Virus record (IMG/VR): IMGVR_UViG_3300009151_000033
Coordinates: 87,249-151,248 of that record
Length of the DNA: 64,000 bases
From: a virus
Direction: 5' to 3' (one strand)
Shown here: piece by piece, positions 1 to 64,000 of the stretch
Numbering within the stretch: position 1 is the stretch's first letter
Layout of the letters: the number at the start of each line of letters is the position of its first letter
The notes under the pieces: generated by a model
The model's input: the letters and a program-made list of their open reading frames with translations, nothing else
Databases searched by the model: none
What the model was told of the DNA's origin: nothing
Made by a program: the position numbers and the translations under genes

Positions 1-38
1 CTTATGGATTCCTCAAGTCTTTTTTGGAGTCTTAATAC

Positions 39-281
39 ATGGAAGAAATTTACGAATTCGAAGAAATTCAATTAACGGCTAATCATATTGTTGATTATAT
101 AACCGATCTTAAATATTGTGTTGGATCGACTACTGTCGATGGAAATCTTATGCAGATGTATTATCATCCTGCAAGTCAAGAATTGGACATTTATCGTAAT
201 TTCAAGTGGATTGCAACGTTTGACTTTCCAGATCAAGTAAAAAAAGCCGTCGATTATTACAATGATGGAGGATGTAAATGA
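39..281 (+). CDS. Hypothetical protein, 80 aa
   Basis: Not recognised. A small, acidic, soluble protein with many Tyr/Ile/Asp residues and a Gly-Gly-Cys-Lys end; no membrane segment. The ATG follows a GGAG box about 9 bases upstream. Its TGA overlaps the next ATG (ATGA), so it is translationally coupled to the downstream gene in an early operon of the same strand. Confidence 0.75.
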   Translation: MEEIYEFEEIQLTANHIVDYITDLKYCVGSTTVDGNLMQMYYHPASQELDIYRNFKWIATFDFPDQVKKAVDYYNDGGCK

Positions 282-475
282 TGACCGAATATGAAATTCA
301 ATATTCCGATGAATATGCAGAATATATCATGAGACATAATCATGGAAACCGTATTATTTGCGACGGCGATACTTTGCAAATTGCAATGGAAGATGGGTAT
401 TTGTTCGATGAATATCTGGAATCCATCGGATGGCAATCGCAATTCCCCACAGAAAATTTGATCAAAATTTTTTAG
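278..475 (+). CDS. Hypothetical protein, 65 aa
   Basis: Not recognised. Acidic small protein, starting in an ATGA overlap with the preceding gene. It ends in TAG just before an early promoter, so it closes the first small operon. An alternative ATG lies one codon downstream. Confidence 0.65.
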   Translation: MMTEYEIQYSDEYAEYIMRHNHGNRIICDGDTLQIAMEDGYLFDEYLESIGWQSQFPTENLIKIF

Positions 476-493
476 CTTTTTGGCTTTTAGCTG

Positions 494-521
494 TTGCCTT
501 TTAGGCCAGCTCCGTTAGATT
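494..521 (+). promoter_or_regulatory. Candidate early promoter
   Basis: TTGCCT (494-499), 16-base spacer, TAGATT (516-521). The same arrangement recurs at 9517 and 10434 on this strand and at many minus-strand sites. It lies just upstream of the AAA ATPase gene. Confidence 0.5.
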
Positions 522-574
522 GGTGAATGTAGCGAGAGACGCGGTTGTCTCTCCGACCTTTGAAAGAGATTCAA

Positions 575-1444
575 ATGCCTAAGGGTGTCCCCGCTGCTGG
601 TTTTCGTAACACCAAGAATGCTTCTATGCGCGTCGAAAAGATCCGCGAAGTCCTGGCTGCCGCAAAGGTTTCGAACGAAACTGATGCCGAAATTGAAGCC
701 AAGCTGGCCGAACGATTTGAAGTCCTGTCGGAACTGACCGACGATGCCGTCAATGGCGTCACCAAGTCCCTGATCGTTTCGGGTCCCGCCGGTCTCGGTA
801 AGTCCTTTACCGTCGAAAAGGCATTGGAACAATATGACCCCGAAGGCCATCGCCATGAAATTATCAAGGGTTATGTCCGTGCGACCGGTCTTTTCCGTTC
901 GCTTTATGAGTTCCGTCATCATGGCAATATTATCGTGTTTGATGATGCCGATACCATTTTCTTTGACGACACTTCACTGAATCTTCTCAAGGCAGCTTGT
1001 GATTCTACCGAACGTCGTGTTATTTCTTGGCGCTCTGAGTCCCGCTTCGAAGATGAAGACGGCGGCGTGATCCCCAAGTCTTTCCAATTCAATGGTACCA
1101 TTATCTTCATTACGAACCATGACATGGATTCCATGATTGATCGCGGTCATAAGCTTGCGCCTCACTTTCAGGCTCTGATCAGCCGTAGCCACTATATTGA
1201 CCTGGCTATGAAGACCAAGCGTGATTACATCATCCGTATCAAGCAGGTCATCAAGGCTGGTATGCTTCGCGAACAAGGTTACAGTAGTGACCAAGAATCC
1301 GATGTGGTTGCATTCATCGATAAGAATGCCGACCAACTTCGGGAACTGTCGCTTCGTATGGCAATCAAGTTGGCTGCCCTTCGGAAGTCTAACGCCGCGT
1401 CCTTCCACAAGAAGGCCAAGATCACCTGCTGTAAGAACGGATAA
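575..1444 (+). CDS. AAA-family ATPase, 289 aa
   Basis: P-loop ATPase. From the ATG at 575, Walker A GPAGLGKS is at residues 70-77, Walker B IIVFDDAD at 119-126, and a sensor-1-like IIFITN follows near residue 181. The C-terminal part is helical and basic. The ATG at 575 is preferred over a TTG ten codons upstream because a GAAAGAGA purine tract precedes it at normal distance. It has its own promoter and is followed by short hypothetical genes. The fold implies ATP-driven remodelling, but the substrate is unknown; it is distinct from the second AAA protein at 4037. It could equally serve DNA or protein handling early in infection. Confidence 0.85.
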   Translation: MPKGVPAAGFRNTKNASMRVEKIREVLAAAKVSNETDAEIEAKLAERFEVLSELTDDAVNGVTKSLIVSGPAGLGKSFTVEKALEQYDPEGHRHEIIKGYVRATGLFRSLYEFRHHGNIIVFDDADTIFFDDTSLNLLKAACDSTERRVISWRSESRFEDEDGGVIPKSFQFNGTIIFITNHDMDSMIDRGHKLAPHFQALISRSHYIDLAMKTKRDYIIRIKQVIKAGMLREQGYSSDQESDVVAFIDKNADQLRELSLRMAIKLAALRKSNAASFHKKAKITCCKNG

Positions 1445-1446
1445 AA

Positions 1447-1638
1447 ATGATTGATTACATGGGTAACCCCCTAGAAAAGGGAGATACAGTTATTTTTATC
1501 TCCCCCGGATATAGAGATTTTACAAAAGGTACAATCGTCCGATTTACAAAATGTTATGTTATTGTTTCATATAAGCCACGCAATAGCACATTAGAATACG
1601 AAATAAAGCAAACACCTGACCAATTGATAAAGGTTTAA
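1447..1638 (+). CDS. Hypothetical small beta-rich protein, 63 aa
   Basis: Pattern of a small SH3/KOW-like beta barrel: hydrophobic alternation with GDTVIFISPGYRDFTKGTIV near the N-terminus. It starts two bases after the ATPase stop, so it is co-transcribed with it. Function unknown; the fold is inferred from pattern only. Confidence 0.65.
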   Translation: MIDYMGNPLEKGDTVIFISPGYRDFTKGTIVRFTKCYVIVSYKPRNSTLEYEIKQTPDQLIKV

Positions 1639-1642
1639 AATA

Positions 1643-1936
1643 ATGACTATGGCAATGCATGTAATGAGTCGACCGGCACGATTTTATGAGCGGGAAATTG
1701 TGTTGCGGAGGTATGACAGTCAATGTAAAACTGTTATCGGTCCGTGCATCAGCGGATATGACGGAGTTACGATTAGTGTTTTTGATTCGGACGGCAGCCT
1801 GGCCGGCGAGTTATCTTTCGACCGTGACGAAATTCTGCATGTTGCATATGCTATTCTTGACAATTATAATCCTAGCGCATCAACATATAACACTTTACTT
1901 GATACCCTTGAAAACGAAGAAAAGGAACCCGACTAA
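1643..1936 (+). CDS. Hypothetical protein, 97 aa
   Basis: Not recognised. Soluble, with a mid-protein beta-rich segment and an acidic tail. The stop overlaps the start of the RNA ligase gene (TAATG), which suggests translational coupling with it. Confidence 0.65.
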   Translation: MTMAMHVMSRPARFYEREIVLRRYDSQCKTVIGPCISGYDGVTISVFDSDGSLAGELSFDRDEILHVAYAILDNYNPSASTYNTLLDTLENEEKEPD

Positions 1937-3045
1937 TGTCTCGTAAGATGGTAACAGTCCGTAAGATCGATGATGTCCTTCCGATTGAAGGAGCCGACAA
2001 GGTCGAACTTCTCCAACTCGGTGGATGGCAGTGTGTATCTGGCAAAGGCAACTTCAAGCGCCACGATTACGCGGTCTATTTTGAAATCGACTCATTTCTA
2101 CCTATGTCTGATCCTCGTTTTGAGTTCCTTGCTAAGAATGCCATTTCTTATGATGGTATTGTTGGTGCCAGGATCAAGACAATCCGTCTCCGCGGTCAAT
2201 TGAGTCAAGGCCTTTGTCTGCCTCTTTCAGAATTCCCTGAGATTCCGGAAGATATTTACGGCGAAGATGGTGAACATATTGACTTCGCCGACCTTCTTGG
2301 TGTGAAGAAGTGGGAACCTACCATTCCAGCACAACTGGCCGGAAAAGTCAAGGGTAATTTTCCATCTTTTATTCCCAAGACCGACCAAGAACGTGTCCAA
2401 AATCTGTGGGGCAAGCTAACAGCGCCTGGCTCGCGGGTATATAAGGGCAATGATAGCGAAGGCAACCCAATTCTGGAGGACGTGCCTGGCAACAAATATG
2501 ATGACTATACCTACGAAGTTACTGTTAAGCTTGATGGCTCTTCTATGACCATCTATATCGATGCTGATGGAAATTTCGGTGTTTGTTCCCGTAACTTGGA
2601 TCTTGCCGAAACAGAAGGTAATTCTTTCTGGAATGTAGTACGCCGCGACCAATTGGAAGAAAAGATGCGTAAGCTTTTTGCTTCTTACGGTCCCATGGCA
2701 GTACAAGGCGAGTTGATCGGACCTGGAATCCAAGGAAATCATGAAGGCCTCAAGGAACTTGAATTCCGGGTGTTTGATATTTTTGATATCAAGTCTGGAA
2801 CTTACGTGACTCCGCACCAGCGGTTCATGGTGACTGACCTTTATGGGTTCAAGCGGGTTCCGATTGTTCATAACCATATGGTGTTCGATACTTCACTTGG
2901 GCTGGATTATTGGCTTGCTATGGCCTCTGGACCTAGTATGATGGCTAATAGCAGAGAAGGTCTGGTTTTCACCTGCAATGAAGATCCATCTTTCTCTTTC
3001 AAGATTATCAGTAATGAATATCTTTTGAAGCATGGTGATCGATGA
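1936..3045 (+). CDS. RNA ligase (Rnl5/DRB0094-like), 369 aa
   Basis: ATP-dependent RNA ligase that would seal nicks in RNA through a lysyl-AMP intermediate. Nucleotidyltransferase motif I KLDGSS is at residues 198-203 (Lys198 the likely nucleophile). Further motifs are CSRN (217-220), QGELIGPGIQGN (257-268), EGLVF (motif IV) and FSFKIIS (motif V) close to the C-terminus. A roughly 180-residue N-terminal part precedes the catalytic core, as in the Deinococcus DRB0094 family, where an OB-fold domain is N-terminal; T4 Rnl2 lacks this. An AAAGGA ribosome site precedes the ATG. It lies with an exonuclease, a HAD phosphatase and a nucleotidyltransferase, which suggests RNA (tRNA) repair after host nuclease attack. 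Confidence 0.88.
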   Translation: MSRKMVTVRKIDDVLPIEGADKVELLQLGGWQCVSGKGNFKRHDYAVYFEIDSFLPMSDPRFEFLAKNAISYDGIVGARIKTIRLRGQLSQGLCLPLSEFPEIPEDIYGEDGEHIDFADLLGVKKWEPTIPAQLAGKVKGNFPSFIPKTDQERVQNLWGKLTAPGSRVYKGNDSEGNPILEDVPGNKYDDYTYEVTVKLDGSSMTIYIDADGNFGVCSRNLDLAETEGNSFWNVVRRDQLEEKMRKLFASYGPMAVQGELIGPGIQGNHEGLKELEFRVFDIFDIKSGTYVTPHQRFMVTDLYGFKRVPIVHNHMVFDTSLGLDYWLAMASGPSMMANSREGLVFTCNEDPSFSFKIISNEYLLKHGDR

Positions 3046-3185
3046 TTTTAAGAAATACTCCTAGGATTGATCTTATGTTTGTCTGGAACTATTGGGCATT
3101 TGAGATCACTCCTAGGTTCAATTCTGGCCGCCCCTATACCTCATATAGATTTGGTCCAATTTTTATTAGAAAGTTTTGGAAATGA
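3042..3185 (+). CDS. Hypothetical small protein, 47 aa
   Basis: Open from an ATG overlapping the RNA ligase stop and ending in an ATGA overlap with the next gene. The head-to-tail couplings on both sides are the main evidence that it is real. Basic and aromatic (several Trp, Phe, Arg). No function can be assigned. Confidence 0.55.
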   Translation: MILRNTPRIDLMFVWNYWAFEITPRFNSGRPYTSYRFGPIFIRKFWK

Positions 3186-3577
3186 CCGAAGTTAAGACCC
3201 GTTATTGGTGTGTATTTTATGTGCCAGGTTTTATGTTTTCTGAGACCAGCTCACTTAAAGTGGATTCTCCTGATTTTAAACCTGCGGCCACGGATTGGCC
3301 CCGGAATGCATTCGGCTATTATATCAACTCTCAAACCTATACGGTTGTTGATGGTGTAGAATATAAAGGTGAATTCAAGCAGATTGGACCAAGTTGTTAT
3401 AAAGGTAACATTTATAATATCGATCAGGTTCGAGAAAGTCTGGCCCGAGGCGAAACAAAGTTTACTCGAACCTGCCTTCAGAATCTTGAATATAACAAAG
3501 AATTTTATGATCATGTACTTGAATGTGCTCAAGGTATGGTCCAATTTGACTCTAGACGGGATGTATTGGTCACATGA
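3182..3577 (+). CDS. Hypothetical protein, 131 aa
   Basis: Not recognised. The ATG at 3182, coupled to the upstream TGA, is preferred to a TTG two codons earlier. Several conserved-looking Tyr/Trp residues and two Cys; soluble. It ends in an ATGA overlap with the exonuclease gene. Confidence 0.7.
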   Translation: MTEVKTRYWCVFYVPGFMFSETSSLKVDSPDFKPAATDWPRNAFGYYINSQTYTVVDGVEYKGEFKQIGPSCYKGNIYNIDQVRESLARGETKFTRTCLQNLEYNKEFYDHVLECAQGMVQFDSRRDVLVT

Positions 3578-4020
3578 GATATTATCTAGACTGTGAATTC
3601 GATGGATTTGAAGGTAAACTTCTGACGATGGGTATTGCATCCGATGACGGCCGGGGGTTATATTTAATTTATGATACGGTTGCTATTGATCCCTGGGTGC
3701 AAAAGAATGTATGTCCGATTATCTATGATCTACCGGAAGATCCTAAAATTAAGTTTATTGGTAATGCATCGGCGCGAGGGGCGGCCGCCATTGCCGAATT
3801 CATGGAACATGATTATCAGATCAATATCATCACTGATTGGCCGGATGATATCAAGTATTTTTGCCAATCGATTATTACTGGTCCTGGTCAAATGATCGGA
3901 CTTCCGTCGTTTTCTATGCATGTTGTTCGCGTAGATGCATATCCAACAGATTTAACCGGTGCAATTCAACACAATGCAATGTGGGATGCACTTGCTCTCA
4001 AACACTATATTAATTCTTAA
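3574..4020 (+). CDS. DEDDh 3'-5' exonuclease, Rv2179c-like, 148 aa
   Basis: Opens with the exonuclease I motif YLDCEFDG (Asp6 and Glu8) and ends with a HNAMWDALAL motif (His plus final Asp), the DEDDh signature. Length and the short spacing match the compact Rv2179c-like exoribonuclease family (PF16473) better than DnaQ proper. Probably a 3'-5' RNA exonuclease acting alongside the neighbouring ligase, phosphatase and nucleotidyltransferase; DNA as a substrate cannot be excluded. Confidence 0.8.
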   Translation: MRYYLDCEFDGFEGKLLTMGIASDDGRGLYLIYDTVAIDPWVQKNVCPIIYDLPEDPKIKFIGNASARGAAAIAEFMEHDYQINIITDWPDDIKYFCQSIITGPGQMIGLPSFSMHVVRVDAYPTDLTGAIQHNAMWDALALKHYINS

Positions 4021-4036
4021 TCATTAGGAGAACTAC

Positions 4037-5110
4037 GTGACTTATTTCTTTGCTTCTGGTAATACTTTCCGTGTGGCTCCCAATGAGTCTGTGGATATCC
4101 GCAACGAACTTCCTGTTGGTAATTATATTATCAAGGAAGATCCATTCAAGAACTTATATTTGGAAATGATCGATTCTTTTGATCTTCCCAAGAAACTTTA
4201 TGGTAATACGACGCGGTATGCTGCCCGTATTCTTAATACCTATAATGATAGGTCAACTTCAACTGGCGTAATGTTGTCAGGTGAAAAGGGTTCTGGTAAG
4301 ACACTTCTGTCCAAGACGGTATCGATTGAGGCGGCCAAGCTTGGTTATCCTACTATTGTTATTAATGATGCATGGTGTGATGATCGATTTAGTCGCCTGA
4401 TGCAAGATATTGTCCAACCGTGTGTTGTCCTATTCGATGAATTTGAAAAGGTATATGACCAAAAGGAACAAGAATCGATTCTTACATTGTTCGATGGTGT
4501 ATTCCCGACCAAAAAGTTGTTCATTCTTACTTGTAATGACAAGTACAGAGTTAATGACCACATGAGAAATCGACCAGGTCGTATTTTCTATGCTATCGAT
4601 TTTAAAGGACTCGAAGAAAAATTCATCCGTGAATACTGCGAAGAAAACCTAGTCAACAAGACTTATATTTCTAAGATTTGTCTGTTCTCTAATATGTTCT
4701 CCGAGTTTAACTTCGATATGCTGAAGGCTCTGATTGAAGATATGAATAGATATGACGAATCTCCAGAAGAGGCCATTAAAATTCTTAATACGAAGCCAGA
4801 TGCCGGCCGAGGAAACGGCAAATATTTCACCGCTGTACTTACTCCTGGAATTAATGTAGAGTCTTCTATTGACGAAATCAAAAAGATGGGCATCGTCACC
4901 CAACGGGTACATTGTAATCCAATGATGATTGGATTCTGCATTGAAGTAGACATGGAAGAAAAAGAGTGGTATTTTGAGTTTTCTCCTGGAGATATTGTAG
5001 ACGCCAACATTAAAGAAGGCAAATTTACTCTTCGCAATCGTGAAGGTGATCACCTTGTGCTTACCAAGGAAGAATCCAAAACATTTGACTATATGAGTTA
5101 TCTAGTATGA
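4037..5110 (+). CDS. AAA-family ATPase, 357 aa
   Basis: Starts with GTG preceded by AGGAGAA. Walker A GEKGSGKT is at residues 82-89, Walker B VVLFDEFEKV at about 130-139, and an FILTCND sensor-1-like strand is followed by NRPGRIF with arginine-finger-like residues. The AAA core covers about residues 45-230; the C-terminal 120 residues form a separate domain ending in an acidic tail. Not the same family as the ATPase at 575. Overlaps the HAD phosphatase gene by 4 bases. Role unknown; the context suggests early nucleic-acid metabolism. Confidence 0.85.
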   Translation: MTYFFASGNTFRVAPNESVDIRNELPVGNYIIKEDPFKNLYLEMIDSFDLPKKLYGNTTRYAARILNTYNDRSTSTGVMLSGEKGSGKTLLSKTVSIEAAKLGYPTIVINDAWCDDRFSRLMQDIVQPCVVLFDEFEKVYDQKEQESILTLFDGVFPTKKLFILTCNDKYRVNDHMRNRPGRIFYAIDFKGLEEKFIREYCEENLVNKTYISKICLFSNMFSEFNFDMLKALIEDMNRYDESPEEAIKILNTKPDAGRGNGKYFTAVLTPGINVESSIDEIKKMGIVTQRVHCNPMMIGFCIEVDMEEKEWYFEFSPGDIVDANIKEGKFTLRNREGDHLVLTKEESKTFDYMSYLV

Positions 5111-5562
5111 ACAGAACCATTATTGTAGACGTTGACGGAACTATTGCGGATGCTTCCGGAAGGAAGCATTGGGTAGCCAGTAAACCAAGAAACTGGAAGG
5201 CTTTCTTTGCTGATATCGAAAGCGATCCTCTTATTCTTCCTGTATCGAAGGTAATCGAAGCATTGTCAGAAACTGGCATTTATGATTTGGTTATTTGCAC
5301 AGGCAGGGCAGAAGAATACAAGCCTGCTACTTTGCGATGGCTACACCGACATTTTCCTGATGTACATTTTTCTGCTTATTACTTCCGCAAAGATGGTGAT
5401 TACAGAGATGATACAGAAATTAAGAAAGATATGTTAGATCAAATGAGAAAAGATGGATTTGATCCTATCATGGCTTTTGATGACCGCAAGAAAGTGGTTG
5501 ACATGTGGGTGGAAAATGGTATCTTTGTATTTGATGTTGCACAAGGAAAGGGTAACTTTTAA
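5107..5562 (+). CDS. HAD phosphatase, polynucleotide 3'-phosphatase-like, 151 aa
   Basis: HAD motif I DVDGT at residues 8-12 (Asp8 nucleophile), motif II VICTGR, and a late MAFDDRKKVVDMW acidic motif. Organisation and length match the stand-alone phosphatase half of T4 polynucleotide kinase-type proteins. Together with the RNA ligase it could remove 3'-phosphates at cleaved tRNA ends. No kinase P-loop is present. ATGA overlap with the upstream ATPase and TAATG-type overlap with the next gene. Confidence 0.8.
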   Translation: MNRTIIVDVDGTIADASGRKHWVASKPRNWKAFFADIESDPLILPVSKVIEALSETGIYDLVICTGRAEEYKPATLRWLHRHFPDVHFSAYYFRKDGDYRDDTEIKKDMLDQMRKDGFDPIMAFDDRKKVVDMWVENGIFVFDVAQGKGNF

Positions 5563-6218
5563 TGCAAATTATTACAGATAAAATTCCGGCAATGGCTAAA
5601 CTCAATGCCACAATTGCCGAAATTAAAGAACTCCTTGGATACTCAAATGAAGAAGTTGATGTAACCGATCCTTCATATGAAACGACAAAAAAGCCTCCTT
5701 TGTTTTGGATTGCTGGCGGTGCAATTACTGCGGCCGTAACAGGAGCCAAAATCAATGATTATGATCTATTCTCACCTGAACCACACAAGGTAGTAGAAAT
5801 CCTTAAAAAGGAAGTTGGTTATTGTACGTTTGAGACAGAACACTTTGTTAATTTTTGGATCAACGGATGTAAGGTCCAAGTTATTCTTCGTTATGCACCC
5901 GAAGATCCAAACGCTATTTTCGAAACATTTGATTTTACCATTGTGTGTGGTGCATATAACGGCACTACATTCTATTGTCATGATAGATTTTGGCAAGATA
6001 TTGCGTCGAAGAGATTGGTGGTTAACAAACTTTATTTTCCACTAAGATCAATGGAAAGAATGGCTAAGTATTCAGGTAGAGGATATACGCCTTGCCCCTT
6101 TGGTTTGCTAGAACTTGCGAAGACAATTAACAGAATGACTATCGATTGGGATAATCCATCTGAGAATGATCTTAGTTTTTATTCAGACGGCACACCTCGT
6201 TTTAATGGACCTGACTAA
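5562..6218 (+). CDS. Nucleotidyltransferase-like protein, 218 aa
   Basis: A conserved WIAGGA (residues 49-54) followed by NDYDLF (65-70) gives the GG...DxD arrangement of polymerase-beta-like nucleotidyltransferases, including CCA-adding enzymes. The usual C-terminal tRNA-binding arms are missing (218 aa against about 400). By position it may restore 3' ends of damaged tRNAs within the repair group; a regulatory or toxin-like transferase is an alternative. Confidence 0.7.
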   Translation: MQIITDKIPAMAKLNATIAEIKELLGYSNEEVDVTDPSYETTKKPPLFWIAGGAITAAVTGAKINDYDLFSPEPHKVVEILKKEVGYCTFETEHFVNFWINGCKVQVILRYAPEDPNAIFETFDFTIVCGAYNGTTFYCHDRFWQDIASKRLVVNKLYFPLRSMERMAKYSGRGYTPCPFGLLELAKTINRMTIDWDNPSENDLSFYSDGTPRFNGPD

Positions 6219-6219
6219 A

Positions 6220-6411
6220 ATGGAAATGTTTACCGCAATTGCCGTTATGGTTTATATTCTTGGATTTTTTATCTTGTTTGCATGTTTAGTTGAGTCTCCA
6301 TTTTTGTTTGGTCCCAGTCCTATTATGGCATTCTTTTGGCCACTTATGTTACTGAAGCACATGATCGAAGAATTCTGGAAATATTTCAGTCGATGGAACT
6401 TCAAAAGCTAA
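6220..6411 (+). CDS. Small membrane protein, 63 aa
   Basis: An N-terminal hydrophobic helix (about residues 3-24) and a second apolar stretch (about 30-45) followed by a charged tail. The ATG at 6220 lies one base after the upstream stop, so it is chosen over an overlapping upstream start. Function unknown. Confidence 0.6.
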   Translation: MEMFTAIAVMVYILGFFILFACLVESPFLFGPSPIMAFFWPLMLLKHMIEEFWKYFSRWNFKS

Positions 6412-6439
6412 ATAATTTTTTATTTTTAGGAGAATAATT

Positions 6440-6649
6440 TTGACATACTATGTGAAACAATTTCGATCCGGCCGCTTTGTGTGGCGCTATCCAATGAGCC
6501 ACCAGCCTGGTCTCCCGACCGTGCAAGAAGCCATTAGGTTCGGTGAGGTACGCGGCCTGGACTTCACCGTGGTCGATGCCGACGACAATTTGGTTTATAC
6601 CGCAGGCGCGCCTTTGTCGGAAAATAAAAACATTTTTATCCAGGACTAG
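6440..6649 (+). CDS. Hypothetical protein, 69 aa
   Basis: TTG start supported by AGGAGA (6428-6433). Base composition is visibly richer in G+C than its neighbours. Soluble, beta-rich, TAG stop. No family recognised. Confidence 0.6.
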   Translation: MTYYVKQFRSGRFVWRYPMSHQPGLPTVQEAIRFGEVRGLDFTVVDADDNLVYTAGAPLSENKNIFIQD

Positions 6650-6650
6650 G

Positions 6651-6678
6651 TTGCCATTCCCTGGGGTACCTGTAAGTT
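6651..6678 (+). promoter_or_regulatory. Candidate early promoter (extended -10)
   Basis: TTGCCA (6651-6656), 16-base spacer, TAAGTT (6673-6678) preceded by TG. The same TGTAAG element is found at 7318. Drives the 47-aa gene and tRNA-Leu. Confidence 0.5.
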
Positions 6679-6711
6679 AAGGATATAGACAGAGACGAAA
6701 GAGAAATTCAC

Positions 6712-6855
6712 ATGAACAAGCATCTGGTTGTTGGTCCTGGTGGAGTCCGTTGTGACTGTTGTTTCCCGGCTCCTGGGTCTAAGGAACGGCGCCTCAAGTT
6801 TCGAATCGCCAAGCGAAATGAAGCTAAAGCTGCCTGGAAGTGTGAAGAATATTAA
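6712..6855 (+). CDS. Cys-containing small protein, 47 aa
   Basis: Begins about 10 bases after a GAAAGAGA tract. Contains a CDCC motif near residue 14 and a basic C-terminal half. Its TAA is immediately followed by the first base of tRNA-Leu. Function unknown. Confidence 0.55.
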   Translation: MNKHLVVGPGGVRCDCCFPAPGSKERRLKFRIAKRNEAKAAWKCEEY

Positions 6856-6940
6856 GCCCTCTTGGCGGAATTGGTAGACGCGACAGACTCAAAATCTGTT
6901 TCCTAACGGAGTCCCGGTTCGAGTCCGGGAGAGGGCACCA
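6856..6940 (+). tRNA. tRNA-Leu (CAA)
   Basis: Complete class II tRNA of 85 nt: acceptor GCCCTCT pairs with AGAGGGC, D-loop with GG, anticodon loop CTCAAAA (anticodon CAA, codon UUG), short variable arm TCC-TAAC-GGA, T-loop TTCGAGT, and an encoded CCA end. It directly abuts the stop codon of the upstream gene, so maturation must cut exactly at that junction. Confidence 0.95.
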
Positions 6941-6958
6941 TTAAAACAGGGAAATAAA

Positions 6959-7291
6959 ATGGGTTATTATACTAGATATTCACTTGATCTGGTCGTACCT
7001 AATACGGCCAGTTATGAGCCAGAAACTGTAATTGAGCAACTCCTATGTGATTGTGAAAATGCAACTTGGGCTCTGGAAGAAGATGGAACTTCCAAAAGCG
7101 AAACAAAATGGTATGATTGGCACAAGGATATGAAGGCATTTAGCCTTAAATATCCCGAAACGGTATTTGTGCTTAAAGGCGAAGGCGAAGAAACCGGCGA
7201 CCTTTGGGTGTGTTATTTTTACAATGGCAAAAGCCAGGAAGAACCCGCTCAAATTTTTTATGGTCATTTTGATCCGGAAAAACTAAAATAA
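6959..7291 (+). CDS. Hypothetical protein, 110 aa
   Basis: Begins with a MGYYTRYSLDL strand and has many Trp/Tyr and acidic residues; soluble. A GGGAAAT sequence precedes the ATG. It looks like a small conserved phage protein, but I cannot name a family. Confidence 0.7.
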   Translation: MGYYTRYSLDLVVPNTASYEPETVIEQLLCDCENATWALEEDGTSKSETKWYDWHKDMKAFSLKYPETVFVLKGEGEETGDLWVCYFYNGKSQEEPAQIFYGHFDPEKLK

Positions 7292-7295
7292 CCAC

Positions 7296-7323
7296 TTGCC
7301 AATCTATATATATCCTGTAAGAT
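7296..7323 (+). promoter_or_regulatory. Candidate early promoter (extended -10)
   Basis: TTGCCA (7296-7301), 16-base spacer, TAAGAT (7318-7323) preceded by TG. It faces the structured non-coding segment, which suggests that segment is transcribed in its own right. Confidence 0.5.
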
Positions 7324-7344
7324 AAGAATATGAGTTGAACGAGA

Positions 7345-7650
7345 GATTTTGGGTCGTCTAAAAAGCCGAGGACGTTCCGACGGGAGAAAATGCCAGCGTA
7401 GCCAACTGGACGGATCTATTGATCCGTCGTCTAAAAAGGCAGGACACTCCGACTGGAAAAACGTAGGTGCAAATCCTACCCCAAAAGCAAAATGGTGAAA
7501 CACGACCAAGAATGGACCCCACCAATGAGTGGCCAACCCCCATTCGGTAGCTCAGGCTTTGAACCTGATGGTGCCAGGTGACAGTGATTTGAATGGTGGT
7601 ATGTAAAGACCAGCCAGCCGTAGAATTAAGGTAGGGTAAATCTTTCGGGA
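7345..7650 (+). other. Structured non-coding segment upstream of the HNH gene
   Basis: About 300 bases without a credible gene but rich in pairing. TTTTGGG (7347-7353) is complementary to CCCAAAA (7480-7486). Between them are two copies of a roughly 32-base repeat beginning TCGTCTAAAAAG (7354 and 7427), an 8-bp hairpin GACGGATC-TATT-GATCCGTC (7409-7428), and a T-arm-like hairpin GTAGG-TGCAAAT-CCTAC (7463-7479). A promoter precedes it and a late promoter ends it. Could be an RNA, decayed tRNA-like DNA or an intron-like element. Confidence 0.5.
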
Positions 7651-7658
7651 CATAAATA
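7651..7658 (+). promoter_or_regulatory. Late promoter box CATAAATA
   Basis: CATAAATA 25 bases before the HNH start, followed by an AAAGGAGA ribosome site; resembles the T4 late consensus TATAAATA. Confidence 0.55.
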
Positions 7659-7675
7659 CCCAAAAGGAGAACTCT

Positions 7676-8248
7676 ATGTATAAATGTATATATTGCAATA
7701 AGGAATGTAATACTACAAATTCGATAAAAAATCATGAAAGACTTTGCAAGTTAAATCCAAATAGACAATCAAGTGGATTTGATTTTATCAATAATACAAA
7801 GTTTTTTTGTGAGTTTTGTGGTTCTGGATTTACAAAAGGAAATTTTAAAAAACATATTAATTCGTGTAATTTAAATCCTTCCTTTCTAGATGCAAATAGA
7901 AAAGAATGTGTTGTTTGTGCAACCGTGTATTATAAAAATACAGAAACTTGTTCACATGCATGTTCCAATAAACTATTCAGATCGGGTGCAAAAAATGGCA
8001 ACTGGAATGGAAATAACTACCAATCTATATGTTTTTCGGAACATGGTAAAAAATGTTTAGTCTGTGATGAAACAAAAATTGTTGCGGCCCATCATGTAAA
8101 CGAAGATCATACTGATAATAGACCAGAAAATATAGTGCCTTTATGTCCAACACACCATCAATACGTACATAGTAGATATAAAAACGAAATTCAGCCTATT
8201 ATAGATAATTACCTATATACTAAATATAATTCATCTCTGGCGAAGTAG
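7676..8248 (+). CDS. HNH homing endonuclease with zinc fingers, 190 aa
   Basis: Three parts are visible. Two Cys/His fingers come first (C4, C7, H20, C24 and C45, C48, H60, C64). A CxxC...CSHAC treble-clef-like finger follows (C78-C96). The HNH/McrA-type core has CLVC, AAHHVNEDH, the Asn of NRPENI, and CPTHH (about residues 127-165). This is the build of phage homing endonucleases. It is AT-rich relative to the flanking structured DNA and has its own late promoter. It sits inside structured non-coding DNA on both sides, which is where intron- or RNA-borne endonucleases usually sit, but no split gene is visible. Confidence 0.88.
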   Translation: MYKCIYCNKECNTTNSIKNHERLCKLNPNRQSSGFDFINNTKFFCEFCGSGFTKGNFKKHINSCNLNPSFLDANRKECVVCATVYYKNTETCSHACSNKLFRSGAKNGNWNGNNYQSICFSEHGKKCLVCDETKIVAAHHVNEDHTDNRPENIVPLCPTHHQYVHSRYKNEIQPIIDNYLYTKYNSSLAK

Positions 8249-8471
8249 GGCAAGATTACTACGGCCCTTGGAAGGCCGTGAACCTGGGGCAGCGCCAGGG
8301 CTGGAGACCAAATATCTCCCGCAGGGCGATGACCCCGTAAGTCTGGAGCGTAATAAGATCGGCTGTGGCCCCGCGGCCGTCGACCAATCTGGGGTGAAAA
8401 TCCCAAGCGGGGTCCAAGTTTAGGTAGAAATACCAAAGTTATTGGTGTGAATCCCGAGTTGGATAAGAAAA
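8249..8471 (+). other. Structured non-coding segment downstream of the HNH gene
   Basis: G+C-rich, no convincing gene. Hairpins: ACGGCC/GGCCGT (8261-8279), CCTGG/CCAGG (8283-8299), GGG/CCC around TGAAAAT (8391-8404), and GGTA-GAAA-TACC with a GNRA loop (8423-8434). Probably the 3' half of the same element as 7345-7650. Confidence 0.45.
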
Positions 8472-8479
8472 TATAAATA
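8472..8479 (+). promoter_or_regulatory. Late promoter TATAAATA
   Basis: Exact T4 late consensus 20 bases before the HAD phosphatase ATG. A weak hairpin (AAACTT 8479-8484 with AAGGTTT 8488-8494) would cover the ribosome site in readthrough transcripts but not in transcripts starting here. Confidence 0.7.
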
Positions 8480-8499
8480 AACTTAAAAAGGTTTAATTG

Positions 8500-9132
8500 A
8501 TGTTTTCTTATTCAATATTTCTATCCGAAGAAGAAAAAAAACACAAAACTCTCCATGCTTTTGATATGGATGAAACACTGTTTGCACATGATCCTAAAAA
8601 ATTAAAGATACATGTAAAAGACGAAACTGGTAAAAAAGTACAATCGCTCACTAATCAAGAATTCAATACACATACATTAGAACCCGGTCATTCTTATGAC
8701 TTCTCTGATTTTAAATCCGCCGAAAAATTACATAAGACTGCTCGTCCTATTCGCAAAATGTTAGCGAAAATGAAGGCGATACATAGAAATGGCGGAAAGA
8801 CTGAAATATTGACTGCTAGATCAGACTTTGATTCGAAAGAAAAGTTTGGTCATTTTATGAAAAGTTATGGTATAGACATTAATAAAATCCACGTCCGGAG
8901 GGCCGGTAATAATCCAGGCCGGCCCTCCGATACTAAGAAAAAAATTGTATCAGATTTAGTTAAGAAACACGGATATAAGGAAGTCCATCTATATGATGAC
9001 TCCCACGAAAATCTTCAAAAGTTTTTGTCATTAAAAGATGAACATCCACATGTAAATTTTGTGGCTCATCATGTGGATCACAACCACGATACTGGGGAAA
9101 CTCATATCAGAACAGTTCAAAGGCAAAAATAA
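8500..9132 (+). CDS. HAD-superfamily phosphatase with capsid-targeting-like N-terminus, 210 aa
   Basis: HAD motif I FDMDETL (residues 21-27), motif II EILTARSDF, a Lys-rich region and a late LYDDSHENL acidic motif make this a complete HAD phosphatase, substrate unknown. The first ten residues, MFSYSIFLSE, match the pattern of the T4 capsid targeting sequence, with LSE as a possible gp21 protease cut site. With a consensus late promoter this suggests a packaged protein. ATG at 8500 is chosen over the TTG immediately before it. TAATG overlap with the next gene. Confidence 0.82.
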   Translation: MFSYSIFLSEEEKKHKTLHAFDMDETLFAHDPKKLKIHVKDETGKKVQSLTNQEFNTHTLEPGHSYDFSDFKSAEKLHKTARPIRKMLAKMKAIHRNGGKTEILTARSDFDSKEKFGHFMKSYGIDINKIHVRRAGNNPGRPSDTKKKIVSDLVKKHGYKEVHLYDDSHENLQKFLSLKDEHPHVNFVAHHVDHNHDTGETHIRTVQRQK

Positions 9133-9512
9133 TGAAATCTTATCTTTCTTATCTCAATGAAGAAAAAGTAAAAGAGCAAATCGATTTATTCGCAAAATTT
9201 GCGGCAAAAGAACTTGGTTTGGAATCAGTACCTAAAATCATAATTAAAACAGATTCGCATTTACCTGGACGGATTCCAACATTCGGTCAATATTCTCCTA
9301 TGGATGAAACCATTACTATTTCGACCAAAGGCCGGCATATTATGGATACATTCAGGACTTTGGCCCACGAATTCGTTCACCATCGCCAAAATCTTAACAA
9401 TGAATTGCACTCGGAATCTGGCGTCACCGGTTCTGACCATGAAAACGAAGCCAATGCGCTCGCCGGCATAATTATGAGAAAATTCGCCACCGGGCAAGGA
9501 TTTTTGGAATAA
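9132..9512 (+). CDS. Zinc metallopeptidase-like protein with capsid-targeting-like N-terminus, 126 aa
   Basis: HEFVH at residues 79-83 is a HExxH zinc motif, followed about 20 residues later by HENEANALAG, whose Glu could be the third ligand (gluzincin/SprT-like arrangement). The N-terminus MKSYLSYLNE again matches the T4 capsid targeting pattern with LNE as a possible cut site. Coupled to the HAD gene by a TAATG overlap, so late. Substrate unknown; if injected, a host protein is conceivable. Confidence 0.75.
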   Translation: MKSYLSYLNEEKVKEQIDLFAKFAAKELGLESVPKIIIKTDSHLPGRIPTFGQYSPMDETITISTKGRHIMDTFRTLAHEFVHHRQNLNNELHSESGVTGSDHENEANALAGIIMRKFATGQGFLE

Positions 9513-9516
9513 GTGG

Positions 9517-9544
9517 TTGCCTTTTAGGCCAGATGGTCTAATAT
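9517..9544 (+). promoter_or_regulatory. Candidate early promoter for tRNA-Arg
   Basis: TTGCCT (9517-9522), 16-base spacer, TAATAT (9539-9544), about 50 bases upstream of the tRNA. Confidence 0.55.
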
Positions 9545-9594
9545 GAATTATAAGATGAATTTGTGAGAGAGAGAGACACCGGAAAAATTGTAAA

Positions 9595-9671
9595 GACCAC
9601 ATAGCTCAATTGGATAGAGCAACAGCCTTCTAAGCTGTAGGTTGGGGGTTCAAGTCCCTCTGTGGTCGCCA
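9595..9671 (+). tRNA. tRNA-Arg (TCT)
   Basis: Complete cloverleaf: GACCACA/TGTGGTC acceptor, D-loop AATTGGATA, anticodon stem ACAGC/GCTGT with loop CTTCTAA (anticodon TCT, codon AGA), T-loop TTCAAGT, discriminator G and encoded CCA. The CCA overlaps a late promoter box for the next gene. Confidence 0.95.
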
Positions 9672-9700
9672 TAAATATATACTCCAAAAACGGAGTATAT
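9670..9700 (+). promoter_or_regulatory. Late promoter with ribosome-site-masking hairpin
   Basis: CATAAATA (9670-9677) is followed by a perfect 9-bp hairpin ATATACTCC (9677-9685) with GGAGTATAT (9692-9700); GGAG is the ribosome site of the next gene. Late transcripts should start near 9683, inside the 5' arm, and lose the hairpin, whereas readthrough from the tRNA promoter keeps it. This is the T4 gene e arrangement. Confidence 0.65.
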
Positions 9701-9701
9701 T

Positions 9702-9875
9702 ATGTCAAAAATCACCAAGAATACTGTTCGTACCGGCGGAAAAGCCACAACTATTACTGAGCGGGCTAGATCAGGCGGCACAACTACTACAGTTACCCGT
9801 AATACAAAGACCGGCAAGACCCGGACTACAGTGAGAACAACTACTGGCGCCGGCACAACTTCAAAGAAATGGTAA
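9702..9875 (+). CDS. Thr-rich basic small protein, 57 aa
   Basis: Very rich in Thr, Arg, Lys and Gly with repeated TTT-type runs, low complexity, no hydrophobic core. Expression appears to be late by the masking hairpin just upstream. Possibly a DNA-associated internal protein; no family recognised. Confidence 0.6.
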   Translation: MSKITKNTVRTGGKATTITERARSGGTTTTVTRNTKTGKTRTTVRTTTGAGTTSKKW

Positions 9876-10424
9876 ATGAGTACCTTTTATTTCGACGAAA
9901 ACAATAGGATGTTGTCATTCGAACAATGGTGTTTGTCGGAATCAATTGTCGATACCCCGACTGAATTCGGTACCAATAAAGAAAAAAATAACGGCGAAAT
10001 CAAATCTGAATTCGGCAACCATTATACTTTCTTTACCCATAAAGGCAACCACCATGCAGTGATAATCCAGACACCGGATGCTAATGGTGAGCATGAAGTC
10101 GGTATGGGTACTTCAAAAGATCATTCATTACATATCATGCATTACAGTGATGTTCGCCAGCCCCATGGAAGTCCCATTGGTGCATTTGGTAAAACTATGC
10201 ATATCATACATCATATCGCAGATAAGCATAATATTAAAAAGCTTAAATTTCATGGCGCCGATCCTAGACTTGGTTCCATGTACGAACGTCTTATGACCAA
10301 TAAACATTTTATTAAATCAATGGCCGATAAAGGCTGGAGACACAAGGTCACTGCTGTTTCCAAAAAGAGGAACCATTCGGATATCGTGGATCATTCGAAG
10401 GTATTTCATTTCGAACGGGACTAA
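9876..10424 (+). CDS. Late hypothetical protein with capsid-targeting-like segment, 182 aa
   Basis: ATG directly follows the upstream stop. Residues 12-22 (MLSFEQWCLSE) carry the aromatic...LSE capsid-targeting pattern; an ATG at 9909 would put it at the very N-terminus. The rest is His-rich with an alternating strand/helix pattern, including SPIGAFGKTMHIIHH and the segment KLKFHGADPRLGSMYERL. That layout is vaguely like an acetyltransferase fold. Function not assigned. Confidence 0.7.
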   Translation: MSTFYFDENNRMLSFEQWCLSESIVDTPTEFGTNKEKNNGEIKSEFGNHYTFFTHKGNHHAVIIQTPDANGEHEVGMGTSKDHSLHIMHYSDVRQPHGSPIGAFGKTMHIIHHIADKHNIKKLKFHGADPRLGSMYERLMTNKHFIKSMADKGWRHKVTAVSKKRNHSDIVDHSKVFHFERD

Positions 10425-10433
10425 TTTTTATGG

Positions 10434-10461
10434 TTGCCTTCTCCATCGCCTCCTTTAGATT
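10434..10461 (+). promoter_or_regulatory. Candidate early promoter
   Basis: TTGCCT (10434-10439), 16-base spacer, TAGATT (10456-10461); near-identical in layout to the one at 494. Confidence 0.5.
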
Positions 10462-10489
10462 GGTAAATGTAGAGAACAACGAGGAATTC

Positions 10490-10744
10490 ATGGAAACCTA
10501 TCAAGAAAGAGTCGGCCGCTATCGTATCCTCCGTCATGAGGACCTTCCGCCTGAACACAAGGCCCAGTATCGCCTTCGCGGTATTGATCCGGATGACCTT
10601 TGGTCCCTGATCTGGTCTTTCGATGATCTTGAGTCCGCGGAGCAGGAACTTGAACGGTCTAATGCCCGCAAGCCGGACTTCTATACCTATCGGTTGGTTG
10701 ACGCAGGTGCACCCGAGTATATTGAACGTAGTGCATGGTTTTAA
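10490..10744 (+). CDS. Hypothetical protein, 84 aa
   Basis: The ATG at 10490 follows GAGGAA at normal spacing; an upstream in-frame ATG lies inside the promoter and is rejected. Acidic, Tyr/Arg-rich and soluble. G+C-richer at third positions than the following gene. Not recognised. Confidence 0.7.
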   Translation: METYQERVGRYRILRHEDLPPEHKAQYRLRGIDPDDLWSLIWSFDDLESAEQELERSNARKPDFYTYRLVDAGAPEYIERSAWF

Positions 10745-10780
10745 CAGACTATATAATGCACCACTTTATGGAGACATTAT

Positions 10781-11437
10781 ATGACTGAAATTATTACAGG
10801 GAATGATGATTTAAAAACATTATTTTATTTTCCCTCTGCTGTATATCAAAGCATGAAACCGGAATTTATTCCCGTTGTCTCAGAATTGTGCGAAGAATAT
10901 TTAAAGAAACTAAATCGACCAAGTAATTGTACCGCATTATACCCAGTTGATATGTCTTTGGGTTTCCAAGATGATCCTCGGGCAAAAGAATTTGCTGATT
11001 ATATTAAAAAGACTTCTTACGGAATCTTGGCATCTCAAGGATTTAATATGTCTCATTTTAATATGAGGCTACATGAACTTTGGTGTCAAGAACATTATAA
11101 GTCTTCCGGGCAAGAAGAACATATTCATGGATTCGGAAATCAAATTTCTGGATTTTATTTTCTTGATTGCCCAGAAAATTGTTCTCGGGCAATGATACAT
11201 GATCCAAGGCCAGCTAAGAAATTCGCGAATCTTCCAGAAAAAAATATGAGTCAGGCAACATATGCGAGTCATACTATTGGATTCGTACCGCAACCTGGAT
11301 TGTTTATTTTCACAAATTCTTGGTTGCCACATTCATTTTCTAGAAATGGATCAGATGACCCGTTTCGATTCGTTCATTTTAACTTGAGTCTTATGCCGGC
11401 ACAACAAATGAATGAACCTGCCGCGGAAATCATTTAA
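10781..11437 (+). CDS. Putative 2OG-Fe(II) oxygenase, 218 aa
   Basis: Shows the pattern of the phage-common 2OG-Fe(II) oxygenase family: EEHIHGF, then ISGFYFLDCPE, a HDPRP segment, PGLFIFTNSWLPHSF and a final FVHFNLSL strand. Candidate iron ligands are the His of HIHG, an acidic residue downstream and the His of LPHS. Such enzymes hydroxylate proteins or nucleobases; the substrate is unknown. The ATG follows TGGAGA, and a TATAAT box lies about 30 bases upstream. Confidence 0.75.
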   Translation: MTEIITGNDDLKTLFYFPSAVYQSMKPEFIPVVSELCEEYLKKLNRPSNCTALYPVDMSLGFQDDPRAKEFADYIKKTSYGILASQGFNMSHFNMRLHELWCQEHYKSSGQEEHIHGFGNQISGFYFLDCPENCSRAMIHDPRPAKKFANLPEKNMSQATYASHTIGFVPQPGLFIFTNSWLPHSFSRNGSDDPFRFVHFNLSLMPAQQMNEPAAEII

Positions 11438-11682
11438 TGGTACACAAATATCTTATTAGATTTAATAAAACTCGCGGCCTTCCTGGTAGAGGAACTATGG
11501 ATCACGTTTGGCGGGTATTCGAAGATGACAAAGAATATTTGTTAAAAAACGTCCAAATTCTAGTTCCTAGTTGGACAGAAGTGTCTACTTTGCCTAATGG
11601 ACATGATGATTGGAATATTGCTTGTTATGGTACCATGACAATTGACCGAGAAAAGTCAATAGCGACAATTACGAGCCAATAA
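11437..11682 (+). CDS. Conserved phage hypothetical protein, 81 aa
   Basis: Begins MVHKYLIRFNKTRG and contains DHVWRVFED. I believe similar small proteins occur in other T4-type phages, but no function is known. TAATG overlap with the oxygenase. Its 3' end overlaps the convergent PAAR gene by 14 bases. Confidence 0.72.
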   Translation: MVHKYLIRFNKTRGLPGRGTMDHVWRVFEDDKEYLLKNVQILVPSWTEVSTLPNGHDDWNIACYGTMTIDREKSIATITSQ

Positions 11683-11944
11683 AAAAACTACTACTTCCAA
11701 CCGAAATTGTGTCAGAACAAGATGCTCGGTCGCCAATACGACAGACTTTATTCCCAGATACTGAGAATGTAGAAGATCCTGTTACCATTGTTATTGTGCC
11801 TGTATGACTTCCATGTGGAGTCACATTTGATCCTATATGGGCAATACTTTTACCCTCAATAAAAAATGTTGGAGCGCCGGTAACTTGAATGATACCGGCG
11901 CTTCCGTTTACGTAATCGATACTTTCTCGGGCTACTCCGGGCAT
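11669..11944 (-). CDS. PAAR-repeat spike tip protein, 91 aa
   Basis: PAAR fold signatures: a Pro/Gly-rich start (MPGVARESIDYVNGSAG), short strands ending in HIGSNVTPHG, and later GNKVCRIGDRASC, giving His/Cys residues able to bind the apical metal. These cones cap the gp5/VgrG spike and puncture the outer membrane. The upstream neighbour is the spike itself, with an ATG/stop junction, supporting the assignment. Confidence 0.85.
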   Translation of the reverse strand: MPGVARESIDYVNGSAGIIQVTGAPTFFIEGKSIAHIGSNVTPHGSHTGTITMVTGSSTFSVSGNKVCRIGDRASCSDTISVGSSSFFIGS

Positions 11945-13923
11945 TATGATTTAATAAACTGGAGACCTTGAGCAAAGGTCCTATTATTGAAAAGAGTCAA
12001 TACTTGGCGACGTGGATTGTTTACATTAAATGATAAATGTAGCCAATAAGGTTTATTACCGAAACTATTATGTTCGAGTAATAATTGGTCAAAATTAGGA
12101 ACATTATCTCTGATCCATTGGGCGTATGTCAAATATAACTCTGGATTTTGTTGGGCAGAAGCAAATTGAATGTCGGCCGCTTGGCCTTTACAATGTTGAG
12201 ATAGATTAGAACCTGTTGTGTTATCGGATCTAAATGCACTTGTTACACTCATATCTGGATATTTTGTATAAATTTTTTCTAAAATATTTAAAGATAATAA
12301 TTGAAGATTGCCTGCTATTTGGGCTTCTGTTAATCCATATTGAGCTTTCAATGGATGGGCGCCAGCCGGCGTGCCGATGGTCAATCGACCTAACGTGAAA
12401 TGTGGAGACAATTGGAGATTCACAGGGAATGAATCCAGGCTGGATACCGGGGCTATCTTGTATTGGATACCAGAATTCGACGGAGCTAATGTGGTGTCTG
12501 CGGTGCCAGTTCCGGTAGGTGTGGCATTTAAATCGGCTTGTGTGATAAGTCCTGCCTTGATCGCCGCCTGAGCCGCTTGAGCAAAATGTTGTGGATCGTC
12601 GTCGGATTCCAGGAACATATGTTCCACGATAGTCGAATAGGTTAGTCCCGTACCATAACTCACATTAGCTATAGGAACCGATCCAGGAACGGTTGGGGCG
12701 ACTGTTGCGCCTTCTTGGAAGTGAACCGTAGCTCCGTCTCCATTAAACTGTCCGGCCGCTGCCAGGTTCATTGTCCCGCCGGCACCGACCTTGAAATCAG
12801 TGGCAGCCTTCAAATTAATATCGACGGCAGATTGCAATGAGGTCGCAGATTGCGATATCATATCCAAATGAGATCCTACTGATATTGAAGTGTTCGCAGA
12901 AGAAGTCAGAAGATTATTTTTGGACGACACATGTGTATTATTGCCGGCGGTAGCTTTGATATCGACATTAGCTAATAATTCTACATTCCCTTTGGTGGCT
13001 TCCATTACTATATTATTGGCTTTCATTCGAATATCGCCGGCGGAAATAAAACTCATTCCTTTTTCGGCTTGGATGACAACCGAGCCTCCAACTCTTAATG
13101 TAACGTTGCCTTTTACACTAACTGTTGCTGTGCCTTCAACGTAAACATTTTCATCATGCAAAGTAATATGATGGTTCCGACCTACAATTTTCATCACTCG
13201 GTCACCGGTATTATGAATTTCTTCATACGTACCTGATTTATGCTGTTGTAATAGTCTTTCGTGACCTGGAGTGTCATCGATTTCTATTATATGTCCGGAC
13301 TCTGTTCTATTTGTTTTTACGTATGGATATTGACCTTTGAATGGAAAATTAGGTTCGATTGCATGTTGTTGGATATATCGATCTGTTCCATACGTGAATG
13401 TTTTGGCAAAATTATTGGCAGGATTCGTAATAGATGCGACAACATCTTTATAAACAATACTTACTTCTCCACCAGAAGAAACAGTATTTGAAATATTGAA
13501 TATTGAATCTATAGTAGGAAGAGTGAAATTGCTTGTATTGATGGATGAAATATAATTCGTGAAATCAAAATTCGAAGGTGTTCCGCCGGGGAATAAACTA
13601 ATAAAATCGAATGGATTACTTGAGCCAATTCCTACCGCGGCGGCCGTTGCTCCTGATGTACCAACAATTACCGACGGAACAGCAATGGTACCAAATTGCA
13701 TTTGTATTGTTACAATATTGTTATTGTAATCAACAGAAATAACTTGGCCAATTGCTGTGCCCGAAGTAACTTCTTCTCCTACCGTAAATTTACCGGTCAA
13801 CGGAGTCATAGTTATAACAAGAGTAGAAGTTGTGCCTAATACTGATTGTGTAACGTCGGCTATAGTTCCAGCAATGGCACCAGTAATATTACCAATAAGA
13901 TTGGTAGGATCAATTGTAGACAT
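11944..13923 (-). CDS. 5: Tail spike beta-helix protein with C-terminal M15 peptidase, 659 aa
   Basis: The middle part (about residues 190-420) has the repeat pattern of the gp5/VgrG triple-stranded beta-helix (short VxVxGxVxLxV strands). The N-terminal 120 residues are Gly/Thr/Val-rich and may be an adaptor. The C-terminal 150 residues are a Peptidase_M15-like domain with SQHCKGQAADIQF and YWLHLSF (His, Asp, His zinc ligands), a D,D- or L,D-type cell-wall endopeptidase. In T4, gp5 carries OB fold, lysozyme and helix in one chain; here OB plus lysozyme are in the next gene. PAAR and OB/lysozyme genes flank it with 1-base junctions. Confidence 0.85.
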   Translation of the reverse strand: MSTIDPTNLIGNITGAIAGTIADVTQSVLGTTSTLVITMTPLTGKFTVGEEVTSGTAIGQVISVDYNNNIVTIQMQFGTIAVPSVIVGTSGATAAAVGIGSSNPFDFISLFPGGTPSNFDFTNYISSINTSNFTLPTIDSIFNISNTVSSGGEVSIVYKDVVASITNPANNFAKTFTYGTDRYIQQHAIEPNFPFKGQYPYVKTNRTESGHIIEIDDTPGHERLLQQHKSGTYEEIHNTGDRVMKIVGRNHHITLHDENVYVEGTATVSVKGNVTLRVGGSVVIQAEKGMSFISAGDIRMKANNIVMEATKGNVELLANVDIKATAGNNTHVSSKNNLLTSSANTSISVGSHLDMISQSATSLQSAVDINLKAATDFKVGAGGTMNLAAAGQFNGDGATVHFQEGATVAPTVPGSVPIANVSYGTGLTYSTIVEHMFLESDDDPQHFAQAAQAAIKAGLITQADLNATPTGTGTADTTLAPSNSGIQYKIAPVSSLDSFPVNLQLSPHFTLGRLTIGTPAGAHPLKAQYGLTEAQIAGNLQLLSLNILEKIYTKYPDMSVTSAFRSDNTTGSNLSQHCKGQAADIQFASAQQNPELYLTYAQWIRDNVPNFDQLLLEHNSFGNKPYWLHLSFNVNNPRRQVLTLFNNRTFAQGLQFIKS

Positions 13924-14963
13924 TAATTACCTTTTACATTTCCCGAATCATTATTTGTCGTAATTTGAGCATTTGGATCCGGAACTGATGCTCCTCTTTG
14001 TGGAACATTTACTTTATTCAATGCAGCCAATGTTTGTGCTGCATATTGGATTCTTTCGCCTACATGGTCTTTGCCTTTGGCAGGTCGCTCGAATTCGGCC
14101 ATAACATATCGGGTGGCACCTTCTAGTGTAGAAGTATCATATGTGCCTGCCCATACACCTTTACTAATTGTAACAGGTCCATTAGCTTTTAATCCTGGAA
14201 TAAGGCGTTGTCCATAAACTCCATCAAGTTCTTGCATAAGATAACCAAGATTAGCTTCATCTGATTGTGGTGTTTTTCCTGTATTCTTACAGTAATCTAG
14301 AAAAAGATCAAGTCTATCGTTGGTCCATTGGGCCCAACCATAACCAACTCTCTTGGTTCCTCTTGGTGGCGGTTGATCTTGAGGAACTCCATGTAATGTA
14401 CCATATTCACGAATAGCTTTGAACCCGTTGGATTCAAGCCACATGTTACCTACGATAGCACATGCATGATAATCTTTCATACCATATCTGTCTTGGATGA
14501 TTTTGGCGAATGTTGCGGCTCTATTTGGCAATGATTTACTTCCTTCTGGTAAATTGATTGGAATTCCTAAAGGACCCAATGCTGATGCGACTATTTGTGA
14601 ATCAATAAGTCCATTTTGTGGTACACCATAATTTAGTTGTCCTGTTCCACCTGCAATTGTTCCAATGATAAACGGGATTTGACAATCTCTTCCGTCAAGC
14701 CAGAAACCCATGACATGAGTTCCAGGCACAGGTCCGACTGGAGAGTGTCCAATTCCAAAAGCGGCGGCTGAATAGATTGGTTGTAAACACATGGCCCACG
14801 GAAGGTCTTCTGTGGGAACAAGGGTTTTATCAGTTGGATGTGTTCCAAATACTCTGACTTTGATCCGCCCAAGGCAAAGAGGATCGTCTCGGTCTTCAAC
14901 GATCCCAAAGAACCAATAGAATCCATTTCTTCCCATAAAATGGTTGTCATTTGTATTTTCCAT
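13923..14963 (-). CDS. 5: Baseplate hub OB-fold protein with tail lysozyme, 346 aa
   Basis: N-terminal residues 10-110 match the gp5/gp44 OB-fold hub domain (FFGIVEDRDDPLCLGRIKVR and later GFWLDG). Residues 170-270 form a phage tail lysozyme-like domain: AIVGNMWLESNG carries the catalytic-type Glu, followed by GYGWAQW. So the muramidase half of T4 gp5 is here, while the beta-helix is encoded separately downstream. Low-complexity polar C-terminus. It lies between gp27-like and spike genes with overlapping stops and starts. Confidence 0.85.
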   Translation of the reverse strand: MENTNDNHFMGRNGFYWFFGIVEDRDDPLCLGRIKVRVFGTHPTDKTLVPTEDLPWAMCLQPIYSAAAFGIGHSPVGPVPGTHVMGFWLDGRDCQIPFIIGTIAGGTGQLNYGVPQNGLIDSQIVASALGPLGIPINLPEGSKSLPNRAATFAKIIQDRYGMKDYHACAIVGNMWLESNGFKAIREYGTLHGVPQDQPPPRGTKRVGYGWAQWTNDRLDLFLDYCKNTGKTPQSDEANLGYLMQELDGVYGQRLIPGLKANGPVTISKGVWAGTYDTSTLEGATRYVMAEFERPAKGKDHVGERIQYAAQTLAALNKVNVPQRGASVPDPNAQITTNNDSGNVKGN

Positions 14964-16426
14964 TATTTTATTACTTTAATTGATGGGGTCAAAGCTAGAT
15001 CAATTTGTTTTGCTAATTGTACTTGCGATAGTTTGTTTATATCAGATGTGAGTGAATTGATATTTGTATTTGTACGTTGTTCTGTTTCTTTTACTTCGGA
15101 TTCGTATCCACTTTTATATAGATCCATCGTGGCAACATAAGCATTTTTCGTAAATTTATGCTGAATTGTTGCGATCAAAAAATTACCAGATAAAAATAAA
15201 TCTTTATCAGGAGGATTAGTTAACCCTATGATTTCTGGATAATGTAAGTTAATTACATCACCGGCGCGAATTTCAGGATCACCGTATACTTCCATTGTCG
15301 TCATATTTTGGGCCAACCTGGTAATATAGCTCGCCTTTGACCCATATACATTTTCGAACCAAGTATCCGGTAATGTAGAGTCTTTGGCAACCATAAATTT
15401 TTTAACATATACATCAGTATTTGCCGCGGAAGAAGTATTAGTGCCACTGGTGTTTGTTGTTGGACTAGTTACTTTATCTATGAACGCAACAGAATTTTCT
15501 GGATAATTTGCCAAAGATACTGTGTTTTTGTTTTCGTCTTTGAACCGAAATCTGGTTTCAGTGAATGTATGGTTGATAAAATCATATACTATAGTTGAAT
15601 TTTCGAAATATCCCTTTTTCAATTTTTCTATAGTATCGAATTTATTTTTAATTTTGAATGATATTACTGTCTTGAATGCATCAGTCTGATTGTCTGTGAT
15701 ATTAGGATTTTTAATATAATACGTATACAATGAAGAATTTGACGTTTGTTTCTTGTGCCCATCCAATATAATCTGTTCTAAATTTTTGAAATGAAAAACG
15801 CCATCTGTTGTTTCAAAACAAAGAAATGCTGCTATTTTGTTGTCGGCCTGGTCGACTGATCTACGGGCTAACATTTCCAATGTTTCAAATGGCGTAAGTC
15901 TAGGTATAATAATATTTTGTTGGCCTCGCGTAGGTTGTATGTCAAGTGTTTTATTTGTTTTCAAATATGAGGTGAAAATGTCAGACGCAATGTCATTGAT
16001 AGCAGACTTATAAGATTTTTGAATAAGTGTTGTGGCATCTTTGAAATGTTCTACACTCGCAAAATGTAATTGGTATTTTCTGTTCTTAAAATTTGGCTCA
16101 TTTTCAATTCCTTCGATTTTATATATTTGGAATCCAAGGGTAACGTCTGGCTTGCCTGCGACTTCATAATTGACCGCAAGAAATTCTTCTCCGACAATTG
16201 GAAAATATACGTTGCCCGATCCTTTGACTCCGTTCATGAGTCCAATAGAATCAGTAATAGTAATCGTTCCATACAAAGTAGGCGAAAAAATGTCTTCATA
16301 GATCGTCATTGCCAACATTTGCAATGTGATATCTATGGTTTTTGTTCTATCTGTATTCAATAGAAAAACAGAGAAATTTTTCAGGGAGCCTAATTCTTTG
16401 TAGGCTTCATTATTTTGGACTGCCAT
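14963..16426 (-). CDS. 27: Baseplate hub protein gp27-like, 487 aa
   Basis: Position directly upstream of the gp5-type genes and an N-terminal pattern of strands (SVFLLNTDRTKTIDITLQM, then SPTLYGTITITDS) fit the gp27 hub that forms the torus around gp5. The middle has IIPRLTPFETLEMLARRS, a segment typical of hub proteins, and the region near YGDPEIRAGD matches the late tube-like domain. Longer than T4 gp27 (391 aa). Partners: gp5-type protein, gp53, tail tube. Confidence 0.78.
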   Translation of the reverse strand: MAVQNNEAYKELGSLKNFSVFLLNTDRTKTIDITLQMLAMTIYEDIFSPTLYGTITITDSIGLMNGVKGSGNVYFPIVGEEFLAVNYEVAGKPDVTLGFQIYKIEGIENEPNFKNRKYQLHFASVEHFKDATTLIQKSYKSAINDIASDIFTSYLKTNKTLDIQPTRGQQNIIIPRLTPFETLEMLARRSVDQADNKIAAFLCFETTDGVFHFKNLEQIILDGHKKQTSNSSLYTYYIKNPNITDNQTDAFKTVISFKIKNKFDTIEKLKKGYFENSTIVYDFINHTFTETRFRFKDENKNTVSLANYPENSVAFIDKVTSPTTNTSGTNTSSAANTDVYVKKFMVAKDSTLPDTWFENVYGSKASYITRLAQNMTTMEVYGDPEIRAGDVINLHYPEIIGLTNPPDKDLFLSGNFLIATIQHKFTKNAYVATMDLYKSGYESEVKETEQRTNTNINSLTSDINKLSQVQLAKQIDLALTPSIKVIK

Positions 16427-17053
16427 TTATTGCACCAATAATGCTTTAAGTTGCTTGCTAATATCTGAAGTATAAGTTTTATCCAATAGACGTATGAACT
16501 TTTTCTTTTCGTTTTTGTCGAATTCTGTAGTGTATAGATCGACCGAATTATATTGTGTTGTATCATATGTACTATTTGTTGATATCATAATATTGTTATC
16601 TTGTACAACAGGCAACCAATTATATGGATCCGATACTCCAGAACTAAGATAAGAATTCGACGTCAATACTACGTTTGTTATTTGATTAACATAATATGTG
16701 ACGGGAATTTGTTTGTATCCGATAATTGTTTTTTTGGCCACGTTAATTCCATCGTTCGCCCCAGTTGAACTTTCATATTTCTTTGCAATATATCTATCAA
16801 ATTGTACTCCAGACAAAGGCCAATCATAATAAGGATCGATAATATTATTAACAAGATAGATAATCCACACATAATCTGTACTGTCATAATAATCAAAAGC
16901 TAGATTTTCGGCTCTCTCTCCGTCTTTGATAACATAAGGATAATAAATCGTAGATTGTTCTTTTGATCCTTCGAGTAAACGAATTCTCATCAACAAATTT
17001 TGTACGTTGACATTATTATAATCAATTACAGGAAAGTTTTCGAAATATTTCAT
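16427..17053 (-). CDS. 53: Baseplate wedge protein gp53-like, 208 aa
   Basis: The N-terminal half contains YPYVIKDGERAENLAFDYY and DYVWIIYLVNNIIDPYYDWPL, the LysM-like gp53 signature that joins baseplate wedges. Length matches T4 gp53 (196 aa). The gene lies between the gp27-like and gp48/54-like genes with 1-base junctions. Confidence 0.85.
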   Translation of the reverse strand: MKYFENFPVIDYNNVNVQNLLMRIRLLEGSKEQSTIYYPYVIKDGERAENLAFDYYDSTDYVWIIYLVNNIIDPYYDWPLSGVQFDRYIAKKYESSTGANDGINVAKKTIIGYKQIPVTYYVNQITNVVLTSNSYLSSGVSDPYNWLPVVQDNNIMISTNSTYDTTQYNSVDLYTTEFDKNEKKKFIRLLDKTYTSDISKQLKALLVQ

Positions 17054-17958
17054 TATTTGATGTCCTCTCGGGTGAGAACAATTCTTTCTTGGAAACTTAA
17101 ACTCATGATTACAGAAACAGGATCACCAGTACCAGCAAAAAAAGCTGGATGTCCTTCGTTATCATATTTGAAATCAACTGATGTCAAGAACATTCCTTGT
17201 GTTGAAAATAAAATCAATGAAGGATTTTGTTGCCCGTGGAATGATATTTTGAAAATATCCGGATAATTAAATGCGAAATCGGATGACTTTGCAGGAAGAG
17301 CATGTGACTTGAAAAAATTCATTATTTGAGTTATATTTTGACTTTCTTGTCTGTTTTTGGCAACCAATTTCCATATAAATTGATGTGACTTTAGATCCAT
17401 ACCATTGAACGTCAATGATAGATTTGGATTTTGACTTTTGCCGAGAGCTTGACTTCCAACCGAAGTTATTTGATCTGCTAACCCACCAAGGTTTGGACCG
17501 CCTTTGCCGGCAAAAGCTTTGGAAATATAATTTCCGCCTGCATTTAATGCCGTCGCGGCGGTTTCTTGGGCCCCAATTAAAGCGAGGTCCCCGGCTCCAG
17601 GTCCGTTCATTGCTCTATTGCCGGCTGCGCCAACTTGTTTGATCCATTGAGAAGGATCGTTACCTGAAATATCTTTGGCAAAGCCACCAATTACACCTAA
17701 TGCATCGGTTTTATAGTTTATCTTATAAGAATCAGAAAGACCGCCAGTTGGCATAGGAAGGAATACTGTACCTATTCCATTTCCTCCGCCCGGAGTCAAA
17801 GCCGGTTTATCTCCAGCAGCATCTCGGCTATACTTAAATGCACTAATAGCCATAAAGTCTTGATACGTTGATTGTAAATCGGAAGGAAATACAAGTCCTG
17901 CTTTAGTTTTTAATGAACTATTATTCATTACTGTGGCAGGATCTGTTCTGGTGGCCAT
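17053..17958 (-). CDS. Baseplate tail-tube cap or initiator (gp48/gp54 family), 301 aa
   Basis: The C-terminal 130 residues have the gp48/gp54 pattern (SLTFNGMDLKSHQFIWKL, a helix ending FFKSHALP, FNYPDIFKISF, then a final SLSFQERIVLTRED). The middle is Gly/Ala-rich and flexible. These proteins form the ring from which the tail tube polymerises. I cannot separate gp48 from gp54 by eye. First gene of the minus-strand baseplate operon, divergent from gp4. Confidence 0.75.
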   Translation of the reverse strand: MATRTDPATVMNNSSLKTKAGLVFPSDLQSTYQDFMAISAFKYSRDAAGDKPALTPGGGNGIGTVFLPMPTGGLSDSYKINYKTDALGVIGGFAKDISGNDPSQWIKQVGAAGNRAMNGPGAGDLALIGAQETAATALNAGGNYISKAFAGKGGPNLGGLADQITSVGSQALGKSQNPNLSLTFNGMDLKSHQFIWKLVAKNRQESQNITQIMNFFKSHALPAKSSDFAFNYPDIFKISFHGQQNPSLILFSTQGMFLTSVDFKYDNEGHPAFFAGTGDPVSVIMSLSFQERIVLTREDIK

Positions 17959-17965
17959 GTTTCTA

Positions 17966-17973
17966 CCTAAATA
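17966..17973 (+). promoter_or_regulatory. Possible late promoter CCTAAATA
   Basis: CCTAAATAT occurs here and again at 18962, in both cases just upstream of a plus-strand late gene. A degenerate form of the T4 late box. Confidence 0.35.
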
Positions 17974-18009
17974 TTGAACCGAGTTTCCTCTTATTTAGTG
18001 TATAATTTT

Positions 18010-18966
18010 ATGAATCCAAATATTTGCCAAATTTGTAATAGAAATTTCAAATCTAAGCTTTCGGAAATAAGACATGTCAGCCAAGCACATAAAAAAACAT
18101 CAAAAGAGTATTATGATTTATTTTACAAAAAAGAAGTAGAAGGTAACTGTTTTGTTTGTAATCAAGAAACAAAATTTTTAAGTATTGTCGAGGGGTATGC
18201 AAAAACATGTTCGCATATTTGCGGCGGAAAATTACACAGAAAAAATCTTTCATTTGAAGCAGAAAAATTTCAAAAATTTAAAGAATGTGTTTCAATTAAC
18301 CAAAAAAATATTTGGAAAAATAGAACGACAGAAGAAAATATAACAATTCGAAACAAAATTTCTAAAACATCCACCTCGAATAATAGCAAATTAACTAAAG
18401 AAGAATTAGCTATAAAATACAGTAGATATCATACGTGTGATGACAAAACTATCGATAGATTAAATAAATTAGGCGCAGAACAATGTATAAAAAATATACA
18501 AAATCAAACATCAGGGTTCAATAAAGCAATGAAAGGTAAATTCAAACCAAATAATCCAAAAAAATACAAAGGTGATCCGACGAATATTATTTATAGAAGT
18601 TCATATGAATTCAAATTAATGACATTTTTAGACGCAAATCCAAATGTATTGCAATGGAACTCAGAAGAAGTTATAATTCCGTATAGAAGTCCTATTGATG
18701 GCAGAATACACAGATATTACGTGGATTTTTGGGTTGAACAAATCAATAAAGATGGCAAAAAAGAAATTCTACTAATCGAAGTAAAGCCTTCGGTCCAATG
18801 TTCACCACCAAAATTACAAAAAAAACAAACAAAAACTTATGTAAATGCCGTTGCAACTTGGCTAATAAATGAAGCCAAATGGAAAGCCGCGGAATCATTA
18901 TGTGAAAGTAGAGGCTGGAGATGGCAAATAATTACCGAAAAAGAATTGTTTGGCCGGTCTTCCTAA
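18010..18966 (+). CDS. 4: Head-completion nuclease gp4 fused to homing-endonuclease-like zinc fingers, 318 aa
   Basis: Residues 174-318 (from an internal ATG at 18529) match T4 gp4 in sequence and length (145 against 150 aa): MKGKFKPNNPKKYKGD, IIYRSSYEFKLM, a DFWV strand and IEVKPS, a PD-(D/E)XK/TnsA-like nuclease core. In front is an in-frame extension of about 173 residues with one C2H2 finger (C6, C9, H22, H27) and a CxxC...CSHIC finger (C47, C50, C67, C71), then an AT-rich linker. This resembles the N-terminal half of phage homing endonucleases, including the one at 7676. An AGGG before 18529 could also allow gp4 to be made alone. The ATG at 18010 is preferred over one twelve codons upstream; neither has a strong ribosome site. 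Confidence 0.85.
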   Translation: MNPNICQICNRNFKSKLSEIRHVSQAHKKTSKEYYDLFYKKEVEGNCFVCNQETKFLSIVEGYAKTCSHICGGKLHRKNLSFEAEKFQKFKECVSINQKNIWKNRTTEENITIRNKISKTSTSNNSKLTKEELAIKYSRYHTCDDKTIDRLNKLGAEQCIKNIQNQTSGFNKAMKGKFKPNNPKKYKGDPTNIIYRSSYEFKLMTFLDANPNVLQWNSEEVIIPYRSPIDGRIHRYYVDFWVEQINKDGKKEILLIEVKPSVQCSPPKLQKKQTKTYVNAVATWLINEAKWKAAESLCESRGWRWQIITEKELFGRSS

Positions 18967-18969
18967 ATA
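18962..18969 (+). promoter_or_regulatory. Possible late promoter CCTAAATA
   Basis: Same CCTAAATAT element as at 17966, 21 bases before the next ATG and followed by AAAGGATAAGGG. Confidence 0.35.
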
Positions 18970-18989
18970 TCAAAGGATAAGGGAAACAA

Positions 18990-19601
18990 ATGGCTTCTGT
19001 TACAGACAAATACGTATTCAGTACAATTTTACAAAAAGGATTGGCCCAAGGCCAGTTTCCTAATCGTACCCAGGCTGCCAGAAATTGGTATAGAAATCAG
19101 GCAGCACAAGTGACCGGAGCAACACCGGCCGGTATTTTTGAAGAAAAAAATGCCAGTTTACAATCAAGTATTATCCCTGGACAAATGTACATGTTCGTCT
19201 ATGATGCAAAAACAAAAGATAAACTTCCATATTGGGATAAATTTCCATTAATATTTCCATTTGATTATGCCGACGGCGGATTTTATGGAATTAATATGCA
19301 CTATTTGAATCCGAAATTACGCGCGGTACTGATGGACTCCCTATATACAATTGTTTCTGACAGTCGATTTGATGACAAAACAAAAATCAGATTAGGCTAT
19401 CAGACATTAAAACAATTCAGTACTCATAGGTTGATTAAGCCTTGTATTAAACGATATTTGAACACCCATGTCAAATCAAGATTTATTTTCATCAATCCTA
19501 TACAATGGGACATAGCATTGTTTCTTCCTACAGAACAATTTACGGGAGCAACAAAACAAAAAGTATGGGAAGATAGCCAAAGGATGACCAATGAGCTTTA
19601 A
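18990..19601 (+). CDS. Conserved T4-type structural-module protein, 203 aa
   Basis: Contains PGQMYMFVYDAKTKDKLPY, FPLIFPFDYADGGFYGINMHYL and a later NPIQWDIALFLPTEQF. I recall this protein as widely conserved beside gp4/gp53 in T4-type phages of marine and other bacteria, probably a virion or assembly protein. I cannot assign it to gp2 or gp3 with confidence. AAGGATAAGGG precedes the ATG; 11-base overlap with the next gene. Confidence 0.7.
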   Translation: MASVTDKYVFSTILQKGLAQGQFPNRTQAARNWYRNQAAQVTGATPAGIFEEKNASLQSSIIPGQMYMFVYDAKTKDKLPYWDKFPLIFPFDYADGGFYGINMHYLNPKLRAVLMDSLYTIVSDSRFDDKTKIRLGYQTLKQFSTHRLIKPCIKRYLNTHVKSRFIFINPIQWDIALFLPTEQFTGATKQKVWEDSQRMTNEL

Positions 19602-20229
19602 AGTTTCTGATTTTTCGAATAAAGTAACAACTTATACGAAACCTTCTCATTTTGAAGTGTCTTTCACTTTGCCTACTTGGGCTCAATCAAAAGGTTATAA
19701 TGATTCTGATTTTGTTCGTTTGCGTTGTCACAGAGCATCTTTGCCTGGTCTTGAATTCCAAACATTCGCAAACAGACGCGGCGGCGGCGGAGTCGAAGAA
19801 TATTTTCCATATGGCGTCAAGTATCCTCCAATTCGTATGTCATTTTATAATGATGACCAAGGTAAAATCTATAGACTATTCAGAGATTGGTCAAATCAAA
19901 TAATCTCAATCGGAGATGATACGAGTAATGATAATTCATATAGAGTTAATTACAGAGACACGTATATTTCTAGATGTACAATAGACCATTTCAATCCTCA
20001 AGGAGGCATTGCAATGCGATATAATGTACACGATATTTATCCATATCAAGTCTCTGATACTTCAGTAAGTTGGGATGCGACCGATCAAATTACCAGTATC
20101 GATGTGGCATTTTTATATAAAAACTGGACTTTCTCGGCGGACAATTCAATAACAAATTCGCAATCTCCAGTAAATTATGTAAATCAAATTATCACGAATT
20201 TGCCTGGAACCCCAGGTACAATTTTTTAA
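19591..20229 (+). CDS. Tail-tube-fold protein (gp19/gp54 family), 212 aa
   Basis: Pattern of the T4 tail-tube beta-barrel: HFEVSFTLP, RLRCHRASLPGLEF, YFPYGVKYPPIRMSFY, YRLFRDWSNQI, and late DIYPYQVSD and VAFLYKNW. Either the tail tube paralogue gp54 (initiator) or another tube-like adaptor. It lies between the 203-aa protein and the gp26 chaperone in the tail assembly block. Confidence 0.75.
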   Translation: MSFKVSDFSNKVTTYTKPSHFEVSFTLPTWAQSKGYNDSDFVRLRCHRASLPGLEFQTFANRRGGGGVEEYFPYGVKYPPIRMSFYNDDQGKIYRLFRDWSNQIISIGDDTSNDNSYRVNYRDTYISRCTIDHFNPQGGIAMRYNVHDIYPYQVSDTSVSWDATDQITSIDVAFLYKNWTFSADNSITNSQSPVNYVNQIITNLPGTPGTIF

Positions 20230-20248
20230 TCAATAAGGATTTTATAGT

Positions 20249-20953
20249 ATGACTTTACCTAAAATTCAGTATCCAGTATTTTCTGAAACTATTCCTTGCA
20301 CACAACGGGTAATCCAATTTCGGCCTTTTCTTGTAAAAGAAGAGAAAATTTTGCTTATTGCCCAACAATCAGACGAAAAAGAAGATCAATTGAGTGCAAT
20401 TACTCAAATATTAAATAATTGTATCATCGATGAAGTTAATATTGACGAACTTCCGATATTCGCCATTGAATATCTATTCCTTAAAATTAGGGCAAAATCT
20501 ATCAACAATATTGTAGAATTGAAATATCAAGATACAGAAGATGAAACTGTTTATGATTTTTCATTGGATTTGGATAAAATAGATATAGACAATACATTAA
20601 CCAAAAACAATATTATCCAAATAAATGAAAATATTGGATTAGTCATGAAATATCCTAGTTTCAAATCAATGAAGAAATTTTCAACTTATGATTCTTCTAA
20701 TCCAGAAGATACTATCGAAATAATTGCACATTGCATTGACAAAATTTATGATGCTGATACTGTATATCCTGCATCCGAAAGTACAATTGAAGAATTAAAA
20801 GAATTCATTTCCAATCTTCGGGTTGATCAAATGAGTAAAATCTACGAATTCTTTGAATCTATGCCAAAGTTAATTCACACTTTTGAATATAAAAATAAAT
20901 TAGGAAATGATAGGAAAATTGTATTGGAGGGCCTCTCTGATTTTTTTCAGTAG
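20249..20953 (+). CDS. 26: Baseplate hub/tail assembly chaperone gp26-like, 234 aa
   Basis: Fits the T4 gp26 family: N-terminal FRPFLVKEEKILLIAQQ, ITQILNNCIID, LPIFAIEYLFLKIRAKS, all typical of this baseplate chaperone. It ends TTT TTT CAG TAG; the T-run plus a downstream h﻿airpin form a -1 frameshift site (20941-20973) that would extend it by about 60 residues. Roles known for the family: hub assembly, not part of the final virion. A ribosome site AAGGAT lies upstream of the ATG. Confidence 0.82.
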   Translation: MTLPKIQYPVFSETIPCTQRVIQFRPFLVKEEKILLIAQQSDEKEDQLSAITQILNNCIIDEVNIDELPIFAIEYLFLKIRAKSINNIVELKYQDTEDETVYDFSLDLDKIDIDNTLTKNNIIQINENIGLVMKYPSFKSMKKFSTYDSSNPEDTIEIIAHCIDKIYDADTVYPASESTIEELKEFISNLRVDQMSKIYEFFESMPKLIHTFEYKNKLGNDRKIVLEGLSDFFQ

Positions 20954-21132
20954 GGCTGGCACATAACAGCCTTTCGAATTACTATATATTAAATTTCAAT
21001 TTGATGCAACACCATAAATACTCATTGACAGAAATAGAAAATCTTATACCATTCGAACGCGATATCTATGTTTCATTACTAAATCAATTCTTGGAAGAAG
21101 AATACGAACGATTAAGGGATAGCGCAGGATGA
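20249..21132 (+). CDS. Predicted gp26-gp51-like frameshift fusion, about 294 aa
   Basis: If the ribosome slips -1 on the T7 run at 20941-20947, the reading frame continues without any stop from 20947 through the spacer and into the small frame ending at 21132. The same organisation (short product plus longer fusion) is used by tail-assembly chaperones of lambda (G/GT) and P2 (E/E'). Coordinates include the one-base slip, so the length is not a simple multiple of three. Confidence 0.65.
20941..20973 (+). promoter_or_regulatory. Programmed -1 frameshift signal
   Basis: Heptamer T TTT TTT (20941-20947) in the gp26 frame, followed after 4 bases by a hairpin: AGGGCTG (20952-20958) pairs with CAGCCTT (20967-20973), with one G-T pair. 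The gp26 stop TAG (20951-20953) lies between. Confidence 0.65.
21004..21132 (+). CDS. Small gp51-like reading frame, 42 aa
   Basis: MQHHKYSLTEIENLIPFERD followed by a Leu/Glu-rich helix. The PFERD...YVSLL pattern resembles the C-terminal extensions of tail chaperones. No ribosome site is visible before its ATG, which favours synthesis by frameshift from gp26 rather than on its own. Ends in an ATGA overlap with the next gene. Confidence 0.6.
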   Translation: MQHHKYSLTEIENLIPFERDIYVSLLNQFLEEEYERLRDSAG

Positions 21133-21407
21133 ACGCAAATTTAAAGTATATCGATAATATTTTTAAAGATATCGATGGTCATCCTTCGTCAAAACGATGG
21201 ATCACATTCATTTGTCTTGTAGCATTACTCATAGCATTTTTTTCTGATTTGTTTTGGGGCTACAAGATGGATGGAATTATTTTTGACGGCATTAAAGATA
21301 TTACAATTGCTGGATTAGGATTTACTGGTCTTGAACAATTTGCCAAAAAAAGTGCAAATGGTCCAAATACAGTTACAAATATATTGAATGAATCAGATAA
21401 ACACTAA
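21129..21407 (+). CDS. Small membrane protein, possible holin-like, 92 aa
   Basis: One strong transmembrane helix (WITFICLVALLIAFF, about residues 25-44), then DGIKDITIAGLGFTGLEQF, a second amphipathic or apolar helix, with a Lys-rich tail. Small two-helix phage proteins of this kind are often holins, but the gene sits between tail chaperone and tape-measure genes and could be structural. ATGA and TAATG overlaps with both neighbours. Confidence 0.6.
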   Translation: MNANLKYIDNIFKDIDGHPSSKRWITFICLVALLIAFFSDLFWGYKMDGIIFDGIKDITIAGLGFTGLEQFAKKSANGPNTVTNILNESDKH

Positions 21408-23272
21408 TGGCCGATAAAACACCCCAAATAAAAATTGGCGATACCACGTATATCAAACAAGACGATACTTGGGTCGACAAAAAATCAAAAGCACCGGCAC
21501 CACCCGGAATGCAAAATGTATTGGAACAAGGTTTAGCAAAATCACAAAAAGAAACTGTACCGGTAGAAGATAAAAGCCTAAAAGTTGATTTGTTGGCCTT
21601 ACAAAATTCAGTAGAAAAAGGCGACAGCAAAGAACAAGAATCTTTACTTGCGCTCATTGATAGAGTAAAAGAACTTAATAAAACCATGGGTGGAGTTGAG
21701 TCTGAAGTTTCGACTCTTGGTGATAAATTGCAACGTGGGCCAGGAGCAGGACCAAATGAATCTCCTATGTCGCCACAGGACCAAATCAAAAGTATTAAAT
21801 TATCAATAGGTGAATTACTTAAAGCCGCCATCAAAGGTGCAATCGGTGAGGGCAGCCGATCTGGCGGCAAATTTATGGAAACATATAATCAACTCAGAGC
21901 AGTTCCTCAAATAGAAAAAGATCCAGCAACCGGCAAATATATTAATAAATTGACAGGGAAAGAACATGGCGAGAGTGATTACAAAGAAGAACAAGAAAAA
22001 TACAACAATCGTCCGGGGCGGTTGGTCGCCGCGGGATCTTCCGCAATGGCAGGAATTGGAAAATACTTCCAGGGGGTCGGCGAAAGATTGGATCCCACAG
22101 GGATCGTGCGTCGGTTCAATGACCTTAACCAAAACAATAAAGACCAAATCAAAGCGAATGAATATGAACAAAAAAGACTCGCTGGATTGCCTGGCAGTGG
22201 ATCCGATGCCCCTGACGCGAAACCGGCACTGAATACAGGCGATCATATTTCTGCCCAATCAGGCGTAAAGATTACGGATATAAGTCAAAATGTAATTACT
22301 AAATTAGCAGATGCGATTACTAAAGCAATAAAAGGCGAAACTCCTCCTCCTATCACACCGGAAGAAATTGCCCAAGACAGTCGACCTATGGCTGCAAATG
22401 ATAATAAACAAGATGCCACCAAAGTACCTGAAGGAGATCCTAACGGAACTGGCGCAGGATTATTATTAGGGTTGGAAGCACTTTGGTCCACGTTCAAAAG
22501 TAAATTGGGAGATATCTTCGAAGGTATTGCCAAATTTGGTAAGAAAATGGCAGCTTCTGCCGGAGAATTCATTGGTGCTATTGCAGACAAGGCAAAGAAA
22601 ATTGTTGGTGATTTACTAGAAGGCGCCGGGAAATTATTAGAAGGCGCGAAAAAATCTATTGGTGGTATTGCCGAAGAAGGCGGCAAATTAGTTAAAGGTG
22701 GTATGAAAGCAGTCGGTGGATTGGCCGAAGGCGCAGGTAAAGCTTTGGGGACCGGAGGTAAAGTTGTCGCCAAAGGCGCCGGTAGATTAGGCGGAGCTTT
22801 AATTCCAGGAGTCGGCGCCGGGATCGATGCATACTCTTCAGCGGAAGCCTATAAAAAAGGTAATAACTTGGCCGGTGGATTATATGCTGCCGGTGGTGCA
22901 TTGAATGCTACTGGGGCAGCGGCCGATTTAACAGGAATCGGAGCCCCAATTGGTATCGCGGCTGATATTGCTGGGTTTGGTTTGACGGGCGCAGGTATGG
23001 CGGCCGAATTCTTTGGTGATCCATTTGCAAAAAAGAAACCTGCTAATGTTCCTTTAAAACCATCTGTTGTTCCTAAGACGGCGGCAGTAGCAGGCATGAC
23101 AAACAAAAACGCGGCCATGAAAGATCAGGCCGCGTCTTCTAAGTTTAGTTCACCTATTATTTCTTCTGATAATAGCAGCAAAACCACTGTTATCAATCAT
23201 AACTCGAATATGAGTATGATGTTGCCAACCGCAGCAGACCGAGGTTCACTGAAGTTGGCAACATACACTTAA
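21407..23272 (+). CDS. Putative tape-measure / baseplate hub protein, 621 aa
   Basis: Long Lys/Gln/Glu-rich helical N-terminal half (to about residue 250), then Ala/Gly-rich amphipathic repeats and a long hydrophobic Gly/Ala segment (about 450-540: GALIPGVGAGIDAY..., AADIAGFGLTGAGMAAEF), as in tail tape measures that insert into the inner membrane. Similar in size to T4 gp29 (590 aa). The location after the tail chaperones matches tape-measure genes generally. Assignment rests on composition and context only. Confidence 0.6.
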   Translation: MADKTPQIKIGDTTYIKQDDTWVDKKSKAPAPPGMQNVLEQGLAKSQKETVPVEDKSLKVDLLALQNSVEKGDSKEQESLLALIDRVKELNKTMGGVESEVSTLGDKLQRGPGAGPNESPMSPQDQIKSIKLSIGELLKAAIKGAIGEGSRSGGKFMETYNQLRAVPQIEKDPATGKYINKLTGKEHGESDYKEEQEKYNNRPGRLVAAGSSAMAGIGKYFQGVGERLDPTGIVRRFNDLNQNNKDQIKANEYEQKRLAGLPGSGSDAPDAKPALNTGDHISAQSGVKITDISQNVITKLADAITKAIKGETPPPITPEEIAQDSRPMAANDNKQDATKVPEGDPNGTGAGLLLGLEALWSTFKSKLGDIFEGIAKFGKKMAASAGEFIGAIADKAKKIVGDLLEGAGKLLEGAKKSIGGIAEEGGKLVKGGMKAVGGLAEGAGKALGTGGKVVAKGAGRLGGALIPGVGAGIDAYSSAEAYKKGNNLAGGLYAAGGALNATGAAADLTGIGAPIGIAADIAGFGLTGAGMAAEFFGDPFAKKKPANVPLKPSVVPKTAAVAGMTNKNAAMKDQAASSKFSSPIISSDNSSKTTVINHNSNMSMMLPTAADRGSLKLATYT

Positions 23273-23452
23273 TTATGGGATTTGATGCCCAGGTGTTGCA
23301 TGATCAACTGACGTTGTATTGTCGTCAGCCACAACTGTATTTTCTACAGGAGCAGGAACGGGCGTACTATTCTTTTTCGAACATGCCGAAATAGATAGAG
23401 CGGCGACCGAAAGACCAGCAATCATAATATTACGTACTACATGTGAAGTCAT
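23273..23452 (-). CDS. Small lipoprotein, 59 aa
   Basis: N-terminal signal with basic start, apolar core and SISAC lipobox (Cys24), then a short polar, Pro/Val/Asp-rich tail. Too short for most gene callers. Located immediately downstream of gp32 on the same strand, one base from its stop. Possibly an outer-membrane exclusion or lysis-related lipoprotein; no family recognised. Confidence 0.65.
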   Translation of the reverse strand: MTSHVVRNIMIAGLSVAALSISACSKKNSTPVPAPVENTVVADDNTTSVDHATPGHQIP

Positions 23453-23453
23453 A

Positions 23454-24386
23454 TTAATCTTCCTTTGTTAAATTCTTAAAATATTCCATGAAATCTTCTT
23501 CTTCTGTCTCCTCGGCTTCGGCCTTTTTTGGGGCCTTACGCTTTGGAGTTGCATCAAAAGGGATATCGTCCTCGTCATCAACCTCCACTTTCTTGGCTTT
23601 TGTTGAAGATCGACGCGCAGGTAGATCATCTTCTTCTTCTAAGGCAAGGACTTCGTGCAGTCTCTTCTTGAGATCCGCATAAGGCTTAAATTCACTTGGT
23701 TGCAAAAATGCTTGAAGTGAATGTTCTGACTTCCAAATTCTTTCTAGTTCCTCGTCGTCATCCAACAAAGGAGCCACATCCGCGAAGTCTGACTTATCGT
23801 AGTTACGATAATTATCAACTTGACGAATCTTGAGACGGAAATTTGCGCCTTCCCAAAGATCGTATGGATTTACTGGAGTTTCATCCTCGAACGATGGATT
23901 CATTAGATCATTTAGCTTGTCGAAAATCTTCTTGCCATACTTGAATAGGAAGACCTTGCCTTCATTTTCAGGATGAGCAGAATCTTTTACGACATAAATG
24001 TTGGAAACATAATACAAGCGACGCTTTTGTCTGCGTACTTGTTCGCGCTCAGGAGACTTATCGTCATCTGACATATTCCAGAGCTTACTATTATATTCAC
24101 TGACCGGATCGTTTTGACCAATAGTTGTCAATGACTTTTCAATATACCACTTGCCTGTTGGACCCTTGAATGCATGGTCGAATAGTCGAACAAATGGGAC
24201 ATCTTCTGATCCGGGAGCGGGTAGGAATCGGATTGTAGCTGAACCGTTACCAGCCTTATCGGCTGTAGGTTGCCAAAACCGAGTATCATCGGCGCCATTC
24301 GCCGGCGAACTCATTTTATTCAATTCTGCCGTTAGCTTCTCTAGTGATGACTGACGGTTCTTTTTTAGTGAGGCAAAATCTACCAT
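23454..24386 (-). CDS. 32: Single-stranded DNA-binding protein gp32, 310 aa
   Basis: Clear gp32 core: ATIRFLPAPG, HAFKGPTGKWYIE, PENEGKVFLFKYGKKIFDKL, then NPYDLWEGANFRLK. The N-terminal LKKNRQSSLEKL basic segment corresponds to the cooperativity domain and the C-terminal 60 residues are acidic, as needed to bind replication partners. The protein has no cysteine at all, so the T4 zinc site (three Cys and one His) is gone. In that stretch it reads TTIGQNDPVSEYNS instead. Confidence 0.95.
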   Translation of the reverse strand: MVDFASLKKNRQSSLEKLTAELNKMSSPANGADDTRFWQPTADKAGNGSATIRFLPAPGSEDVPFVRLFDHAFKGPTGKWYIEKSLTTIGQNDPVSEYNSKLWNMSDDDKSPEREQVRRQKRRLYYVSNIYVVKDSAHPENEGKVFLFKYGKKIFDKLNDLMNPSFEDETPVNPYDLWEGANFRLKIRQVDNYRNYDKSDFADVAPLLDDDEELERIWKSEHSLQAFLQPSEFKPYADLKKRLHEVLALEEEDDLPARRSSTKAKKVEVDDEDDIPFDATPKRKAPKKAEAEETEEEDFMEYFKNLTKED

Positions 24387-24458
24387 GTTTTATTTCCTTG
24401 TATGTTTGTATGTTGCTATATGCGATTTATCCACTGTATTCATAATATATGGTATTTA

Positions 24459-24529
24459 GGCAAGCCCCAGGAGTCGAACCTGGTTTCTCCGACATGTACG
24501 GTGCATCTTATCCGAGATGCTAGGCTGCC
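24459..24529 (-). tRNA. Atypical tRNA-like gene (possible CAT anticodon)
   Basis: A good T-arm CCAGG-TTCGACT-CCTGG, a D-arm-like GCATC...GATGC with GG, and acceptor GGCAGCC pairing with GGC(T)TGCC with one bulged T. The central loop reads TACATGT, which would place CAT as anticodon but with A instead of the universal U33, and the stem has an A-A mismatch. No CCA is encoded. A promoter lies right upstream. Either a decaying tRNA or a specialised tRNA-like RNA. Confidence 0.5.
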
Positions 24530-24537
24530 TAAACTTT

Positions 24538-24566
24538 AGTATATCACAAGCCTTATAGGTTGGCAA
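24538..24566 (-). promoter_or_regulatory. Candidate early promoter for the tRNA-like gene
   Basis: Minus strand: TTGCCA (24566-24561), 17-base spacer, TATACT (24543-24538); the start would fall at the 5' end of the tRNA-like gene. Confidence 0.55.
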
Positions 24567-25254
24567 ATGATAGTTTATCGTAGTTCCGAAGAAACCTCTT
24601 TTGACTATTTTTAATAGGATAAGAAGCAATCGCGGTCATTTCATTGTTTAGATCTGGTTCTAAAAAGAAAGTGTAATCAAAGTTATTTTTTCTAAGCAAT
24701 TCACCAACATCTTCAAGGGCAGATAGATTATCCACACCAATAAGAGCAATATGAAGATTACTAATGCTAGACCCAGTTTCACCAAGTCGATGCCCCAATT
24801 CAATGGATGCATGGTTTGATTGTACAATGATTTGTTCTGGACTGAGATCCTTTCTGACAAAAATAAAGGCGTATTCCTTGTCTGGAAAAGTACCCGTATT
24901 ACATACGGACTCCTTGATTTTCTCCATCAATTCGCGATATAATACAAATTCATCGTACGTGTCGAATTGATCGTATGGAAACCAAAGACTCTTTGTTTTC
25001 ATTATTTCCCATTGCGGCTCAGTCATTTTATGAAAATGTCGATACAACAGAGCATTATAAATGCCTTGGTAATCGTATTCGTGTAGCCGTCGGTTTAAAC
25101 TAAATGCCCGCATTAATTGGGCGGTCGCAATTTCATATTTGTCTTTGTTACTTTTGGCCACCATGGCGCGCAGTACACAAAGGCAAATGTGGTCCCATGC
25201 AGTATTTTTCTTTTCATGGGCAAGTTTGGCGAATGCAGTTCTAAAATTTTTCAT
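24553..25254 (-). CDS. PTH2-like peptidyl-tRNA hydrolase domain protein, 233 aa
   Basis: The C-terminal 120 residues have the peptidyl-tRNA hydrolase type 2 pattern: AFIFVRKDLSPEQ, VQSNHASIELG (Q..HA), a HIALIGV strand, and NNEMTAIASYPI near the end. PTH2 proteins release peptides from peptidyl-tRNA. The Lys usually preceding the Q..HA motif is not obvious, so activity is uncertain. The N-terminal 110 residues are helical and unrecognised. The ATG at 25254 is preferred over an upstream one for its GGAAA-type ribosome site. Confidence 0.68.
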   Translation of the reverse strand: MKNFRTAFAKLAHEKKNTAWDHICLCVLRAMVAKSNKDKYEIATAQLMRAFSLNRRLHEYDYQGIYNALLYRHFHKMTEPQWEIMKTKSLWFPYDQFDTYDEFVLYRELMEKIKESVCNTGTFPDKEYAFIFVRKDLSPEQIIVQSNHASIELGHRLGETGSSISNLHIALIGVDNLSALEDVGELLRKNNFDYTFFLEPDLNNEMTAIASYPIKNSQKRFLRNYDKLSFANL

Positions 25255-25355
25255 TGTGTTTTTCCGTAATTGTAATAATTTAAATGAGGTGTATGTGGTC
25301 ACCTATTGTGACCTCAAATGAATATTACGGAGGTCCTGTTTGATAATAAATCTAC

Positions 25356-25508
25356 CTATGCATTATAATCATCCTCAAATTGGGTTAAATCTTGTTCTAG
25401 AATAGCATTATATGCCATAAGAAGATATTGTTTTGTCCAGTCATCAACAACGGTAAAATCTTCTTCTGTCAATTCATTCGGCTCTAAAATATTTTCTGGG
25501 TGTTCCAT
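25356..25508 (-). CDS. Hypothetical acidic protein, 50 aa
   Basis: The start at 25508 has GGAG at good spacing; an in-frame ATG four codons upstream lacks one. Acidic, predicted helical (DDWTKQYLLMAYNAILEQDL). TAG stop. Lies between PTH2-like gene and the tRNA pair. Confidence 0.55.
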   Translation of the reverse strand: MEHPENILEPNELTEEDFTVVDDWTKQYLLMAYNAILEQDLTQFEDDYNA

Positions 25509-25530
25509 GTGATTCTCCATTATATAGTAT

Positions 25531-25605
25531 TGGCGACCCCGGTGGGACTTGAACCCACAACCTAACAGTTTAGAATTGTTTGCTCTAACATTGAGCTACA
25601 GGGCC
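25531..25605 (-). tRNA. tRNA with CUA anticodon (putative amber suppressor)
   Basis: Cloverleaf with acceptor GGCCCTG/CGGGGTC, D-stem GCTC/GAGC, T-arm GTGGG-TTCAAGT-CCCAC, variable loop AGGTT, discriminator G and encoded CCA. The anticodon loop is TTCTAAA, so positions 34-36 are CTA, which reads UAG. Oddities are an A-C pair at 31-39 and a D-loop AATGTTA with one G fewer than the common AATGGTTA. It resembles a Trp-type body with one anticodon change, but the charging identity cannot be read from sequence. Confidence 0.8.
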
Positions 25606-25620
25606 TAATATTTGGTATGT

Positions 25621-25714
25621 TGGTAGTCCCGGTTGGATTCGAACCAACGACGCTCTCTAATCTGGAGACGATGCTGGGTATAAGCCAGGTGTTTTACCAC
25701 TAAACTACAGGACT
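25621..25714 (-). tRNA. tRNA with UAU anticodon (Ile-like) and long variable region
   Basis: Acceptor AGTCCTG/CGGGACT, D-arm GTTT-AGTGGTA-AAAC, anticodon loop CTTATAC (anticodon TAT, codon AUA), T-arm GTTGG-TTCGAAT-CCAAC, discriminator A and encoded CCA. Between anticodon stem and T-arm lie about 24 bases that can form an extra arm (CTC-CAGATTA-GAG core). tRNA-Ile normally has a 5-base variable loop. A first-pair mismatch (27-43) is present. Confidence 0.78.
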
Positions 25715-25805
25715 ATAAATATAATGTGACTCGCGGTTGGGTGCCCAGTCACTCTAATAGCTAGCAAGGAGCATCAGCATGTTTATTTATACCATCATTT
25801 AAAAA
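25714..25805 (+). pseudogene. Remnant of a GIY-YIG gene 5' module
   Basis: Copies the 5' region of the GIY-YIG gene at 28516-28600: TATAAATA (25714-25721), a 6-bp leader hairpin GTGACT/AGTCAC (25726-25752), AAGGAG (25766-25771), and an ATG at 25779 followed by codons for MFIY. It then stops after seven codons. Distances from late box to ATG are 65 and 67 bases in the two copies. The rest of the gene is lost here. Confidence 0.5.
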
Positions 25806-25811
25806 ATCAAG

Positions 25812-26039
25812 TTAATAGTTTGCGATATATCCCCACATGCCCCAAGCAGGCGACCAACACGATCCACCGACGAGTTGCCATGGAACGACTTGCCATCCGG
25901 CAGGCGTTTGACAAATATTACCGTAATACAGGCCATTGTTATAATTATAAACAGTAGCGGCATTAACTGTAGTAGCATTCATTGCAAAGGTGGCAGTAAA
26001 TAGTCCAGCAACCAAAGCCAAAGTTTTAAAGAGTTTCAT
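25812..26039 (-). CDS. Small secreted protein, 75 aa
   Basis: Typical Sec signal: MKLFKTLALVAGLFTATFA then a probable cleavage after VNA (about residue 27). The mature part is about 48 residues, rich in Tyr, Trp, Gly and Asn, with two Cys (NICQTP and GSCWSP) that could form a disulfide. Exported to periplasm or beyond; possibly a surface or exclusion factor. No family recognised. Confidence 0.65.
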   Translation of the reverse strand: MKLFKTLALVAGLFTATFAMNATTVNAATVYNYNNGLYYGNICQTPAGWQVVPWQLVGGSCWSPAWGMWGYIANY

Positions 26040-26082
26040 AGTCACTATCCTTATGTTATGTTGACTGTTTTATTTAGTCGAA

Positions 26083-26667
26083 TTATTCTGTATAATTTAC
26101 ATTCTTCAAGAACAATGACTGTTGTCGGATATAACGTTCTTTCATTGTTGAGGCTTCTCGGATTTCATTTGTCGATTCTACATCAACTTCGAATCCAAAT
26201 GCCTGCATGACCGCTACCCAATATTCAATAGGCTGACAATTCACATGATGATGTCCAGGTTGACCAGGAAGCGCATGTGTCATAATGACATATTTACATG
26301 ACTGAAAAGTTGTAACGAAATTTTGAATGTATCTGGCTTCGATGTGCTCAACAAATTCAACGGACCAAGCAAGGTCATAATTCTTTTCTGGTTTATATGG
26401 AGCCACCTGATAATCATGGATTACAATGTCTGACACGGCCCGATCGACAATAAAGTCTCCATCGACGCCCAAGACTTCCAAGCCTTTTGACCTTGCCAAT
26501 TCTACCATTCCGGCAGGTCCACATCCTACATCGATCATTGACTTGATGCCAAATTTTTCGATAATATAATTTAGAGCACCTTCGTCTAGGTGTGTTTCAT
26601 TTTCATGCCCACCTAAATGCGAAGGAAGAGCGGAACCACCAGGTGGGATAATATTCAATTTTACCAT
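26083..26667 (-). CDS. Class I SAM-dependent methyltransferase, 194 aa
   Basis: Motif I MIDVGCGPAGM (residues 44-54), motif II EVLGVDGD, and a YDLAWSVEFVEHIE post-motif typical of Methyltransf_11/23 enzymes. The C-terminal part has HALPGQPGHHHVN, as in sugar- or small-molecule methyltransferases. Substrate not predictable; modification of surface glycans or nucleotides are options. Short intergenic gap to gp59. Confidence 0.8.
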   Translation of the reverse strand: MVKLNIIPPGGSALPSHLGGHENETHLDEGALNYIIEKFGIKSMIDVGCGPAGMVELARSKGLEVLGVDGDFIVDRAVSDIVIHDYQVAPYKPEKNYDLAWSVEFVEHIEARYIQNFVTTFQSCKYVIMTHALPGQPGHHHVNCQPIEYWVAVMQAFGFEVDVESTNEIREASTMKERYIRQQSLFLKNVNYTE

Positions 26668-26669
26668 TA

Positions 26670-27263
26670 TTATTCCTTATTATCATTAATTGTTTTTATG
26701 GCCAATTCTTTAAATTTTTGTTTATCAAATTTAATGAACGGTTTATATTTGTTACATAGTAAATATACATTTGCCCATATCGGATCATCTTTTAGTATCT
26801 TACACCATGCAGGGAAAAAGGCAACCAGTTCATTCAAAATAATCAGTGTTTCAATCGAAATAGATTTGGACAAAAACAATTTTAACAAATAAGGATGACT
26901 TGAAGTTTCCGTTGGTTTGAAATTTTCATCAAAATTGGATTTCAATTTTTCAAGATCGGTTTTAAATGTTCTGGTCAAAGATTGCTGTCTGCCCAACCAT
27001 ACATTATATATATGATCACTTCGGCTATTAGATACAAGGTCTCCAACCCAAATATTAGGACCAGTCTCCACAAAATTCGCGACAAGAAAGTTTTTGACGT
27101 CTTCTTTTTTAGAAAGCTTTTGAAATTGATATTTGTCTTTTCTTGCGTCAAATGCGGCAGGCGAGACAGGAATTTTTCCATTATATTTGATAAAATCATA
27201 AGATTCCGACGTAAAATGCCGTTTGAGCGCAAGATACATTACATAAGATTCATAGGGGGTCAT
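26670..27263 (-). CDS. 59: DNA helicase loader gp59, 197 aa
   Basis: N-terminal pattern matches T4 gp59 closely: YDFIKYNGKIPVS, then DKYQFQKLSKK and NIWVGDLVSNS. Length is near that of T4 (217 aa). It loads the gp41 helicase onto gp32-coated forks; gp32 and gp41 are both present in this window. Gene order 59-33 is the same as in T4, with overlapping ends. Confidence 0.88.
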   Translation of the reverse strand: MTPYESYVMYLALKRHFTSESYDFIKYNGKIPVSPAAFDARKDKYQFQKLSKKEDVKNFLVANFVETGPNIWVGDLVSNSRSDHIYNVWLGRQQSLTRTFKTDLEKLKSNFDENFKPTETSSHPYLLKLFLSKSISIETLIILNELVAFFPAWCKILKDDPIWANVYLLCNKYKPFIKFDKQKFKELAIKTINDNKE

Positions 27264-27493
27264 TCAATTGGTAGACGTTGAACCTTAGGAAGAAAGTGTA
27301 GTACTTCTGCATCCAATGAAATTTTTGATTTTAGATTTTCATTTTTTCGGACGAGAGATACTACACTTTCGATTTCCAGATTGTTAATTTCACAGTATAG
27401 TACAACAGCATCAATATAATTGATGTCATGCTGCCAAACCAAGTCCTCAATGTCGTCATAGAATGTATCAGCCGACTTGATCTTTATTTCCAT
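27260..27493 (-). CDS. 33: Late transcription co-activator gp33-like, 77 aa
   Basis: A helical protein with DIEDLVW, NYIDAVVLYCEINNLEIESV and a closing KVQRLPIE, the pattern of T4-type gp33, which links the sliding clamp to RNA polymerase at late promoters. Start at 27493 because the longer version would run into the hydrolase gene. Adjacent to gp59 as in T4. Consistent with the late boxes seen in the window. Confidence 0.8.
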   Translation of the reverse strand: MEIKIKSADTFYDDIEDLVWQHDINYIDAVVLYCEINNLEIESVVSLVRKNENLKSKISLDAEVLHFLPKVQRLPIE

Positions 27494-27498
27494 TATAA

Positions 27499-28059
27499 TT
27501 ATCCCGTATAAAAAATATGTTGTCCAATAGTTACTGTTTTCGCTAATCTCCAGTGAGGATGACACCATGTAGCATGGTAAAATTTGGCGCCGCCTGTGTT
27601 ATCTTGGATATTGCCAATGTAAACTTGTTCGGCAATTTTCCTATTTTTTTCTATCTTACAATGGAATTTATGTCTTTTGGACGATTCGCGCATCCAAGAA
27701 AATTGATAAATTCCACCTATCTTTTGTTTCACAACAGAACATGCATTGTCGGCAAATCTAGGATCTTTTGTCCTATTCATTACCACATGAGCCACGGCAA
27801 TTTTGCCTTCTGTTGGTTGATTGTCCGCCTCATATGTGATATTCGTGGCGAGACAATCGATTTGTTTTTTATCTTCCGTGGTTAATTTTACTGGAACTTT
27901 CACGATTACTTTCTGCTCAATTACTTTAGTCTGTGGTACTACCATAACCAATGGTTTAGGTTTTAGTAGAAGGGCTCCACCGGTAATGGCTGTCATACCA
28001 ATAGTTAATCCGAATAGAAACCCAATGGCCAAGCGATTTCGCTTAGGTAAATCGGTCAT
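27499..28059 (-). CDS. SleB/CwlJ-type cell-wall hydrolase (endolysin), 186 aa
   Basis: N-terminal signal anchor (about residues 10-33), a Val/Lys-rich linker, then a Hydrolase_2 domain: NITYEADNQPTEGKIAVAHV, MNRTKDPRF, the segment YQFSWM and a late KFYHATWCHPHW. The Glu of TYEAD is the likely catalytic residue. SleB-type lytic transglycosylases are common in Alphaproteobacteria and their phages. The anchor suggests membrane-tethered export (SAR-like) rather than holin-only release. Confidence 0.85.
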   Translation of the reverse strand: MTDLPKRNRLAIGFLFGLTIGMTAITGGALLLKPKPLVMVVPQTKVIEQKVIVKVPVKLTTEDKKQIDCLATNITYEADNQPTEGKIAVAHVVMNRTKDPRFADNACSVVKQKIGGIYQFSWMRESSKRHKFHCKIEKNRKIAEQVYIGNIQDNTGGAKFYHATWCHPHWRLAKTVTIGQHIFYTG

Positions 28060-28176
28060 CTTTCTCCCTTTGTTTTGATACTCCTTAATAAAGGGTTAAG
28101 ACACATGTCTATGTCACGGAGTATAGCAGTCGTTTAGAAAAAATGAAATCCAAGCCAGATTTATAACCTGGACTTC

Positions 28177-28205
28177 ATTGTAATACTTAGTATGTACGTT
28201 GTCAA
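28177..28205 (-). promoter_or_regulatory. Candidate sigma-70-like promoter
   Basis: Minus strand: TTGACA (28205-28200), 17-base spacer, TACAAT (28182-28177). Would transcribe the hydrolase, gp33 and gp59 genes. Confidence 0.6.
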
Positions 28206-28208
28206 GCC

Positions 28209-28370
28209 TTAGTGTCTATGTTTCGCCATTAATTTGACGATTTTTTCTTCGGCTAGCTTCAATTTTGCGTTTGCAGTGAGCAATTCGTCTTTCACTCTGA
28301 TCGCTTCTAATGCATGAAAAAAATATAATATCCCACCTATAATAATAACGAACAATAAAAGATAGACCAT
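28209..28370 (-). CDS. Small membrane-anchored protein, 53 aa
   Basis: N-terminal transmembrane helix (VYLLLFVIIIGGILYFF) followed by a charged helix (KLKLAEEKIVKLMAKH). GGAGG lies 5 bases before the ATG. Could be a lysis accessory protein given the adjacent hydrolase; function unknown. Confidence 0.6.
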   Translation of the reverse strand: MVYLLLFVIIIGGILYFFHALEAIRVKDELLTANAKLKLAEEKIVKLMAKHRH

Positions 28371-28420
28371 GTCTGCCTCCTGTTTGTTACCTGTGGTTGG
28401 ATAAACTATTTAGTGAAAGT

Positions 28421-28479
28421 GGGGAGTTTCTGTTGCAAGGTACTCCCCGAACCCCGGCACGGCTTACGCCGCTAGTGCC
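28421..28479. other. Two tandem hairpins of unknown role
   Basis: GGGGAGT (28421-28427) pairs perfectly with ACTCCCC (28442-28448). Right after it GGCAC (28456-28460) pairs with GTGCC (28475-28479), enclosing GGC-TTAC-GCC. On the minus strand this lies in the leader of the 53-aa gene. No known riboswitch consensus recognised. Confidence 0.45.
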
Positions 28480-28515
28480 ATAGGTGCGTTATGTTCGTCC
28501 TGTATCCTTATTTAG

Positions 28516-28554
28516 TATAAATATGTGTAGGTCACGGATAGCGGTCCCACCTAC
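28516..28554 (+). promoter_or_regulatory. Late promoter and leader hairpin of the GIY-YIG gene
   Basis: TATAAATA (28516-28523) followed by hairpin GTAGGT (28527-28532) with ACCTAC (28549-28554). The same layout with different stem bases occurs at 25714-25752. Confidence 0.6.
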
Positions 28555-28582
28555 TCTAGTCCTCATACAAGGAGCCCAGCAC

Positions 28583-29008
28583 ATGTTTATTTATTACGTC
28601 TATGCCTATCTAAGGGAAGATGGCACACCTTATTACATTGGTAAAGGAACCGGTAAAAGAGCATATGACAAAAGACATTCTGTTGGTATACCTCCCAAAC
28701 ATCGTATTGTAATAATGGAATCCAATCTCAGTGAATTGGGTGCTTTTGCACTTGAACGATTCTACATTCGGTGGTATGGACGTAAAGATATTGAAACTGG
28801 AGTTCTTAGAAATAGAACAGACGGCGGCGAAGGTCAACAGGGTATTGTCCGGTCAGAAGAAACAAAGAAAAAAGTTTCTGAATCAAAAAAAGGAATACCA
28901 CATCACTGGTGTTGGAATAGAGGATTAAAATGCCCACATTCTGACGAAACAAAAGAAAAAATTCGACAGAAAAAACTAGAATATTGGGCAAGAAAAAAAG
29001 CAAGTTGA
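28583..29008 (+). CDS. GIY-YIG homing endonuclease, 141 aa
   Basis: Starts at an ATG preceded by AAGGAG. GIY-YIG domain: YVYAYL, then TPYYIGKGTG (the YIG strand), an Arg-rich helix and ALERFYIRWYG carrying the metal-binding Glu. The C-terminal half has two NUMOD3-like motifs (SEETKKKVSESKKG and SDETKEKIRQ) that bind DNA. Seg-type freestanding mobile endonuclease. Its last codons overlap the terminator of the convergent tmRNA gene, so it may have inserted beside it. Confidence 0.88.
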   Translation: MFIYYVYAYLREDGTPYYIGKGTGKRAYDKRHSVGIPPKHRIVIMESNLSELGAFALERFYIRWYGRKDIETGVLRNRTDGGEGQQGIVRSEETKKKVSESKKGIPHHWCWNRGLKCPHSDETKEKIRQKKLEYWARKKAS

Positions 29009-29031
29009 TTCTGTTCCGAGGCTCAACTTGC
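29000..29031 (-). terminator. Rho-independent terminator of the tmRNA gene
   Basis: Minus strand: 9-bp stem GCAAGTTGA/TCAACTTGC (29031-29023 with 29008-29000) followed by seven T (complement of 28993-28999). Confidence 0.85.
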
Positions 29032-29315
29032 AAAGCCCGTGTAGATTATGCTGCTAGAGCAAATTCCACAGTGTTGTCATTAGCTGCGACATTTACAGTT
29101 TTTAGTCATTAACGGAACTACCCGAGTTGCTATTCTATCTACTAACTGTCAGTCGATTCTATTCGCCCCCAACAAAGATACACAGGTAGAGGCTTTCACT
29201 CTACTTTGGCTTATAGCCCCATCAAGACCTGTTGCGGCTGTGTACCTTTGGTGGAGGCGGGGAGATTCGCACTCCCGTGTTGCCCAGCTTTTAATAGTTT
29301 AGTTTACAACCATTG
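29000..29315 (-). ncRNA. ssrA: Circularly permuted (two-piece type) tmRNA
   Basis: On the minus strand the acceptor piece comes first. Its T-arm CGGGAGTGCGAATCTCCCCG and acceptor strand CGCCTCC end with ACCA at about 29250. An intervening segment follows, flanked by complementary AGGTACACAG and CTGTGTATCT. The mature 5' end GGGGGCG begins at 29170 and pairs with the acceptor strand (7 bp with one G-T). The tag frame GCA GCT AAT ... GCA TAA (29087-29046) encodes AANDNTVEFALAA, with the universal ANDN start and LAA end of tmRNA tags. Permuted ssrA is a hallmark of Alphaproteobacteria. It tags stalled peptides and frees ribosomes. The exact upstream end of the acceptor piece is approximate. Confidence 0.93.
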
Positions 29316-29322
29316 ATCTTAT

Positions 29323-29439
29323 TTAGTCATACCGCGCGGCTTCGGCCCGGCGCCCTACCTCGCGCTTCGCCAAAGCCGATTCGTTGGCTTCGATAGCAAA
29401 TTCGTTCACTTCCGAAACACTCGTCACTTCATACGGCAT
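29323..29439 (-). CDS. Hypothetical small protein, 38 aa
   Basis: MPYEVTSVSEVNEFAIEANE then an Ala/Arg-rich helix. AGAGAGA tract before the ATG. Located between the tmRNA promoter and the tmRNA acceptor piece, so it would be co-transcribed with tmRNA. Small and G+C-rich; moderately supported. Confidence 0.5.
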   Translation of the reverse strand: MPYEVTSVSEVNEFAIEANESALAKREVGRRAEAARYD

Positions 29440-29468
29440 TTTGTTTCTCTCTTTTCACGTTATAATTC

Positions 29469-29496
29469 ATAATAACATATGGCCGCCATATGGCAA
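29469..29496 (-). promoter_or_regulatory. Candidate early promoter for tmRNA
   Basis: Minus strand: TTGCCA (29496-29491), 16-base spacer, TATTAT (29474-29469). Confidence 0.6.
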
Positions 29497-29505
29497 CCAT
29501 AAAAA

Positions 29506-29597
29506 TGGCGGCAGGAGTGGGATTCGAACCCACGGAACCCTTTCAGGTTCTCCGGTTTTCAAGACCGGTGCAATAAACCAGGCTCTACCATCCTGCC
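29506..29597 (-). tRNA. tRNA-Ser (TGA)
   Basis: Class II tRNA: perfect acceptor GGCAGGA/TCCTGCC, anticodon stem CCGGT/ACCGG with loop CTTGAAA (anticodon TGA), variable arm GAACC-TGAAA-GGGTTC, T-arm GTGGG-TTCGAAT-CCCAC, discriminator G, encoded CCA. The tmRNA promoter starts within 10 bases of its 3' end. Confidence 0.93.
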
Positions 29598-29607
29598 ATA
29601 TTGTTAC

Positions 29608-30216
29608 TTAGGCCACCAAACTAATGATGTTACCGTAAGACTTTTTAGCAGGAGAAATATTATCCCCATGTTGATTACGTACGGCTTCAATGATTCTTTT
29701 TTCTCGGTCGGGTTGCTGGAGGTCTAGAATCCTTTGAAGTAGTTGGTCAACATTTTCTTCCGGAATGATTAGTTCCGGTGGCTTTTCAACATAGGCAAAA
29801 ATATCAAAGTCCGACATCTTCTGTTGAATAGGACCTCTAATCACGGGCTCTGCGTCGATGGATTTAAAATCTTTAAAATGTAACGGGGCAGGATGCTGGA
29901 CGTAAACAACATCTCGGCCCATCGATATAACATTAAACTGTATCGGTTGGGTCAATCTTTGGCCCCGCAATGAACCATACACGTCCGTATTTTCACCATG
30001 AGCCTCGGCTAATCCTTTTAGATTATAGCCCCTGTGTTCCATGGCCAACAAATGCCGAGGCCGATAGTGCATTGCATCCATCATTCTGTCATATGATAAT
30101 TTCCATCCTGCATTTTGCAGGGCAAATGTATCACTACGGAATGAACCAAAATGTACTTCAATCGGCCGGGAAAGTATGGGGTCTACCGACAATTCAAAGT
30201 AACGGTCGACCGCCAT
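29608..30216 (-). CDS. Hypothetical protein, 202 aa
   Basis: Not recognised. Mixed alpha/beta, with RYFELSVDPI, a Pro-rich centre and a Gln/Glu/Arg-rich helical tail. Its ATG overlaps the stop of the 57-aa helical gene upstream. Soluble; probably early. Confidence 0.7.
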   Translation of the reverse strand: MAVDRYFELSVDPILSRPIEVHFGSFRSDTFALQNAGWKLSYDRMMDAMHYRPRHLLAMEHRGYNLKGLAEAHGENTDVYGSLRGQRLTQPIQFNVISMGRDVVYVQHPAPLHFKDFKSIDAEPVIRGPIQQKMSDFDIFAYVEKPPELIIPEENVDQLLQRILDLQQPDREKRIIEAVRNQHGDNISPAKKSYGNIISLVA

Positions 30217-30389
30217 TACGCGCCGATATCCCGTAGAAGTACTTGATACTCTTCTTCAAGATTAGCAACGACCTTTTTGGCAGCCGCAATCTTAGCCAGG
30301 TGAGCCTTGATCTTGGACTTGGCAGCAGTGGACTTTTCGTCTGCGAGTTCCTTGCGGGCCTCTTCTTCAACTTGCTTGATATCGAACAT
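30216..30389 (-). CDS. Helical hypothetical protein, 57 aa
   Basis: Almost entirely charged heptad-like helix (EEEARKELADEKSTAAKSK, then a second helix), likely coiled coil. The start at 30389 is chosen; the in-frame ATG at 30404 would overlap the preceding gene. Function unknown. Confidence 0.65.
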   Translation of the reverse strand: MFDIKQVEEEARKELADEKSTAAKSKIKAHLAKIAAAKKVVANLEEEYQVLLRDIGA

Positions 30390-30390
30390 A

Positions 30391-30543
30391 TTAGATCCTT
30401 TCAATTCTGATTTTAAATGGGAAAATCTTTTGGATTAGAGACTTCCGATTACGGAGTCTGTCTTTTGCCTCTTCGACCCTGGCCCGGAATTGCTCCCGGG
30501 CCAGTTCCTCTAGTGCAACCTTTTCTACCTCTTTTAGGTCCAT
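30391..30543 (-). CDS. Helical basic hypothetical protein, 50 aa
   Basis: Charged helical segment (EVEKVALEELAREQFRARVEE) followed by a basic tail. Its ATG overlaps the end of the DUF932-like gene and its stop is adjacent to the next start, so it belongs to the same operon. Confidence 0.6.
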   Translation of the reverse strand: MDLKEVEKVALEELAREQFRARVEEAKDRLRNRKSLIQKIFPFKIRIERI

Positions 30544-31490
30544 TAAGATGCCTCTGCCATTTCGACGGCAAGGTCGATAGCCTTGCCCTTAAGGCCCTTA
30601 TTGGCGCCAAACCAGGCGCTGGTCAGGCGAGCATCCACCGAGCGACCAATAATATGGTCAGTCATGTGTGTCACCGCATTGAGGGCGGTCCACCACGTTC
30701 CTGGAGCATATTCGGCACCAGGTTGGGTTTCGAGTAGGGCAAGACCAACCCGAGCATTCTTAGACAGTTCCTTCTTGGTCGACGTACCAGGGAAAATGCG
30801 CTTGAAATAGTCAACCACAGTTTCTTCGGTATATCGCTTCGATCCAAGAAAGGCAGCCATTTCCTTATACGTTTGGAGCTTTTCCTTGGCTACACCAAGT
30901 GTTTCCTTCACTTCATCCGCATTGAACACGCGAGCATGAGAAACCTTGGCCATCTTTGAAGACTTTGTATTCAAAGACAGGGTAAGAGTGTTGTTACAAA
31001 CAACCCGAATAGGGGTGAACCGGATATCAATAGACTGTCCGTATTGGTGTGGATTCGTGAAGAGTAGATAAGATTCTACACGATCTCCGTCGAACAGGTC
31101 AAAGGAATCATGGACCTTCGCAAGTGCCCAAACGACCTTGCCGCCCTTGAGGGAGCCGGCAGTGTGCATTTCCATATCACCGGCGCCAATGAAGTCATTG
31201 AAAAATTCAAAGGCTTCGAGATTCTGACAAGGATTCCAATCGTCGGTAATCACATCAAGAATCTTATTATCACTCGAACGAACAAGGGCAGAATGGCCCG
31301 TTTCGATTCGCTTGCCGGCAATTTCGACTGTAGCCGGATACTTTTCTACAGACCAATCAAGCCCGGCAGCACCGAGCATTTGGACTGGCGTTAGATCATT
31401 AGGAACCTTCGTTCCGAGCCCGTGCCATGGCGTTTCGCCAACATAAACATGTTGGGCTTGGCCGTTGATAATTTCAATTTCATGAGACAT
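30543..31490 (-). CDS. DUF932-family protein, 315 aa
   Basis: Phage/plasmid DUF932 pattern: ETPWHGLGTKVP, then DVITDDWNPCQNLEAFEFF, and FTPIRVVCNNTLTLSL. Widespread in phages and plasmids, function unknown. First gene of an operon read from the promoter at 31557. Confidence 0.82.
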   Translation of the reverse strand: MSHEIEIINGQAQHVYVGETPWHGLGTKVPNDLTPVQMLGAAGLDWSVEKYPATVEIAGKRIETGHSALVRSSDNKILDVITDDWNPCQNLEAFEFFNDFIGAGDMEMHTAGSLKGGKVVWALAKVHDSFDLFDGDRVESYLLFTNPHQYGQSIDIRFTPIRVVCNNTLTLSLNTKSSKMAKVSHARVFNADEVKETLGVAKEKLQTYKEMAAFLGSKRYTEETVVDYFKRIFPGTSTKKELSKNARVGLALLETQPGAEYAPGTWWTALNAVTHMTDHIIGRSVDARLTSAWFGANKGLKGKAIDLAVEMAEAS

Positions 31491-31529
31491 AATCTATTTC
31501 TTTCTTTCGAGGTTTCAACTTACATTATG

Positions 31530-31557
31530 ATAATAACACAGATGGCCGATAAGGCAA
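31530..31557 (-). promoter_or_regulatory. Candidate early promoter
   Basis: Minus strand: TTGCCT (31557-31552), 16-base spacer, TATTAT (31535-31530), upstream of the DUF932-like gene. Confidence 0.6.
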
Positions 31558-31574
31558 CCACCTATTTCACTTTT

Positions 31575-32312
31575 TTATCGATTGCCGATGGCCAAAACCG
31601 AATTGGTCGGGCCGTTAACAGGACGGTTGAGGTTTACTCGGTTGGCAGCCTCGGCGCCCTTATAATAAGATTGGCCATCCGTAACAGTGGTGTTGGAATA
31701 AGCCTTCTTAAGGCGAAGCTGGAGATTAGCATATGCGTCGGACACCAATTGGCTCTTAAGAACCACAAGCGCATTGTTACCCGTGGTTTCGTTTTCCTTA
31801 CGATTGGACCGAATGATATCATACAGGCGCTGGCTGATACGTCGGCCCATGCCGATACCAAAGGAGGAGCTTGCTCCGCGCTTGGATACACCACGCACAT
31901 GGCAGCGATTATATTCCGGTGTGGTTTTATACGCCGCCAGTTCGGTATTAAGGGCGGATGTGATGACATCGAACAAATACCTGACCATCAAACGGTCGGA
32001 TTCTTGTCCAAAAAACGAATAAGAAAGTCCGTTCTTACTGCGAACGGTCCAAACCTTACAGTCACAGAAATCAGCAATAGCAGAGACGGCATAATAGAGG
32101 CCGTCCTTATGCTTGCTTCCTGTATGAATTTGGAGAGTATCGCACTTTTCGTCTCTCAGTTGGACTTCATCCATGGAGAGGTTATACTTTTGGAGCAACT
32201 TACCAACCATAGCGATGGCGGTCATTGCTTCGGCTTCCGTGCAACCATTTGCAACGGTCTTATTCGACATGGCTCGGATTTGTGCCTTGATCGAAGAAAG
32301 GTCGGCAGTCAT
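31575..32312 (-). CDS. DUF2786-like protein, 245 aa
   Basis: N-terminal 45 residues match the DUF2786 helix pair (KTVANGCTEAEAMTAIAMVG, then LLQKYNLSMDEV). The next part resembles the domain that usually follows it (ISAIADFCDCKVW-like strand, SFFGQESD). Function unknown. A long open frame on the opposite strand is a shadow of this gene. Confidence 0.75.
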   Translation of the reverse strand: MTADLSSIKAQIRAMSNKTVANGCTEAEAMTAIAMVGKLLQKYNLSMDEVQLRDEKCDTLQIHTGSKHKDGLYYAVSAIADFCDCKVWTVRSKNGLSYSFFGQESDRLMVRYLFDVITSALNTELAAYKTTPEYNRCHVRGVSKRGASSSFGIGMGRRISQRLYDIIRSNRKENETTGNNALVVLKSQLVSDAYANLQLRLKKAYSNTTVTDGQSYYKGAEAANRVNLNRPVNGPTNSVLAIGNR

Positions 32313-32344
32313 TTCGTGTCTCTCTGTTGCTCTCTACATTTTCC

Positions 32345-32372
32345 ATAATAGCCTATATGGAGGAAGAGGCAA
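32345..32372 (-). promoter_or_regulatory. Candidate early promoter
   Basis: Minus strand: TTGCCT (32372-32367), 16-base spacer, TATTAT (32350-32345). Drives the DUF2786-like gene. Confidence 0.6.
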
Positions 32373-33030
32373 CCATCTTTTTTTGATAATCGAACATTTT
32401 TCTGGCGGTCAATTCCAACCAATCCGACCTGTTTTGGATAAAAATAAAAGGTTCCGGTTCGTCGTTAACAACCATGACAATAACCAATTGTTCGACCTTC
32501 ATTCCTGTGATTTCCTGCCACATCATTGAGTACATTGTGGTTTGGATAAAGTAATCACCGATTTGAGTGATGTCTTTTAGTTTATTGGATGTCTTGAAAT
32601 CAATAATAGATAATTTGCCATCATAATCACCGATGCAATCAACTCTACCGGCAACTTTTAATTTATTTGACCATAGAGCATTTTCCATGGCATATACCGT
32701 CGTTAATCTTTTTTCGAGACCTTTTCTTATGGTTTTGAAGTGTGCTATATTAACTGGCATTTCGCCTTTGAAAATATTATCTTCACCGAGGAGCATACGC
32801 TCAATCATTCGGTGGACCGCAGTACCTTTTCGTCCGGCTTGGTCGCGGATTTTGTTTGCTTCTTCTTGTCCTACCCGTTTAATCCACTTTTGTAGATATT
32901 CTTTTTCAAAAGAACCAAGTACGGTGGTAACCGATGGGTAAACATTGCCTTCTGGCGTGGTATAAAAACGGCCGGAATCAGTCGTTTTTACTTCTAACTC
33001 CGGCGTTTTTATTAATTTCAGTGTATACAT
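32353..33030 (-). CDS. PD-(D/E)XK nuclease, RecB/Cas4-like exonuclease fold, 225 aa
   Basis: Active-site pattern: VYPSVTTVLG, KGTAVHRMIE (motif with His), AGRVDCIGDYDGKLSIIDFKTS (Asp, then DFKT with Asp and Lys), and a QTTMYSMMW helix with Gln and Tyr. This is the RecB-family nuclease layout common in T4-type phages. No CRISPR context, so it is not called Cas4. Probably DNA recombination or degradation. Confidence 0.82.
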   Translation of the reverse strand: MYTLKLIKTPELEVKTTDSGRFYTTPEGNVYPSVTTVLGSFEKEYLQKWIKRVGQEEANKIRDQAGRKGTAVHRMIERMLLGEDNIFKGEMPVNIAHFKTIRKGLEKRLTTVYAMENALWSNKLKVAGRVDCIGDYDGKLSIIDFKTSNKLKDITQIGDYFIQTTMYSMMWQEITGMKVEQLVIVMVVNDEPEPFIFIQNRSDWLELTARKMFDYQKKMVASSSI

Positions 33031-33037
33031 TACATTC

Positions 33038-33814
33038 CTATAATACGATGTTTAGATCCTCACATGCGATAATGAAGTCTTTAACGAGTTTCGACCTTAC
33101 GATATCATTTCGAGTAAAGTTGATTGTAGCAAATTGGTCCAATTTGTCAATGACTTTTACGAATGATTTTAGTCCCATTCTTTCTTGTTCTTTTGTCAAA
33201 TCGGACTGTTTGAAATCACCACAAAAAATAATTTTGCAATTTTCACCGACTCTCGTCATAACGGCATTCAGCTCAGGACCAGAAAGATTCTGGATTTCAT
33301 CCACAATTACAATGCAATTTTTTAAAGTAATACCGCGGACGAATGAAGTTGTAATGAATTCAATTTGCCCTTTTCCTTTTAGGATTGAATATGCATCTCC
33401 GCGATTATAGAGTTCAGTGCAAATAGCTTGATATGGCAATTCATATACTTTAGATTTTTCAGCAACACTACCTGGCAAAAATCCTTGGTCTCGGCTTTGG
33501 ACTGCCGATCTAATAACAACAACTCTTTCGTATTCTTCTTCTTTAGCAACGTCAGACAATGCAAGAAAGAAGCTTAAGAAAGTTTTACCTGTGCCGGCCG
33601 ATCCAAGCAATAAAAGATGCTTGTCGGAAGCATATTGATAAAATACGTCTCTTTGATTTTCGGTAATTGGTACAATAGACTTTAAATGTAACCCTTTTGG
33701 TTCTGGCTTATGTTGGGTTTGAATGTGTTGTCTATTAGGATTTTTTCTGGCAGCCTTTCTTTGTCTTCTAGATAGGAAAGCTTGGTCTTCGTCTGTATAT
33801 GAATCTAAGGCCAT
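33038..33814 (-). CDS. phoH: PhoH-family ATPase, 258 aa
   Basis: Walker A GSAGTGKT at about residues 71-78, RSAVQSRDQGFLPG, FVRGITLKNCIVIVDEIQN (Walker B) and FCGDFKQSD, all diagnostic of PhoH. The N-terminal 50 residues are basic and flexible. The start at 33814 has GGAG upstream. PhoH proteins are RNA helicase-like; their phage role is unresolved. Confidence 0.92.
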   Translation of the reverse strand: MALDSYTDEDQAFLSRRQRKAARKNPNRQHIQTQHKPEPKGLHLKSIVPITENQRDVFYQYASDKHLLLLGSAGTGKTFLSFFLALSDVAKEEEYERVVVIRSAVQSRDQGFLPGSVAEKSKVYELPYQAICTELYNRGDAYSILKGKGQIEFITTSFVRGITLKNCIVIVDEIQNLSGPELNAVMTRVGENCKIIFCGDFKQSDLTKEQERMGLKSFVKVIDKLDQFATINFTRNDIVRSKLVKDFIIACEDLNIVL

Positions 33815-33879
33815 TTGATTTTCTCCGTGTGCCTTGTTTTTACGTGATATAGTCACGGCGCACATAATCAATAGCCAGG

Positions 33880-34170
33880 TTACTTTGTCTGGATTGTACT
33901 CCTGGCTAATCCGTATTTCTCGGTAAGCTTAGCGCCGCCGAGAGTTGAACTTTCTGAGTGTTTACCTTTAATTCGTCCGAGTAGATCATTAAATCCTGAA
34001 TCCACTTTAAGTCCGCCGCCAAGACCAATGCCGCTGTGGAGACCAGGTGCACCGTTTACTTTGCGTTCGATGTGGGGATTATTTTCCAAAAAAGTATCTG
34101 CTTCAGAAATACCCATAAATTGGATATATTCTTCATTTGTTTCATGATTAAAAAATTTATAATAGGGCAT
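33880..34170 (-). CDS. Conserved phage protein with MPYYKF N-terminus, 96 aa
   Basis: N-terminus MPYYKFFNHETNEEYIQFM followed by ENNPHIERK and a Gly-rich SGIGLGGGLKVDSGFNDLL. The layout recalls FmdB-type zinc ribbons, but no cysteine is present. Similar short proteins are, to my knowledge, common in T4-type phages; function unknown. Begins one base after the upstream stop. Confidence 0.7.
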   Translation of the reverse strand: MPYYKFFNHETNEEYIQFMGISEADTFLENNPHIERKVNGAPGLHSGIGLGGGLKVDSGFNDLLGRIKGKHSESSTLGGAKLTEKYGLARSTIQTK

Positions 34171-34171
34171 A

Positions 34172-34765
34172 TTAATCCTTAATCTCATTCCCGGGTGTTC
34201 CTAACGACAACTTTGTGTGCCATTCCCCGCCAATTTTACGTCTATAAAATTTATGTTTTAGTTCTGGATGTGCCTTGACTTCTGGATCATCATCAGGAAC
34301 ATGAGTATCAATTTCATCATCTGGCATCAATTTCTTGACGGCTTCTGGATGAATAGCAGCTTTTTCTAGGTGACCATCAGGCAAATGCCGCTTCAAAAAT
34401 TTAAGGGAAGGACCTGATTGTTCTGCATACGCACGATTGCGTTTTACGTCATCTGACATAATTGTGGCAAGATGTTTTTTGCCTTCGTCTGATCCATCGG
34501 TAGCCACCGCAACTCTTTTACGGCCGCCTTTATCTTTGTATAACGCGGCCGAGACGATCTTGCCTTTATGTTTCTTGAGTTTCCACATGGGAACATTTTT
34601 AACCATGTCATCAGCATCTTTGAATCCTGATCCATGAATGCCGCCAATTGGTTTATATGCATCTTGAAGTAACTTAAAGACTTCATGCTTATGTTTTTCT
34701 TTGTCGGGATGATTTCCGACAAAATTTAGCCAATGTTCAGTGATATAATTACTGTATGAAAGCAT
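34172..34765 (-). CDS. Late protein with capsid-targeting-like N-terminus, 197 aa
   Basis: The N-terminus MLSYSNYITE has the T4 capsid targeting pattern with ITE as possible protease site. The body is Lys/His-rich with GGIHGSGFKDADDMVKNVP, KGKIVSAALYKDKGGRK and RNRAYAEQSGPSLKFL, an alpha/beta arrangement resembling an acetyltransferase, not proven. The start at 34765 has GGAG at normal spacing, masked by a small hairpin downstream of the late box at 34791. Confidence 0.72.
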   Translation of the reverse strand: MLSYSNYITEHWLNFVGNHPDKEKHKHEVFKLLQDAYKPIGGIHGSGFKDADDMVKNVPMWKLKKHKGKIVSAALYKDKGGRKRVAVATDGSDEGKKHLATIMSDDVKRNRAYAEQSGPSLKFLKRHLPDGHLEKAAIHPEAVKKLMPDDEIDTHVPDDDPEVKAHPELKHKFYRRKIGGEWHTKLSLGTPGNEIKD

Positions 34766-34775
34766 CAATAACATC

Positions 34776-34798
34776 TCCTATTCTGGAGAGTATTTATG
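34776..34798 (-). promoter_or_regulatory. Late promoter CATAAATA with masking hairpin
   Basis: CATAAATA on the minus strand (34798-34791), then CTCC-AGAATA-GGAG, where GGAG is the ribosome site of the 197-aa late gene. The expected start lies inside the 5' arm, so only readthrough RNA would be masked. Confidence 0.55.
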
Positions 34799-34801
34799 CT
34801 T

Positions 34802-35371
34802 TCAGTGAGGTTCTTGATTCATCAGCCGCTTGATGGCATCGATCATAGCAGGATAGTTTTCGAACCGGTGGGAACCACCAGGAAGCAAATGAAATTCCGC
34901 ATGATGCTCTTGATTCATACCGAGTTGTTCGATCACATCATCACTAGAAATGATATCGTCGCCCATTTCACACAGAACAATTCTTGGAATCCCGTCATTT
35001 AACTTTAATTTATATTCATTGTACGCTAGTGCGTCACAGAACATCCATTCTTTTCCGTCGATTTCTCGCCCAACATATTTTGTCAAAGATTTGCCTGGGT
35101 CAAGACTTGGATTCAACATGACAGCTTTTTCTCCAAAATAAGTGGAGAAAAATGCAGACCAAAATCCACCTAGACTCGTTCCAACGAAAATTATGCTATT
35201 GTTTTTTTCATAAATTCTGCCTGCTTCCCAGCAAATTTGCCGAAATGCATCATCCGCGCGGGCAGAAATATACGGGGCGACCACTTGTCCGGGGAAAGCG
35301 GCTTCCAGTGCATCCAATTTAGGAGACCGGCCGCCGCCACCAAACCCATTAATATAAAGAATCTTTGTCAT
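34802..35371 (-). CDS. YqiA/UPF0227-like alpha/beta hydrolase, 189 aa
   Basis: ILYINGFGG near the N-terminus, nucleophile elbow VGTSLGGFWS with Ser, VMLNPSLDP, an Asp in CEMGDD and His in GGSHRFEN: a complete Ser-Asp-His triad in the YqiA/YcfP esterase fold. Substrate unknown; esterase or thioesterase. Confidence 0.8.
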   Translation of the reverse strand: MTKILYINGFGGGGRSPKLDALEAAFPGQVVAPYISARADDAFRQICWEAGRIYEKNNSIIFVGTSLGGFWSAFFSTYFGEKAVMLNPSLDPGKSLTKYVGREIDGKEWMFCDALAYNEYKLKLNDGIPRIVLCEMGDDIISSDDVIEQLGMNQEHHAEFHLLPGGSHRFENYPAMIDAIKRLMNQEPH

Positions 35372-35408
35372 AATTATATCCTACATGGTTGCCGTAGGAT
35401 GGCAACCA

Positions 35409-35789
35409 TTAATGTGCCTGTCTCGTAAGAAAATTTCGCCGAATTGTTTTTGGATTAAAAAATCTTCGAACAACATCAATTGCAATTTTTTCATCATATG
35501 GTTTACATGAAAAAATATCGATATAACCTTCTTGTGTATTATCACAAAAATGAGCGATAATATTGGACGTTTCGATTAATTGAATAACGGTCCAACCAGC
35601 AAGATGATCTTCTCCATGGCCAAAATGAATGATCTGTGGATCACCATATGCCACCATGTCGATTTCTTTAACCAAAGTTTCAGCAAAAGACTTCAATGTT
35701 TCCGGGTCAGTAATTGATTGTATGTCGCACTCGGCGCAATCTAGGAGCAAATGATACCCCCAATAATGTGTATCTGCAATATCAGACAT
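35409..35789 (-). CDS. speD: S-adenosylmethionine decarboxylase-like protein, 126 aa
   Basis: Matches the small bacterial AdoMet decarboxylase layout: WGYHLLLDCAECD, a GWTVIQLIETSN segment where the self-cleaving serine lies, and GYIDIFSCKPYD with the conserved Cys. The usual ESH cleavage motif reads ETSN here, so pyruvoyl formation is uncertain. In active form it would make decarboxylated SAM for spermidine synthesis, which could help DNA packing. Overlaps the 89-aa gene. Confidence 0.75.
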   Translation of the reverse strand: MSDIADTHYWGYHLLLDCAECDIQSITDPETLKSFAETLVKEIDMVAYGDPQIIHFGHGEDHLAGWTVIQLIETSNIIAHFCDNTQEGYIDIFSCKPYDEKIAIDVVRRFFNPKTIRRNFLTRQAH

Positions 35790-36051
35790 CTCTTAGGACA
35801 TTCTTAACATTTACCAAAACAGTGTTCAATGCGGCATTTTTGTTACCCAATGCTTTATTTGCTTCGACAACCAATTCGAATTGTTCAGTCAAACGTTTAA
35901 TTTCTGACTTGAGAACTTCAATTTTATCCAAATCTTTTTGCCGCTCTAGACGTTCAGCCTCAATTTTAGCAAATTCTGCTGTTACTTTTTCAAGGATTTC
36001 TTGGAGTGCAATTGGAATTTCCTTGTTCCATTTAATATATTCTTTAGTCAT
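35782..36051 (-). CDS. Coiled-coil hypothetical protein, 89 aa
   Basis: Nearly all charged helix from residue 10 to 75 (EKVTAEFAKIEAERLERQ and onward), a predicted coiled coil. ATG-stop spacing with both neighbours is tight. Function unknown. Confidence 0.68.
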   Translation of the reverse strand: MTKEYIKWNKEIPIALQEILEKVTAEFAKIEAERLERQKDLDKIEVLKSEIKRLTEQFELVVEANKALGNKNAALNTVLVNVKNVLRDV

Positions 36052-36216
36052 TTATTGATCATCCTCGTCGTCTTCTAAAAGAACATCGATATCCATACTT
36101 CTTAGGGCGTTTTTTAGTCGTTTTTCTCGTCTATGCCGGAGAGGTTCTTCCGGGTCAACATCATATTCTCTATACTCAACATAATCCCGAGCATCACGGT
36201 GTCTAGACTTTCCCAT
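36052..36216 (-). CDS. Hypothetical charged protein, 54 aa
   Basis: Basic N-terminal two-thirds (many Arg) and a strongly acidic end (EDDEDDQ). Its stop is adjacent to the next ATG. No function assigned. Confidence 0.6.
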   Translation of the reverse strand: MGKSRHRDARDYVEYREYDVDPEEPLRHRREKRLKNALRSMDIDVLLEDDEDDQ

Positions 36217-36231
36217 AGGTAACGTATATCC

Positions 36232-36816
36232 TTACTTTCTATTTGCTTCGATTTCAGCCTGGCGGGCGTACCACGCGGCTACTTTTGCTTGGTTGGTAGA
36301 ATTTGCTTTAGGAGGCTTAGCGCCGTGTGGAACGGAAATAGTAGCCACCTTTTTATTTTCTGTAGTCTCAATTGGACTTTCAGCTTGAAACGGACGAGGA
36401 GGTAGCAAGTCTGGAAAAGTCTTTCGAACCAGATCCTCTGTAATGTTTTCGTATGGCATCTTTCTATCCTTCATAGCAACAATCAATGCCGCATCATCAG
36501 GATCCAGTACTTCTAACATTTCAATGAAAAGTTGTTCTTTACGTACACGTTGGGCTTTTGTTTCAGGAAGAAAAATATACATCTTCTTGATTTCTCTATA
36601 CAGAGAACCTTGCAAATCTTGGCTCTTTTTTGCTGGGGTGTAAGGTGGTGTTCCAGCAGGAAGGTCTAAAATTTGATCTTCGGCCCAGAAGCCGCGAAGA
36701 ATCTTAAGCATTGTCGTATTTGGCCAATGCCCTGCCAATACATCTTGTCGTTCTTGTTCAGTTGTCTTTTCGTTGACACCCTTTAGAATCTCGGCTACGC
36801 CGGGTAGTTTTGCCAT
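36232..36816 (-). CDS. Conserved T4-type hypothetical protein, 194 aa
   Basis: KLPGVAEILKGVNEKTT at the N-terminus, then GSLYREIKKMYIFLPE and ALIVAMKDRKMPYENIT. I recall a similar family (DUF6433-like) next to replication genes in T4-type phages; function unknown. Located directly upstream of the RNase H gene's operon position. Confidence 0.65.
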   Translation of the reverse strand: MAKLPGVAEILKGVNEKTTEQERQDVLAGHWPNTTMLKILRGFWAEDQILDLPAGTPPYTPAKKSQDLQGSLYREIKKMYIFLPETKAQRVRKEQLFIEMLEVLDPDDAALIVAMKDRKMPYENITEDLVRKTFPDLLPPRPFQAESPIETTENKKVATISVPHGAKPPKANSTNQAKVAAWYARQAEIEANRK

Positions 36817-36826
36817 TTTTTAATCC

Positions 36827-37678
36827 TTAAAAATCACCAATATCAGTTAATAGGTGTTTGAGTTTGAATTGGACGAAATAGTTAAATAACTTTTCGCGAC
36901 CTTTATTTTCTTGTTCATTATATATAGAAACGATGGATTTTTGAATTTCTTCCGGAATGAAATCAAAATCAATCAATTGTTGATTACGTTTATAGTTTCT
37001 TAGCATATATGAATTACAAAATGTTTCTGGTTCTTGATTGAGCCAATATGCCAACTTCTTGGTGGTGACGGATTTTTGTCTAACTCCAACAACAAGACAA
37101 TTATCTTCAGAAAGAAAATTAGGAACACCATCACTGGTATCGCCCTTGAGTATATGCTCTTTCAGGAAGGCAGACGGGGAATTACATTGCAAGAACTTTT
37201 TTCGTGTTGGATCGTATTGTTGGACGAAAGGATATTTTTGTAATTGTTGGAAATCTTTGTCGCCAGAAACAATCAAAATTCGTTCGCCTTGATTTTCTTT
37301 GACTAACGTCGCAATAATGTCGTCGGCTTCAGCGGTGTCGAGTTGAATTACTCTATATGGAAAATACTCTTTCAATTCGTCTCGAATTTTACCTAGACTT
37401 TCGAAGATAAGGGTCCAGTTTAGTTCAGACTCTTCACGATTCTTTTTACGATTAGCCTTATAAAATGGAAATACATCTTTGCGCCAGCTATGACGGCCGT
37501 CACATGCAATTACGAATTCGCCATATTCGTCGGCGAATTTGCGCTTATTTGCTCTGACGCTATTGAGCACCATATGCCTAAGCAAATTTTCGTCGATTTC
37601 AGCATTATGATGGTTGCCAATTTGGGCCATCAAAGTTGAAATCATCACTTGAGATAGATCAAGAATAATCATTGCCAT
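36827..37678 (-). CDS. rnh: T4-type RNase H (FEN family 5'-3' exonuclease), 283 aa
   Basis: FEN/Rnh acidic residues: IILDLSQV at the start, FVIACDGRHSWRKDVFPFYKANR, TAEADDIIATLV and LIVSGDKDFQQLQ, then KGDTSDGVPN. This protein removes RNA primers and adjacent DNA from Okazaki fragments with gp32. Length matches T4 Rnh (305 aa). Confidence 0.88.
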   Translation of the reverse strand: MAMIILDLSQVMISTLMAQIGNHHNAEIDENLLRHMVLNSVRANKRKFADEYGEFVIACDGRHSWRKDVFPFYKANRKKNREESELNWTLIFESLGKIRDELKEYFPYRVIQLDTAEADDIIATLVKENQGERILIVSGDKDFQQLQKYPFVQQYDPTRKKFLQCNSPSAFLKEHILKGDTSDGVPNFLSEDNCLVVGVRQKSVTTKKLAYWLNQEPETFCNSYMLRNYKRNQQLIDFDFIPEEIQKSIVSIYNEQENKGREKLFNYFVQFKLKHLLTDIGDF

Positions 37679-37697
37679 CCATTCTTAAGAAACATAT

Positions 37698-38078
37698 TCA
37701 TTCATCTTCATAATCTAAATTTGATACCGGCAATTTTTCTTCGGGTATGTTATCTAGGTCAATTATATCATCCACAAATTCTTGTATAGGATGATTTATA
37801 CCTTGACTACGCAATAACATAGATTTAATTGCTTCACTGATCATTACCGCATCCCGGACATTTTCGGGGCCTTCTAACATAGAATACCCTGCAATTTGGC
37901 ATTTGGCAAGAACAAATCCCATAATTTCATCGGCGGTTAATTCGGCATAATATGCTCGGGCGGTCTCAGCTTCTTCGACGGCTTTTTCTAAATTTGTAAT
38001 GTGCGACAAATCGCCCCATACATTTGTTTTAGGAAATTGAATTACGTTATCAGAATTACTAACCGCGGTGTTTGACAT
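37698..38078 (-). CDS. Acidic hypothetical protein, 126 aa
   Basis: Predicted helical, acidic C-terminus (DDIIDLDNIPEEK...). Contains ADEIMGFVLAKCQIAGYSM. ATG directly overlaps the stop of the 363-aa gene. Not recognised. Confidence 0.65.
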   Translation of the reverse strand: MSNTAVSNSDNVIQFPKTNVWGDLSHITNLEKAVEEAETARAYYAELTADEIMGFVLAKCQIAGYSMLEGPENVRDAVMISEAIKSMLLRSQGINHPIQEFVDDIIDLDNIPEEKLPVSNLDYEDE

Positions 38079-39169
38079 TATCTATCTACTCTCAACAAAA
38101 TTGCATCTTCGGTTGTTCTGCCAGTAAACAAAGAGACGTTTGTGGCCTTCAATGTATTTAGGTTCTTATTTTTGGCCATTTTTGTCAATTGAGCTTTAGT
38201 TGAAGATAAAATGAGTTTAGTTGCATCGGCAGGTTTTCTCACCCTAAGTCTAAAAGACTTTTCATTATTGTATCCGATGATGGTCGTGCCCTTAACAGTA
38301 AGGGAAGTGTCAGACTCATAATATGTGATATGCTTATATCGGGGATTAAAAACCCAGAGAGTAGATGCACCAATGATTCCAGTTGGATCGATGGATACAA
38401 TTTTATATTCCGTATTTTCTTTTGCATAATTAAACTTTGACACCAGTTGGCTTGCGGCCTTGGGTTTTGGCTTACGTGCAGCCCTAGTCACCTTGCCTGT
38501 GGATTGGATAGCTTTACCAGCTTCCACTATTTTTTCAAGAAAGGCAACCAATTTTTTCGCGTTCGCCTTAGTCATATGGGATAGAGTATCCGCATTTTTA
38601 TATTCATCGACAATTCGCGAATAATAAGAAATAATTTTTGCTGCATGTACAGGTTTAATTTCTTGTGATTTCATGAACGAATATGGATCCATTTCCAGAT
38701 CACGATTGTCAATTGCGAAATCGAATTCTGCAATTATATTATTTGTTTTTTCTTTCACTCGGTCTTGTACGGTCGGCGCAAGCTTTACGACAACAACATC
38801 TTTTGGTTCCATGCTCTTTGAAATCAAATCATCAACTTGAGCTTTGATTTTTAACTTCAGTCGGTCATCCAATGCGGGTGTATTCATATCAATCCTAGAC
38901 AAAGACATTGTTGTAAATGAAAATTGTCTAGGATCAACTTTCTTTAAAATTTCAATCGATTTTGGAGTATATCCTGCATTTTCTGCCCATTCTACGATCC
39001 AATTCATACCTTCTGTATGATCATACATGTAATTATACCAATTGAGAGTTTGTATAAGATCGCATTGAGTATAAATCATAGGAAGTTCTGGTTCTGTACC
39101 CATGAATTTATCGCCGGCAAGTTTAGCTCCTCGGCGACTCATAGTTTTTTTCTTGGCTGGTCGAGCCAT
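38078..39169 (-). CDS. Conserved T4-type hypothetical protein, 363 aa
   Basis: Basic N-terminus (ARPAKKKTMSRRG), TQCDLIQTLNWYNYMYDHTEG, a long central helical part, basic linker, and a beta-rich C-terminal domain beginning YKIVSIDPTGIIGASTLW. The size and position near RNase H resemble a protein found in several marine T4-type phages; function unknown. Confidence 0.68.
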   Translation of the reverse strand: MARPAKKKTMSRRGAKLAGDKFMGTEPELPMIYTQCDLIQTLNWYNYMYDHTEGMNWIVEWAENAGYTPKSIEILKKVDPRQFSFTTMSLSRIDMNTPALDDRLKLKIKAQVDDLISKSMEPKDVVVVKLAPTVQDRVKEKTNNIIAEFDFAIDNRDLEMDPYSFMKSQEIKPVHAAKIISYYSRIVDEYKNADTLSHMTKANAKKLVAFLEKIVEAGKAIQSTGKVTRAARKPKPKAASQLVSKFNYAKENTEYKIVSIDPTGIIGASTLWVFNPRYKHITYYESDTSLTVKGTTIIGYNNEKSFRLRVRKPADATKLILSSTKAQLTKMAKNKNLNTLKATNVSLFTGRTTEDAILLRVDR

Positions 39170-39411
39170 TATAGTTCATCCTTATACAAATTAAACAAAC
39201 GTTCTTCTTCTTTCATGAGAGCTTTTTCCATTTTGGAAACCAAATCCTCAAGTTGCTCATTATTAATTTCATAATAATAATTAAAAATGCCTGAATATTT
39301 TTGTAAAATATATTGTCGGGTCATTCCATTAAATTGATTGAATAATTCATGTAGGCGCTGACGCAACGGATCATTTTTAATTGCCTGTTCATACAATTCT
39401 TCTTCGGTCAT
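39169..39411 (-). CDS. Hypothetical protein, 80 aa
   Basis: Helical, acidic, Tyr-rich (YILQKYSGIFNYYYEINN). Overlaps its neighbours by 1-4 bases on both sides. No family recognised. Confidence 0.65.
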   Translation of the reverse strand: MTEEELYEQAIKNDPLRQRLHELFNQFNGMTRQYILQKYSGIFNYYYEINNEQLEDLVSKMEKALMKEEERLFNLYKDEL

Positions 39412-39581
39412 CGTTTAGATTCCGACAAAATTGTGTTAGCATAATCCAAATAGTCAATTTCTTCTGGGTACAAGATTTCACCCTGGCGCTGACGCGAGAG
39501 CAATTCGCAATAGGTTTCTTCGACCTTTTTTGTCCCGTCCTTGAGTGGATCAGGAAACGAAAAAATTACAAAATCTACCAT
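39408..39581 (-). CDS. Hypothetical protein, 57 aa
   Basis: The start at 39581 has GGAG upstream at workable spacing and lies downstream of the promoter at 39640; an earlier in-frame start overlaps the promoter. Polar, helical. No function assigned. Confidence 0.6.
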   Translation of the reverse strand: MVDFVIFSFPDPLKDGTKKVEETYCELLSRQRQGEILYPEEIDYLDYANTILSESKR

Positions 39582-39611
39582 GGCACATACTCCTTTTTCG
39601 GACCATATGCT

Positions 39612-39640
39612 ATTATGTATCATTTAGGAAAGAATGTCAA
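39612..39640 (-). promoter_or_regulatory. Candidate sigma-70-like promoter
   Basis: Minus strand: TTGACA (39640-39635), 17-base spacer, CATAAT (39617-39612), upstream of four overlapping genes. Confidence 0.6.
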
Positions 39641-40056
39641 CCCTCTTTTTTCATTTTTTTTATGGCATTGACGTGCATCGATGATACCTTGAGGGATATC
39701 CAATCGTTAAAATAATTGTCAGATAAAATTGCATCTTCGGACAAAATCATTTTTGCCTCATAATAGGAGGCGGAGGAACGGTTAGGACAGAGCATAACAA
39801 TTTCCCGCGTGAATTGATCGTGCCCATATTCGGCTATAGCCTTGGCGAGCGCAGGTGATGATCCATAATATGTTTGCCAGTCAGATGGCTTTCTTATTTT
39901 TTTCCGTTTGCCTTTGACCGTTTTATATCCAGCAGAAGTGAAAAATTTTCGACCTATATATTTTTTGCCAGAAGGAATATGAGTGATGACATAAACATAT
40001 CCATAATTTTCACCAATCATATCTTCAGTAAATGGTTCGCCTTTATATATCCACAT
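39637..40056 (-). CDS. GIY-YIG endonuclease, 139 aa
   Basis: GYVYVITHIPSGKKYIGRKFF gives GVY-like and YIG strands with the conserved Arg, ending in a helix with YYEAKMILSEDAI carrying the Glu. Similar to the small GIY-YIG proteins of T4-type phages. The start at 40056 is preceded by GGAGGG, which lies in the 3' arm of a terminator-like hairpin, so its translation may depend on RNA structure. Confidence 0.8.
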   Translation of the reverse strand: MWIYKGEPFTEDMIGENYGYVYVITHIPSGKKYIGRKFFTSAGYKTVKGKRKKIRKPSDWQTYYGSSPALAKAIAEYGHDQFTREIVMLCPNRSSASYYEAKMILSEDAILSDNYFNDWISLKVSSMHVNAIKKMKKEG

Positions 40057-40083
40057 AAAAAAATACCCTCCGTTCGGAGGGTA
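40057..40083 (-). terminator. Terminator-like hairpin containing a ribosome site
   Basis: Minus strand: TACCCTCC-GAAC-GGAGGGTA (40083-40064) followed by seven T, a rho-independent terminator for the 53-aa gene upstream. Its 3' arm GGAGGG is also the ribosome site of the GIY-YIG gene 8-10 bases downstream. Confidence 0.7.
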
Positions 40084-40088
40084 CTTAG

Positions 40089-40250
40089 TTATTCTTCCCA
40101 GTCTGTAATATCTTCTACTTCTTCGGATATATCTCCTCCACAGAATGGACAATAAGAAACATCCGTATAAGCTTGAGGATTACTAGGTACGATATCGAAT
40201 TCTGCTTCACAATAACCACAAGAATATGATTGATTTTCGTGTTTTGACAT
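40089..40250 (-). CDS. Zinc-ribbon protein, 53 aa
   Basis: Two CxxC knuckles: CGYC near residue 11 and CPFCGG near residue 34, then an acidic tail. A typical small zinc ribbon; partner unknown. Stops just before the terminator-like hairpin. Confidence 0.68.
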   Translation of the reverse strand: MSKHENQSYSCGYCEAEFDIVPSNPQAYTDVSYCPFCGGDISEEVEDITDWEE

Positions 40251-40258
40251 TAAATTAC

Positions 40259-40426
40259 CTATTCAATAATAGTGTGTTTTGGTTTGATATGCTTTTTACC
40301 AGCATTGACTTTTTTATTTAGATCCAAATTTTTTTGTAAAATTAGATTCCAAAATTTATTTGCCTCTTCTTTATTATTCGAAGCCAAAGAAGAAAAATAA
40401 CCTTTAATTAATTCATTCCATTTCAT
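40259..40426 (-). CDS. Hypothetical protein, 55 aa
   Basis: MKWNELIKGYFSSLAS followed by a Lys/Asn-rich helix, basic end. The ATG overlaps the end of the RNR gene by 4 bases, so it is translationally coupled to it. TAG stop. Confidence 0.6.
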   Translation of the reverse strand: MKWNELIKGYFSSLASNNKEEANKFWNLILQKNLDLNKKVNAGKKHIKPKHTIIE

Positions 40427-42270
40427 ATTTCACATCCCCCTGCGGCACATGCAACTTCGTCACGTAATGTGGTGTTGTCTTCAAATTCAACAACGTTATC
40501 CAAATTAATTTCATGCAATTGTTCATAGAATGCATTAAATTGTTCTTCGGAACAATCTTCAAATGGAGCTTGGACGTACGTATGATCAAAATGAGGAAGA
40601 ACCGACAAAGCAGTAAATGAATTCCTATTTTTCCACATCCATTGGCCGACTTCTTCCCATTCGTTAGCTTTGATAGTAACAGTAGTCGAGACGTTATTTT
40701 TATTTACACCACGTCTGTGTCCAGGTGAAATCCATTCTTTGTATACTTTGGATACACGATTCAATAGGTCAATTGCAGATTCAGATCGCGTGATTGCGCC
40801 AGCGGGTGACTTCTGAGGAATCGATATGACTGCTTGTTGATTAGGCTTGAAGTATTCATCTTCGATAAGTTCTGGATGGTTGTCGGCAAGGTAACGATAA
40901 ATTGACTCGTCTTTACCGACTCTAATTCTACGGATGTAATGGTCATTGTGCCAGGCGTGAATTCCAGATGAGGTACCGAGAATACATGAAGCCGTGCCTT
41001 CTGGTTTAACAGTTGTAGTTCTGGCAGCTGGTTTAATTCCGATAATTTCGGCAATTCTTGCATTTTCTTCTTTAACAACATGAGCAGCTTCTTTCATATT
41101 CAAATTCAATACTGTTCCAGATGCGATGCCAGTCATTGAAATTCCAATAAGTGCTTCTTTTTCGGTAGTTCTTTTCCAAATATCACGAAGATAATGGAAG
41201 TTGGTATATGAAGCCTGTAGAGTTCCAATAAATGCGGCGGCCTTGGCCCGTGCATTAAAGTCTTCTTGTGATTCAACATCGCCTGCATTGATTGTACAAA
41301 GATTACAAAATTGGAATGGACGAAGAGAAATTTCAGCACAAGGATTTAATCCCCAATCGGCATCATTAGTAAAGAAGAATCCAGGTTCGCCTGATCCAGA
41401 CAATTCGATTTTCTTCCAAAGATCAAAGAACACATCTTCGTCGACCATATGACGAACGATTACGGCAGAATTGTTCGCTCGACCTCGCTGTGGATTTTGT
41501 TCCCACCAATTGCCAAACTTGCATGTAAGCATTTCTTCGTCATCGATATCGAATAGAGCGATCATTGCGGATCTACGAATACCACCAGACAAAACAGAAT
41601 CGGCAATATAACAATTAATGTCATGAACATCCAATGTAGTTAATTGTTCGCCGTTTTCTTTTCTGTCTAGAATTTTTTGAATATTATGAAGGCAATCCTT
41701 AAGTGGTTCTGGACCCGGTGCTTTTCCGCCGGCAGTAATCAAATGTGATCCTTTTGGTCGAACGTCATTAAAATCAAAAACAGGCAATGGCTTGCCGGCA
41801 AGATATGCTTTCATCAACATCTTGACTGCATCGGCCCAACCTTCGATAGAATCTCCTACGAGATACCTTTTCTTTTTGGTTGGCTTTGTGATAGAAGGTA
41901 GCTTTTCGACATGGTGACTTTGTACTGAATACCCGACGCCTGTTCCTGAAAGCAAAAGGAACATAATTTCGCTGAAAGCAACGTAATTATCAACAGGCAA
42001 AAAACAACAATTATATAACCGTGTTTCGTTTAATTCGATTGGTTTGCCGGCAAACTGCAAAGACCGCATCGAAGGAAGGATTTTTTTATTATATACGAAT
42101 TCATATGCCGTTTCAATTTCGTTTTGTAATTCTGGAAACTTTTTAATGTGCATATTTTTATTTCTAGTAACAAGTTCTTCCCAGTTCTCCCGGCGGCCTA
42201 ATTCAGGAATGAATTTTGAATACTTCATGAACCCGGTAATAGAACTTAAAATTTCTTGTGATTTATCCAT
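40423..42270 (-). CDS. nrdJ: Adenosylcobalamin-dependent (class II) ribonucleotide reductase, 615 aa
   Basis: Reduces ribonucleotides to deoxyribonucleotides using a cobalamin-derived radical. It has LYNCCFLPVDN (Cys88/89), SGTGVGYSV, a NPCAEISL active-site segment with the radical Cys, FCNLCTINAGDV, KPEGTASCILGTSSGIH, and C-terminal CAAGGC (Cys608, Cys613) as shuttle thiols. The monomeric triphosphate reductase type fits best; at 615 aa it is shorter than the Lactobacillus enzyme (739 aa). T4 instead uses class I NrdAB. No beta subunit is needed or seen in this window. Confidence 0.92.
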   Translation of the reverse strand: MDKSQEILSSITGFMKYSKFIPELGRRENWEELVTRNKNMHIKKFPELQNEIETAYEFVYNKKILPSMRSLQFAGKPIELNETRLYNCCFLPVDNYVAFSEIMFLLLSGTGVGYSVQSHHVEKLPSITKPTKKKRYLVGDSIEGWADAVKMLMKAYLAGKPLPVFDFNDVRPKGSHLITAGGKAPGPEPLKDCLHNIQKILDRKENGEQLTTLDVHDINCYIADSVLSGGIRRSAMIALFDIDDEEMLTCKFGNWWEQNPQRGRANNSAVIVRHMVDEDVFFDLWKKIELSGSGEPGFFFTNDADWGLNPCAEISLRPFQFCNLCTINAGDVESQEDFNARAKAAAFIGTLQASYTNFHYLRDIWKRTTEKEALIGISMTGIASGTVLNLNMKEAAHVVKEENARIAEIIGIKPAARTTTVKPEGTASCILGTSSGIHAWHNDHYIRRIRVGKDESIYRYLADNHPELIEDEYFKPNQQAVISIPQKSPAGAITRSESAIDLLNRVSKVYKEWISPGHRRGVNKNNVSTTVTIKANEWEEVGQWMWKNRNSFTALSVLPHFDHTYVQAPFEDCSEEQFNAFYEQLHEINLDNVVEFEDNTTLRDEVACAAGGCEI

Positions 42271-42334
42271 TATTTTATCCTTTTTGATTTTTGAATACGT
42301 ACTAGTACATTTATATAAGAGTCCAGAAGATTAT

Positions 42335-42547
42335 CTATCGTGTATAATAATAAGAATCGTCTTCGATGTAAATTTCCAATGAAGTCCAATCCGAAACGCC
42401 AATCGCCTTCACTGCAATTCCATTATTTCGGAAATAATTAACTAATTGATCCAATTGTATAGGTAACTCTCCGTTGTCAGAAATTTTTCCTGAAATTTTT
42501 GCTTCAGGATTATTATTTGAAACAAAAGTTATAGAATAATCAGTCAT
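42335..42547 (-). CDS. Hypothetical protein, 70 aa
   Basis: Beta-rich small protein (YSITFVSNNNPEAKISGKI), then LDQLVNYFRNNGIAVKAIGV and SLEIYIEDD. Possibly a small alpha/beta fold. Overlaps the upstream stop. Not recognised. Confidence 0.62.
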   Translation of the reverse strand: MTDYSITFVSNNNPEAKISGKISDNGELPIQLDQLVNYFRNNGIAVKAIGVSDWTSLEIYIEDDSYYYTR

Positions 42548-42891
42548 TAAATTGAATGTGGACCGGAATTATCAAGATATGGTGTAGTTGAAATTCCTTC
42601 GCCTATTGTATAATTTCTCATGGTATGAGGCATGGTTATAGTTAACCACCTTGGTTCCCACTTTGTGTCCACCGGCAGAACTTGAGGACCATTAGGCAAT
42701 GCATATTTGTAATATGGAATCGGATAAGATAAATTATTTGTTGATTCCAAAACATTAAGTCTGTTTAATATTGACCATAGTTGGCTTTGAAGTGAATCTA
42801 ATTGTTTTTGATTTTCTTCATTTTTGGCTTCAATCAACGCCAATAAATCTAAAATTTGTTTGGTATTAGTATCATTCATGCGCTTCTCCAA
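42547..42891 (-). CDS. Hypothetical protein, 114 aa
   Basis: N-terminal coiled coil (about residues 8-45), then a Tyr/Pro-rich part (YPIPYYKYALPNGPQV). Trimeric fibre-like layout is conceivable but not shown. Function unknown. Confidence 0.62.
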   Translation of the reverse strand: MEKRMNDTNTKQILDLLALIEAKNEENQKQLDSLQSQLWSILNRLNVLESTNNLSYPIPYYKYALPNGPQVLPVDTKWEPRWLTITMPHTMRNYTIGEGISTTPYLDNSGPHSI

Positions 42892-42900
42892 AATAACTAT

Positions 42901-43098
42901 TTATAGTTCCGTATGAATAAAATCAAGAATTGTCAAATAAACAATGACAAATAATACCAATTCAGGAGGAAGCAACAAAAACATTGGCCAGAATATTGAG
43001 CCGGCATAAGGAGTAATAATGATACATCCCAATAATATATATTCGATCATAGCCAAAAGTAATATCGATGACAAATTATAAAATTTTAATTTTTTCAT
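42901..43098 (-). CDS. Small membrane protein, 65 aa
   Basis: Two transmembrane helices: SSILLLAMIEYILLGCIIITPY and a Pro-containing second one (MFLLLPPELVLFVIVYLTIL). Basic N-terminus. Function unknown. Confidence 0.65.
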   Translation of the reverse strand: MKKLKFYNLSSILLLAMIEYILLGCIIITPYAGSIFWPMFLLLPPELVLFVIVYLTILDFIHTEL

Positions 43099-43101
43099 CT
43101 T

Positions 43102-43314
43102 CTATTCAATCTCTTCAAACCATATACATTCAAAATCATGTTCTTGTGTGTCATCTTCCATTCTAGGAGCTCCGCAACAAGCGCAATATCCTTTATATTT
43201 TTGTGGACTTGAATAATCTATCCAGTTATTTCTAATTCGATCATACAAGTTTGGATTTTTTTTGATAATATTTTCTACTTGAGTAAATACATGATTAATA
43301 TTTGTATTACTCAT
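43102..43314 (-). CDS. Small Cys-containing protein, 70 aa
   Basis: Contains GYCACCGAPRM, giving three to four Cys in a possible zinc site, and an acidic tail. Otherwise polar helical. Not recognised. Confidence 0.62.
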   Translation of the reverse strand: MSNTNINHVFTQVENIIKKNPNLYDRIRNNWIDYSSPQKYKGYCACCGAPRMEDDTQEHDFECIWFEEIE

Positions 43315-43341
43315 CTTTTTTTAATTCCTTCAGTAAAGAGT

Positions 43342-43629
43342 TCATGTTAATTTCTCAAACATTACGGTATTATATTCATATTGGAGGTTTTTGAATTTAT
43401 AATAAGATTTCGACATACCAATACGCACGGTGTCTACAGTTAATATTTGACCTTCTTCAAAGACTCTGGCGGCATGTTCTCTTTCGGAATCATATCCATT
43501 TTTATTTAGAAATACAACTTTATCTCCTCGAATGGCAACCCAATCTGGATTATTATCTAATGGAAACTTATATGTTTGTTTTTCATGGTCCCAAATAAAA
43601 TAATCATAAATTACACCGTTATCAGTCAT
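43342..43629 (-). CDS. Hypothetical protein, 95 aa
   Basis: Small beta-rich protein with IRGDKVVFLNKNGYDSE and GQILTVDTVRIGM, similar in pattern to small SH3-like phage proteins. Directly downstream of thyX. Function unknown. Confidence 0.62.
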   Translation of the reverse strand: MTDNGVIYDYFIWDHEKQTYKFPLDNNPDWVAIRGDKVVFLNKNGYDSEREHAARVFEEGQILTVDTVRIGMSKSYYKFKNLQYEYNTVMFEKLT

Positions 43630-43635
43630 TCGATT

Positions 43636-44301
43636 TTATCCTTCGGATACGGCAGACAATGCATCCAAAATTTCTGGAAATTCTAGTCCGATAATTTTTT
43701 GGCATTGTTCTGCAATTTCACGGTGTTCTTTTTGAGTTCCATTTGAAGTTCGTAGTTGGACATAATGAATCCATGACCTAAGATTTCCGGCCATATAAAG
43801 ACGAGATTCAGTCAGTCCTTCTGGTAGGATAGCACGTGCCTGTTCTTTGGCAATACCATTCTTCAATGCCCAATCATATGACGATTGGACATTTTCCAAA
43901 ATATGCTCTTGTCTGATTTGCCAGGCTCTTTGTAAAATTTCGTCATCTGTTTCTAAAGAATTTTGACGATTTTTTGTATCTTGCATTCGTGCTTCGCGAG
44001 TAACAAAGTTTTCGGCAACAGCATATCGCTGACTAAATTCTTGGAAAGAAAACGACCTATGACGAAGGATTTGACGGGCAATGTCTCGCGTCGTGGTGAT
44101 TTCCATCGTCATGTGGACCATTTCGAAAATTGACCAATGTTTATTTTTAATACAATAAGACAGTAGTTTACCTGATGTTTCTTTGTTCATTTGATTTGTA
44201 GGGTTACTAACTCTCGCACAATACGCAAGTAATTCTGAAGAGGTATTTAAACCTTCTATTGTAGGTTTACTAACCGAAATTAATTTAACACTATTTGTCA
44301 T
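43636..44301 (-). CDS. thyX: Flavin-dependent thymidylate synthase ThyX, 221 aa
   Basis: The diagnostic RHRSFSFQEFSQRY (residues 80-93) fits the ThyX RHRxxSxxxxSxR motif; ILPEGLTESRLYMAGNLRSWIHY supplies the conserved Leu-Ser/Thr and Arg residues. It makes dTMP from dUMP with FAD and folate. Fits with the class II RNR as a thymidine supply. Its start overlaps the end of the HNH gene by 11 bases. Confidence 0.95.
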   Translation of the reverse strand: MTNSVKLISVSKPTIEGLNTSSELLAYCARVSNPTNQMNKETSGKLLSYCIKNKHWSIFEMVHMTMEITTTRDIARQILRHRSFSFQEFSQRYAVAENFVTREARMQDTKNRQNSLETDDEILQRAWQIRQEHILENVQSSYDWALKNGIAKEQARAILPEGLTESRLYMAGNLRSWIHYVQLRTSNGTQKEHREIAEQCQKIIGLEFPEILDALSAVSEG

Positions 44302-44860
44302 ATTTCATTCCTTGTTTCCAATCACCTGGAGGACATTCATGTGATCTAACTCTTGTTCCATCAATATTAGTCCACCATTTTGTATTTTTTACGGCTTTAC
44401 TTCCATGAAAATTTGAATTTATATTCAAAAATCCAGCATTCTTTTCAGCGGCTATTTTACCTGCTTTGCGACCATTGTCAACTCTATCATTTATACCCAA
44501 AAAAGCATTGCCGGTTTTTTCTATTCTTGTTTTCATATGCAAATCAAAATTAATTTTTCTTTTTTCAGAATTGATTTGCCAATTATGATTTCCTTCTTCC
44601 CATAATTTTTTTTGTGCTTTAGAACAAATTTCTTTAAAATTTTCATTTTTAAAGTTTAAATCATTTTTTATTCTTAAAAATATAGATTGCACAGCAGACC
44701 AATCTTCTTGATCTAAATGTATTTGTAAATGACCTTCGATAGAAACGCATAATAAATTATCAATATTATTATTATTTCTATTTCCATCTATATGATGTAT
44801 TTCATATCCTTCTGGTATTTTTTTGCCGTGATAATTTTCCCATATTTTTCTATAATGCAT
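44291..44860 (-). CDS. Freestanding HNH homing endonuclease, 189 aa
   Basis: HNH core near the N-terminus: PEGYEIHHIDGNRNNNNIDN, then EGHLQIH. The C-terminal half has NUMOD-like helix motifs (HGSKAVKNTKWWTN, RKAGKIAAEKNAGF). AT-rich compared with thyX, into which its 3' end intrudes by 11 bases. A likely mobile gene targeting thyX of relatives. Confidence 0.85.
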   Translation of the reverse strand: MHYRKIWENYHGKKIPEGYEIHHIDGNRNNNNIDNLLCVSIEGHLQIHLDQEDWSAVQSIFLRIKNDLNFKNENFKEICSKAQKKLWEEGNHNWQINSEKRKINFDLHMKTRIEKTGNAFLGINDRVDNGRKAGKIAAEKNAGFLNINSNFHGSKAVKNTKWWTNIDGTRVRSHECPPGDWKQGMKYDK

Positions 44861-44896
44861 ACATTGGTCTCCATTAGACTACCATGTATTTAGCAA

Positions 44897-45301
44897 TTAA
44901 CTGATCCCATATTCAAATAACTTTCTTTCTATTGATTGTAATGCCGCTTCGGTTCTTGCATATTCATTTTTGGCTTCTTCGTGAATAGCAAGCAGCTTTT
45001 TAGTTCGTGCTTCAATAGCTTCTTCAAGGGTAAGAAACTCGTGTTTAGTTATTTGGCGTGCTTGTGGTCCTACGTGTCTGTGACCATTAAGGTCAGACAA
45101 TTTATACCAACGCTCCACGCGATATTCATTTTTTCCTGGTTTAAATATATAATAGCTCTTTAATTCAACTTCGATTACTTCACATTCTACAATTTCAACA
45201 AACTGATGTTCGTGATTGTAATCATAGGTATCTTTAAGATAATATAATTTTTGGCCAAGTTTATAGACTGGGCCTTCATTATACAAATCATCCGTATTCA
45301 T
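44897..45301 (-). CDS. Hypothetical protein, 134 aa
   Basis: Starts with MNTDDLYNEGPVYKLGQKLYYL, continues with a beta-rich SH3-like part and ends with a long helix (TEAALQSIERKLFEY). The start at 45301 is chosen because it overlaps the upstream stop; a longer frame would cover the SLOG gene. Not recognised. Confidence 0.65.
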   Translation of the reverse strand: MNTDDLYNEGPVYKLGQKLYYLKDTYDYNHEHQFVEIVECEVIEVELKSYYIFKPGKNEYRVERWYKLSDLNGHRHVGPQARQITKHEFLTLEEAIEARTKKLLAIHEEAKNEYARTEAALQSIERKLFEYGIS

Positions 45302-45663
45302 AGTGAATATTCCTTTAATATTAAGACGTATATAGGTTTTCCTATTTTTTTCATAGATTCTATCATATGCTTTGTTCCAGAAGATTGGCCGTCCCATATT
45401 GCGATTAGAGCATCCGCATATTCGGCCATTAGTCCATTACGAATGGGCCCAGCAGCTTTGCCATGTTTTTTCCAATCAGCAGGAAATTTTGTAATTTTAA
45501 TATTTTTGAAAAAAGCCCAAGTTTCGCCGGCCGTATCTACGCCTTTAGCCGTTCCTGAAACAACTTCATTAATATCAAATTTACTTTTTCGGACCGCATG
45601 ATCTACAATGTGAGTCATTAAATCACACGTAAACTCACGCGATCCGGCAATAATAACTTTCAT
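45298..45663 (-). CDS. SLOG-fold protein (DUF2493/YspA-like), 121 aa
   Basis: MKVIIAGSREF, VVSGTAKGVDTAGE, GKAAGPIRNGLMAEYADALIAI and a closing GTKHMIESM are the DprA/LOG-like (SLOG) nucleotide-binding pattern. Members of this superfamily sense nucleotides or cleave cytokinin-type nucleotides. The phage role is unknown. Confidence 0.82.
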   Translation of the reverse strand: MKVIIAGSREFTCDLMTHIVDHAVRKSKFDINEVVSGTAKGVDTAGETWAFFKNIKITKFPADWKKHGKAAGPIRNGLMAEYADALIAIWDGQSSGTKHMIESMKKIGKPIYVLILKEYSL

Positions 45664-45667
45664 TATA

Positions 45668-46162
45668 TTAGTTTGTACCTAGAGGGAAAGGAGAAACAAT
45701 TACCCTAGGCTCAATATAAACTGGAACAGTCTTGTCCTTTCCTGGTTGATTACAAAGAACCCAGGTACCTTCTGAGGATGCAGGAGAATACAGGCCATTA
45801 GGATCGGCTTGGGGTGTAGTAACATATCCACCAGAAGTGTGGTATTCGACCTTTTGTGGGTTAGTATATTGAGTACCACCAGGAATACCATAACCAATAC
45901 TGTCACACATCTTGTGGAGGTGACCATTCAGGTCGGTAATATAAGTGTACGTACGAATCTGAGTGTCGCGCAATTCATAAATGTCCTTGAGAATCCTCTT
46001 CTCTTGGAAATTTACAATAGCAGGCATACCAACCGTTTGGACAGCTTGTTTGTTTGCTTGCTCTTGCTTTTGGTTCTGTAGATCATCTGATGTAGGAGTA
46101 TAATCACAGGCAGTTAGAGTGAGTGCAGCAATACCCAGAAGGGCAAAAATACGAGTATTCAT
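45668..46162 (-). CDS. Lipoprotein, 164 aa
   Basis: Signal peptide with LTLTAC lipobox (Cys19), then a Gln/Asn-rich linker and a Tyr/Pro/Gly-rich domain with DSIGYGIPGGTQYTNP. Exported and anchored to a membrane. Possibly superinfection exclusion or envelope remodelling; no family named. Confidence 0.75.
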   Translation of the reverse strand: MNTRIFALLGIAALTLTACDYTPTSDDLQNQKQEQANKQAVQTVGMPAIVNFQEKRILKDIYELRDTQIRTYTYITDLNGHLHKMCDSIGYGIPGGTQYTNPQKVEYHTSGGYVTTPQADPNGLYSPASSEGTWVLCNQPGKDKTVPVYIEPRVIVSPFPLGTN

Positions 46163-46548
46163 TACTTTGTTTCTTTTTTTGCTTCAATTAGAATTGCAAG
46201 TAGTTCTTTGCGTTCTTTAGGTCCTAGATTATTAACTTCTGCGACATTGGTCAATTTTTCTAGCATTCTGCTTTTAATTTGGCCTGTTGTTTCTTCAAAC
46301 CGAAGATCGGTATTTTCGAACTTATCTTTCCAAAAGAGATAATCAGCAACAGTTAATTGAATTCCAAAATTTTTCTTTAGTTCTTTTTCAATAAGAACAA
46401 CAGATAAATTTCCAAATCTACTACAGGCTTCCGCAGGAAGTGTTTCGATTAGTTCACGAAGAAACGCCAAAAATTCTTGATGTTCTACATCGCGACGCTT
46501 CTTTTCATTAGAAATAATATCGCCGAGTGCTTTAAATGCCTTCATCAT
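46162..46548 (-). CDS. Hypothetical helical protein, 128 aa
   Basis: Charged alpha-helical protein (KKRRDVEHQEFLAFLRELIE; ERKELLAILIEAKKETK). Overlaps the lipoprotein gene by one base. No family recognised. Confidence 0.65.
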   Translation of the reverse strand: MMKAFKALGDIISNEKKRRDVEHQEFLAFLRELIETLPAEACSRFGNLSVVLIEKELKKNFGIQLTVADYLFWKDKFENTDLRFEETTGQIKSRMLEKLTNVAEVNNLGPKERKELLAILIEAKKETK

Positions 46549-46549
46549 T

Positions 46550-46876
46550 TCAGTTCATTCCTTCAACTTGATTGTAAAATAGTTGAAGATCGGCAGGAAG
46601 ACGATTGCGATCATACACAGAAAAACGATGTAGAATAATAGGCTTAAGTGCTCTCTTACCTTCTGCATCTGAATTTGCGTATTCGATCTTGAGATTTTCA
46701 AGATCACGAATCATTCCTTCGTTGTATTGAACAGACTGCTTGAATACTCGCGCATCTACTTCATTATATTTTGGAGCGAAAAAAGAATATAATTCATAAC
46801 TAACGAAAGATAGTCCAAAAACGATAAGTAGAGATGCAAAAATTACAATAATAGCAGATCCAATAGACTTGAACAT
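46550..46876 (-). CDS. Membrane-anchored protein, 108 aa
   Basis: N-terminal transmembrane helix (about residues 5-28: AIIVIFASLLIVFGLSFV) and a charged soluble domain. Adjacent to the 40-aa membrane protein gene. Function unknown. Confidence 0.66.
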   Translation of the reverse strand: MFKSIGSAIIVIFASLLIVFGLSFVSYELYSFFAPKYNEVDARVFKQSVQYNEGMIRDLENLKIEYANSDAEGKRALKPIILHRFSVYDRNRLPADLQLFYNQVEGMN

Positions 46877-46999
46877 TTAATGTCCTTTCCAAAAAACTGT
46901 ATGTACGACCACAACAATAACAAAAATAATTCCCCAAAGTAGGGAAGAAAGCAAGGCACCATTAATTAGGCCCCGTATAAAATTCGGTTTAATTTTCAT
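46877..46999 (-). CDS. Very small membrane protein, 40 aa
   Basis: Basic start then one long apolar helix (LINGALLSSLLWGIIFVIV...). The stop abuts the start of the 108-aa gene, and a promoter lies just upstream. Function unknown. Confidence 0.55.
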   Translation of the reverse strand: MKIKPNFIRGLINGALLSSLLWGIIFVIVVVVHTVFWKGH

Positions 47000-47031
47000 T
47001 GTATTTTCCGTGTGTTTTTCATCATATTTTC

Positions 47032-47059
47032 ATCATATCACAAGGATCCCATATGTCAA
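47032..47059 (-). promoter_or_regulatory. Candidate sigma-70-like promoter
   Basis: Minus strand: TTGACA (47059-47054), 16-base spacer, TATGAT (47037-47032). Upstream of the small membrane protein and lipoprotein operon. Confidence 0.65.
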
Positions 47060-47067
47060 CCATAAAA

Positions 47068-48069
47068 TTAAATTTTTTGCCAATCCTCGAACATGAGTCG
47101 CGCCTGAAGGCCTGAAAATGTTCTTTCTTGGACCAAATCAAGGATATCAACGTTGGCCAAAACCATATCGTTAATGTCCTTATATGGAAGATTATTAGGC
47201 CAAATAACAACCTTATATCCTCTGACAATCGTTTTATGAATCTTTTTGGTAATTTCTTTCGATCTAGGCTCATTATCATAAACAAAAACTGTCAGTTCGC
47301 GGTCAAACAAAGATAAAGTTGCATCGGATCCAGCCATGGCCATGGCATTTTCCAAGAACATAGAATCAAAAGGTCCCTCAGTGACATAATGAAGCTTAGT
47401 TTGGTCGCAAGTATCCAAACCATATAATTTTGAGGCCTCATCATCTAACATAATAGTAATATATCTTTTATTCGTATCGGGCTTAAAACTACGGCCAGAA
47501 TAACCAAATACATCACCCTCTTTATTGAAAAATGGAATAACCAATCTTGGTTCTTCGTATTCCAATTTCAGTTTATCCGGAATAAATGTGTTTGTCCATG
47601 CGTTGAATTTAGGAGCAAAATATAATCTACTGTGATAAAAATTTGGAATCTTGCGCGAAACAACATACATTTTGGCCGGATGCGCAGGATTTAATTGTGA
47701 TACTTTTTTGAGACCTGACATAGATGCAGGAGGTCGTTTAAATACAGGAGCTACAAAAGAAACATTTACGGCAGGCACTTCTCTTTTTGTGCCATTCTCA
47801 AACATTTCCATGATGTATTCTTTATACAAAAGATTATCAGTCTCTTTCAAGAAATCCCCGAATGACTTTGCAATACCACAATTATGACAAGAATATTTGA
47901 TCTTGTCCTTTCTAGTATACAAATAACCTCTTGCTTTATTTTTATTTGTCTCAGAATCGCCACAATAAGGACATCTGAAATTAATCAAAATAGGATTTTG
48001 GGTTTTAATAACAAATTTCTGTAGCCGGGACCTTAGGTTCACGGCATATTTTGATTCAATCCATAACAT
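47068..48069 (-). CDS. 61: DNA primase gp61-like, 333 aa
   Basis: N-terminal zinc ribbon CPYC...CHNC (Cys33, 36, 61, 64) and a TOPRIM-type core with YVTEGPFDSMFLENAMAMAG and later VFVYDNEPRSKEI. Length matches T4 gp61 (342 aa). It makes RNA primers together with the gp41 helicase, whose gene end is at 63392. Confidence 0.88.
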   Translation of the reverse strand: MLWIESKYAVNLRSRLQKFVIKTQNPILINFRCPYCGDSETNKNKARGYLYTRKDKIKYSCHNCGIAKSFGDFLKETDNLLYKEYIMEMFENGTKREVPAVNVSFVAPVFKRPPASMSGLKKVSQLNPAHPAKMYVVSRKIPNFYHSRLYFAPKFNAWTNTFIPDKLKLEYEEPRLVIPFFNKEGDVFGYSGRSFKPDTNKRYITIMLDDEASKLYGLDTCDQTKLHYVTEGPFDSMFLENAMAMAGSDATLSLFDRELTVFVYDNEPRSKEITKKIHKTIVRGYKVVIWPNNLPYKDINDMVLANVDILDLVQERTFSGLQARLMFEDWQKI

Positions 48070-48102
48070 CGGTTACCACCATCAATTTCAAAACAACACC
48101 TG

Positions 48103-48131
48103 ATTATATCAAGCCGGCCGACGGTTGGCAA
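48103..48131 (-). promoter_or_regulatory. Candidate early promoter for primase
   Basis: Minus strand: TTGCCA (48131-48126), 17-base spacer, TATAAT (48108-48103). Confidence 0.68.
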
Positions 48132-48138
48132 CCAGAAA

Positions 48139-48618
48139 TTAGATCATAGAGGTGAAAAATGAAAAAATATTTGATTTTGATGCCAGGAAAAATGCTAGGC
48201 CAATCGCGCCGACTGCGATCCATTTCCAACGTTCAAGTTGCTGGGATCTTGTATCGGTTTCTTTATGTCGAGTTTGCATGTCATCTTTAATTGATTTAAG
48301 TTCTTTGAGTAATTCCCGCTCAGTATCATCAATTTTTCTATTGAGTTCGGTTTGCAAAGTTTGAAATTTTTGATTCTGTACGTTGTTCATCATCATCATT
48401 TCATCACGTCGAGCTTCGATTAACTTATAAATTTCTTCATCGGCTTCGTCATGCTTGCGTAATTGTATTTCGTGTACAGCCAGAAGTTGTTTTATAGAAT
48501 ATGTGACATCAGATAATTTTTCGTTTGTTACGTCAAATTTGTCCAATAGAGCAGACAATCCATCGAACCCTTTTTCGAGCAAAGAAACTCTAACTTCGAT
48601 TGAAGAATTGGCAGTCAT
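48139..48618 (-). CDS. Coiled-coil protein with C-terminal membrane anchor, 159 aa
   Basis: A long coiled coil (about residues 5-125) and one transmembrane helix near the C-terminus (WKWIAVGAIGLAFFLAS). Overlaps the i-spanin gene. The layout resembles XhlA-type or holin-associated proteins, so a lysis role is plausible. Confidence 0.68.
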   Translation of the reverse strand: MTANSSIEVRVSLLEKGFDGLSALLDKFDVTNEKLSDVTYSIKQLLAVHEIQLRKHDEADEEIYKLIEARRDEMMMMNNVQNQKFQTLQTELNRKIDDTERELLKELKSIKDDMQTRHKETDTRSQQLERWKWIAVGAIGLAFFLASKSNIFSFFTSMI

Positions 48619-49130
48619 TATTTTGGCCCTTTATTTGTTTTACTGACGGTATTTATCCATGCCTGTAATTGCTTTAATTGTTCTGAGTTTTCGTGGCAGA
48701 TTCCGTAATTTTCTGTGACGGTTTCGAGGGCTGTATTGTCTTTAATTCCCGAGGGGGTCGCATCAGAACTTCGGGTGGGGTCGGGATCACTATTTGTGGC
48801 TGCGGTGTTGTGTAAGAACACCCAACCATTAGAAAGATCATACTGAGAAGGAACATTATTATTGGCAATTTGGACATATATAGGAATCCTTTTTTCAATC
48901 ACACTCGTATTAGTTAGATATTTTGTGACTGTTTCCACAGATACTTGTCCAACTTTTTTTTCTAATTCGGCGTATTTTTTTTCTTGAGCAAGTTGATAAT
49001 TTTCAAAATTAATGTGTTCTATTTTTTTGCCATGAAAATATCCAGCAAAAAAAATAGCGACAATCATAAAAGATATGCCGACTATTTTCCAAGGTAAAGG
49101 AATTACATTAAGAAAAAATAATGGATTCAT
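48618..49130 (-). CDS. Inner-membrane spanin (Rz-like), 170 aa
   Basis: N-terminal transmembrane helix (KIVGISFMIVAIFFAGYF), then a helical periplasmic part (YQLAQEKKYAELEKKVGQV). A second gene for a small lipoprotein lies entirely inside it in another frame, the classic nested Rz/Rz1 arrangement. Rz links inner and outer membranes for final lysis. Confidence 0.78.
   Translation of the reverse strand: MNPLFFLNVIPLPWKIVGISFMIVAIFFAGYFHGKKIEHINFENYQLAQEKKYAELEKKVGQVSVETVTKYLTNTSVIEKRIPIYVQIANNNVPSQYDLSNGWVFLHNTAATNSDPDPTRSSDATPSGIKDNTALETVTENYGICHENSEQLKQLQAWINTVSKTNKGPK
48674..48877 (-). CDS. Outer-membrane spanin lipoprotein (Rz1-like), nested, 67 aa
   Basis: Encoded in another frame wholly within the Rz-like gene. 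Signal MSKLPIIMFLLSMIFLMVGC with lipobox Cys20, mature part Pro-rich (TTPQPQIVIPTPPEV), as in Rz1. AAAAAAGGA precedes the ATG. Confidence 0.75.
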   Translation of the reverse strand: MSKLPIIMFLLSMIFLMVGCSYTTPQPQIVIPTPPEVLMRPPRELKTIQPSKPSQKITESATKTQNN

Positions 49131-49132
49131 TA

Positions 49133-49606
49133 TTACTTGCCAAACATCGCCGTCGTTGATATATTGCGAAGTGGTTTATGTGATGGATCTTGTGCTGCTT
49201 TTACGATTTTCTTTTGGGCTTTGACGGAAACAGGAACAGTTTTGTCCGAGCCAGTTCCAGACACTCCGGCTGTAGATGTAGCAGGGGCCCCACCTCCAAC
49301 GGCTCCTCCGCCATCCTCCGAAACCACGGCTGGTCTTCCTGTCGACCGTCTGATTTGGCGCATGGCACCTTCTGGTGTAGTAAAAATGCCACGTGAGATA
49401 TGTCGACCATCTTTGGATCTTTTGATGACTTGGTATCGGCCAATCTGGGCGCTTGGATTCGCTTTGACAAAATCGGCTCCTGTGACGGTATTAATAATAT
49501 GATAAGTATAACCTTTGTGTGTCGCCAATGCGGGACCAACATGTTTTCGGCTTACGTCAACTTCTGTTTCTTTTTTTTCGGCAATATATTCAGAATAACA
49601 TTTCAT
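49133..49606 (-). CDS. Late protein with T4-like capsid targeting sequence, 157 aa
   Basis: The N-terminus MKCYSEYIAE is the closest match to the T4 internal-protein targeting peptide (MKTYQEFIAE), with IAE as predicted gp21 cut. The body: THKGYTYHIINTVTGADFV, a basic RQIRRSTGRP segment and a Gly/Ala/Ser-rich region before a basic C-terminus. A packaged, injected DNA-associated protein is plausible. Confidence 0.72.
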   Translation of the reverse strand: MKCYSEYIAEKKETEVDVSRKHVGPALATHKGYTYHIINTVTGADFVKANPSAQIGRYQVIKRSKDGRHISRGIFTTPEGAMRQIRRSTGRPAVVSEDGGGAVGGGAPATSTAGVSGTGSDKTVPVSVKAQKKIVKAAQDPSHKPLRNISTTAMFGK

Positions 49607-49618
49607 TTTGATTCCGTT

Positions 49619-50011
49619 CTATATTTTTTTGAGGCAATCCAATATATATTTATCCTGTTCGATATCTTTATTATATACAGTTTTTGGAACTAATCCTATA
49701 TTATCAATGCGATCTGGCATATATCCAAGAAATTCAAGAAACGGTGTCAACTCAGAATACATAGTATTCATTTTGAAAAATAACATTCGAGTAGCTGGGA
49801 CCAACCCAAAAACATTGTAAATTATTATAATATGGTTGAGAATCAATCTCTCTTTTAAATCGCCCGTTTCTTTATATTTCTTTAATAATCTTTTGACGTA
49901 TCTAAACCTATTCAAATCTTCCATAAATTCTTGAGTATCGAAACACTGTGGATTATCATAATATTTCGCGGCGTAAATTAAAAAATTACTTTCATCCAAT
50001 TTTTCGTACAT
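49619..50011 (-). CDS. Conserved T4-type hypothetical protein, 130 aa
   Basis: Contains FLIYAAKYYDNPQC, FMEDLNRFRYVKRLLKKY and LKERLILNHIIIIYNVFG, a helical pattern I recall from many T4-type phages (DUF7207-like). Function unknown. Tight junctions to both neighbours in the late operon. Confidence 0.72.
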   Translation of the reverse strand: MYEKLDESNFLIYAAKYYDNPQCFDTQEFMEDLNRFRYVKRLLKKYKETGDLKERLILNHIIIIYNVFGLVPATRMLFFKMNTMYSELTPFLEFLGYMPDRIDNIGLVPKTVYNKDIEQDKYILDCLKKI

Positions 50012-50247
50012 TATGAAAGTCTTACTACAACCATCCCATTAGAATAATAAAATGGTTGTCCTATCTGTACTGTATTTGCGGCCAACATCATGGAATTATT
50101 CGCATATGGTCCAGGGATAATGTTGTTGATAAGGCTCGCCAATGTAATTTTTACTGTACTTGGATTAGTATTGGGAGCATTATCAACAACAAAGACCGCG
50201 TCTTGCGTCAAACTGGAAGTAGAATTTAAATTTGCAATAGAGGTCAT
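50011..50247 (-). CDS. Possible structural/fibre protein, 78 aa
   Basis: Ser/Thr/Asn-rich (SIANLNSTSSLTQDAVFVVD), with PFYYSNGMVVVRLS at the end. Composition resembles fibre or decoration proteins. Between the 130-aa gene and the virion protein gene. Confidence 0.58.
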   Translation of the reverse strand: MTSIANLNSTSSLTQDAVFVVDNAPNTNPSTVKITLASLINNIIPGPYANNSMMLAANTVQIGQPFYYSNGMVVVRLS

Positions 50248-50253
50248 TAATTA

Positions 50254-51189
50254 TTATCCTGGGAAAATTGTACTTGGTGAGTTATTGGCCATGGCCTTAA
50301 CTACAGCAAGTGTTTCATATTGGATTCTTCCTGCACGACCACCTAAAGTTACTGCGATTTGAGCGCCAGTATTTGTACTAGCAACCAAGTTAGCCGCAAA
50401 TACAGTAGAAACAACGTTGCCGGATGTGGCTCCACCGGTGGCATTTGTTACAGAGAATACAACAGTCGAGTTTGCGACTGTATTTCCGAATAGACCAGGA
50501 TTGGTTACTGTAGTTGCTGTAATACCACCGGTCGCATTAGTAGTCAATGTAGCCACGGCATTTGTTACACCATTTGAAGCAATAATAAGGTCTGTATTAT
50601 TATAACCAATGGCAGTAGCGTTTGAAGTAACGGCAATTGTGCCTAAGTGTTTCTGGCGAGCAAAAGCAATTACACCTTGAGAAACATTGGCAAATCCGGA
50701 ACCACCATTTGTAACTACAAGAGAAACCAAGTTGCCGGTTGCATTTGTTACGGCCGTCAAAATGGCATTTGACGTGCCATTAGAGAAAACAGCCGTTTCT
50801 CCATTTGCAAACAATGTTGTATATACAGTTGCGTTCGACGTAGCTACAGTTGCACCAACAACAGGTCCTGTACCAAAACGAACGTTAACCCAACCAGGAG
50901 AAACACCAGGACCACCATTTCCTTGAGACCCTAACCCTTGACCTGAAGTATTGCCATTTTTTGCTTTGGCTTCGCCAACAGAAACACCAAATGTTCCTAC
51001 TGCAATATTATTTCCAAATGCGGCAATAGAAGTGTTGTTATACGTAGTGAAAGACAAAGGGTCGGCAGGGCTAGTTGAGGTTGCAACGTTTCCTGCACCG
51101 GACAACCTATATTTTGCGATTCGGTCGACAGTATAAGTTGTAAATTTTGGTGCGGCATTTTGGTTTTGAGTATTACTCCAGAGAGACAT
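50254..51189 (-). CDS. Virion structural (capsid-associated) protein, 311 aa
   Basis: MSLWSNTQNQNAAPKFTTY start, a central Ala/Thr/Asn-rich region with four VTNATG-type repeats, and a GGRAGRIQYETLAVVKAM end. I recall this start and end from a virion protein conserved in T4-type cyanophages. Low Cys, beta-rich. A late box GCTAAATA lies upstream. Confidence 0.72.
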   Translation of the reverse strand: MSLWSNTQNQNAAPKFTTYTVDRIAKYRLSGAGNVATSTSPADPLSFTTYNNTSIAAFGNNIAVGTFGVSVGEAKAKNGNTSGQGLGSQGNGGPGVSPGWVNVRFGTGPVVGATVATSNATVYTTLFANGETAVFSNGTSNAILTAVTNATGNLVSLVVTNGGSGFANVSQGVIAFARQKHLGTIAVTSNATAIGYNNTDLIIASNGVTNAVATLTTNATGGITATTVTNPGLFGNTVANSTVVFSVTNATGGATSGNVVSTVFAANLVASTNTGAQIAVTLGGRAGRIQYETLAVVKAMANNSPSTIFPG

Positions 51190-51204
51190 GGCTTTTTTCC
51201 TTTA

Positions 51205-51411
51205 TTATGTTTTTGTGGTATTTAGCGCGGTCATTTCCATAACATAATCGGATGGCTTTTCCACATAATCTGCCAACTTAATTACTTCATTTTGGACAAT
51301 ATATGTCGGAGTGAAGTCAACAACCAATTTGTGTTGAACTTCAGACTCCAACTTTTTTGTGGGTTCACCTTCTGAATTCAGAAGTTTCATTTGTCCAGCA
51401 ATGATGACCAT
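51205..51411 (-). CDS. Hypothetical protein, 68 aa
   Basis: Small beta-rich protein: VIIAGQMKLLNSEGEP, HKLVVDFTPTYIVQN. Overlaps the 668-aa gene's stop. Not recognised. Confidence 0.62.
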   Translation of the reverse strand: MVIIAGQMKLLNSEGEPTKKLESEVQHKLVVDFTPTYIVQNEVIKLADYVEKPSDYVMEMTALNTTKT

Positions 51412-53417
51412 TAGTCTTTACTTTTTCCTATAATACTTTCAGCATCTTTGCGTGAATTTAAAATATGTTGTGCGTAACGGTGTACACCATCATGGCCGGT
51501 GATATCTACTCCGCCGTGCATGGCCGCATCATGTGCGCGGGCCAGTCTGGCATGTACTTCGTCTTTTTCTTCTTTAGTCTTGGCATTAGCCAAATGCTTT
51601 TTATGGTCGACTAGTAAATTTGTATAATGATGTGCAAGAATACTTTGTGCATTTACTGTTGCCAAATGTACTCCTCTCCAACCTTTACGCCCAGCACCGA
51701 CGTCAGAAAGATGTGATAAATGTGCTTCATGTTCATCTGGTGAAGTATTCATCAAATGCTTATGCCAGTCATGAATATGTTCGCCAGATAGAAAATGATG
51801 TCCGGTATTATAAACTCCGGTACTTTTACTCCAACCACCATGATGCATGGGAAGTCCTGGGTGAACCAATCCGTGCTTTTTATGATATTCATGTCCGGCG
51901 GCAGGCTTAGAGAGATCAGGGCCGCCTTCTTCTTCTGGTTCGTGGTTTAATCCAGGATGTGCATATTTTGTTTTTTCGTCGTGTGTAGGCGAACTTTCGG
52001 AAATAATGCCTGCCAACTTTGCTTCGGCCAACTTTGCTTCCATACGAACATCGCGATCCTGTGACATAATTTCCATAATATCACGTTCGACATTTAGATT
52101 TCTTTTTGACATACTGTCTGGTGTCATTTTGGTCATTTCTGGTTCCTCTTGTAATCTTTCATAAGGCTGATTTCTATTTTTGATCGCGCCAACAACGTCA
52201 CCCAACATTTCTCCTGCGATTTTTTTGATGGGAACAGTAATGCCTCTAACAACACCAGGAGCTTTTGTTTTTGGTCTCGCTACGCGCGTAACTGCGGGAG
52301 GATTCAATACGTTTGGTGTTGGATTTTTTACTTTGCCTTTTTTATCAACCTTAGGTGGTTTATTGGCATCTCTTGCTGCTTTTTTTCTTGCTTTTGGATC
52401 AGAAATAACGCGGGTGCTAACTCTACTTGCAATTGTTCCTGGTACATCCATTTGAGTGAATGGATTTTTTGCTTCGGACAATTCGCCACGATGCATTTCT
52501 TCCCAATGGGCGGCCGCCTCGTCGCGGTGCGCTGGCGTGAACATTTTGGACCAATGAATTCCATTTCCGTGCTTTTTTGCATAATCTTGTGCGGCACGGT
52601 CAGCATGATATCTCCAAAGCTTTTTCGCAAGTGCAGAATCATATTTCCCTTCTTTTACTTTTTTACGAAGATTAGTCATAATAGGCTCATGACTTGACAT
52701 ATGTAAATGACGGTCATTATCAGCATGTAAAGTCAACTCGCGGGCTTCATCAGACAAATCACCGGCGCCTTCATTCAACTCATAATCTTCTTTATGCATA
52801 TAAGTTTCTGTGTCCCGGTGTACACCGATACGATGGTTAATTTCGCGTCCATAGATATGACGTTTAATTTCGTCCGGTGTTATATCAGAAATTTTTCTTT
52901 TTGTTGTAGGTACAGTAACTTTACGTTTGTCGTGAGGATTGCTTTCGTCAGTATTGATATAATATTCATCCAACTCATAATCTTCTTTGGCGACTTGTTT
53001 AGGTGTCTTTATGGTTTTAATGCCACGTTTGTATGGATCACTTGACCCAGGAAATACTTCGGTCTTAGGAGCTTTTGGTTTCTTTTCACCATTCAAAATA
53101 CTTTTCAATGCATCGATTTGTCCGCGAGTCTTCATATGGTTTTTGGCAATATCAACCAATCCTTCATAGATAGGAACACCAAGTACTCCCGAATACTTCA
53201 TCGCAAATTCATTTTCAGAAAGAACATCAAAATCATTGAACAATTCTTCGGCTTCAGAAACAGGAGCCAACTTCAATGCTGATTCAATGCCGATGCGAGA
53301 CAATTCGGCTGCGGCTCTTTTCTTGGCATTTTTATTTGGAGCCGATGAAAGTTTTGCTAGAATTTCTGACATTCTGCGTGAATTTTCGGCTCTTTTCTTT
53401 GCTTCATTAATGTTCAT
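51411..53417 (-). CDS. Large His-rich late protein, 668 aa
   Basis: The start at 53417 is used because CATAAATA at 53447-53454 lies within a longer frame. Basic N-terminus (NEAKKRAENSRRMSEILAKL), acidic spacer, and very many His residues in two regions (LTLHADNDRHLHMSSHE, and the C-terminal 130 residues). Low hydrophobicity. The composition matches internal head or injected proteins. It is encoded in the same late operon as proteins with capsid-targeting N-termini, but lacks that motif itself. Function unknown. Confidence 0.68.
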   Translation of the reverse strand: MNINEAKKRAENSRRMSEILAKLSSAPNKNAKKRAAAELSRIGIESALKLAPVSEAEELFNDFDVLSENEFAMKYSGVLGVPIYEGLVDIAKNHMKTRGQIDALKSILNGEKKPKAPKTEVFPGSSDPYKRGIKTIKTPKQVAKEDYELDEYYINTDESNPHDKRKVTVPTTKRKISDITPDEIKRHIYGREINHRIGVHRDTETYMHKEDYELNEGAGDLSDEARELTLHADNDRHLHMSSHEPIMTNLRKKVKEGKYDSALAKKLWRYHADRAAQDYAKKHGNGIHWSKMFTPAHRDEAAAHWEEMHRGELSEAKNPFTQMDVPGTIASRVSTRVISDPKARKKAARDANKPPKVDKKGKVKNPTPNVLNPPAVTRVARPKTKAPGVVRGITVPIKKIAGEMLGDVVGAIKNRNQPYERLQEEPEMTKMTPDSMSKRNLNVERDIMEIMSQDRDVRMEAKLAEAKLAGIISESSPTHDEKTKYAHPGLNHEPEEEGGPDLSKPAAGHEYHKKHGLVHPGLPMHHGGWSKSTGVYNTGHHFLSGEHIHDWHKHLMNTSPDEHEAHLSHLSDVGAGRKGWRGVHLATVNAQSILAHHYTNLLVDHKKHLANAKTKEEKDEVHARLARAHDAAMHGGVDITGHDGVHRYAQHILNSRKDAESIIGKSKD

Positions 53418-53446
53418 TTTGGTTCCCTGTATTTGAATATTCTTGT

Positions 53447-53454
53447 TATTTATG
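53447..53454 (-). promoter_or_regulatory. Late promoter CATAAATA
   Basis: CATAAATA on the minus strand, about 30 bases before the 668-aa protein start. Confidence 0.5.
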
Positions 53455-53890
53455 GTTTCTTTGAAGTAGACCTTAGCATCCATGCATGTTTTTTGTGTAT
53501 GTCGTATCGATCTTGTAGATAATTACTTACTCCACATTCGCCTGCTTTTTCTGCTTCTTTATATGCGTCTTTGATTGATTTCATTACAACGTCATTATCT
53601 AAATATAAAATTTTAATCATGTCTTCGGCTGATAAAATCCGTACTTCATCTTTAATATTTGACAGTGCTCCGAACCTAGCAAAAGATCCTGGAGCATAAT
53701 CATCTAGCGCCCGGATATGTTCTGCAATACCGTCAGTTGCTTCCCATAATTCATTATATAATGAATCGAAAAATGCATGATACTGTGGAAAATTTGGGCC
53801 TTCTACATTCCAATGAAAATTATGTGTTTTTAAATATAATGCAAAAGTGTCGGCCAATACTACTTTTAATTTATCACTCAATGTTGACAT
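53450..53890 (-). CDS. dps: Dps-family DNA-protection ferritin, 146 aa
   Basis: Ferroxidase-type residues: THNFHWNVEG (His23, His26), FPQYHAFFDSLYNELWE (His38, Asp42) and DGIAEHIRALD (Glu57), the Dps signature. Ferritin-like four-helix bundle, 146 aa, Dps size. Would bind iron and protect DNA from peroxide. Late position next to His-rich proteins. Confidence 0.88.
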   Translation of the reverse strand: MSTLSDKLKVVLADTFALYLKTHNFHWNVEGPNFPQYHAFFDSLYNELWEATDGIAEHIRALDDYAPGSFARFGALSNIKDEVRILSAEDMIKILYLDNDVVMKSIKDAYKEAEKAGECGVSNYLQDRYDIHKKHAWMLRSTSKKP

Positions 53891-53893
53891 AGT

Positions 53894-55555
53894 TTATTCC
53901 TCTTTAGGTACACAATTGGGCACTTCTTTCCCATTTTTCTTTTTCATTCCAAGTTGCTTATATTGTTTCCAACATGGTTTGTCTTCTAATAGTCCGCCTG
54001 TTTCATTTTCTTCATGGCATTTCCATTTTCTGAGAGACAGAGCTTTTCTTGTTGGTCTTCCTTTATCATCTTTCATAGGACCAGGAACACCAGACATTCT
54101 AGCACAGAATGACTTGCGTCTATTGGCGGCTTTTGACCCTGGTTTTACTTTACCTGTTACTGCTTTTTGTAGATGTGAACCTGGATTTTCAGCGCGATAC
54201 GAAGCAATACCTTTATCATTTAGTCCGCCTGTAGGATTTTTTCCTTCTTTACGTTGCCAGGCGGCGGATTCTTCAACATCAAAACCTTCATTGTGAGTTT
54301 TGAAATATTCAACTTCACCCTCATGTTTGGCCGCGGCCTCATGACTATCAAACGTGCCTAAATTTTTGCCTTTATGGGAAAGTAATCTATATTTGCCAGA
54401 AGGCAACTTGACAATGTGTTCATTTACCGTTGTCGTTTCTTTTTTGTGACTTCTTCTTTTTTTTTGAATCCTTTCCCAAGGAGTCAATCGACTTTCTTTC
54501 TTAGGAGTTCTATCTTCTAAATCTTGGAGGGCACGTTGATCCAATGTTCCCATTTCATCTAGATCCAATGGTCCTTGCATTCTTTTTACCACTGCTCCTC
54601 TTTTTCTTTGTACTGTTTTGTTTGCTTGATCTATAGGACCATTGGCAACTTCAATATTCGAATCCATTCCAACGTCGCCGGCACCGTTTGGATATTTGGT
54701 TGGACGAATATTGCTACTTCCTGGGGTTGGAATAGCCTTCACTGATTTTTCTTCGAATATAGAATTTAATATACTTTTCAGCGACTCTTCTTCCAATTTC
54801 ATGCCCTTTCTTACTTTATGCATCATTTCGCCGGCATGTGGCTTCAATGAATCCGGCAATCCTTGTTTAAAGGATTCTGTATCATTATTTGATGCGTGTT
54901 CTCTCATTTTCGATGCAGAAATACCTTCTGTTCCTTCTGCGTCTGGGTCACGGTCGCCTGCATTATGTACAGTAATAGACTTGTAATGATAAAATCCATG
55001 GGCGGCTCCTTCTTTTCCATTATATTTGTGTAGCAAATCGTGAAATTCTTTTACTCTATCACCACCAACAACTACATGTAGATGTTCTGCCTGACCATGA
55101 TGTTGTGCTGCAACTTCCATAATATTACGTGCATCAGAATGTTTAACAACCCCACCTGACCCGATTTTGGCATATCTCAATTTGTCTTCATATGATAAAG
55201 GATTCTTTTTTGCATCTTGTGTTTTTGACAAATAAACAGATGCTGTTCCGCCGACTTTTTTTGCCACGGCTTTGACTTTATCAGTCAATTTTTTATGACC
55301 ATTAGTAAAAATTCCCATACGACCAAATGAAACAACCGCATGTCTATTTTTGGACACCGCGGCAGATTCAGTCATAGGATTAATTACGATTTCGTCCGGT
55401 TCGTCTCCCAATGCAGTTTTTACTTGCAATCCAGCAGACTTGAATTTTTTTCTTATAATATCACCAAGCTTGGCATGTTTTGGTAATTCTTTTTGTTTTG
55501 CTTCAGGCTCAACTTTACTTGTATCTGGGCCGGTGTTATCTGGGGAATCAACCAT
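53894..55555 (-). CDS. Nucleotidyltransferase-like fused to Cys-containing late domain, 553 aa
   Basis: Residues 72-250 form a cytidylyltransferase-like (HxGH) fold with GRMGIFTNGHKKL (78-90), VSFGR, and GISASKMR as the ISTxxR-type motif. The C-terminal 130 residues have SAAWQRKEGKNPTGGLNDKG, RRKSFCARMSGV, and CWKQYKQLGMKKKNGKEV, Cys/Lys-rich motifs I recall from T4-type phage proteins (DUF6321-like). The middle is disordered and charged. The reaction is unknown; NMN or cofactor metabolism or capsid modification are guesses. Confidence 0.75.
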   Translation of the reverse strand: MVDSPDNTGPDTSKVEPEAKQKELPKHAKLGDIIRKKFKSAGLQVKTALGDEPDEIVINPMTESAAVSKNRHAVVSFGRMGIFTNGHKKLTDKVKAVAKKVGGTASVYLSKTQDAKKNPLSYEDKLRYAKIGSGGVVKHSDARNIMEVAAQHHGQAEHLHVVVGGDRVKEFHDLLHKYNGKEGAAHGFYHYKSITVHNAGDRDPDAEGTEGISASKMREHASNNDTESFKQGLPDSLKPHAGEMMHKVRKGMKLEEESLKSILNSIFEEKSVKAIPTPGSSNIRPTKYPNGAGDVGMDSNIEVANGPIDQANKTVQRKRGAVVKRMQGPLDLDEMGTLDQRALQDLEDRTPKKESRLTPWERIQKKRRSHKKETTTVNEHIVKLPSGKYRLLSHKGKNLGTFDSHEAAAKHEGEVEYFKTHNEGFDVEESAAWQRKEGKNPTGGLNDKGIASYRAENPGSHLQKAVTGKVKPGSKAANRRKSFCARMSGVPGPMKDDKGRPTRKALSLRKWKCHEENETGGLLEDKPCWKQYKQLGMKKKNGKEVPNCVPKEE

Positions 55556-56733
55556 TATTGTTTAGCCTCTGCTCTAGATTTTTTGAATTCTTCCGCTCTA
55601 CGGAAATTTGCCTCTGAAAATCCACCTCGGCGCTTTACAATTTTGAGACCATGTATTACAGCACCTTCCGGGCCCGATTCTTGCCCATCAATATCATGCC
55701 CAAATCCTCCTGTCGAATGTCTAGATACATGATTGGCCAAAATATCAGTAGCTTTTTCTAGATGATGATGTAGTTTAAAGGTGTTATCGAAATGGTCTTT
55801 ATTAGATTTTACATGAGCGAGTGCTTTGTCGCGTTCGGCAATTTTGGCGGCTTTAGCTTTATCCGTTTTTACAGAGTCGATTTTTTTATTATGATAATCT
55901 CTCAACCAATTATGGTATCCTTCGGCATTTGGTTCTTTGTTTTCTCTGACCGTAGAATTCATATAAGTTCTCAAAGTGGTTTCATGTCCTTTGAGGTGAT
56001 TATAATCTCTGTTGTGGGATAAATCATGTGCTTCTTTTAAATGATGATGTAATGCATCATGGTCTTCTTTGGACAATGTAGTTTCTGATTTAGGAATGAC
56101 GTGACCCATCATATGCACGTCCGGATGATGTTTAAATTCTGAGTTGTCCAAAACAGGAACTGGTTTGCCGTCTGGATGAACTAGTTCCGTATGTATTGCA
56201 ATTCCTACCTTTGACTTTTTGATTTTCTTGCCTTCTGGAGAATCGGCGTCGGTAGAATAATTGATTGTATTTGGCCGGAAATGAATTTTGCCATTTGTTT
56301 CATGTCTTGATTCTGCATCATGCATATACCCGCCTTGCCACGATCCTGGTCGATCTGGAAGTACTTTGTGTATATGTGATACCAAATGTTTTAGCTTTTC
56401 GGCCATATATGGTTTATGAGCCAAATCAGCGTCAATTTCTTTGTGTGCATTTTCTATGCCCTTTTCGGTGCCGTCATGAAAATACCACTTTGCACCTGAG
56501 CCTTTATATTTAACTCCAACTTTACCGTCGGCCAATCTAGTCGTATGAAATGACATCGAATCGTCCAATTTGCGAGTAGCATCAGTTTTTGCATGAAATC
56601 CTTGCAGTGCACCAATTGCTCTTTTTGTTCCGTGCGGACCATCAAATGCTCCGACATCGGAAATATGTTCTATATGCTGGTGGCCGGCACTTTTTTCATT
56701 TTCTTCGACGATAAAACTGAGATAATTTTTCAT
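55555..56733 (-). CDS. Late protein with capsid-targeting-like N-terminus (DUF6267-like), 392 aa
   Basis: The N-terminus MKNYLSFIVE fits the capsid targeting pattern (IVE cut). Afterwards: HIEHISDVGAFDGPHG, GVKYKGSGAKWYF, FRPNTINYSTDADSPEGKKI and KVGIAIHTELV, an arrangement I recall from phage DUF6267 proteins with a ligase-like nucleotidyltransferase layout. The key motif-I Lys is not clear. His-rich C-terminal half. Confidence 0.7.
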   Translation of the reverse strand: MKNYLSFIVEENEKSAGHQHIEHISDVGAFDGPHGTKRAIGALQGFHAKTDATRKLDDSMSFHTTRLADGKVGVKYKGSGAKWYFHDGTEKGIENAHKEIDADLAHKPYMAEKLKHLVSHIHKVLPDRPGSWQGGYMHDAESRHETNGKIHFRPNTINYSTDADSPEGKKIKKSKVGIAIHTELVHPDGKPVPVLDNSEFKHHPDVHMMGHVIPKSETTLSKEDHDALHHHLKEAHDLSHNRDYNHLKGHETTLRTYMNSTVRENKEPNAEGYHNWLRDYHNKKIDSVKTDKAKAAKIAERDKALAHVKSNKDHFDNTFKLHHHLEKATDILANHVSRHSTGGFGHDIDGQESGPEGAVIHGLKIVKRRGGFSEANFRRAEEFKKSRAEAKQ

Positions 56734-56757
56734 ATATTCTTTCCGTGTCCAAACAAG

Positions 56758-56765
56758 TATTTATT
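56758..56765 (-). promoter_or_regulatory. Possible late promoter AATAAATA
   Basis: AATAAATA about 30 bases before the DUF6267-like gene; one mismatch to TATAAATA. Confidence 0.4.
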
Positions 56766-57696
56766 AATACTCTATAGAGCCTTTTAATGTCGTGGCAATA
56801 GGAGTACTCATTGGTTTAATTCTATGCCGCATGAATCTTTTGCCATTGTGTCTAAATTCAATACTATTATTTCCAGATTTGTGGATTGTTATTCCTTCGG
56901 GATGATTTAGAATATGATCATATTCTGTTCCAGGATGTTCAATCTCTACAGAATGATCATTGCCATTTCCGCGGGTAGTTACTTTATATGTTGGAATTTT
57001 AGTAGCATTCGCATGTAAAGAATGTCTTAGATGATGGGCCAATTCGTGGTGGGCCATTTGATGAAATCTATCGTGCCATTCATCTCTGATTTTTCCTATG
57101 GCATCATTCGAGTGATGTTCAGCCCGTTTTCTCATTTCTGAATTTTCTTTAATCGCGATTTTTTTGTCTTTGTCGGATTTGCCTTTTAATTCAGGAAATT
57201 CTTTTTCAAAATTTTCTTTTGCTTTATCATAATGTCTTTTCGCATTTGTACCTAACGCGGCGTCAGTTTGTCCGATTCCTGGATTTCCAACGGGAATTTT
57301 TTGATGTTTTTTTTGTGTAATTTTTAATGAAATTCCTGTATGTCCACCATCAGGATGTTTGAGTATAATGTCAGAAGGATTTTCTTGTTGGCTTTCATGC
57401 ACACCTGTAATTTTGTGTATGTCTCCTGGTTTCGACGACCAATGCGTCGAACTAATTGGACCGAATTTTTTGCGTAATGCATGTGCAGTACCTTCGGCCA
57501 TTTTTACATGATTTTGATATTCTTCGTCTGTAATATTTGATTTAATTTTATCGTGTGTGGCTTTTGCTTCTGGTGACATATGTTCGCCATTATTGAGGGC
57601 TTTGCCCGTCAACAATTCATGTAAAACACCTTTGTCATTTGGAGATACTTCTTCTAATAAAAGATCAAGTTCAAAATGTTCTTTGAAAGTTAGCAT
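56764..57696 (-). CDS. Late protein with capsid-targeting-like N-terminus, 310 aa
   Basis: The N-terminus MLTFKEHFELDLLLE has an aromatic/apolar pattern ending LLE, a looser match to the targeting peptide. The next part (PSDIILKHPDGGHTGISLKIT) has Asp and LK spaced like a PD-(D/E)XK nuclease core. C-terminal half His-rich. Possibly an injected nuclease; unproven. Confidence 0.66.
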   Translation of the reverse strand: MLTFKEHFELDLLLEEVSPNDKGVLHELLTGKALNNGEHMSPEAKATHDKIKSNITDEEYQNHVKMAEGTAHALRKKFGPISSTHWSSKPGDIHKITGVHESQQENPSDIILKHPDGGHTGISLKITQKKHQKIPVGNPGIGQTDAALGTNAKRHYDKAKENFEKEFPELKGKSDKDKKIAIKENSEMRKRAEHHSNDAIGKIRDEWHDRFHQMAHHELAHHLRHSLHANATKIPTYKVTTRGNGNDHSVEIEHPGTEYDHILNHPEGITIHKSGNNSIEFRHNGKRFMRHRIKPMSTPIATTLKGSIEY

Positions 57697-57717
57697 ACCA
57701 ATTTCTCCAGTTTAATA

Positions 57718-57725
57718 TATTTATA
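57718..57725 (-). promoter_or_regulatory. Late promoter TATAAATA
   Basis: Exact T4 late consensus on the minus strand, immediately after the terminator and about 22 bases before the 310-aa late gene. Confidence 0.72.
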
Positions 57726-57730
57726 CAAAA

Positions 57731-57750
57731 AAGCCCCCGTTAGGGGGCTT
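57731..57750 (-). terminator. Rho-independent terminator
   Basis: 8-bp stem AAGCCCCC/GGGGGCTT with 4-base loop, followed on the minus strand by a T-run. Ends the early transcript of the 183-aa gene before the late promoter. Confidence 0.85.
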
Positions 57751-57754
57751 TGTC

Positions 57755-58306
57755 TTAAATCCAATCTGGAGCAGGACGTTTGGTCCACTTGTGCAAATGC
57801 TGTTTGCCTTGTCGATAATAATTTCGATAATTAATTACAGGGTCATCGGAAATTTTGAATTCGTCTGCCATGGCTATACGCATTGGTGTGTGATCATATG
57901 TCTTGAGGTTCAATGGAGGAGAAAGTAAGTCAAGCATAAGCCCTGTACGTTGGACTTTATGTACTTTACCATATCGATAGGTATACTCATTACATAGAGC
58001 AAACAAATGGTCACTAAGCCAGGTATAGTTTTCTACTGATTCTCGACACCAAATAGCCGACGGATGGTTAACATGTGTGGCATTATACATGATATCATTA
58101 CGGGCATCAGGCAAAATCCATACCGTCTTTTTACGGGTTTTACCCGTATCTGGGTTACGCAACATAACCAATACAGGTGCGCCATCTAGGATACGATGCG
58201 CGGTCGACAATAGCTGAGAAGTTTCTAAAACCATTTTCACTATATGCCGATCAACAAGAGCCTGTGCGGCATTTATAGGATTTGAATCTACAAAAAATAT
58301 ATTCAT
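57755..58306 (-). CDS. Conserved T4-type phage protein, 183 aa
   Basis: Starts MNIFFVDSNPINAAQALVDR and goes on HIVKMVLETSQLLSTAHRIL, a pattern common in many phages; also HPSAIWCRESVENYTWL and a late NYRNYYRQGKQHL. Function not established; sometimes listed with DNA-repair genes, but I cannot support that. Overlaps the 66-aa gene. Confidence 0.75.
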   Translation of the reverse strand: MNIFFVDSNPINAAQALVDRHIVKMVLETSQLLSTAHRILDGAPVLVMLRNPDTGKTRKKTVWILPDARNDIMYNATHVNHPSAIWCRESVENYTWLSDHLFALCNEYTYRYGKVHKVQRTGLMLDLLSPPLNLKTYDHTPMRIAMADEFKISDDPVINYRNYYRQGKQHLHKWTKRPAPDWI

Positions 58307-58503
58307 GTCGTTTCCTTTGGTTTATTAGGAAAATATACAGGATGTTTGCAATAAGGGCAAGTGGTAATTTTGCCGGATACGCAACCTTCTATGAATTTAT
58401 CATATTCTTTTTTCCAGTTGGGACCCCAACTTTCATTTGGATGTTGACCATACCGCATTCTAGAGCCAGTCATATCCGCCATTCTCCGTCGTATAGCATA
58501 CAT
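58303..58503 (-). CDS. Small Cys-containing protein, 66 aa
   Basis: MYAIRRRMADMTGSRMRYGQ then a Trp/Lys-rich middle and a final CPYCKHPVYFP knuckle. The start at 58503 is chosen since a longer frame would be read inside the deaminase gene. Zinc binding by one CxxC plus an upstream Cys is possible. Confidence 0.62.
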   Translation of the reverse strand: MYAIRRRMADMTGSRMRYGQHPNESWGPNWKKEYDKFIEGCVSGKITTCPYCKHPVYFPNKPKETT

Positions 58504-58870
58504 GTTCAATGTTAAACGTAGCAATTGCCCGTTGACATCCGGCGCAAGGCCGGCTAAGTCCCCAAACCAAGCTTGGATTGTTGGCAGTTTCATGTTTTAC
58601 CCGACAAATATAAAGCTTCGATTTGGCGACCGTCTTAAAGTCATATTTCTTCAATGCATGTCGGATTGCATCCGTCTCGGCATGGAGATAGATGGCTTCT
58701 TTTGTGGAAGAAAATTTACTTTGAAACGGATGGGACTTCATTTGATTAATACCGAAAGACAAAAATTCATTTCGGTATACAAGGGCAGCTGCCAGACGGC
58801 CTCTATAATGATTAGGTACCGTTTCGGCTAGCTTCGCCAAAGTGTCCAGGATTCTCAAATTGGAATCCAT
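58460..58870 (-). CDS. Cytidine/deoxycytidylate deaminase-like protein, 136 aa
   Basis: Zinc deaminase motifs: YLHAETDAIRHAL (His63, Glu65) and RPCAGCQRAI (Cys109, Cys112). dCMP deaminase would supply dUMP for ThyX. Length is typical of the fold. Nucleotide specificity cannot be told. Confidence 0.82.
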   Translation of the reverse strand: MDSNLRILDTLAKLAETVPNHYRGRLAAALVYRNEFLSFGINQMKSHPFQSKFSSTKEAIYLHAETDAIRHALKKYDFKTVAKSKLYICRVKHETANNPSLVWGLSRPCAGCQRAIATFNIEHVCYTTENGGYDWL

Positions 58871-58875
58871 GGCGA

Positions 58876-59043
58876 TTAGTCCTCATCCACTAACACCCAT
58901 GATTCTTTTAATGATGGATCGAAATACGTAACCTTGGATTCAAACTTGCGTTCGCGCTTGACGAATTCTTGCAAGTCACAATATGCCTTAAACGTCATAA
59001 TTTTTGCCGGTCGCGGCCGGTCATTCGTCACTTCATTATACAC
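58876..59043 (-). CDS. Hypothetical protein, 55 aa
   Basis: GTG start with AGGAGA at good spacing. Charged, ends SWVLVDED. Not recognised. Confidence 0.58.
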   Translation of the reverse strand: MYNEVTNDRPRPAKIMTFKAYCDLQEFVKRERKFESKVTYFDPSLKESWVLVDED

Positions 59044-59053
59044 AAATATTCTC

Positions 59054-59188
59054 CTAGTGCTTACGATTGGCCAAAACTGATTCGGGATACTTTGCAGTGC
59101 CTGTATTATATTTTTCCATTCTGTCTAGGGCGGCATCAACTTCTTCGAAATCGATTTCATATTTAATAGACAGAGCATGATATATCAA
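59054..59188 (-). CDS. Hypothetical protein, 44 aa
   Basis: Needs a TTG start inside the end of the 54-aa gene; helical, acidic (YEIDFEEVDAALDRMEKY). Supported by codon-like composition and the tight packing of the operon. TAG stop. Start uncertain. Confidence 0.45.
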   Translation of the reverse strand: MIYHALSIKYEIDFEEVDAALDRMEKYNTGTAKYPESVLANRKH

Positions 59189-59327
59189 ACATAACTTCTT
59201 TTGGGGTCATCGTTTGAATTCGACCGACTCCCATTTTTTTTAAAAATACGGCTGTTTGGAATAGTTCATCATAATCAGCCCAAAGTTGGATATTTTCGTG
59301 TGGGCCGATGTCGTTTGAATTAGACAT
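59163..59327 (-). CDS. Hypothetical protein, 54 aa
   Basis: ATG preceded by AGGAGA. Contains HENIQLWADYDELFQTAVFL. First gene after the promoter at 59377. Not recognised. Confidence 0.58.
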   Translation of the reverse strand: MSNSNDIGPHENIQLWADYDELFQTAVFLKKMGVGRIQTMTPKEVMFDISCSVY

Positions 59328-59349
59328 TCCGATCTCCTGTCATATTTTT

Positions 59350-59377
59350 ATCATACACCATTTTTCGGTTATGGCAA
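59350..59377 (-). promoter_or_regulatory. Candidate early promoter
   Basis: Minus strand: TTGCCA (59377-59372), 16-base spacer, TATGAT (59355-59350). Confidence 0.62.
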
Positions 59378-59743
59378 GCCATTTTTGTCGATTTTTTCGT
59401 GCAATTTATCAAAATGGTTGTCGATGTGCTCCGCGAGAGAAAATAGTTTTTCGTGGTCCATTGTCTCCAAATTATATATGGAAATTGATCGGGCTCTATC
59501 AATTTGTTCGATCCGATTGCTACTCATCATGATAAATGGAGCGGTATATGCAGCCTGGAAACTAAGAAAAAGGTTTAACAAGATAAAAGGAAATGGATCC
59601 CATTTCCATGGAGACCATAAATTCATTCCTATCCAAAAACAAATTAATAAAGATTGTATAATGACAAATCGCCAAGACCCGACCAAAGTGGCAACACCGT
59701 CGGCTAACTTTTGTCCTAATGTTAACTTTGTGTAATCTTCCAT
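59369..59743 (-). CDS. DUF1003-family membrane protein, 124 aa
   Basis: Two transmembrane helices flanking NLWSPWKWDPFPFILLNL, the DUF1003 core; short charged ends. Function unknown in phages. Ends just before the next gene's promoter region. Confidence 0.8.
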   Translation of the reverse strand: MEDYTKLTLGQKLADGVATLVGSWRFVIIQSLLICFWIGMNLWSPWKWDPFPFILLNLFLSFQAAYTAPFIMMSSNRIEQIDRARSISIYNLETMDHEKLFSLAEHIDNHFDKLHEKIDKNGLP

Positions 59744-59795
59744 TTACTTCTCCTTTTGTTTTATAATAAAGAAGAAGTCACTGGCTATTTAGTAT

Positions 59796-60299
59796 TTAAT
59801 CCCACAATGACGAAAAATATTTACCAAAAAGTCTAAATCCATTTTGCATTCGGTCGGAATATGCTTTTTGACCTTCTTGGTCCCACACAGAAGTATCATT
59901 AGGACCTCTGACTAATCTAGAAGTTCCGTCATCTTGGTCTATAAATCTAAAGTCTGGTGTGCCAGAATGAAATTGACTATCCCAATCATCGTCGATATTC
60001 AATTCAAATGCCCAAATCATTTCATCTAGGATCCATTCCCAGCGTTTGAAAAATCGATCATCTAGGTCCCACTCGTTTTCTTTTGGTGGGCCAGATGTTG
60101 ACCGTAGTTCTTCGGGAACGTCTTCATCATCGGTAAAAGGCGCACCATGCTTTGTTTCTTTTAGTTGCACAAGCATAGGATGAATGATCAAAGAAAGAGT
60201 ATGATCCATCGACCATGTGTCCCAACGGTCAATCCGAATATCGATCTTACGTTCTTTTTTCGACCTAGGACCAGGATATTTTCCAATATTAACTTTCAT
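59796..60299 (-). CDS. Conserved phage hypothetical protein, 167 aa
   Basis: MKVNIGKYPG start, WSMDHTLSLIIHPMLVQLKETKHGAP and WEWILDEMIWAFE are a pattern I recall from many phage genomes. Acidic with several Trp. Function unknown. Confidence 0.75.
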   Translation of the reverse strand: MKVNIGKYPGPRSKKERKIDIRIDRWDTWSMDHTLSLIIHPMLVQLKETKHGAPFTDDEDVPEELRSTSGPPKENEWDLDDRFFKRWEWILDEMIWAFELNIDDDWDSQFHSGTPDFRFIDQDDGTSRLVRGPNDTSVWDQEGQKAYSDRMQNGFRLFGKYFSSLWD

Positions 60300-60561
60300 A
60301 ATATTCCTCGTATAAATCCATTATTTTTTTGATTCTAAGTGTCATAGGTATTGTGTCGTCATCAAGGATACACATCAAATTAATAAAAGTTGGTTTTTGT
60401 ACAATCTGTTTAAGTTCCGATAATTTAACTGTAGCCATATCTTTTCGGCCGCCATGGCGAAGTATTTCGACCCATGCTTCTCCGTTATTCACGGCGATCA
60501 CTTTACCTTTTTCCCAATATGGACTTGATACTTCCAGTCCTATCCATTTATTCAAAGCCAA
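60289..60561 (-). CDS. Hypothetical protein, 90 aa
   Basis: N-terminal SH3-like beta part (WIGLEVSSPYWEKGKVIAV), C-terminal helix. Overlaps neighbours by 11-14 bases. Not recognised. Confidence 0.62.
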   Translation of the reverse strand: MALNKWIGLEVSSPYWEKGKVIAVNNGEAWVEILRHGGRKDMATVKLSELKQIVQKPTFINLMCILDDDTIPMTLRIKKIMDLYEEYYES

Positions 60562-60691
60562 GAATTTTTCCTATCGTAATAAGGATGCCGGCAAGGATAA
60601 TACTAATAACAATATACCCAATTACCGCCGCGACAATTAATCCTAAAAGAAAACAAAAAATGCAAACAATAAATTTTAAAATTAGAATCAT
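60548..60691 (-). CDS. Very small membrane protein, 47 aa
   Basis: Almost entirely hydrophobic: ILKFIVCIFCFLLGLIVAAV, then a second apolar stretch. Its ATG overlaps the stop of the GGQ protein and its stop lies within the 90-aa gene's start. Function unknown. Confidence 0.55.
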   Translation of the reverse strand: MILILKFIVCIFCFLLGLIVAAVIGYIVISIILAGILITIGKILGFE

Positions 60692-60891
60692 TTCCGGCCT
60701 CGCGAAGAAGACAAAATCCATTCGATGGCCTCACCGGCTAATTGTCGGGCAATATGTGGTGGCATCCCATGGTGCGTCTGGACTTCTACGTACACGCCCT
60801 CGGGACTTCGCGCCGTCATGATCCCGTAGTCAGGACCATTGGTGTGTTGGCCGCCTTTGGTATGAGAACTGATAAAGCCAAATTCGATCAC
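60688..60891 (-). CDS. Mini peptide-release-factor-like (GGQ) protein, 67 aa
   Basis: GTG start with AGGAGG seven bases upstream. Residues 3-20, EFGFISSHTKGGQHTNG, align with the GGQ loop of release factors and ArfB (x-F-x-F-x-x-x-x-x-x-GGQHxN), and the following SPEGVYVEVQ matches the P-x-G-[IV]-x-V-x-x-Q strand. A helix and a basic SSSRGRK tail follow; ArfB also has a basic tail, which binds the mRNA channel. The protein would be a stand-alone peptidyl-tRNA hydrolase domain without codon recognition. Shorter than ArfB (about 140 aa), so activity needs testing; chance similarity is the alternative. Confidence 0.6.
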   Translation of the reverse strand: MIEFGFISSHTKGGQHTNGPDYGIMTARSPEGVYVEVQTHHGMPPHIARQLAGEAIEWILSSSRGRK

Positions 60892-61178
60892 AACATTCCT
60901 CCTGCCGCACTCAACCGCAGGAATGATCTGAGGTCATCGGCGTAGAACTGTAGCTGCTCGGCGGATGCATCCCGCTCAGCTACCAGCGCCTTGAGGGCTG
61001 CGTTCTCGGCTTCCAAGGCCTCGATGTGGGCAACGTACTTATCAAGGTCAGCCTCAAGTTTTTGTATTACCCATTCTTCGGGTGTCATTTCCCGTTCTCC
61101 TTGGCGTTTCGGACAGACGCGCGTTTTGTGTCTGCATCCATATTCACAAGCAATGTCGTGGCAATAATCGTCACTCAT
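60888..61178 (-). CDS. Cys-containing coiled-coil protein, 96 aa
   Basis: N-terminal Cys/His cluster (CHDIACEYGCRHKTRVC) that may bind zinc, followed by a coiled coil (HIEALEAENAALKALVAE). G+C-rich compared with its neighbours. Function unknown. Confidence 0.64.
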   Translation of the reverse strand: MSDDYCHDIACEYGCRHKTRVCPKRQGEREMTPEEWVIQKLEADLDKYVAHIEALEAENAALKALVAERDASAEQLQFYADDLRSFLRLSAAGGML

Positions 61179-61399
61179 TCCTCCTCATCCAATTCTTCGT
61201 CATCTAATTCTTCGTCATCTAATTCCTCATCATCCAATGCCCATACGAGATCGCGATCATCAACATATGATTTTACAAGTTCAACTTTGACGCAGCCCTT
61301 GACTGACTTGGCATCTTCTAAACTATCGCACCAATCCAAAGTAGATCCATCGTATCCGATGGCATGAAACTCAATTTTCCAACAATACGGAACAGTCAT
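61175..61399 (-). CDS. Protein with acidic repeat tail, 74 aa
   Basis: Soluble N-terminal 50 residues, then three DDEEL-type repeats from a roughly 15-base tandem DNA repeat (61177-61240). Acidic tails of this kind mimic nucleic acid or serve as spacers. Function unknown. Confidence 0.64.
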   Translation of the reverse strand: MTVPYCWKIEFHAIGYDGSTLDWCDSLEDAKSVKGCVKVELVKSYVDDRDLVWALDDEELDDEELDDEELDEEE

Positions 61400-61595
61400 T
61401 GGTTTTCCTTCTTAATGTTATGTTATCTTTAACTCGAATATCTAAATTTGACCATGTCCATATTTCTCCGGTTGCATCTTGAATGACAACCCATAAAAGA
61501 TGTTCTTCTGGTCCATAGTCAATCATTATAATTGCTCTTCCTGAGCCTTTAGGTGTTATAACAGGAAGATGTGTTTTTAGTTCAAGCTGCGACAT
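61371..61595 (-). CDS. Hypothetical protein, 74 aa
   Basis: The start at 61595 follows AGGTGG. Beta-rich (GRAIIMIDYGPEEHLLWVVI, EIWTWSNLDI). Overlaps both neighbours. Not recognised. Confidence 0.6.
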   Translation of the reverse strand: MSQLELKTHLPVITPKGSGRAIIMIDYGPEEHLLWVVIQDATGEIWTWSNLDIRVKDNITLRRKTNDCSVLLEN

Positions 61596-61813
61596 TATAG
61601 CCACCTAATATTCATAATTTCAATATTGCGCCCATGTTTTTGGGACAAATACGTCTGTATCGCAAATTCGCTTGTGGCGCCATTCAATTGAACGCCGGCG
61701 TCAATTTGCGCCGTTTGCCGGCTTCGGCTGGATCCTTCGGTCACATAGTAGTCAACCAGTGCTTGATTTCGCACAACGTCTCTCCATCTGTCTAGAATCC
61801 AACTGTAGGACAT
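61595..61813 (-). CDS. Hypothetical protein, 72 aa
   Basis: The start at 61813 has AAAGG upstream. SYSWILDRWRDVVRNQALVD then a Gly/Ser/Gln-rich part and a C-terminal helix/strand. Not recognised. Confidence 0.58.
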   Translation of the reverse strand: MSYSWILDRWRDVVRNQALVDYYVTEGSSRSRQTAQIDAGVQLNGATSEFAIQTYLSQKHGRNIEIMNIRWL

Positions 61814-61836
61814 TATCGGACCTTTGGCAACCATGT

Positions 61837-62130
61837 TTATATGATAAATGCTTCAAACCCGAACCGTTCGCCTACCGGCGCGACAAACATATGGGCAAGA
61901 TTTCCATCGATCAAAATTTTGATCGTTCTATATGGCCGCGCGGCCGGATCTCCAACATCAAACAGATGTTCAGGCCAATGCCAAAATTTACCATCAGAAG
62001 TTTCAACTCGATACATTCCATTTTCAATATCGATTATTTCTCCTGTTAGTCCTCCGGCAGTTTTTACAGTTTGCCCTATCATCAACAGATTAGCGTCCAA
62101 CTTGTCCAAGATATTTTTCCTTACATTCAT
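61837..62130 (-). CDS. Hypothetical SH3-like protein, 97 aa
   Basis: Core TVKTAGGLTGEIIDIENGMYRVE resembles a KOW/SH3 barrel. The start is uncertain: 62130 overlaps the end of the 417-aa gene by 41 bases, and 62082 is an alternative; neither has a good ribosome site. Confidence 0.55.
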   Translation of the reverse strand: MNVRKNILDKLDANLLMIGQTVKTAGGLTGEIIDIENGMYRVETSDGKFWHWPEHLFDVGDPAARPYRTIKILIDGNLAHMFVAPVGERFGFEAFII

Positions 62131-63343
62131 TCCAAGATAACATAATAAGATCGTCATAAAATAACGTATCTGTACTGACTTTATTTTTCTTTTTTAAGAA
62201 TCCAATACGACCGCGGGCGTGATTTTGTTTCCATAATTCACCAAGTGCATGTTCGGATGTATCAAATGACTTGACCAATTCATCTTCTTTGATTTGCGAA
62301 CACAGAAATTCTTTTGTGTTATCATAAAGAGGGCTAAAATATATTCCACGAGCATGTTCTGATTTGATCAAATTTTTAGGAACACCAAGTTTAGAATAAG
62401 CAAAAGTCAATGACCTATTCTTGTGATCTCTTTTATATGGTTGTCCCGAATCTTTTTTGGCCACATACCATTCGAAATATTTTCGTGTATGATTCTTTTT
62501 TAGCCAATCAATAATCTGCAATCTTGTTTCGCGCAATGGTTCATATGAAACCGAGCCAGCGGTGAATCCCATTTTTAACCAATGGTCGAGATTATCGTAT
62601 TGGCTCAGTCCGTCTTTCTTATCTTTGCCATAAAGTGAGGTTGTTGTTACGCCAACCAATACATCGCCATATTTTTCTTTCCAAAGATTCTGAATAGTAT
62701 CTGAAAGACACATAAGAGCCAATAGTTTGCCGCCAGTATAGTTATATCCAAGCGGCTGCAATGGCACAATAGTTGAGCCAATAGCTGTGTGCCCAACCAT
62801 CTTGCCTTGAGTCTTATTATATCGATCCCATCCAATATATTGGTCTCTGGGTGTAAGATCCAGGAAATCTGAACTGATGCAAATGACACCGAGATACTTA
62901 TCTGTTACTTCATCTTTAACGATGAAATTAAGATTTCGGCCAATGTTACTATTGTTTTTCATAGTTGAAGTGAACGTACGAATAGTATTCCATCGTTCTG
63001 ATAGATTGCCATCACCAGTAAATTCTAATACAGGCTTGAGTTTGACATAATCATCTGGAGACTCAGGAATCCAAATGTTCTTTTTTGTTTTTTGGATTTC
63101 AAGCCATTGATCATGATCAGACATAACCAATTCTTCACCAAACAAAGTTTGTTTTACTTCTGTTTGGTATTTGAAATGAATTTCTTCCCACTTTTGATAA
63201 AGAGTATATTCCCCAACCGACATCCGAGATACGTTTGATAAATCTCGGATGATATTTTCGGTTAATTGTTTTTCGTCAATTTCATTATAGGACTCAGGTG
63301 GATTATGTTCCAGCCATTCTTCCCATGCTTTTTCTATATCCAT
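62090..63343 (-). CDS. DUF4338-like (DruA-like) protein, 417 aa
   Basis: Central part shows YLGVICISSDFLDLTPRDQY then IGWDR, LLALMCLSDTI, and EKYGDVLVGVTTTSLYG, similar in order to DUF4338 (xxxIGW, LA...L, YG...PV...T). DUF4338 proteins are found with transposons and in Druantia defence. Here the gene has its own promoter and lies beside the gp41 gene. Biochemical role unknown; similarity read by eye. Confidence 0.6.
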   Translation of the reverse strand: MDIEKAWEEWLEHNPPESYNEIDEKQLTENIIRDLSNVSRMSVGEYTLYQKWEEIHFKYQTEVKQTLFGEELVMSDHDQWLEIQKTKKNIWIPESPDDYVKLKPVLEFTGDGNLSERWNTIRTFTSTMKNNSNIGRNLNFIVKDEVTDKYLGVICISSDFLDLTPRDQYIGWDRYNKTQGKMVGHTAIGSTIVPLQPLGYNYTGGKLLALMCLSDTIQNLWKEKYGDVLVGVTTTSLYGKDKKDGLSQYDNLDHWLKMGFTAGSVSYEPLRETRLQIIDWLKKNHTRKYFEWYVAKKDSGQPYKRDHKNRSLTFAYSKLGVPKNLIKSEHARGIYFSPLYDNTKEFLCSQIKEDELVKSFDTSEHALGELWKQNHARGRIGFLKKKNKVSTDTLFYDDLIMLSWNECKEKYLGQVGR

Positions 63344-63367
63344 TATTTTATCCTATGATTATATGTC

Positions 63368-63395
63368 ATGATAGCAGGTAAAGGACATATGTCAA
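63368..63395 (-). promoter_or_regulatory. Candidate sigma-70-like promoter
   Basis: Minus strand: TTGACA (63395-63390), 16-base spacer, TATCAT (63373-63368); upstream of the DUF4338-like gene. Confidence 0.65.
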
Positions 63396-64000
63396 GCCAT
63401 AAAATCAGAAAAATCTTTCTTTTTTGATTTCCAATTAAAAGTTGTTTCTTCTTCGATGCGCTCGCCAAATCCAGTATTGTCCATTACGGCATCAGATTTC
63501 TTTTTGCCTTTACGTTTAGGTGTATCATCGTGCAAGTCATCTTGTGCAGAATCATCAGCATCGAAAAATTGCATTTTTGATCGGTCTATACCGACAATAA
63601 ATTTTTTGCCAGTTTCGGCATATCTATTTTTGAGGATCTTAACTAAAAGTTGATTCATTTCTTCTAGTTCTTCTGTTGAAATAAGTGCAAACATAAAATC
63701 AGCAGTAGCAGGGACCCCGAAGCTTTCCGAGGTGTTTGCGAGGTCAACATCGCTTGACGCATATCCATCTCTGTTCGATTGGGTGGCTGTGAATATTGCG
63801 GTTTTTGTTTCAACAGCCAACCCTCTTATTTCTTCGGCAATAGACTTCACGAATGTATAGCTATTAATACTACTGCCCATCTTCATCCTTGAAGATGCAC
63901 AAATATTTAGGTAGTCGATGTAAATAATATCAGGAACAAAATTCTTTTTAATCTTTAATTCCTGAATAAGATGCCGAAAATGTGCAGTAGAGCCTGCTCC
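63392..64000 (-). CDS. 41: Replicative DNA helicase gp41 (C-terminal part, cut by window edge)
   Basis: Open to the right edge, so the N-terminal part and start lie outside. Visible parts match DnaB-family/gp41 helicases: DIIYIDYLNIC (Walker B), IAEEIRGLAVETKTAIFTAT, SNRDGY, a SESFGVPATADFMFAL segment, and KILKNRYAETGKKFIVGID. Acidic/basic linker and a closing KSKKKDFSDFM tail. Partner of the gp61 primase and gp59 loader. Confidence 0.9.
   Translation of the reverse strand, partial: GAGSTAHFRHLIQELKIKKNFVPDIIYIDYLNICASSRMKMGSSINSYTFVKSIAEEIRGLAVETKTAIFTATQSNRDGYASSDVDLANTSESFGVPATADFMFALISTEELEEMNQLLVKILKNRYAETGKKFIVGIDRSKMQFFDADDSAQDDLHDDTPKRKGKKKSDAVMDNTGFGERIEEETTFNWKSKKKDFSDFMA

Follow-up and report, generated by a model that had tools for sequence, protein, structure and literature searches.

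A 64,000-nt stretch of viral DNA (hereafter, the window), part of a virus source record of 151,248 bases, carries a permuted, two-piece, alphaproteobacterial-type tmRNA gene (ssrA), an assignment that is secure on sequence grounds. tmRNA, the product of ssrA, is a bacterial RNA that releases stalled ribosomes. Our reading, to which we give a probability of about 0.8, is that the locus is an intact permuted ssrA of a T4-like phage, whose RNA would be cut by host enzymes and would work with host SmpB in ribosome rescue.

A preliminary description of the window had claimed a phage-encoded permuted tmRNA with all its parts on the minus strand, and this was borne out. The merged permuted-tmRNA model of Rfam, RF04321, matched positions 29046-29311 of the minus strand over its full length (model positions 1-213) with a score of 86.7 bits (cut-off, 47 bits; E 3.1e-15), and the parts were located in permuted order. 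The Infernal-type check proposed there, with the alphaproteobacterial model RF01849 (alpha_tmRNA), likewise gave a match over the gathering cut-off (60.5 vs 50 bits), covering 40-270 of 355 model positions. The modelled parts and their order are the same as in the alphaproteobacterial ssrA (RF01849)/RF04321 family, whereas the window gene differs in being phage-borne, in an RF04321 score below that of most relatives, and in a tag that was not found in the sampled host genomes. Small deviations from the consensus were found in the T loop (UGCGAAU) and in a GAAUAGAAUCGAC stretch. ARAGORN called five tRNAs and missed the tmRNA gene. The features of the locus, all on the minus strand, are as follows.

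29506-29597, minus strand: tRNA-Ser(UGA), the upstream neighbour, on the same strand as the tmRNA
29323-29439, minus strand: possible 38-aa ORF, MPYEVTSVSEVNEFAIEANESALAKREVGRRAEAARYD, directly upstream of the tmRNA and outside it, between the promoter-like site and the tmRNA
29249-29311, minus strand: acceptor piece, upstream in the gene, with a P2 strand, T arm, acceptor 3' strand, A and CCA; 29311 marks the start of the Rfam match
near 29311, minus strand: GGUUG strand of P2
29276-29260, minus strand: T arm (GGGAG, loop UGCGAAU, CUCCC)
29259-29249, minus strand: acceptor 3' strand CGCCUCC, then A and an encoded CCA
29171-29248, minus strand: intervening insert of 78 nt, expected to be removed, with ends AAGGUACACAG and CUGUGUAUCUU paired around three short hairpins
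29046-29170, minus strand: coding piece, from the mature 5' end GGGGGCG (from 29170) to the tag stop, placed by the Rfam match and acceptor pairing
from 29129, minus strand: P2 partner CAACU
within 29046-29170, minus strand: possible small upstream pseudoknot (CGG/CCG and UAGU/ACUA), read by eye
29046-29087, minus strand: tag frame (resume codon GCA, AANDNTVEFALAA, TAA), placed by translation and alignment with the tags of relatives
29000-29038, minus strand: post-tag pseudoknot, with S1 (GGGCU/AGCCU), S2 (GCAAGUUG/CAACUUGC), a loop with conserved GGAACAGAA, and a T-run after S2

Along the gene, the acceptor piece is followed by the insert and then by the coding piece, which is the permuted arrangement. 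The mature 5' end pairs with the acceptor as had been described: GGGGGCG and CGCCUCC form 7 of 7 bp, including the G3-U70 alanine identity pair, and are followed by A and a CCA end. The insert ends, earlier noted as complementary, are paired in the predicted fold, with a z-score of -3.0 for the insert alone and -4.4 together with the acceptor strands; the longest end helix is 11 bp. A glnA-type riboswitch was considered for the insert and rejected, as there was no Rfam match and no riboswitch family matched. The tag frame was also recovered as claimed, AANDNTVEFALAA plus TAA at 29087-29046, and specifies a tag of 13 residues ending in LAA. UGUC lies immediately 5' of the first GCA, which, by comparison with known tmRNAs, supports this GCA as the resume codon.

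The flanking signals were viewed differently after analysis. An early-type promoter of the gene's own had been placed at 29496-29469; with 10 matches out of 12, it is one of three sites of this quality in the sequence, where shuffled versions would be expected to contain 4.3, which is chance level. Transcription of the tmRNA could start upstream, running through tRNA-Ser and the possible 38-aa ORF, for which no Pfam match was obtained. The stem described as a strong terminator (29030-29001) finds no support as an element separate from the tmRNA: its two strands, CAAGUUG and CAACUUG, form S2 of the conserved post-tag pseudoknot, and relatives share the loop motif GRAACAGAA of this pseudoknot. 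Because a T-run comes after S2 in this genome, the stem may double as a terminator.

The window contains T4-like families (gp32, PhoH, a baseplate hub with lysozyme, baseplate wedge, tail tube, ribonucleotide reductase, primase, and a DnaB-like helicase), and the source phage is, by its predicted genes, T4-like. Homing and HNH-type endonucleases are usual in T4-like phages. An ORF at 28484-29008 (plus strand), with a NUMOD3 motif and a GIY-YIG-like start, converges on the tmRNA and overlaps the post-tag stem with its end; it is likely a homing endonuclease. Further homing/HNH-type endonuclease-like ORFs were seen by eye at 7676-8248 and 17974-18966 (plus strand) and at 39637-40152 and 44291-44860 (minus strand). 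A search for relatives of the 202-aa neighbour (29608-30216) found none. Elsewhere in the window, ARAGORN called a 'tRNA-Pyl' with anticodon CUA at 25531-25605 (minus strand), which is more likely amber-suppressor-like or miscalled than a tRNA-Pyl.

The preliminary description had left open whether phage cases have been reported; they have. The two-piece tmRNA of the T4-like Methylophilales phage Melnitz (MZ577097) was described in 2022, together with a count of 53 two-piece tmRNAs in phage genomes (PMC9004378). A 2025 study listed 79 phage tmRNA sequences and gave the RF04321 model (PMC11915505), and earlier phage tmRNAs had been listed along with an inhibitory, tRNA-domain-only form like that of DS6A (PMC4131195). 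Given these reports, the window tmRNA is a further case of a kind already published. Permuted tmRNA had also been called a trait of Alphaproteobacteria; the type is indeed alphaproteobacterial, but the statement is too narrow, since permuted tmRNA occurs in Betaproteobacteria and Cyanobacteria as well (PMC11915505). The Melnitz tmRNA resembles that of the window in its T4-like carrier, permuted alphaproteobacterial type, 7-bp acceptor stem with G3-U70, paired insert ends, ALAA tag end, and 3' pseudoknot motif. It differs in its place in the genome, in an insert of 142 nt (78 in the window), in its tag, ANDNYVPVDYALAA, and in the glutamine riboswitch that its authors reported (PMC9004378).

Relatives were sought in two ways. 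Two two-piece patterns were run over the IMG/VR viral contigs (viral_contigs), an earlier, looser pattern with many unrelated matches having been dropped, and at least 242 permuted candidates with a tag were present among the matches listed; this set was chosen by pattern and tag and is therefore unusable for measuring tag conservation. A less biased set was assembled via the neighbouring DUF932 protein (80 relatives), and RF04321 was run against 45 virus contigs from it together with five named phages. Matches over the cut-off were obtained in 29 of the 50, namely Melnitz, Mesorhizobium phage Cp1R7A-A1, phiCbK, and 26 of the 45 DUF932-bearing contigs, many of which are fragments, so absences of tmRNA mean little; phage C48C1 and phiN3 gave no RF04321 match over the cut-off. 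In 21 of the 26 tmRNA-bearing contigs, DUF932 is followed 0.6 to 3.9 kb downstream by the tmRNA, encoded on the same strand; the gap in the window is 1.2 kb. Permuted tmRNAs, as predicted by the model, are common in related phages, and because the neighbourhood with DUF932 is conserved (26/45 contigs, 21 in the same arrangement), selection is suggested.

Matches in two of the named phages fall at spots that carry no annotation in their records: Caulobacter phage phiCbK (JX163858.1:104215-104533; 71.4 bits) and Mesorhizobium phage Cp1R7A-A1 (MT188704.1:58735-59021; 99.3 bits). Their tags share with the window the GUCGCNGC start and are of the AANDN type. Unlike the window phage, phiCbK falls outside the T4-like phages, and it has a longer tag.

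Conservation was assessed across 30 loci, comprising the 29 RF04321 matches and the window's own. The 7-bp acceptor stem with G3-U70 was found in all 30, in five acceptor sequence versions, as was a degron-like tag end; the post-tag motif was present in 28 of 30 within the stretch examined. When 30 base pairs were scored in 25 sequences, 90.0% of cells were paired, compared with 72.1% after shuffling and 43-52% after sliding, and both sides had changed in 132 cells versus 35.2 in shuffles; no shuffle reached any observed value. Covariation extended to the stems of the acceptor piece and to helices 4 and 5, which form the post-tag pseudoknot, while some P2 and S2 pairs suit only part of the 25-sequence set. 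The insert ends pair over at least 8 bp in 26 of 28 phage loci (2% of shuffles). Among relatives the insert (5-150 nt) is far more variable than the mature pieces, yet a long stem closes it in nearly every case. Since the predicted structure is retained despite sequence change, these data fit a working molecule.

These observations bear on whether the gene is a host copy, acquired by imprecise excision or recombination, that has no phage role. Integration at ssrA is common, and the Melnitz authors raised such an origin (PMC9004378). However, the tmRNA is intact and covaries across divergent phages, its position is shared by 21 of the 26 contigs that have it, and no tyrosine integrase was found in the record. 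The exact pattern of an AANDNxxEFALAA-like tag had no match in the sampled bacterial genomes (genome_contigs), and the hosts with permuted tmRNA that a pattern search retrieved carry tags of the ANDN type, among which ANDNDVEFAVAA comes nearest. When phage and host tmRNAs were placed on one tree, most phage copies grouped together, apart from the sampled hosts; because its branches are long and its narrow host sample was fixed by the search pattern, the tree is weak evidence, and this grouping is a hint on origin. We consider a passenger gene unlikely.

The RNA might alternatively serve as a decoy, blocking trans-translation in the host by binding SmpB or alanyl-tRNA synthetase; mycobacteriophage DS6A has an RNA with the tRNA domain only, for which such a role has been proposed. 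Phages do attack host quality control, and a DS6A-like molecule inhibits tmRNA (PMC4131195; PMC11915505), but a decoy would need neither the tag frame, nor the degron end, nor the mRNA-side pseudoknot, all of which are kept in the window and its relatives, and we regard this role as quite improbable. Least probable to us is that the tag is directed at host proteins, an idea put forward for Melnitz on the basis of that phage's early promoter (PMC9004378) and one that would agree with the LAA end of the window tag; the window promoter is at chance level, and tmRNA targets stalled ribosomes, not finished host proteins.

Ribosome rescue by an intact phage ssrA thus remains our preferred reading, and the window RNA likely acts as a tmRNA during infection. 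Host tRNA-processing enzymes would cut the transcript, leaving two pieces that stay base-paired to each other, and the two-piece RNA would be charged with alanine and bound by SmpB, which the host would have to supply because no SmpB was found in the 151-kb record. During infection, the charged tmRNA would release ribosomes that have stalled on broken mRNAs, and the added tag, with its LAA end, would be recognised by host proteases. The likely benefit would be that ribosome recycling is maintained for phage translation, and phage control of ribosome rescue is plausible. More tentatively, and at clearly less than even odds, the permuted tmRNA of this T4-like lineage may be a long-kept phage gene, fixed beside DUF932, with its own evolving tags and a variable structured insert, providing rescue on the phage's terms rather than being a recent host copy.

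The window and its relatives extend a little-studied class of phage tmRNAs, which may be undercounted, given that ARAGORN alone misses the window gene. The most useful additions are the conserved place beside DUF932, the covariation, and the unannotated copies in phiCbK and the Mesorhizobium phage, which, the hosts of both phages being cultured, would make the function directly testable.
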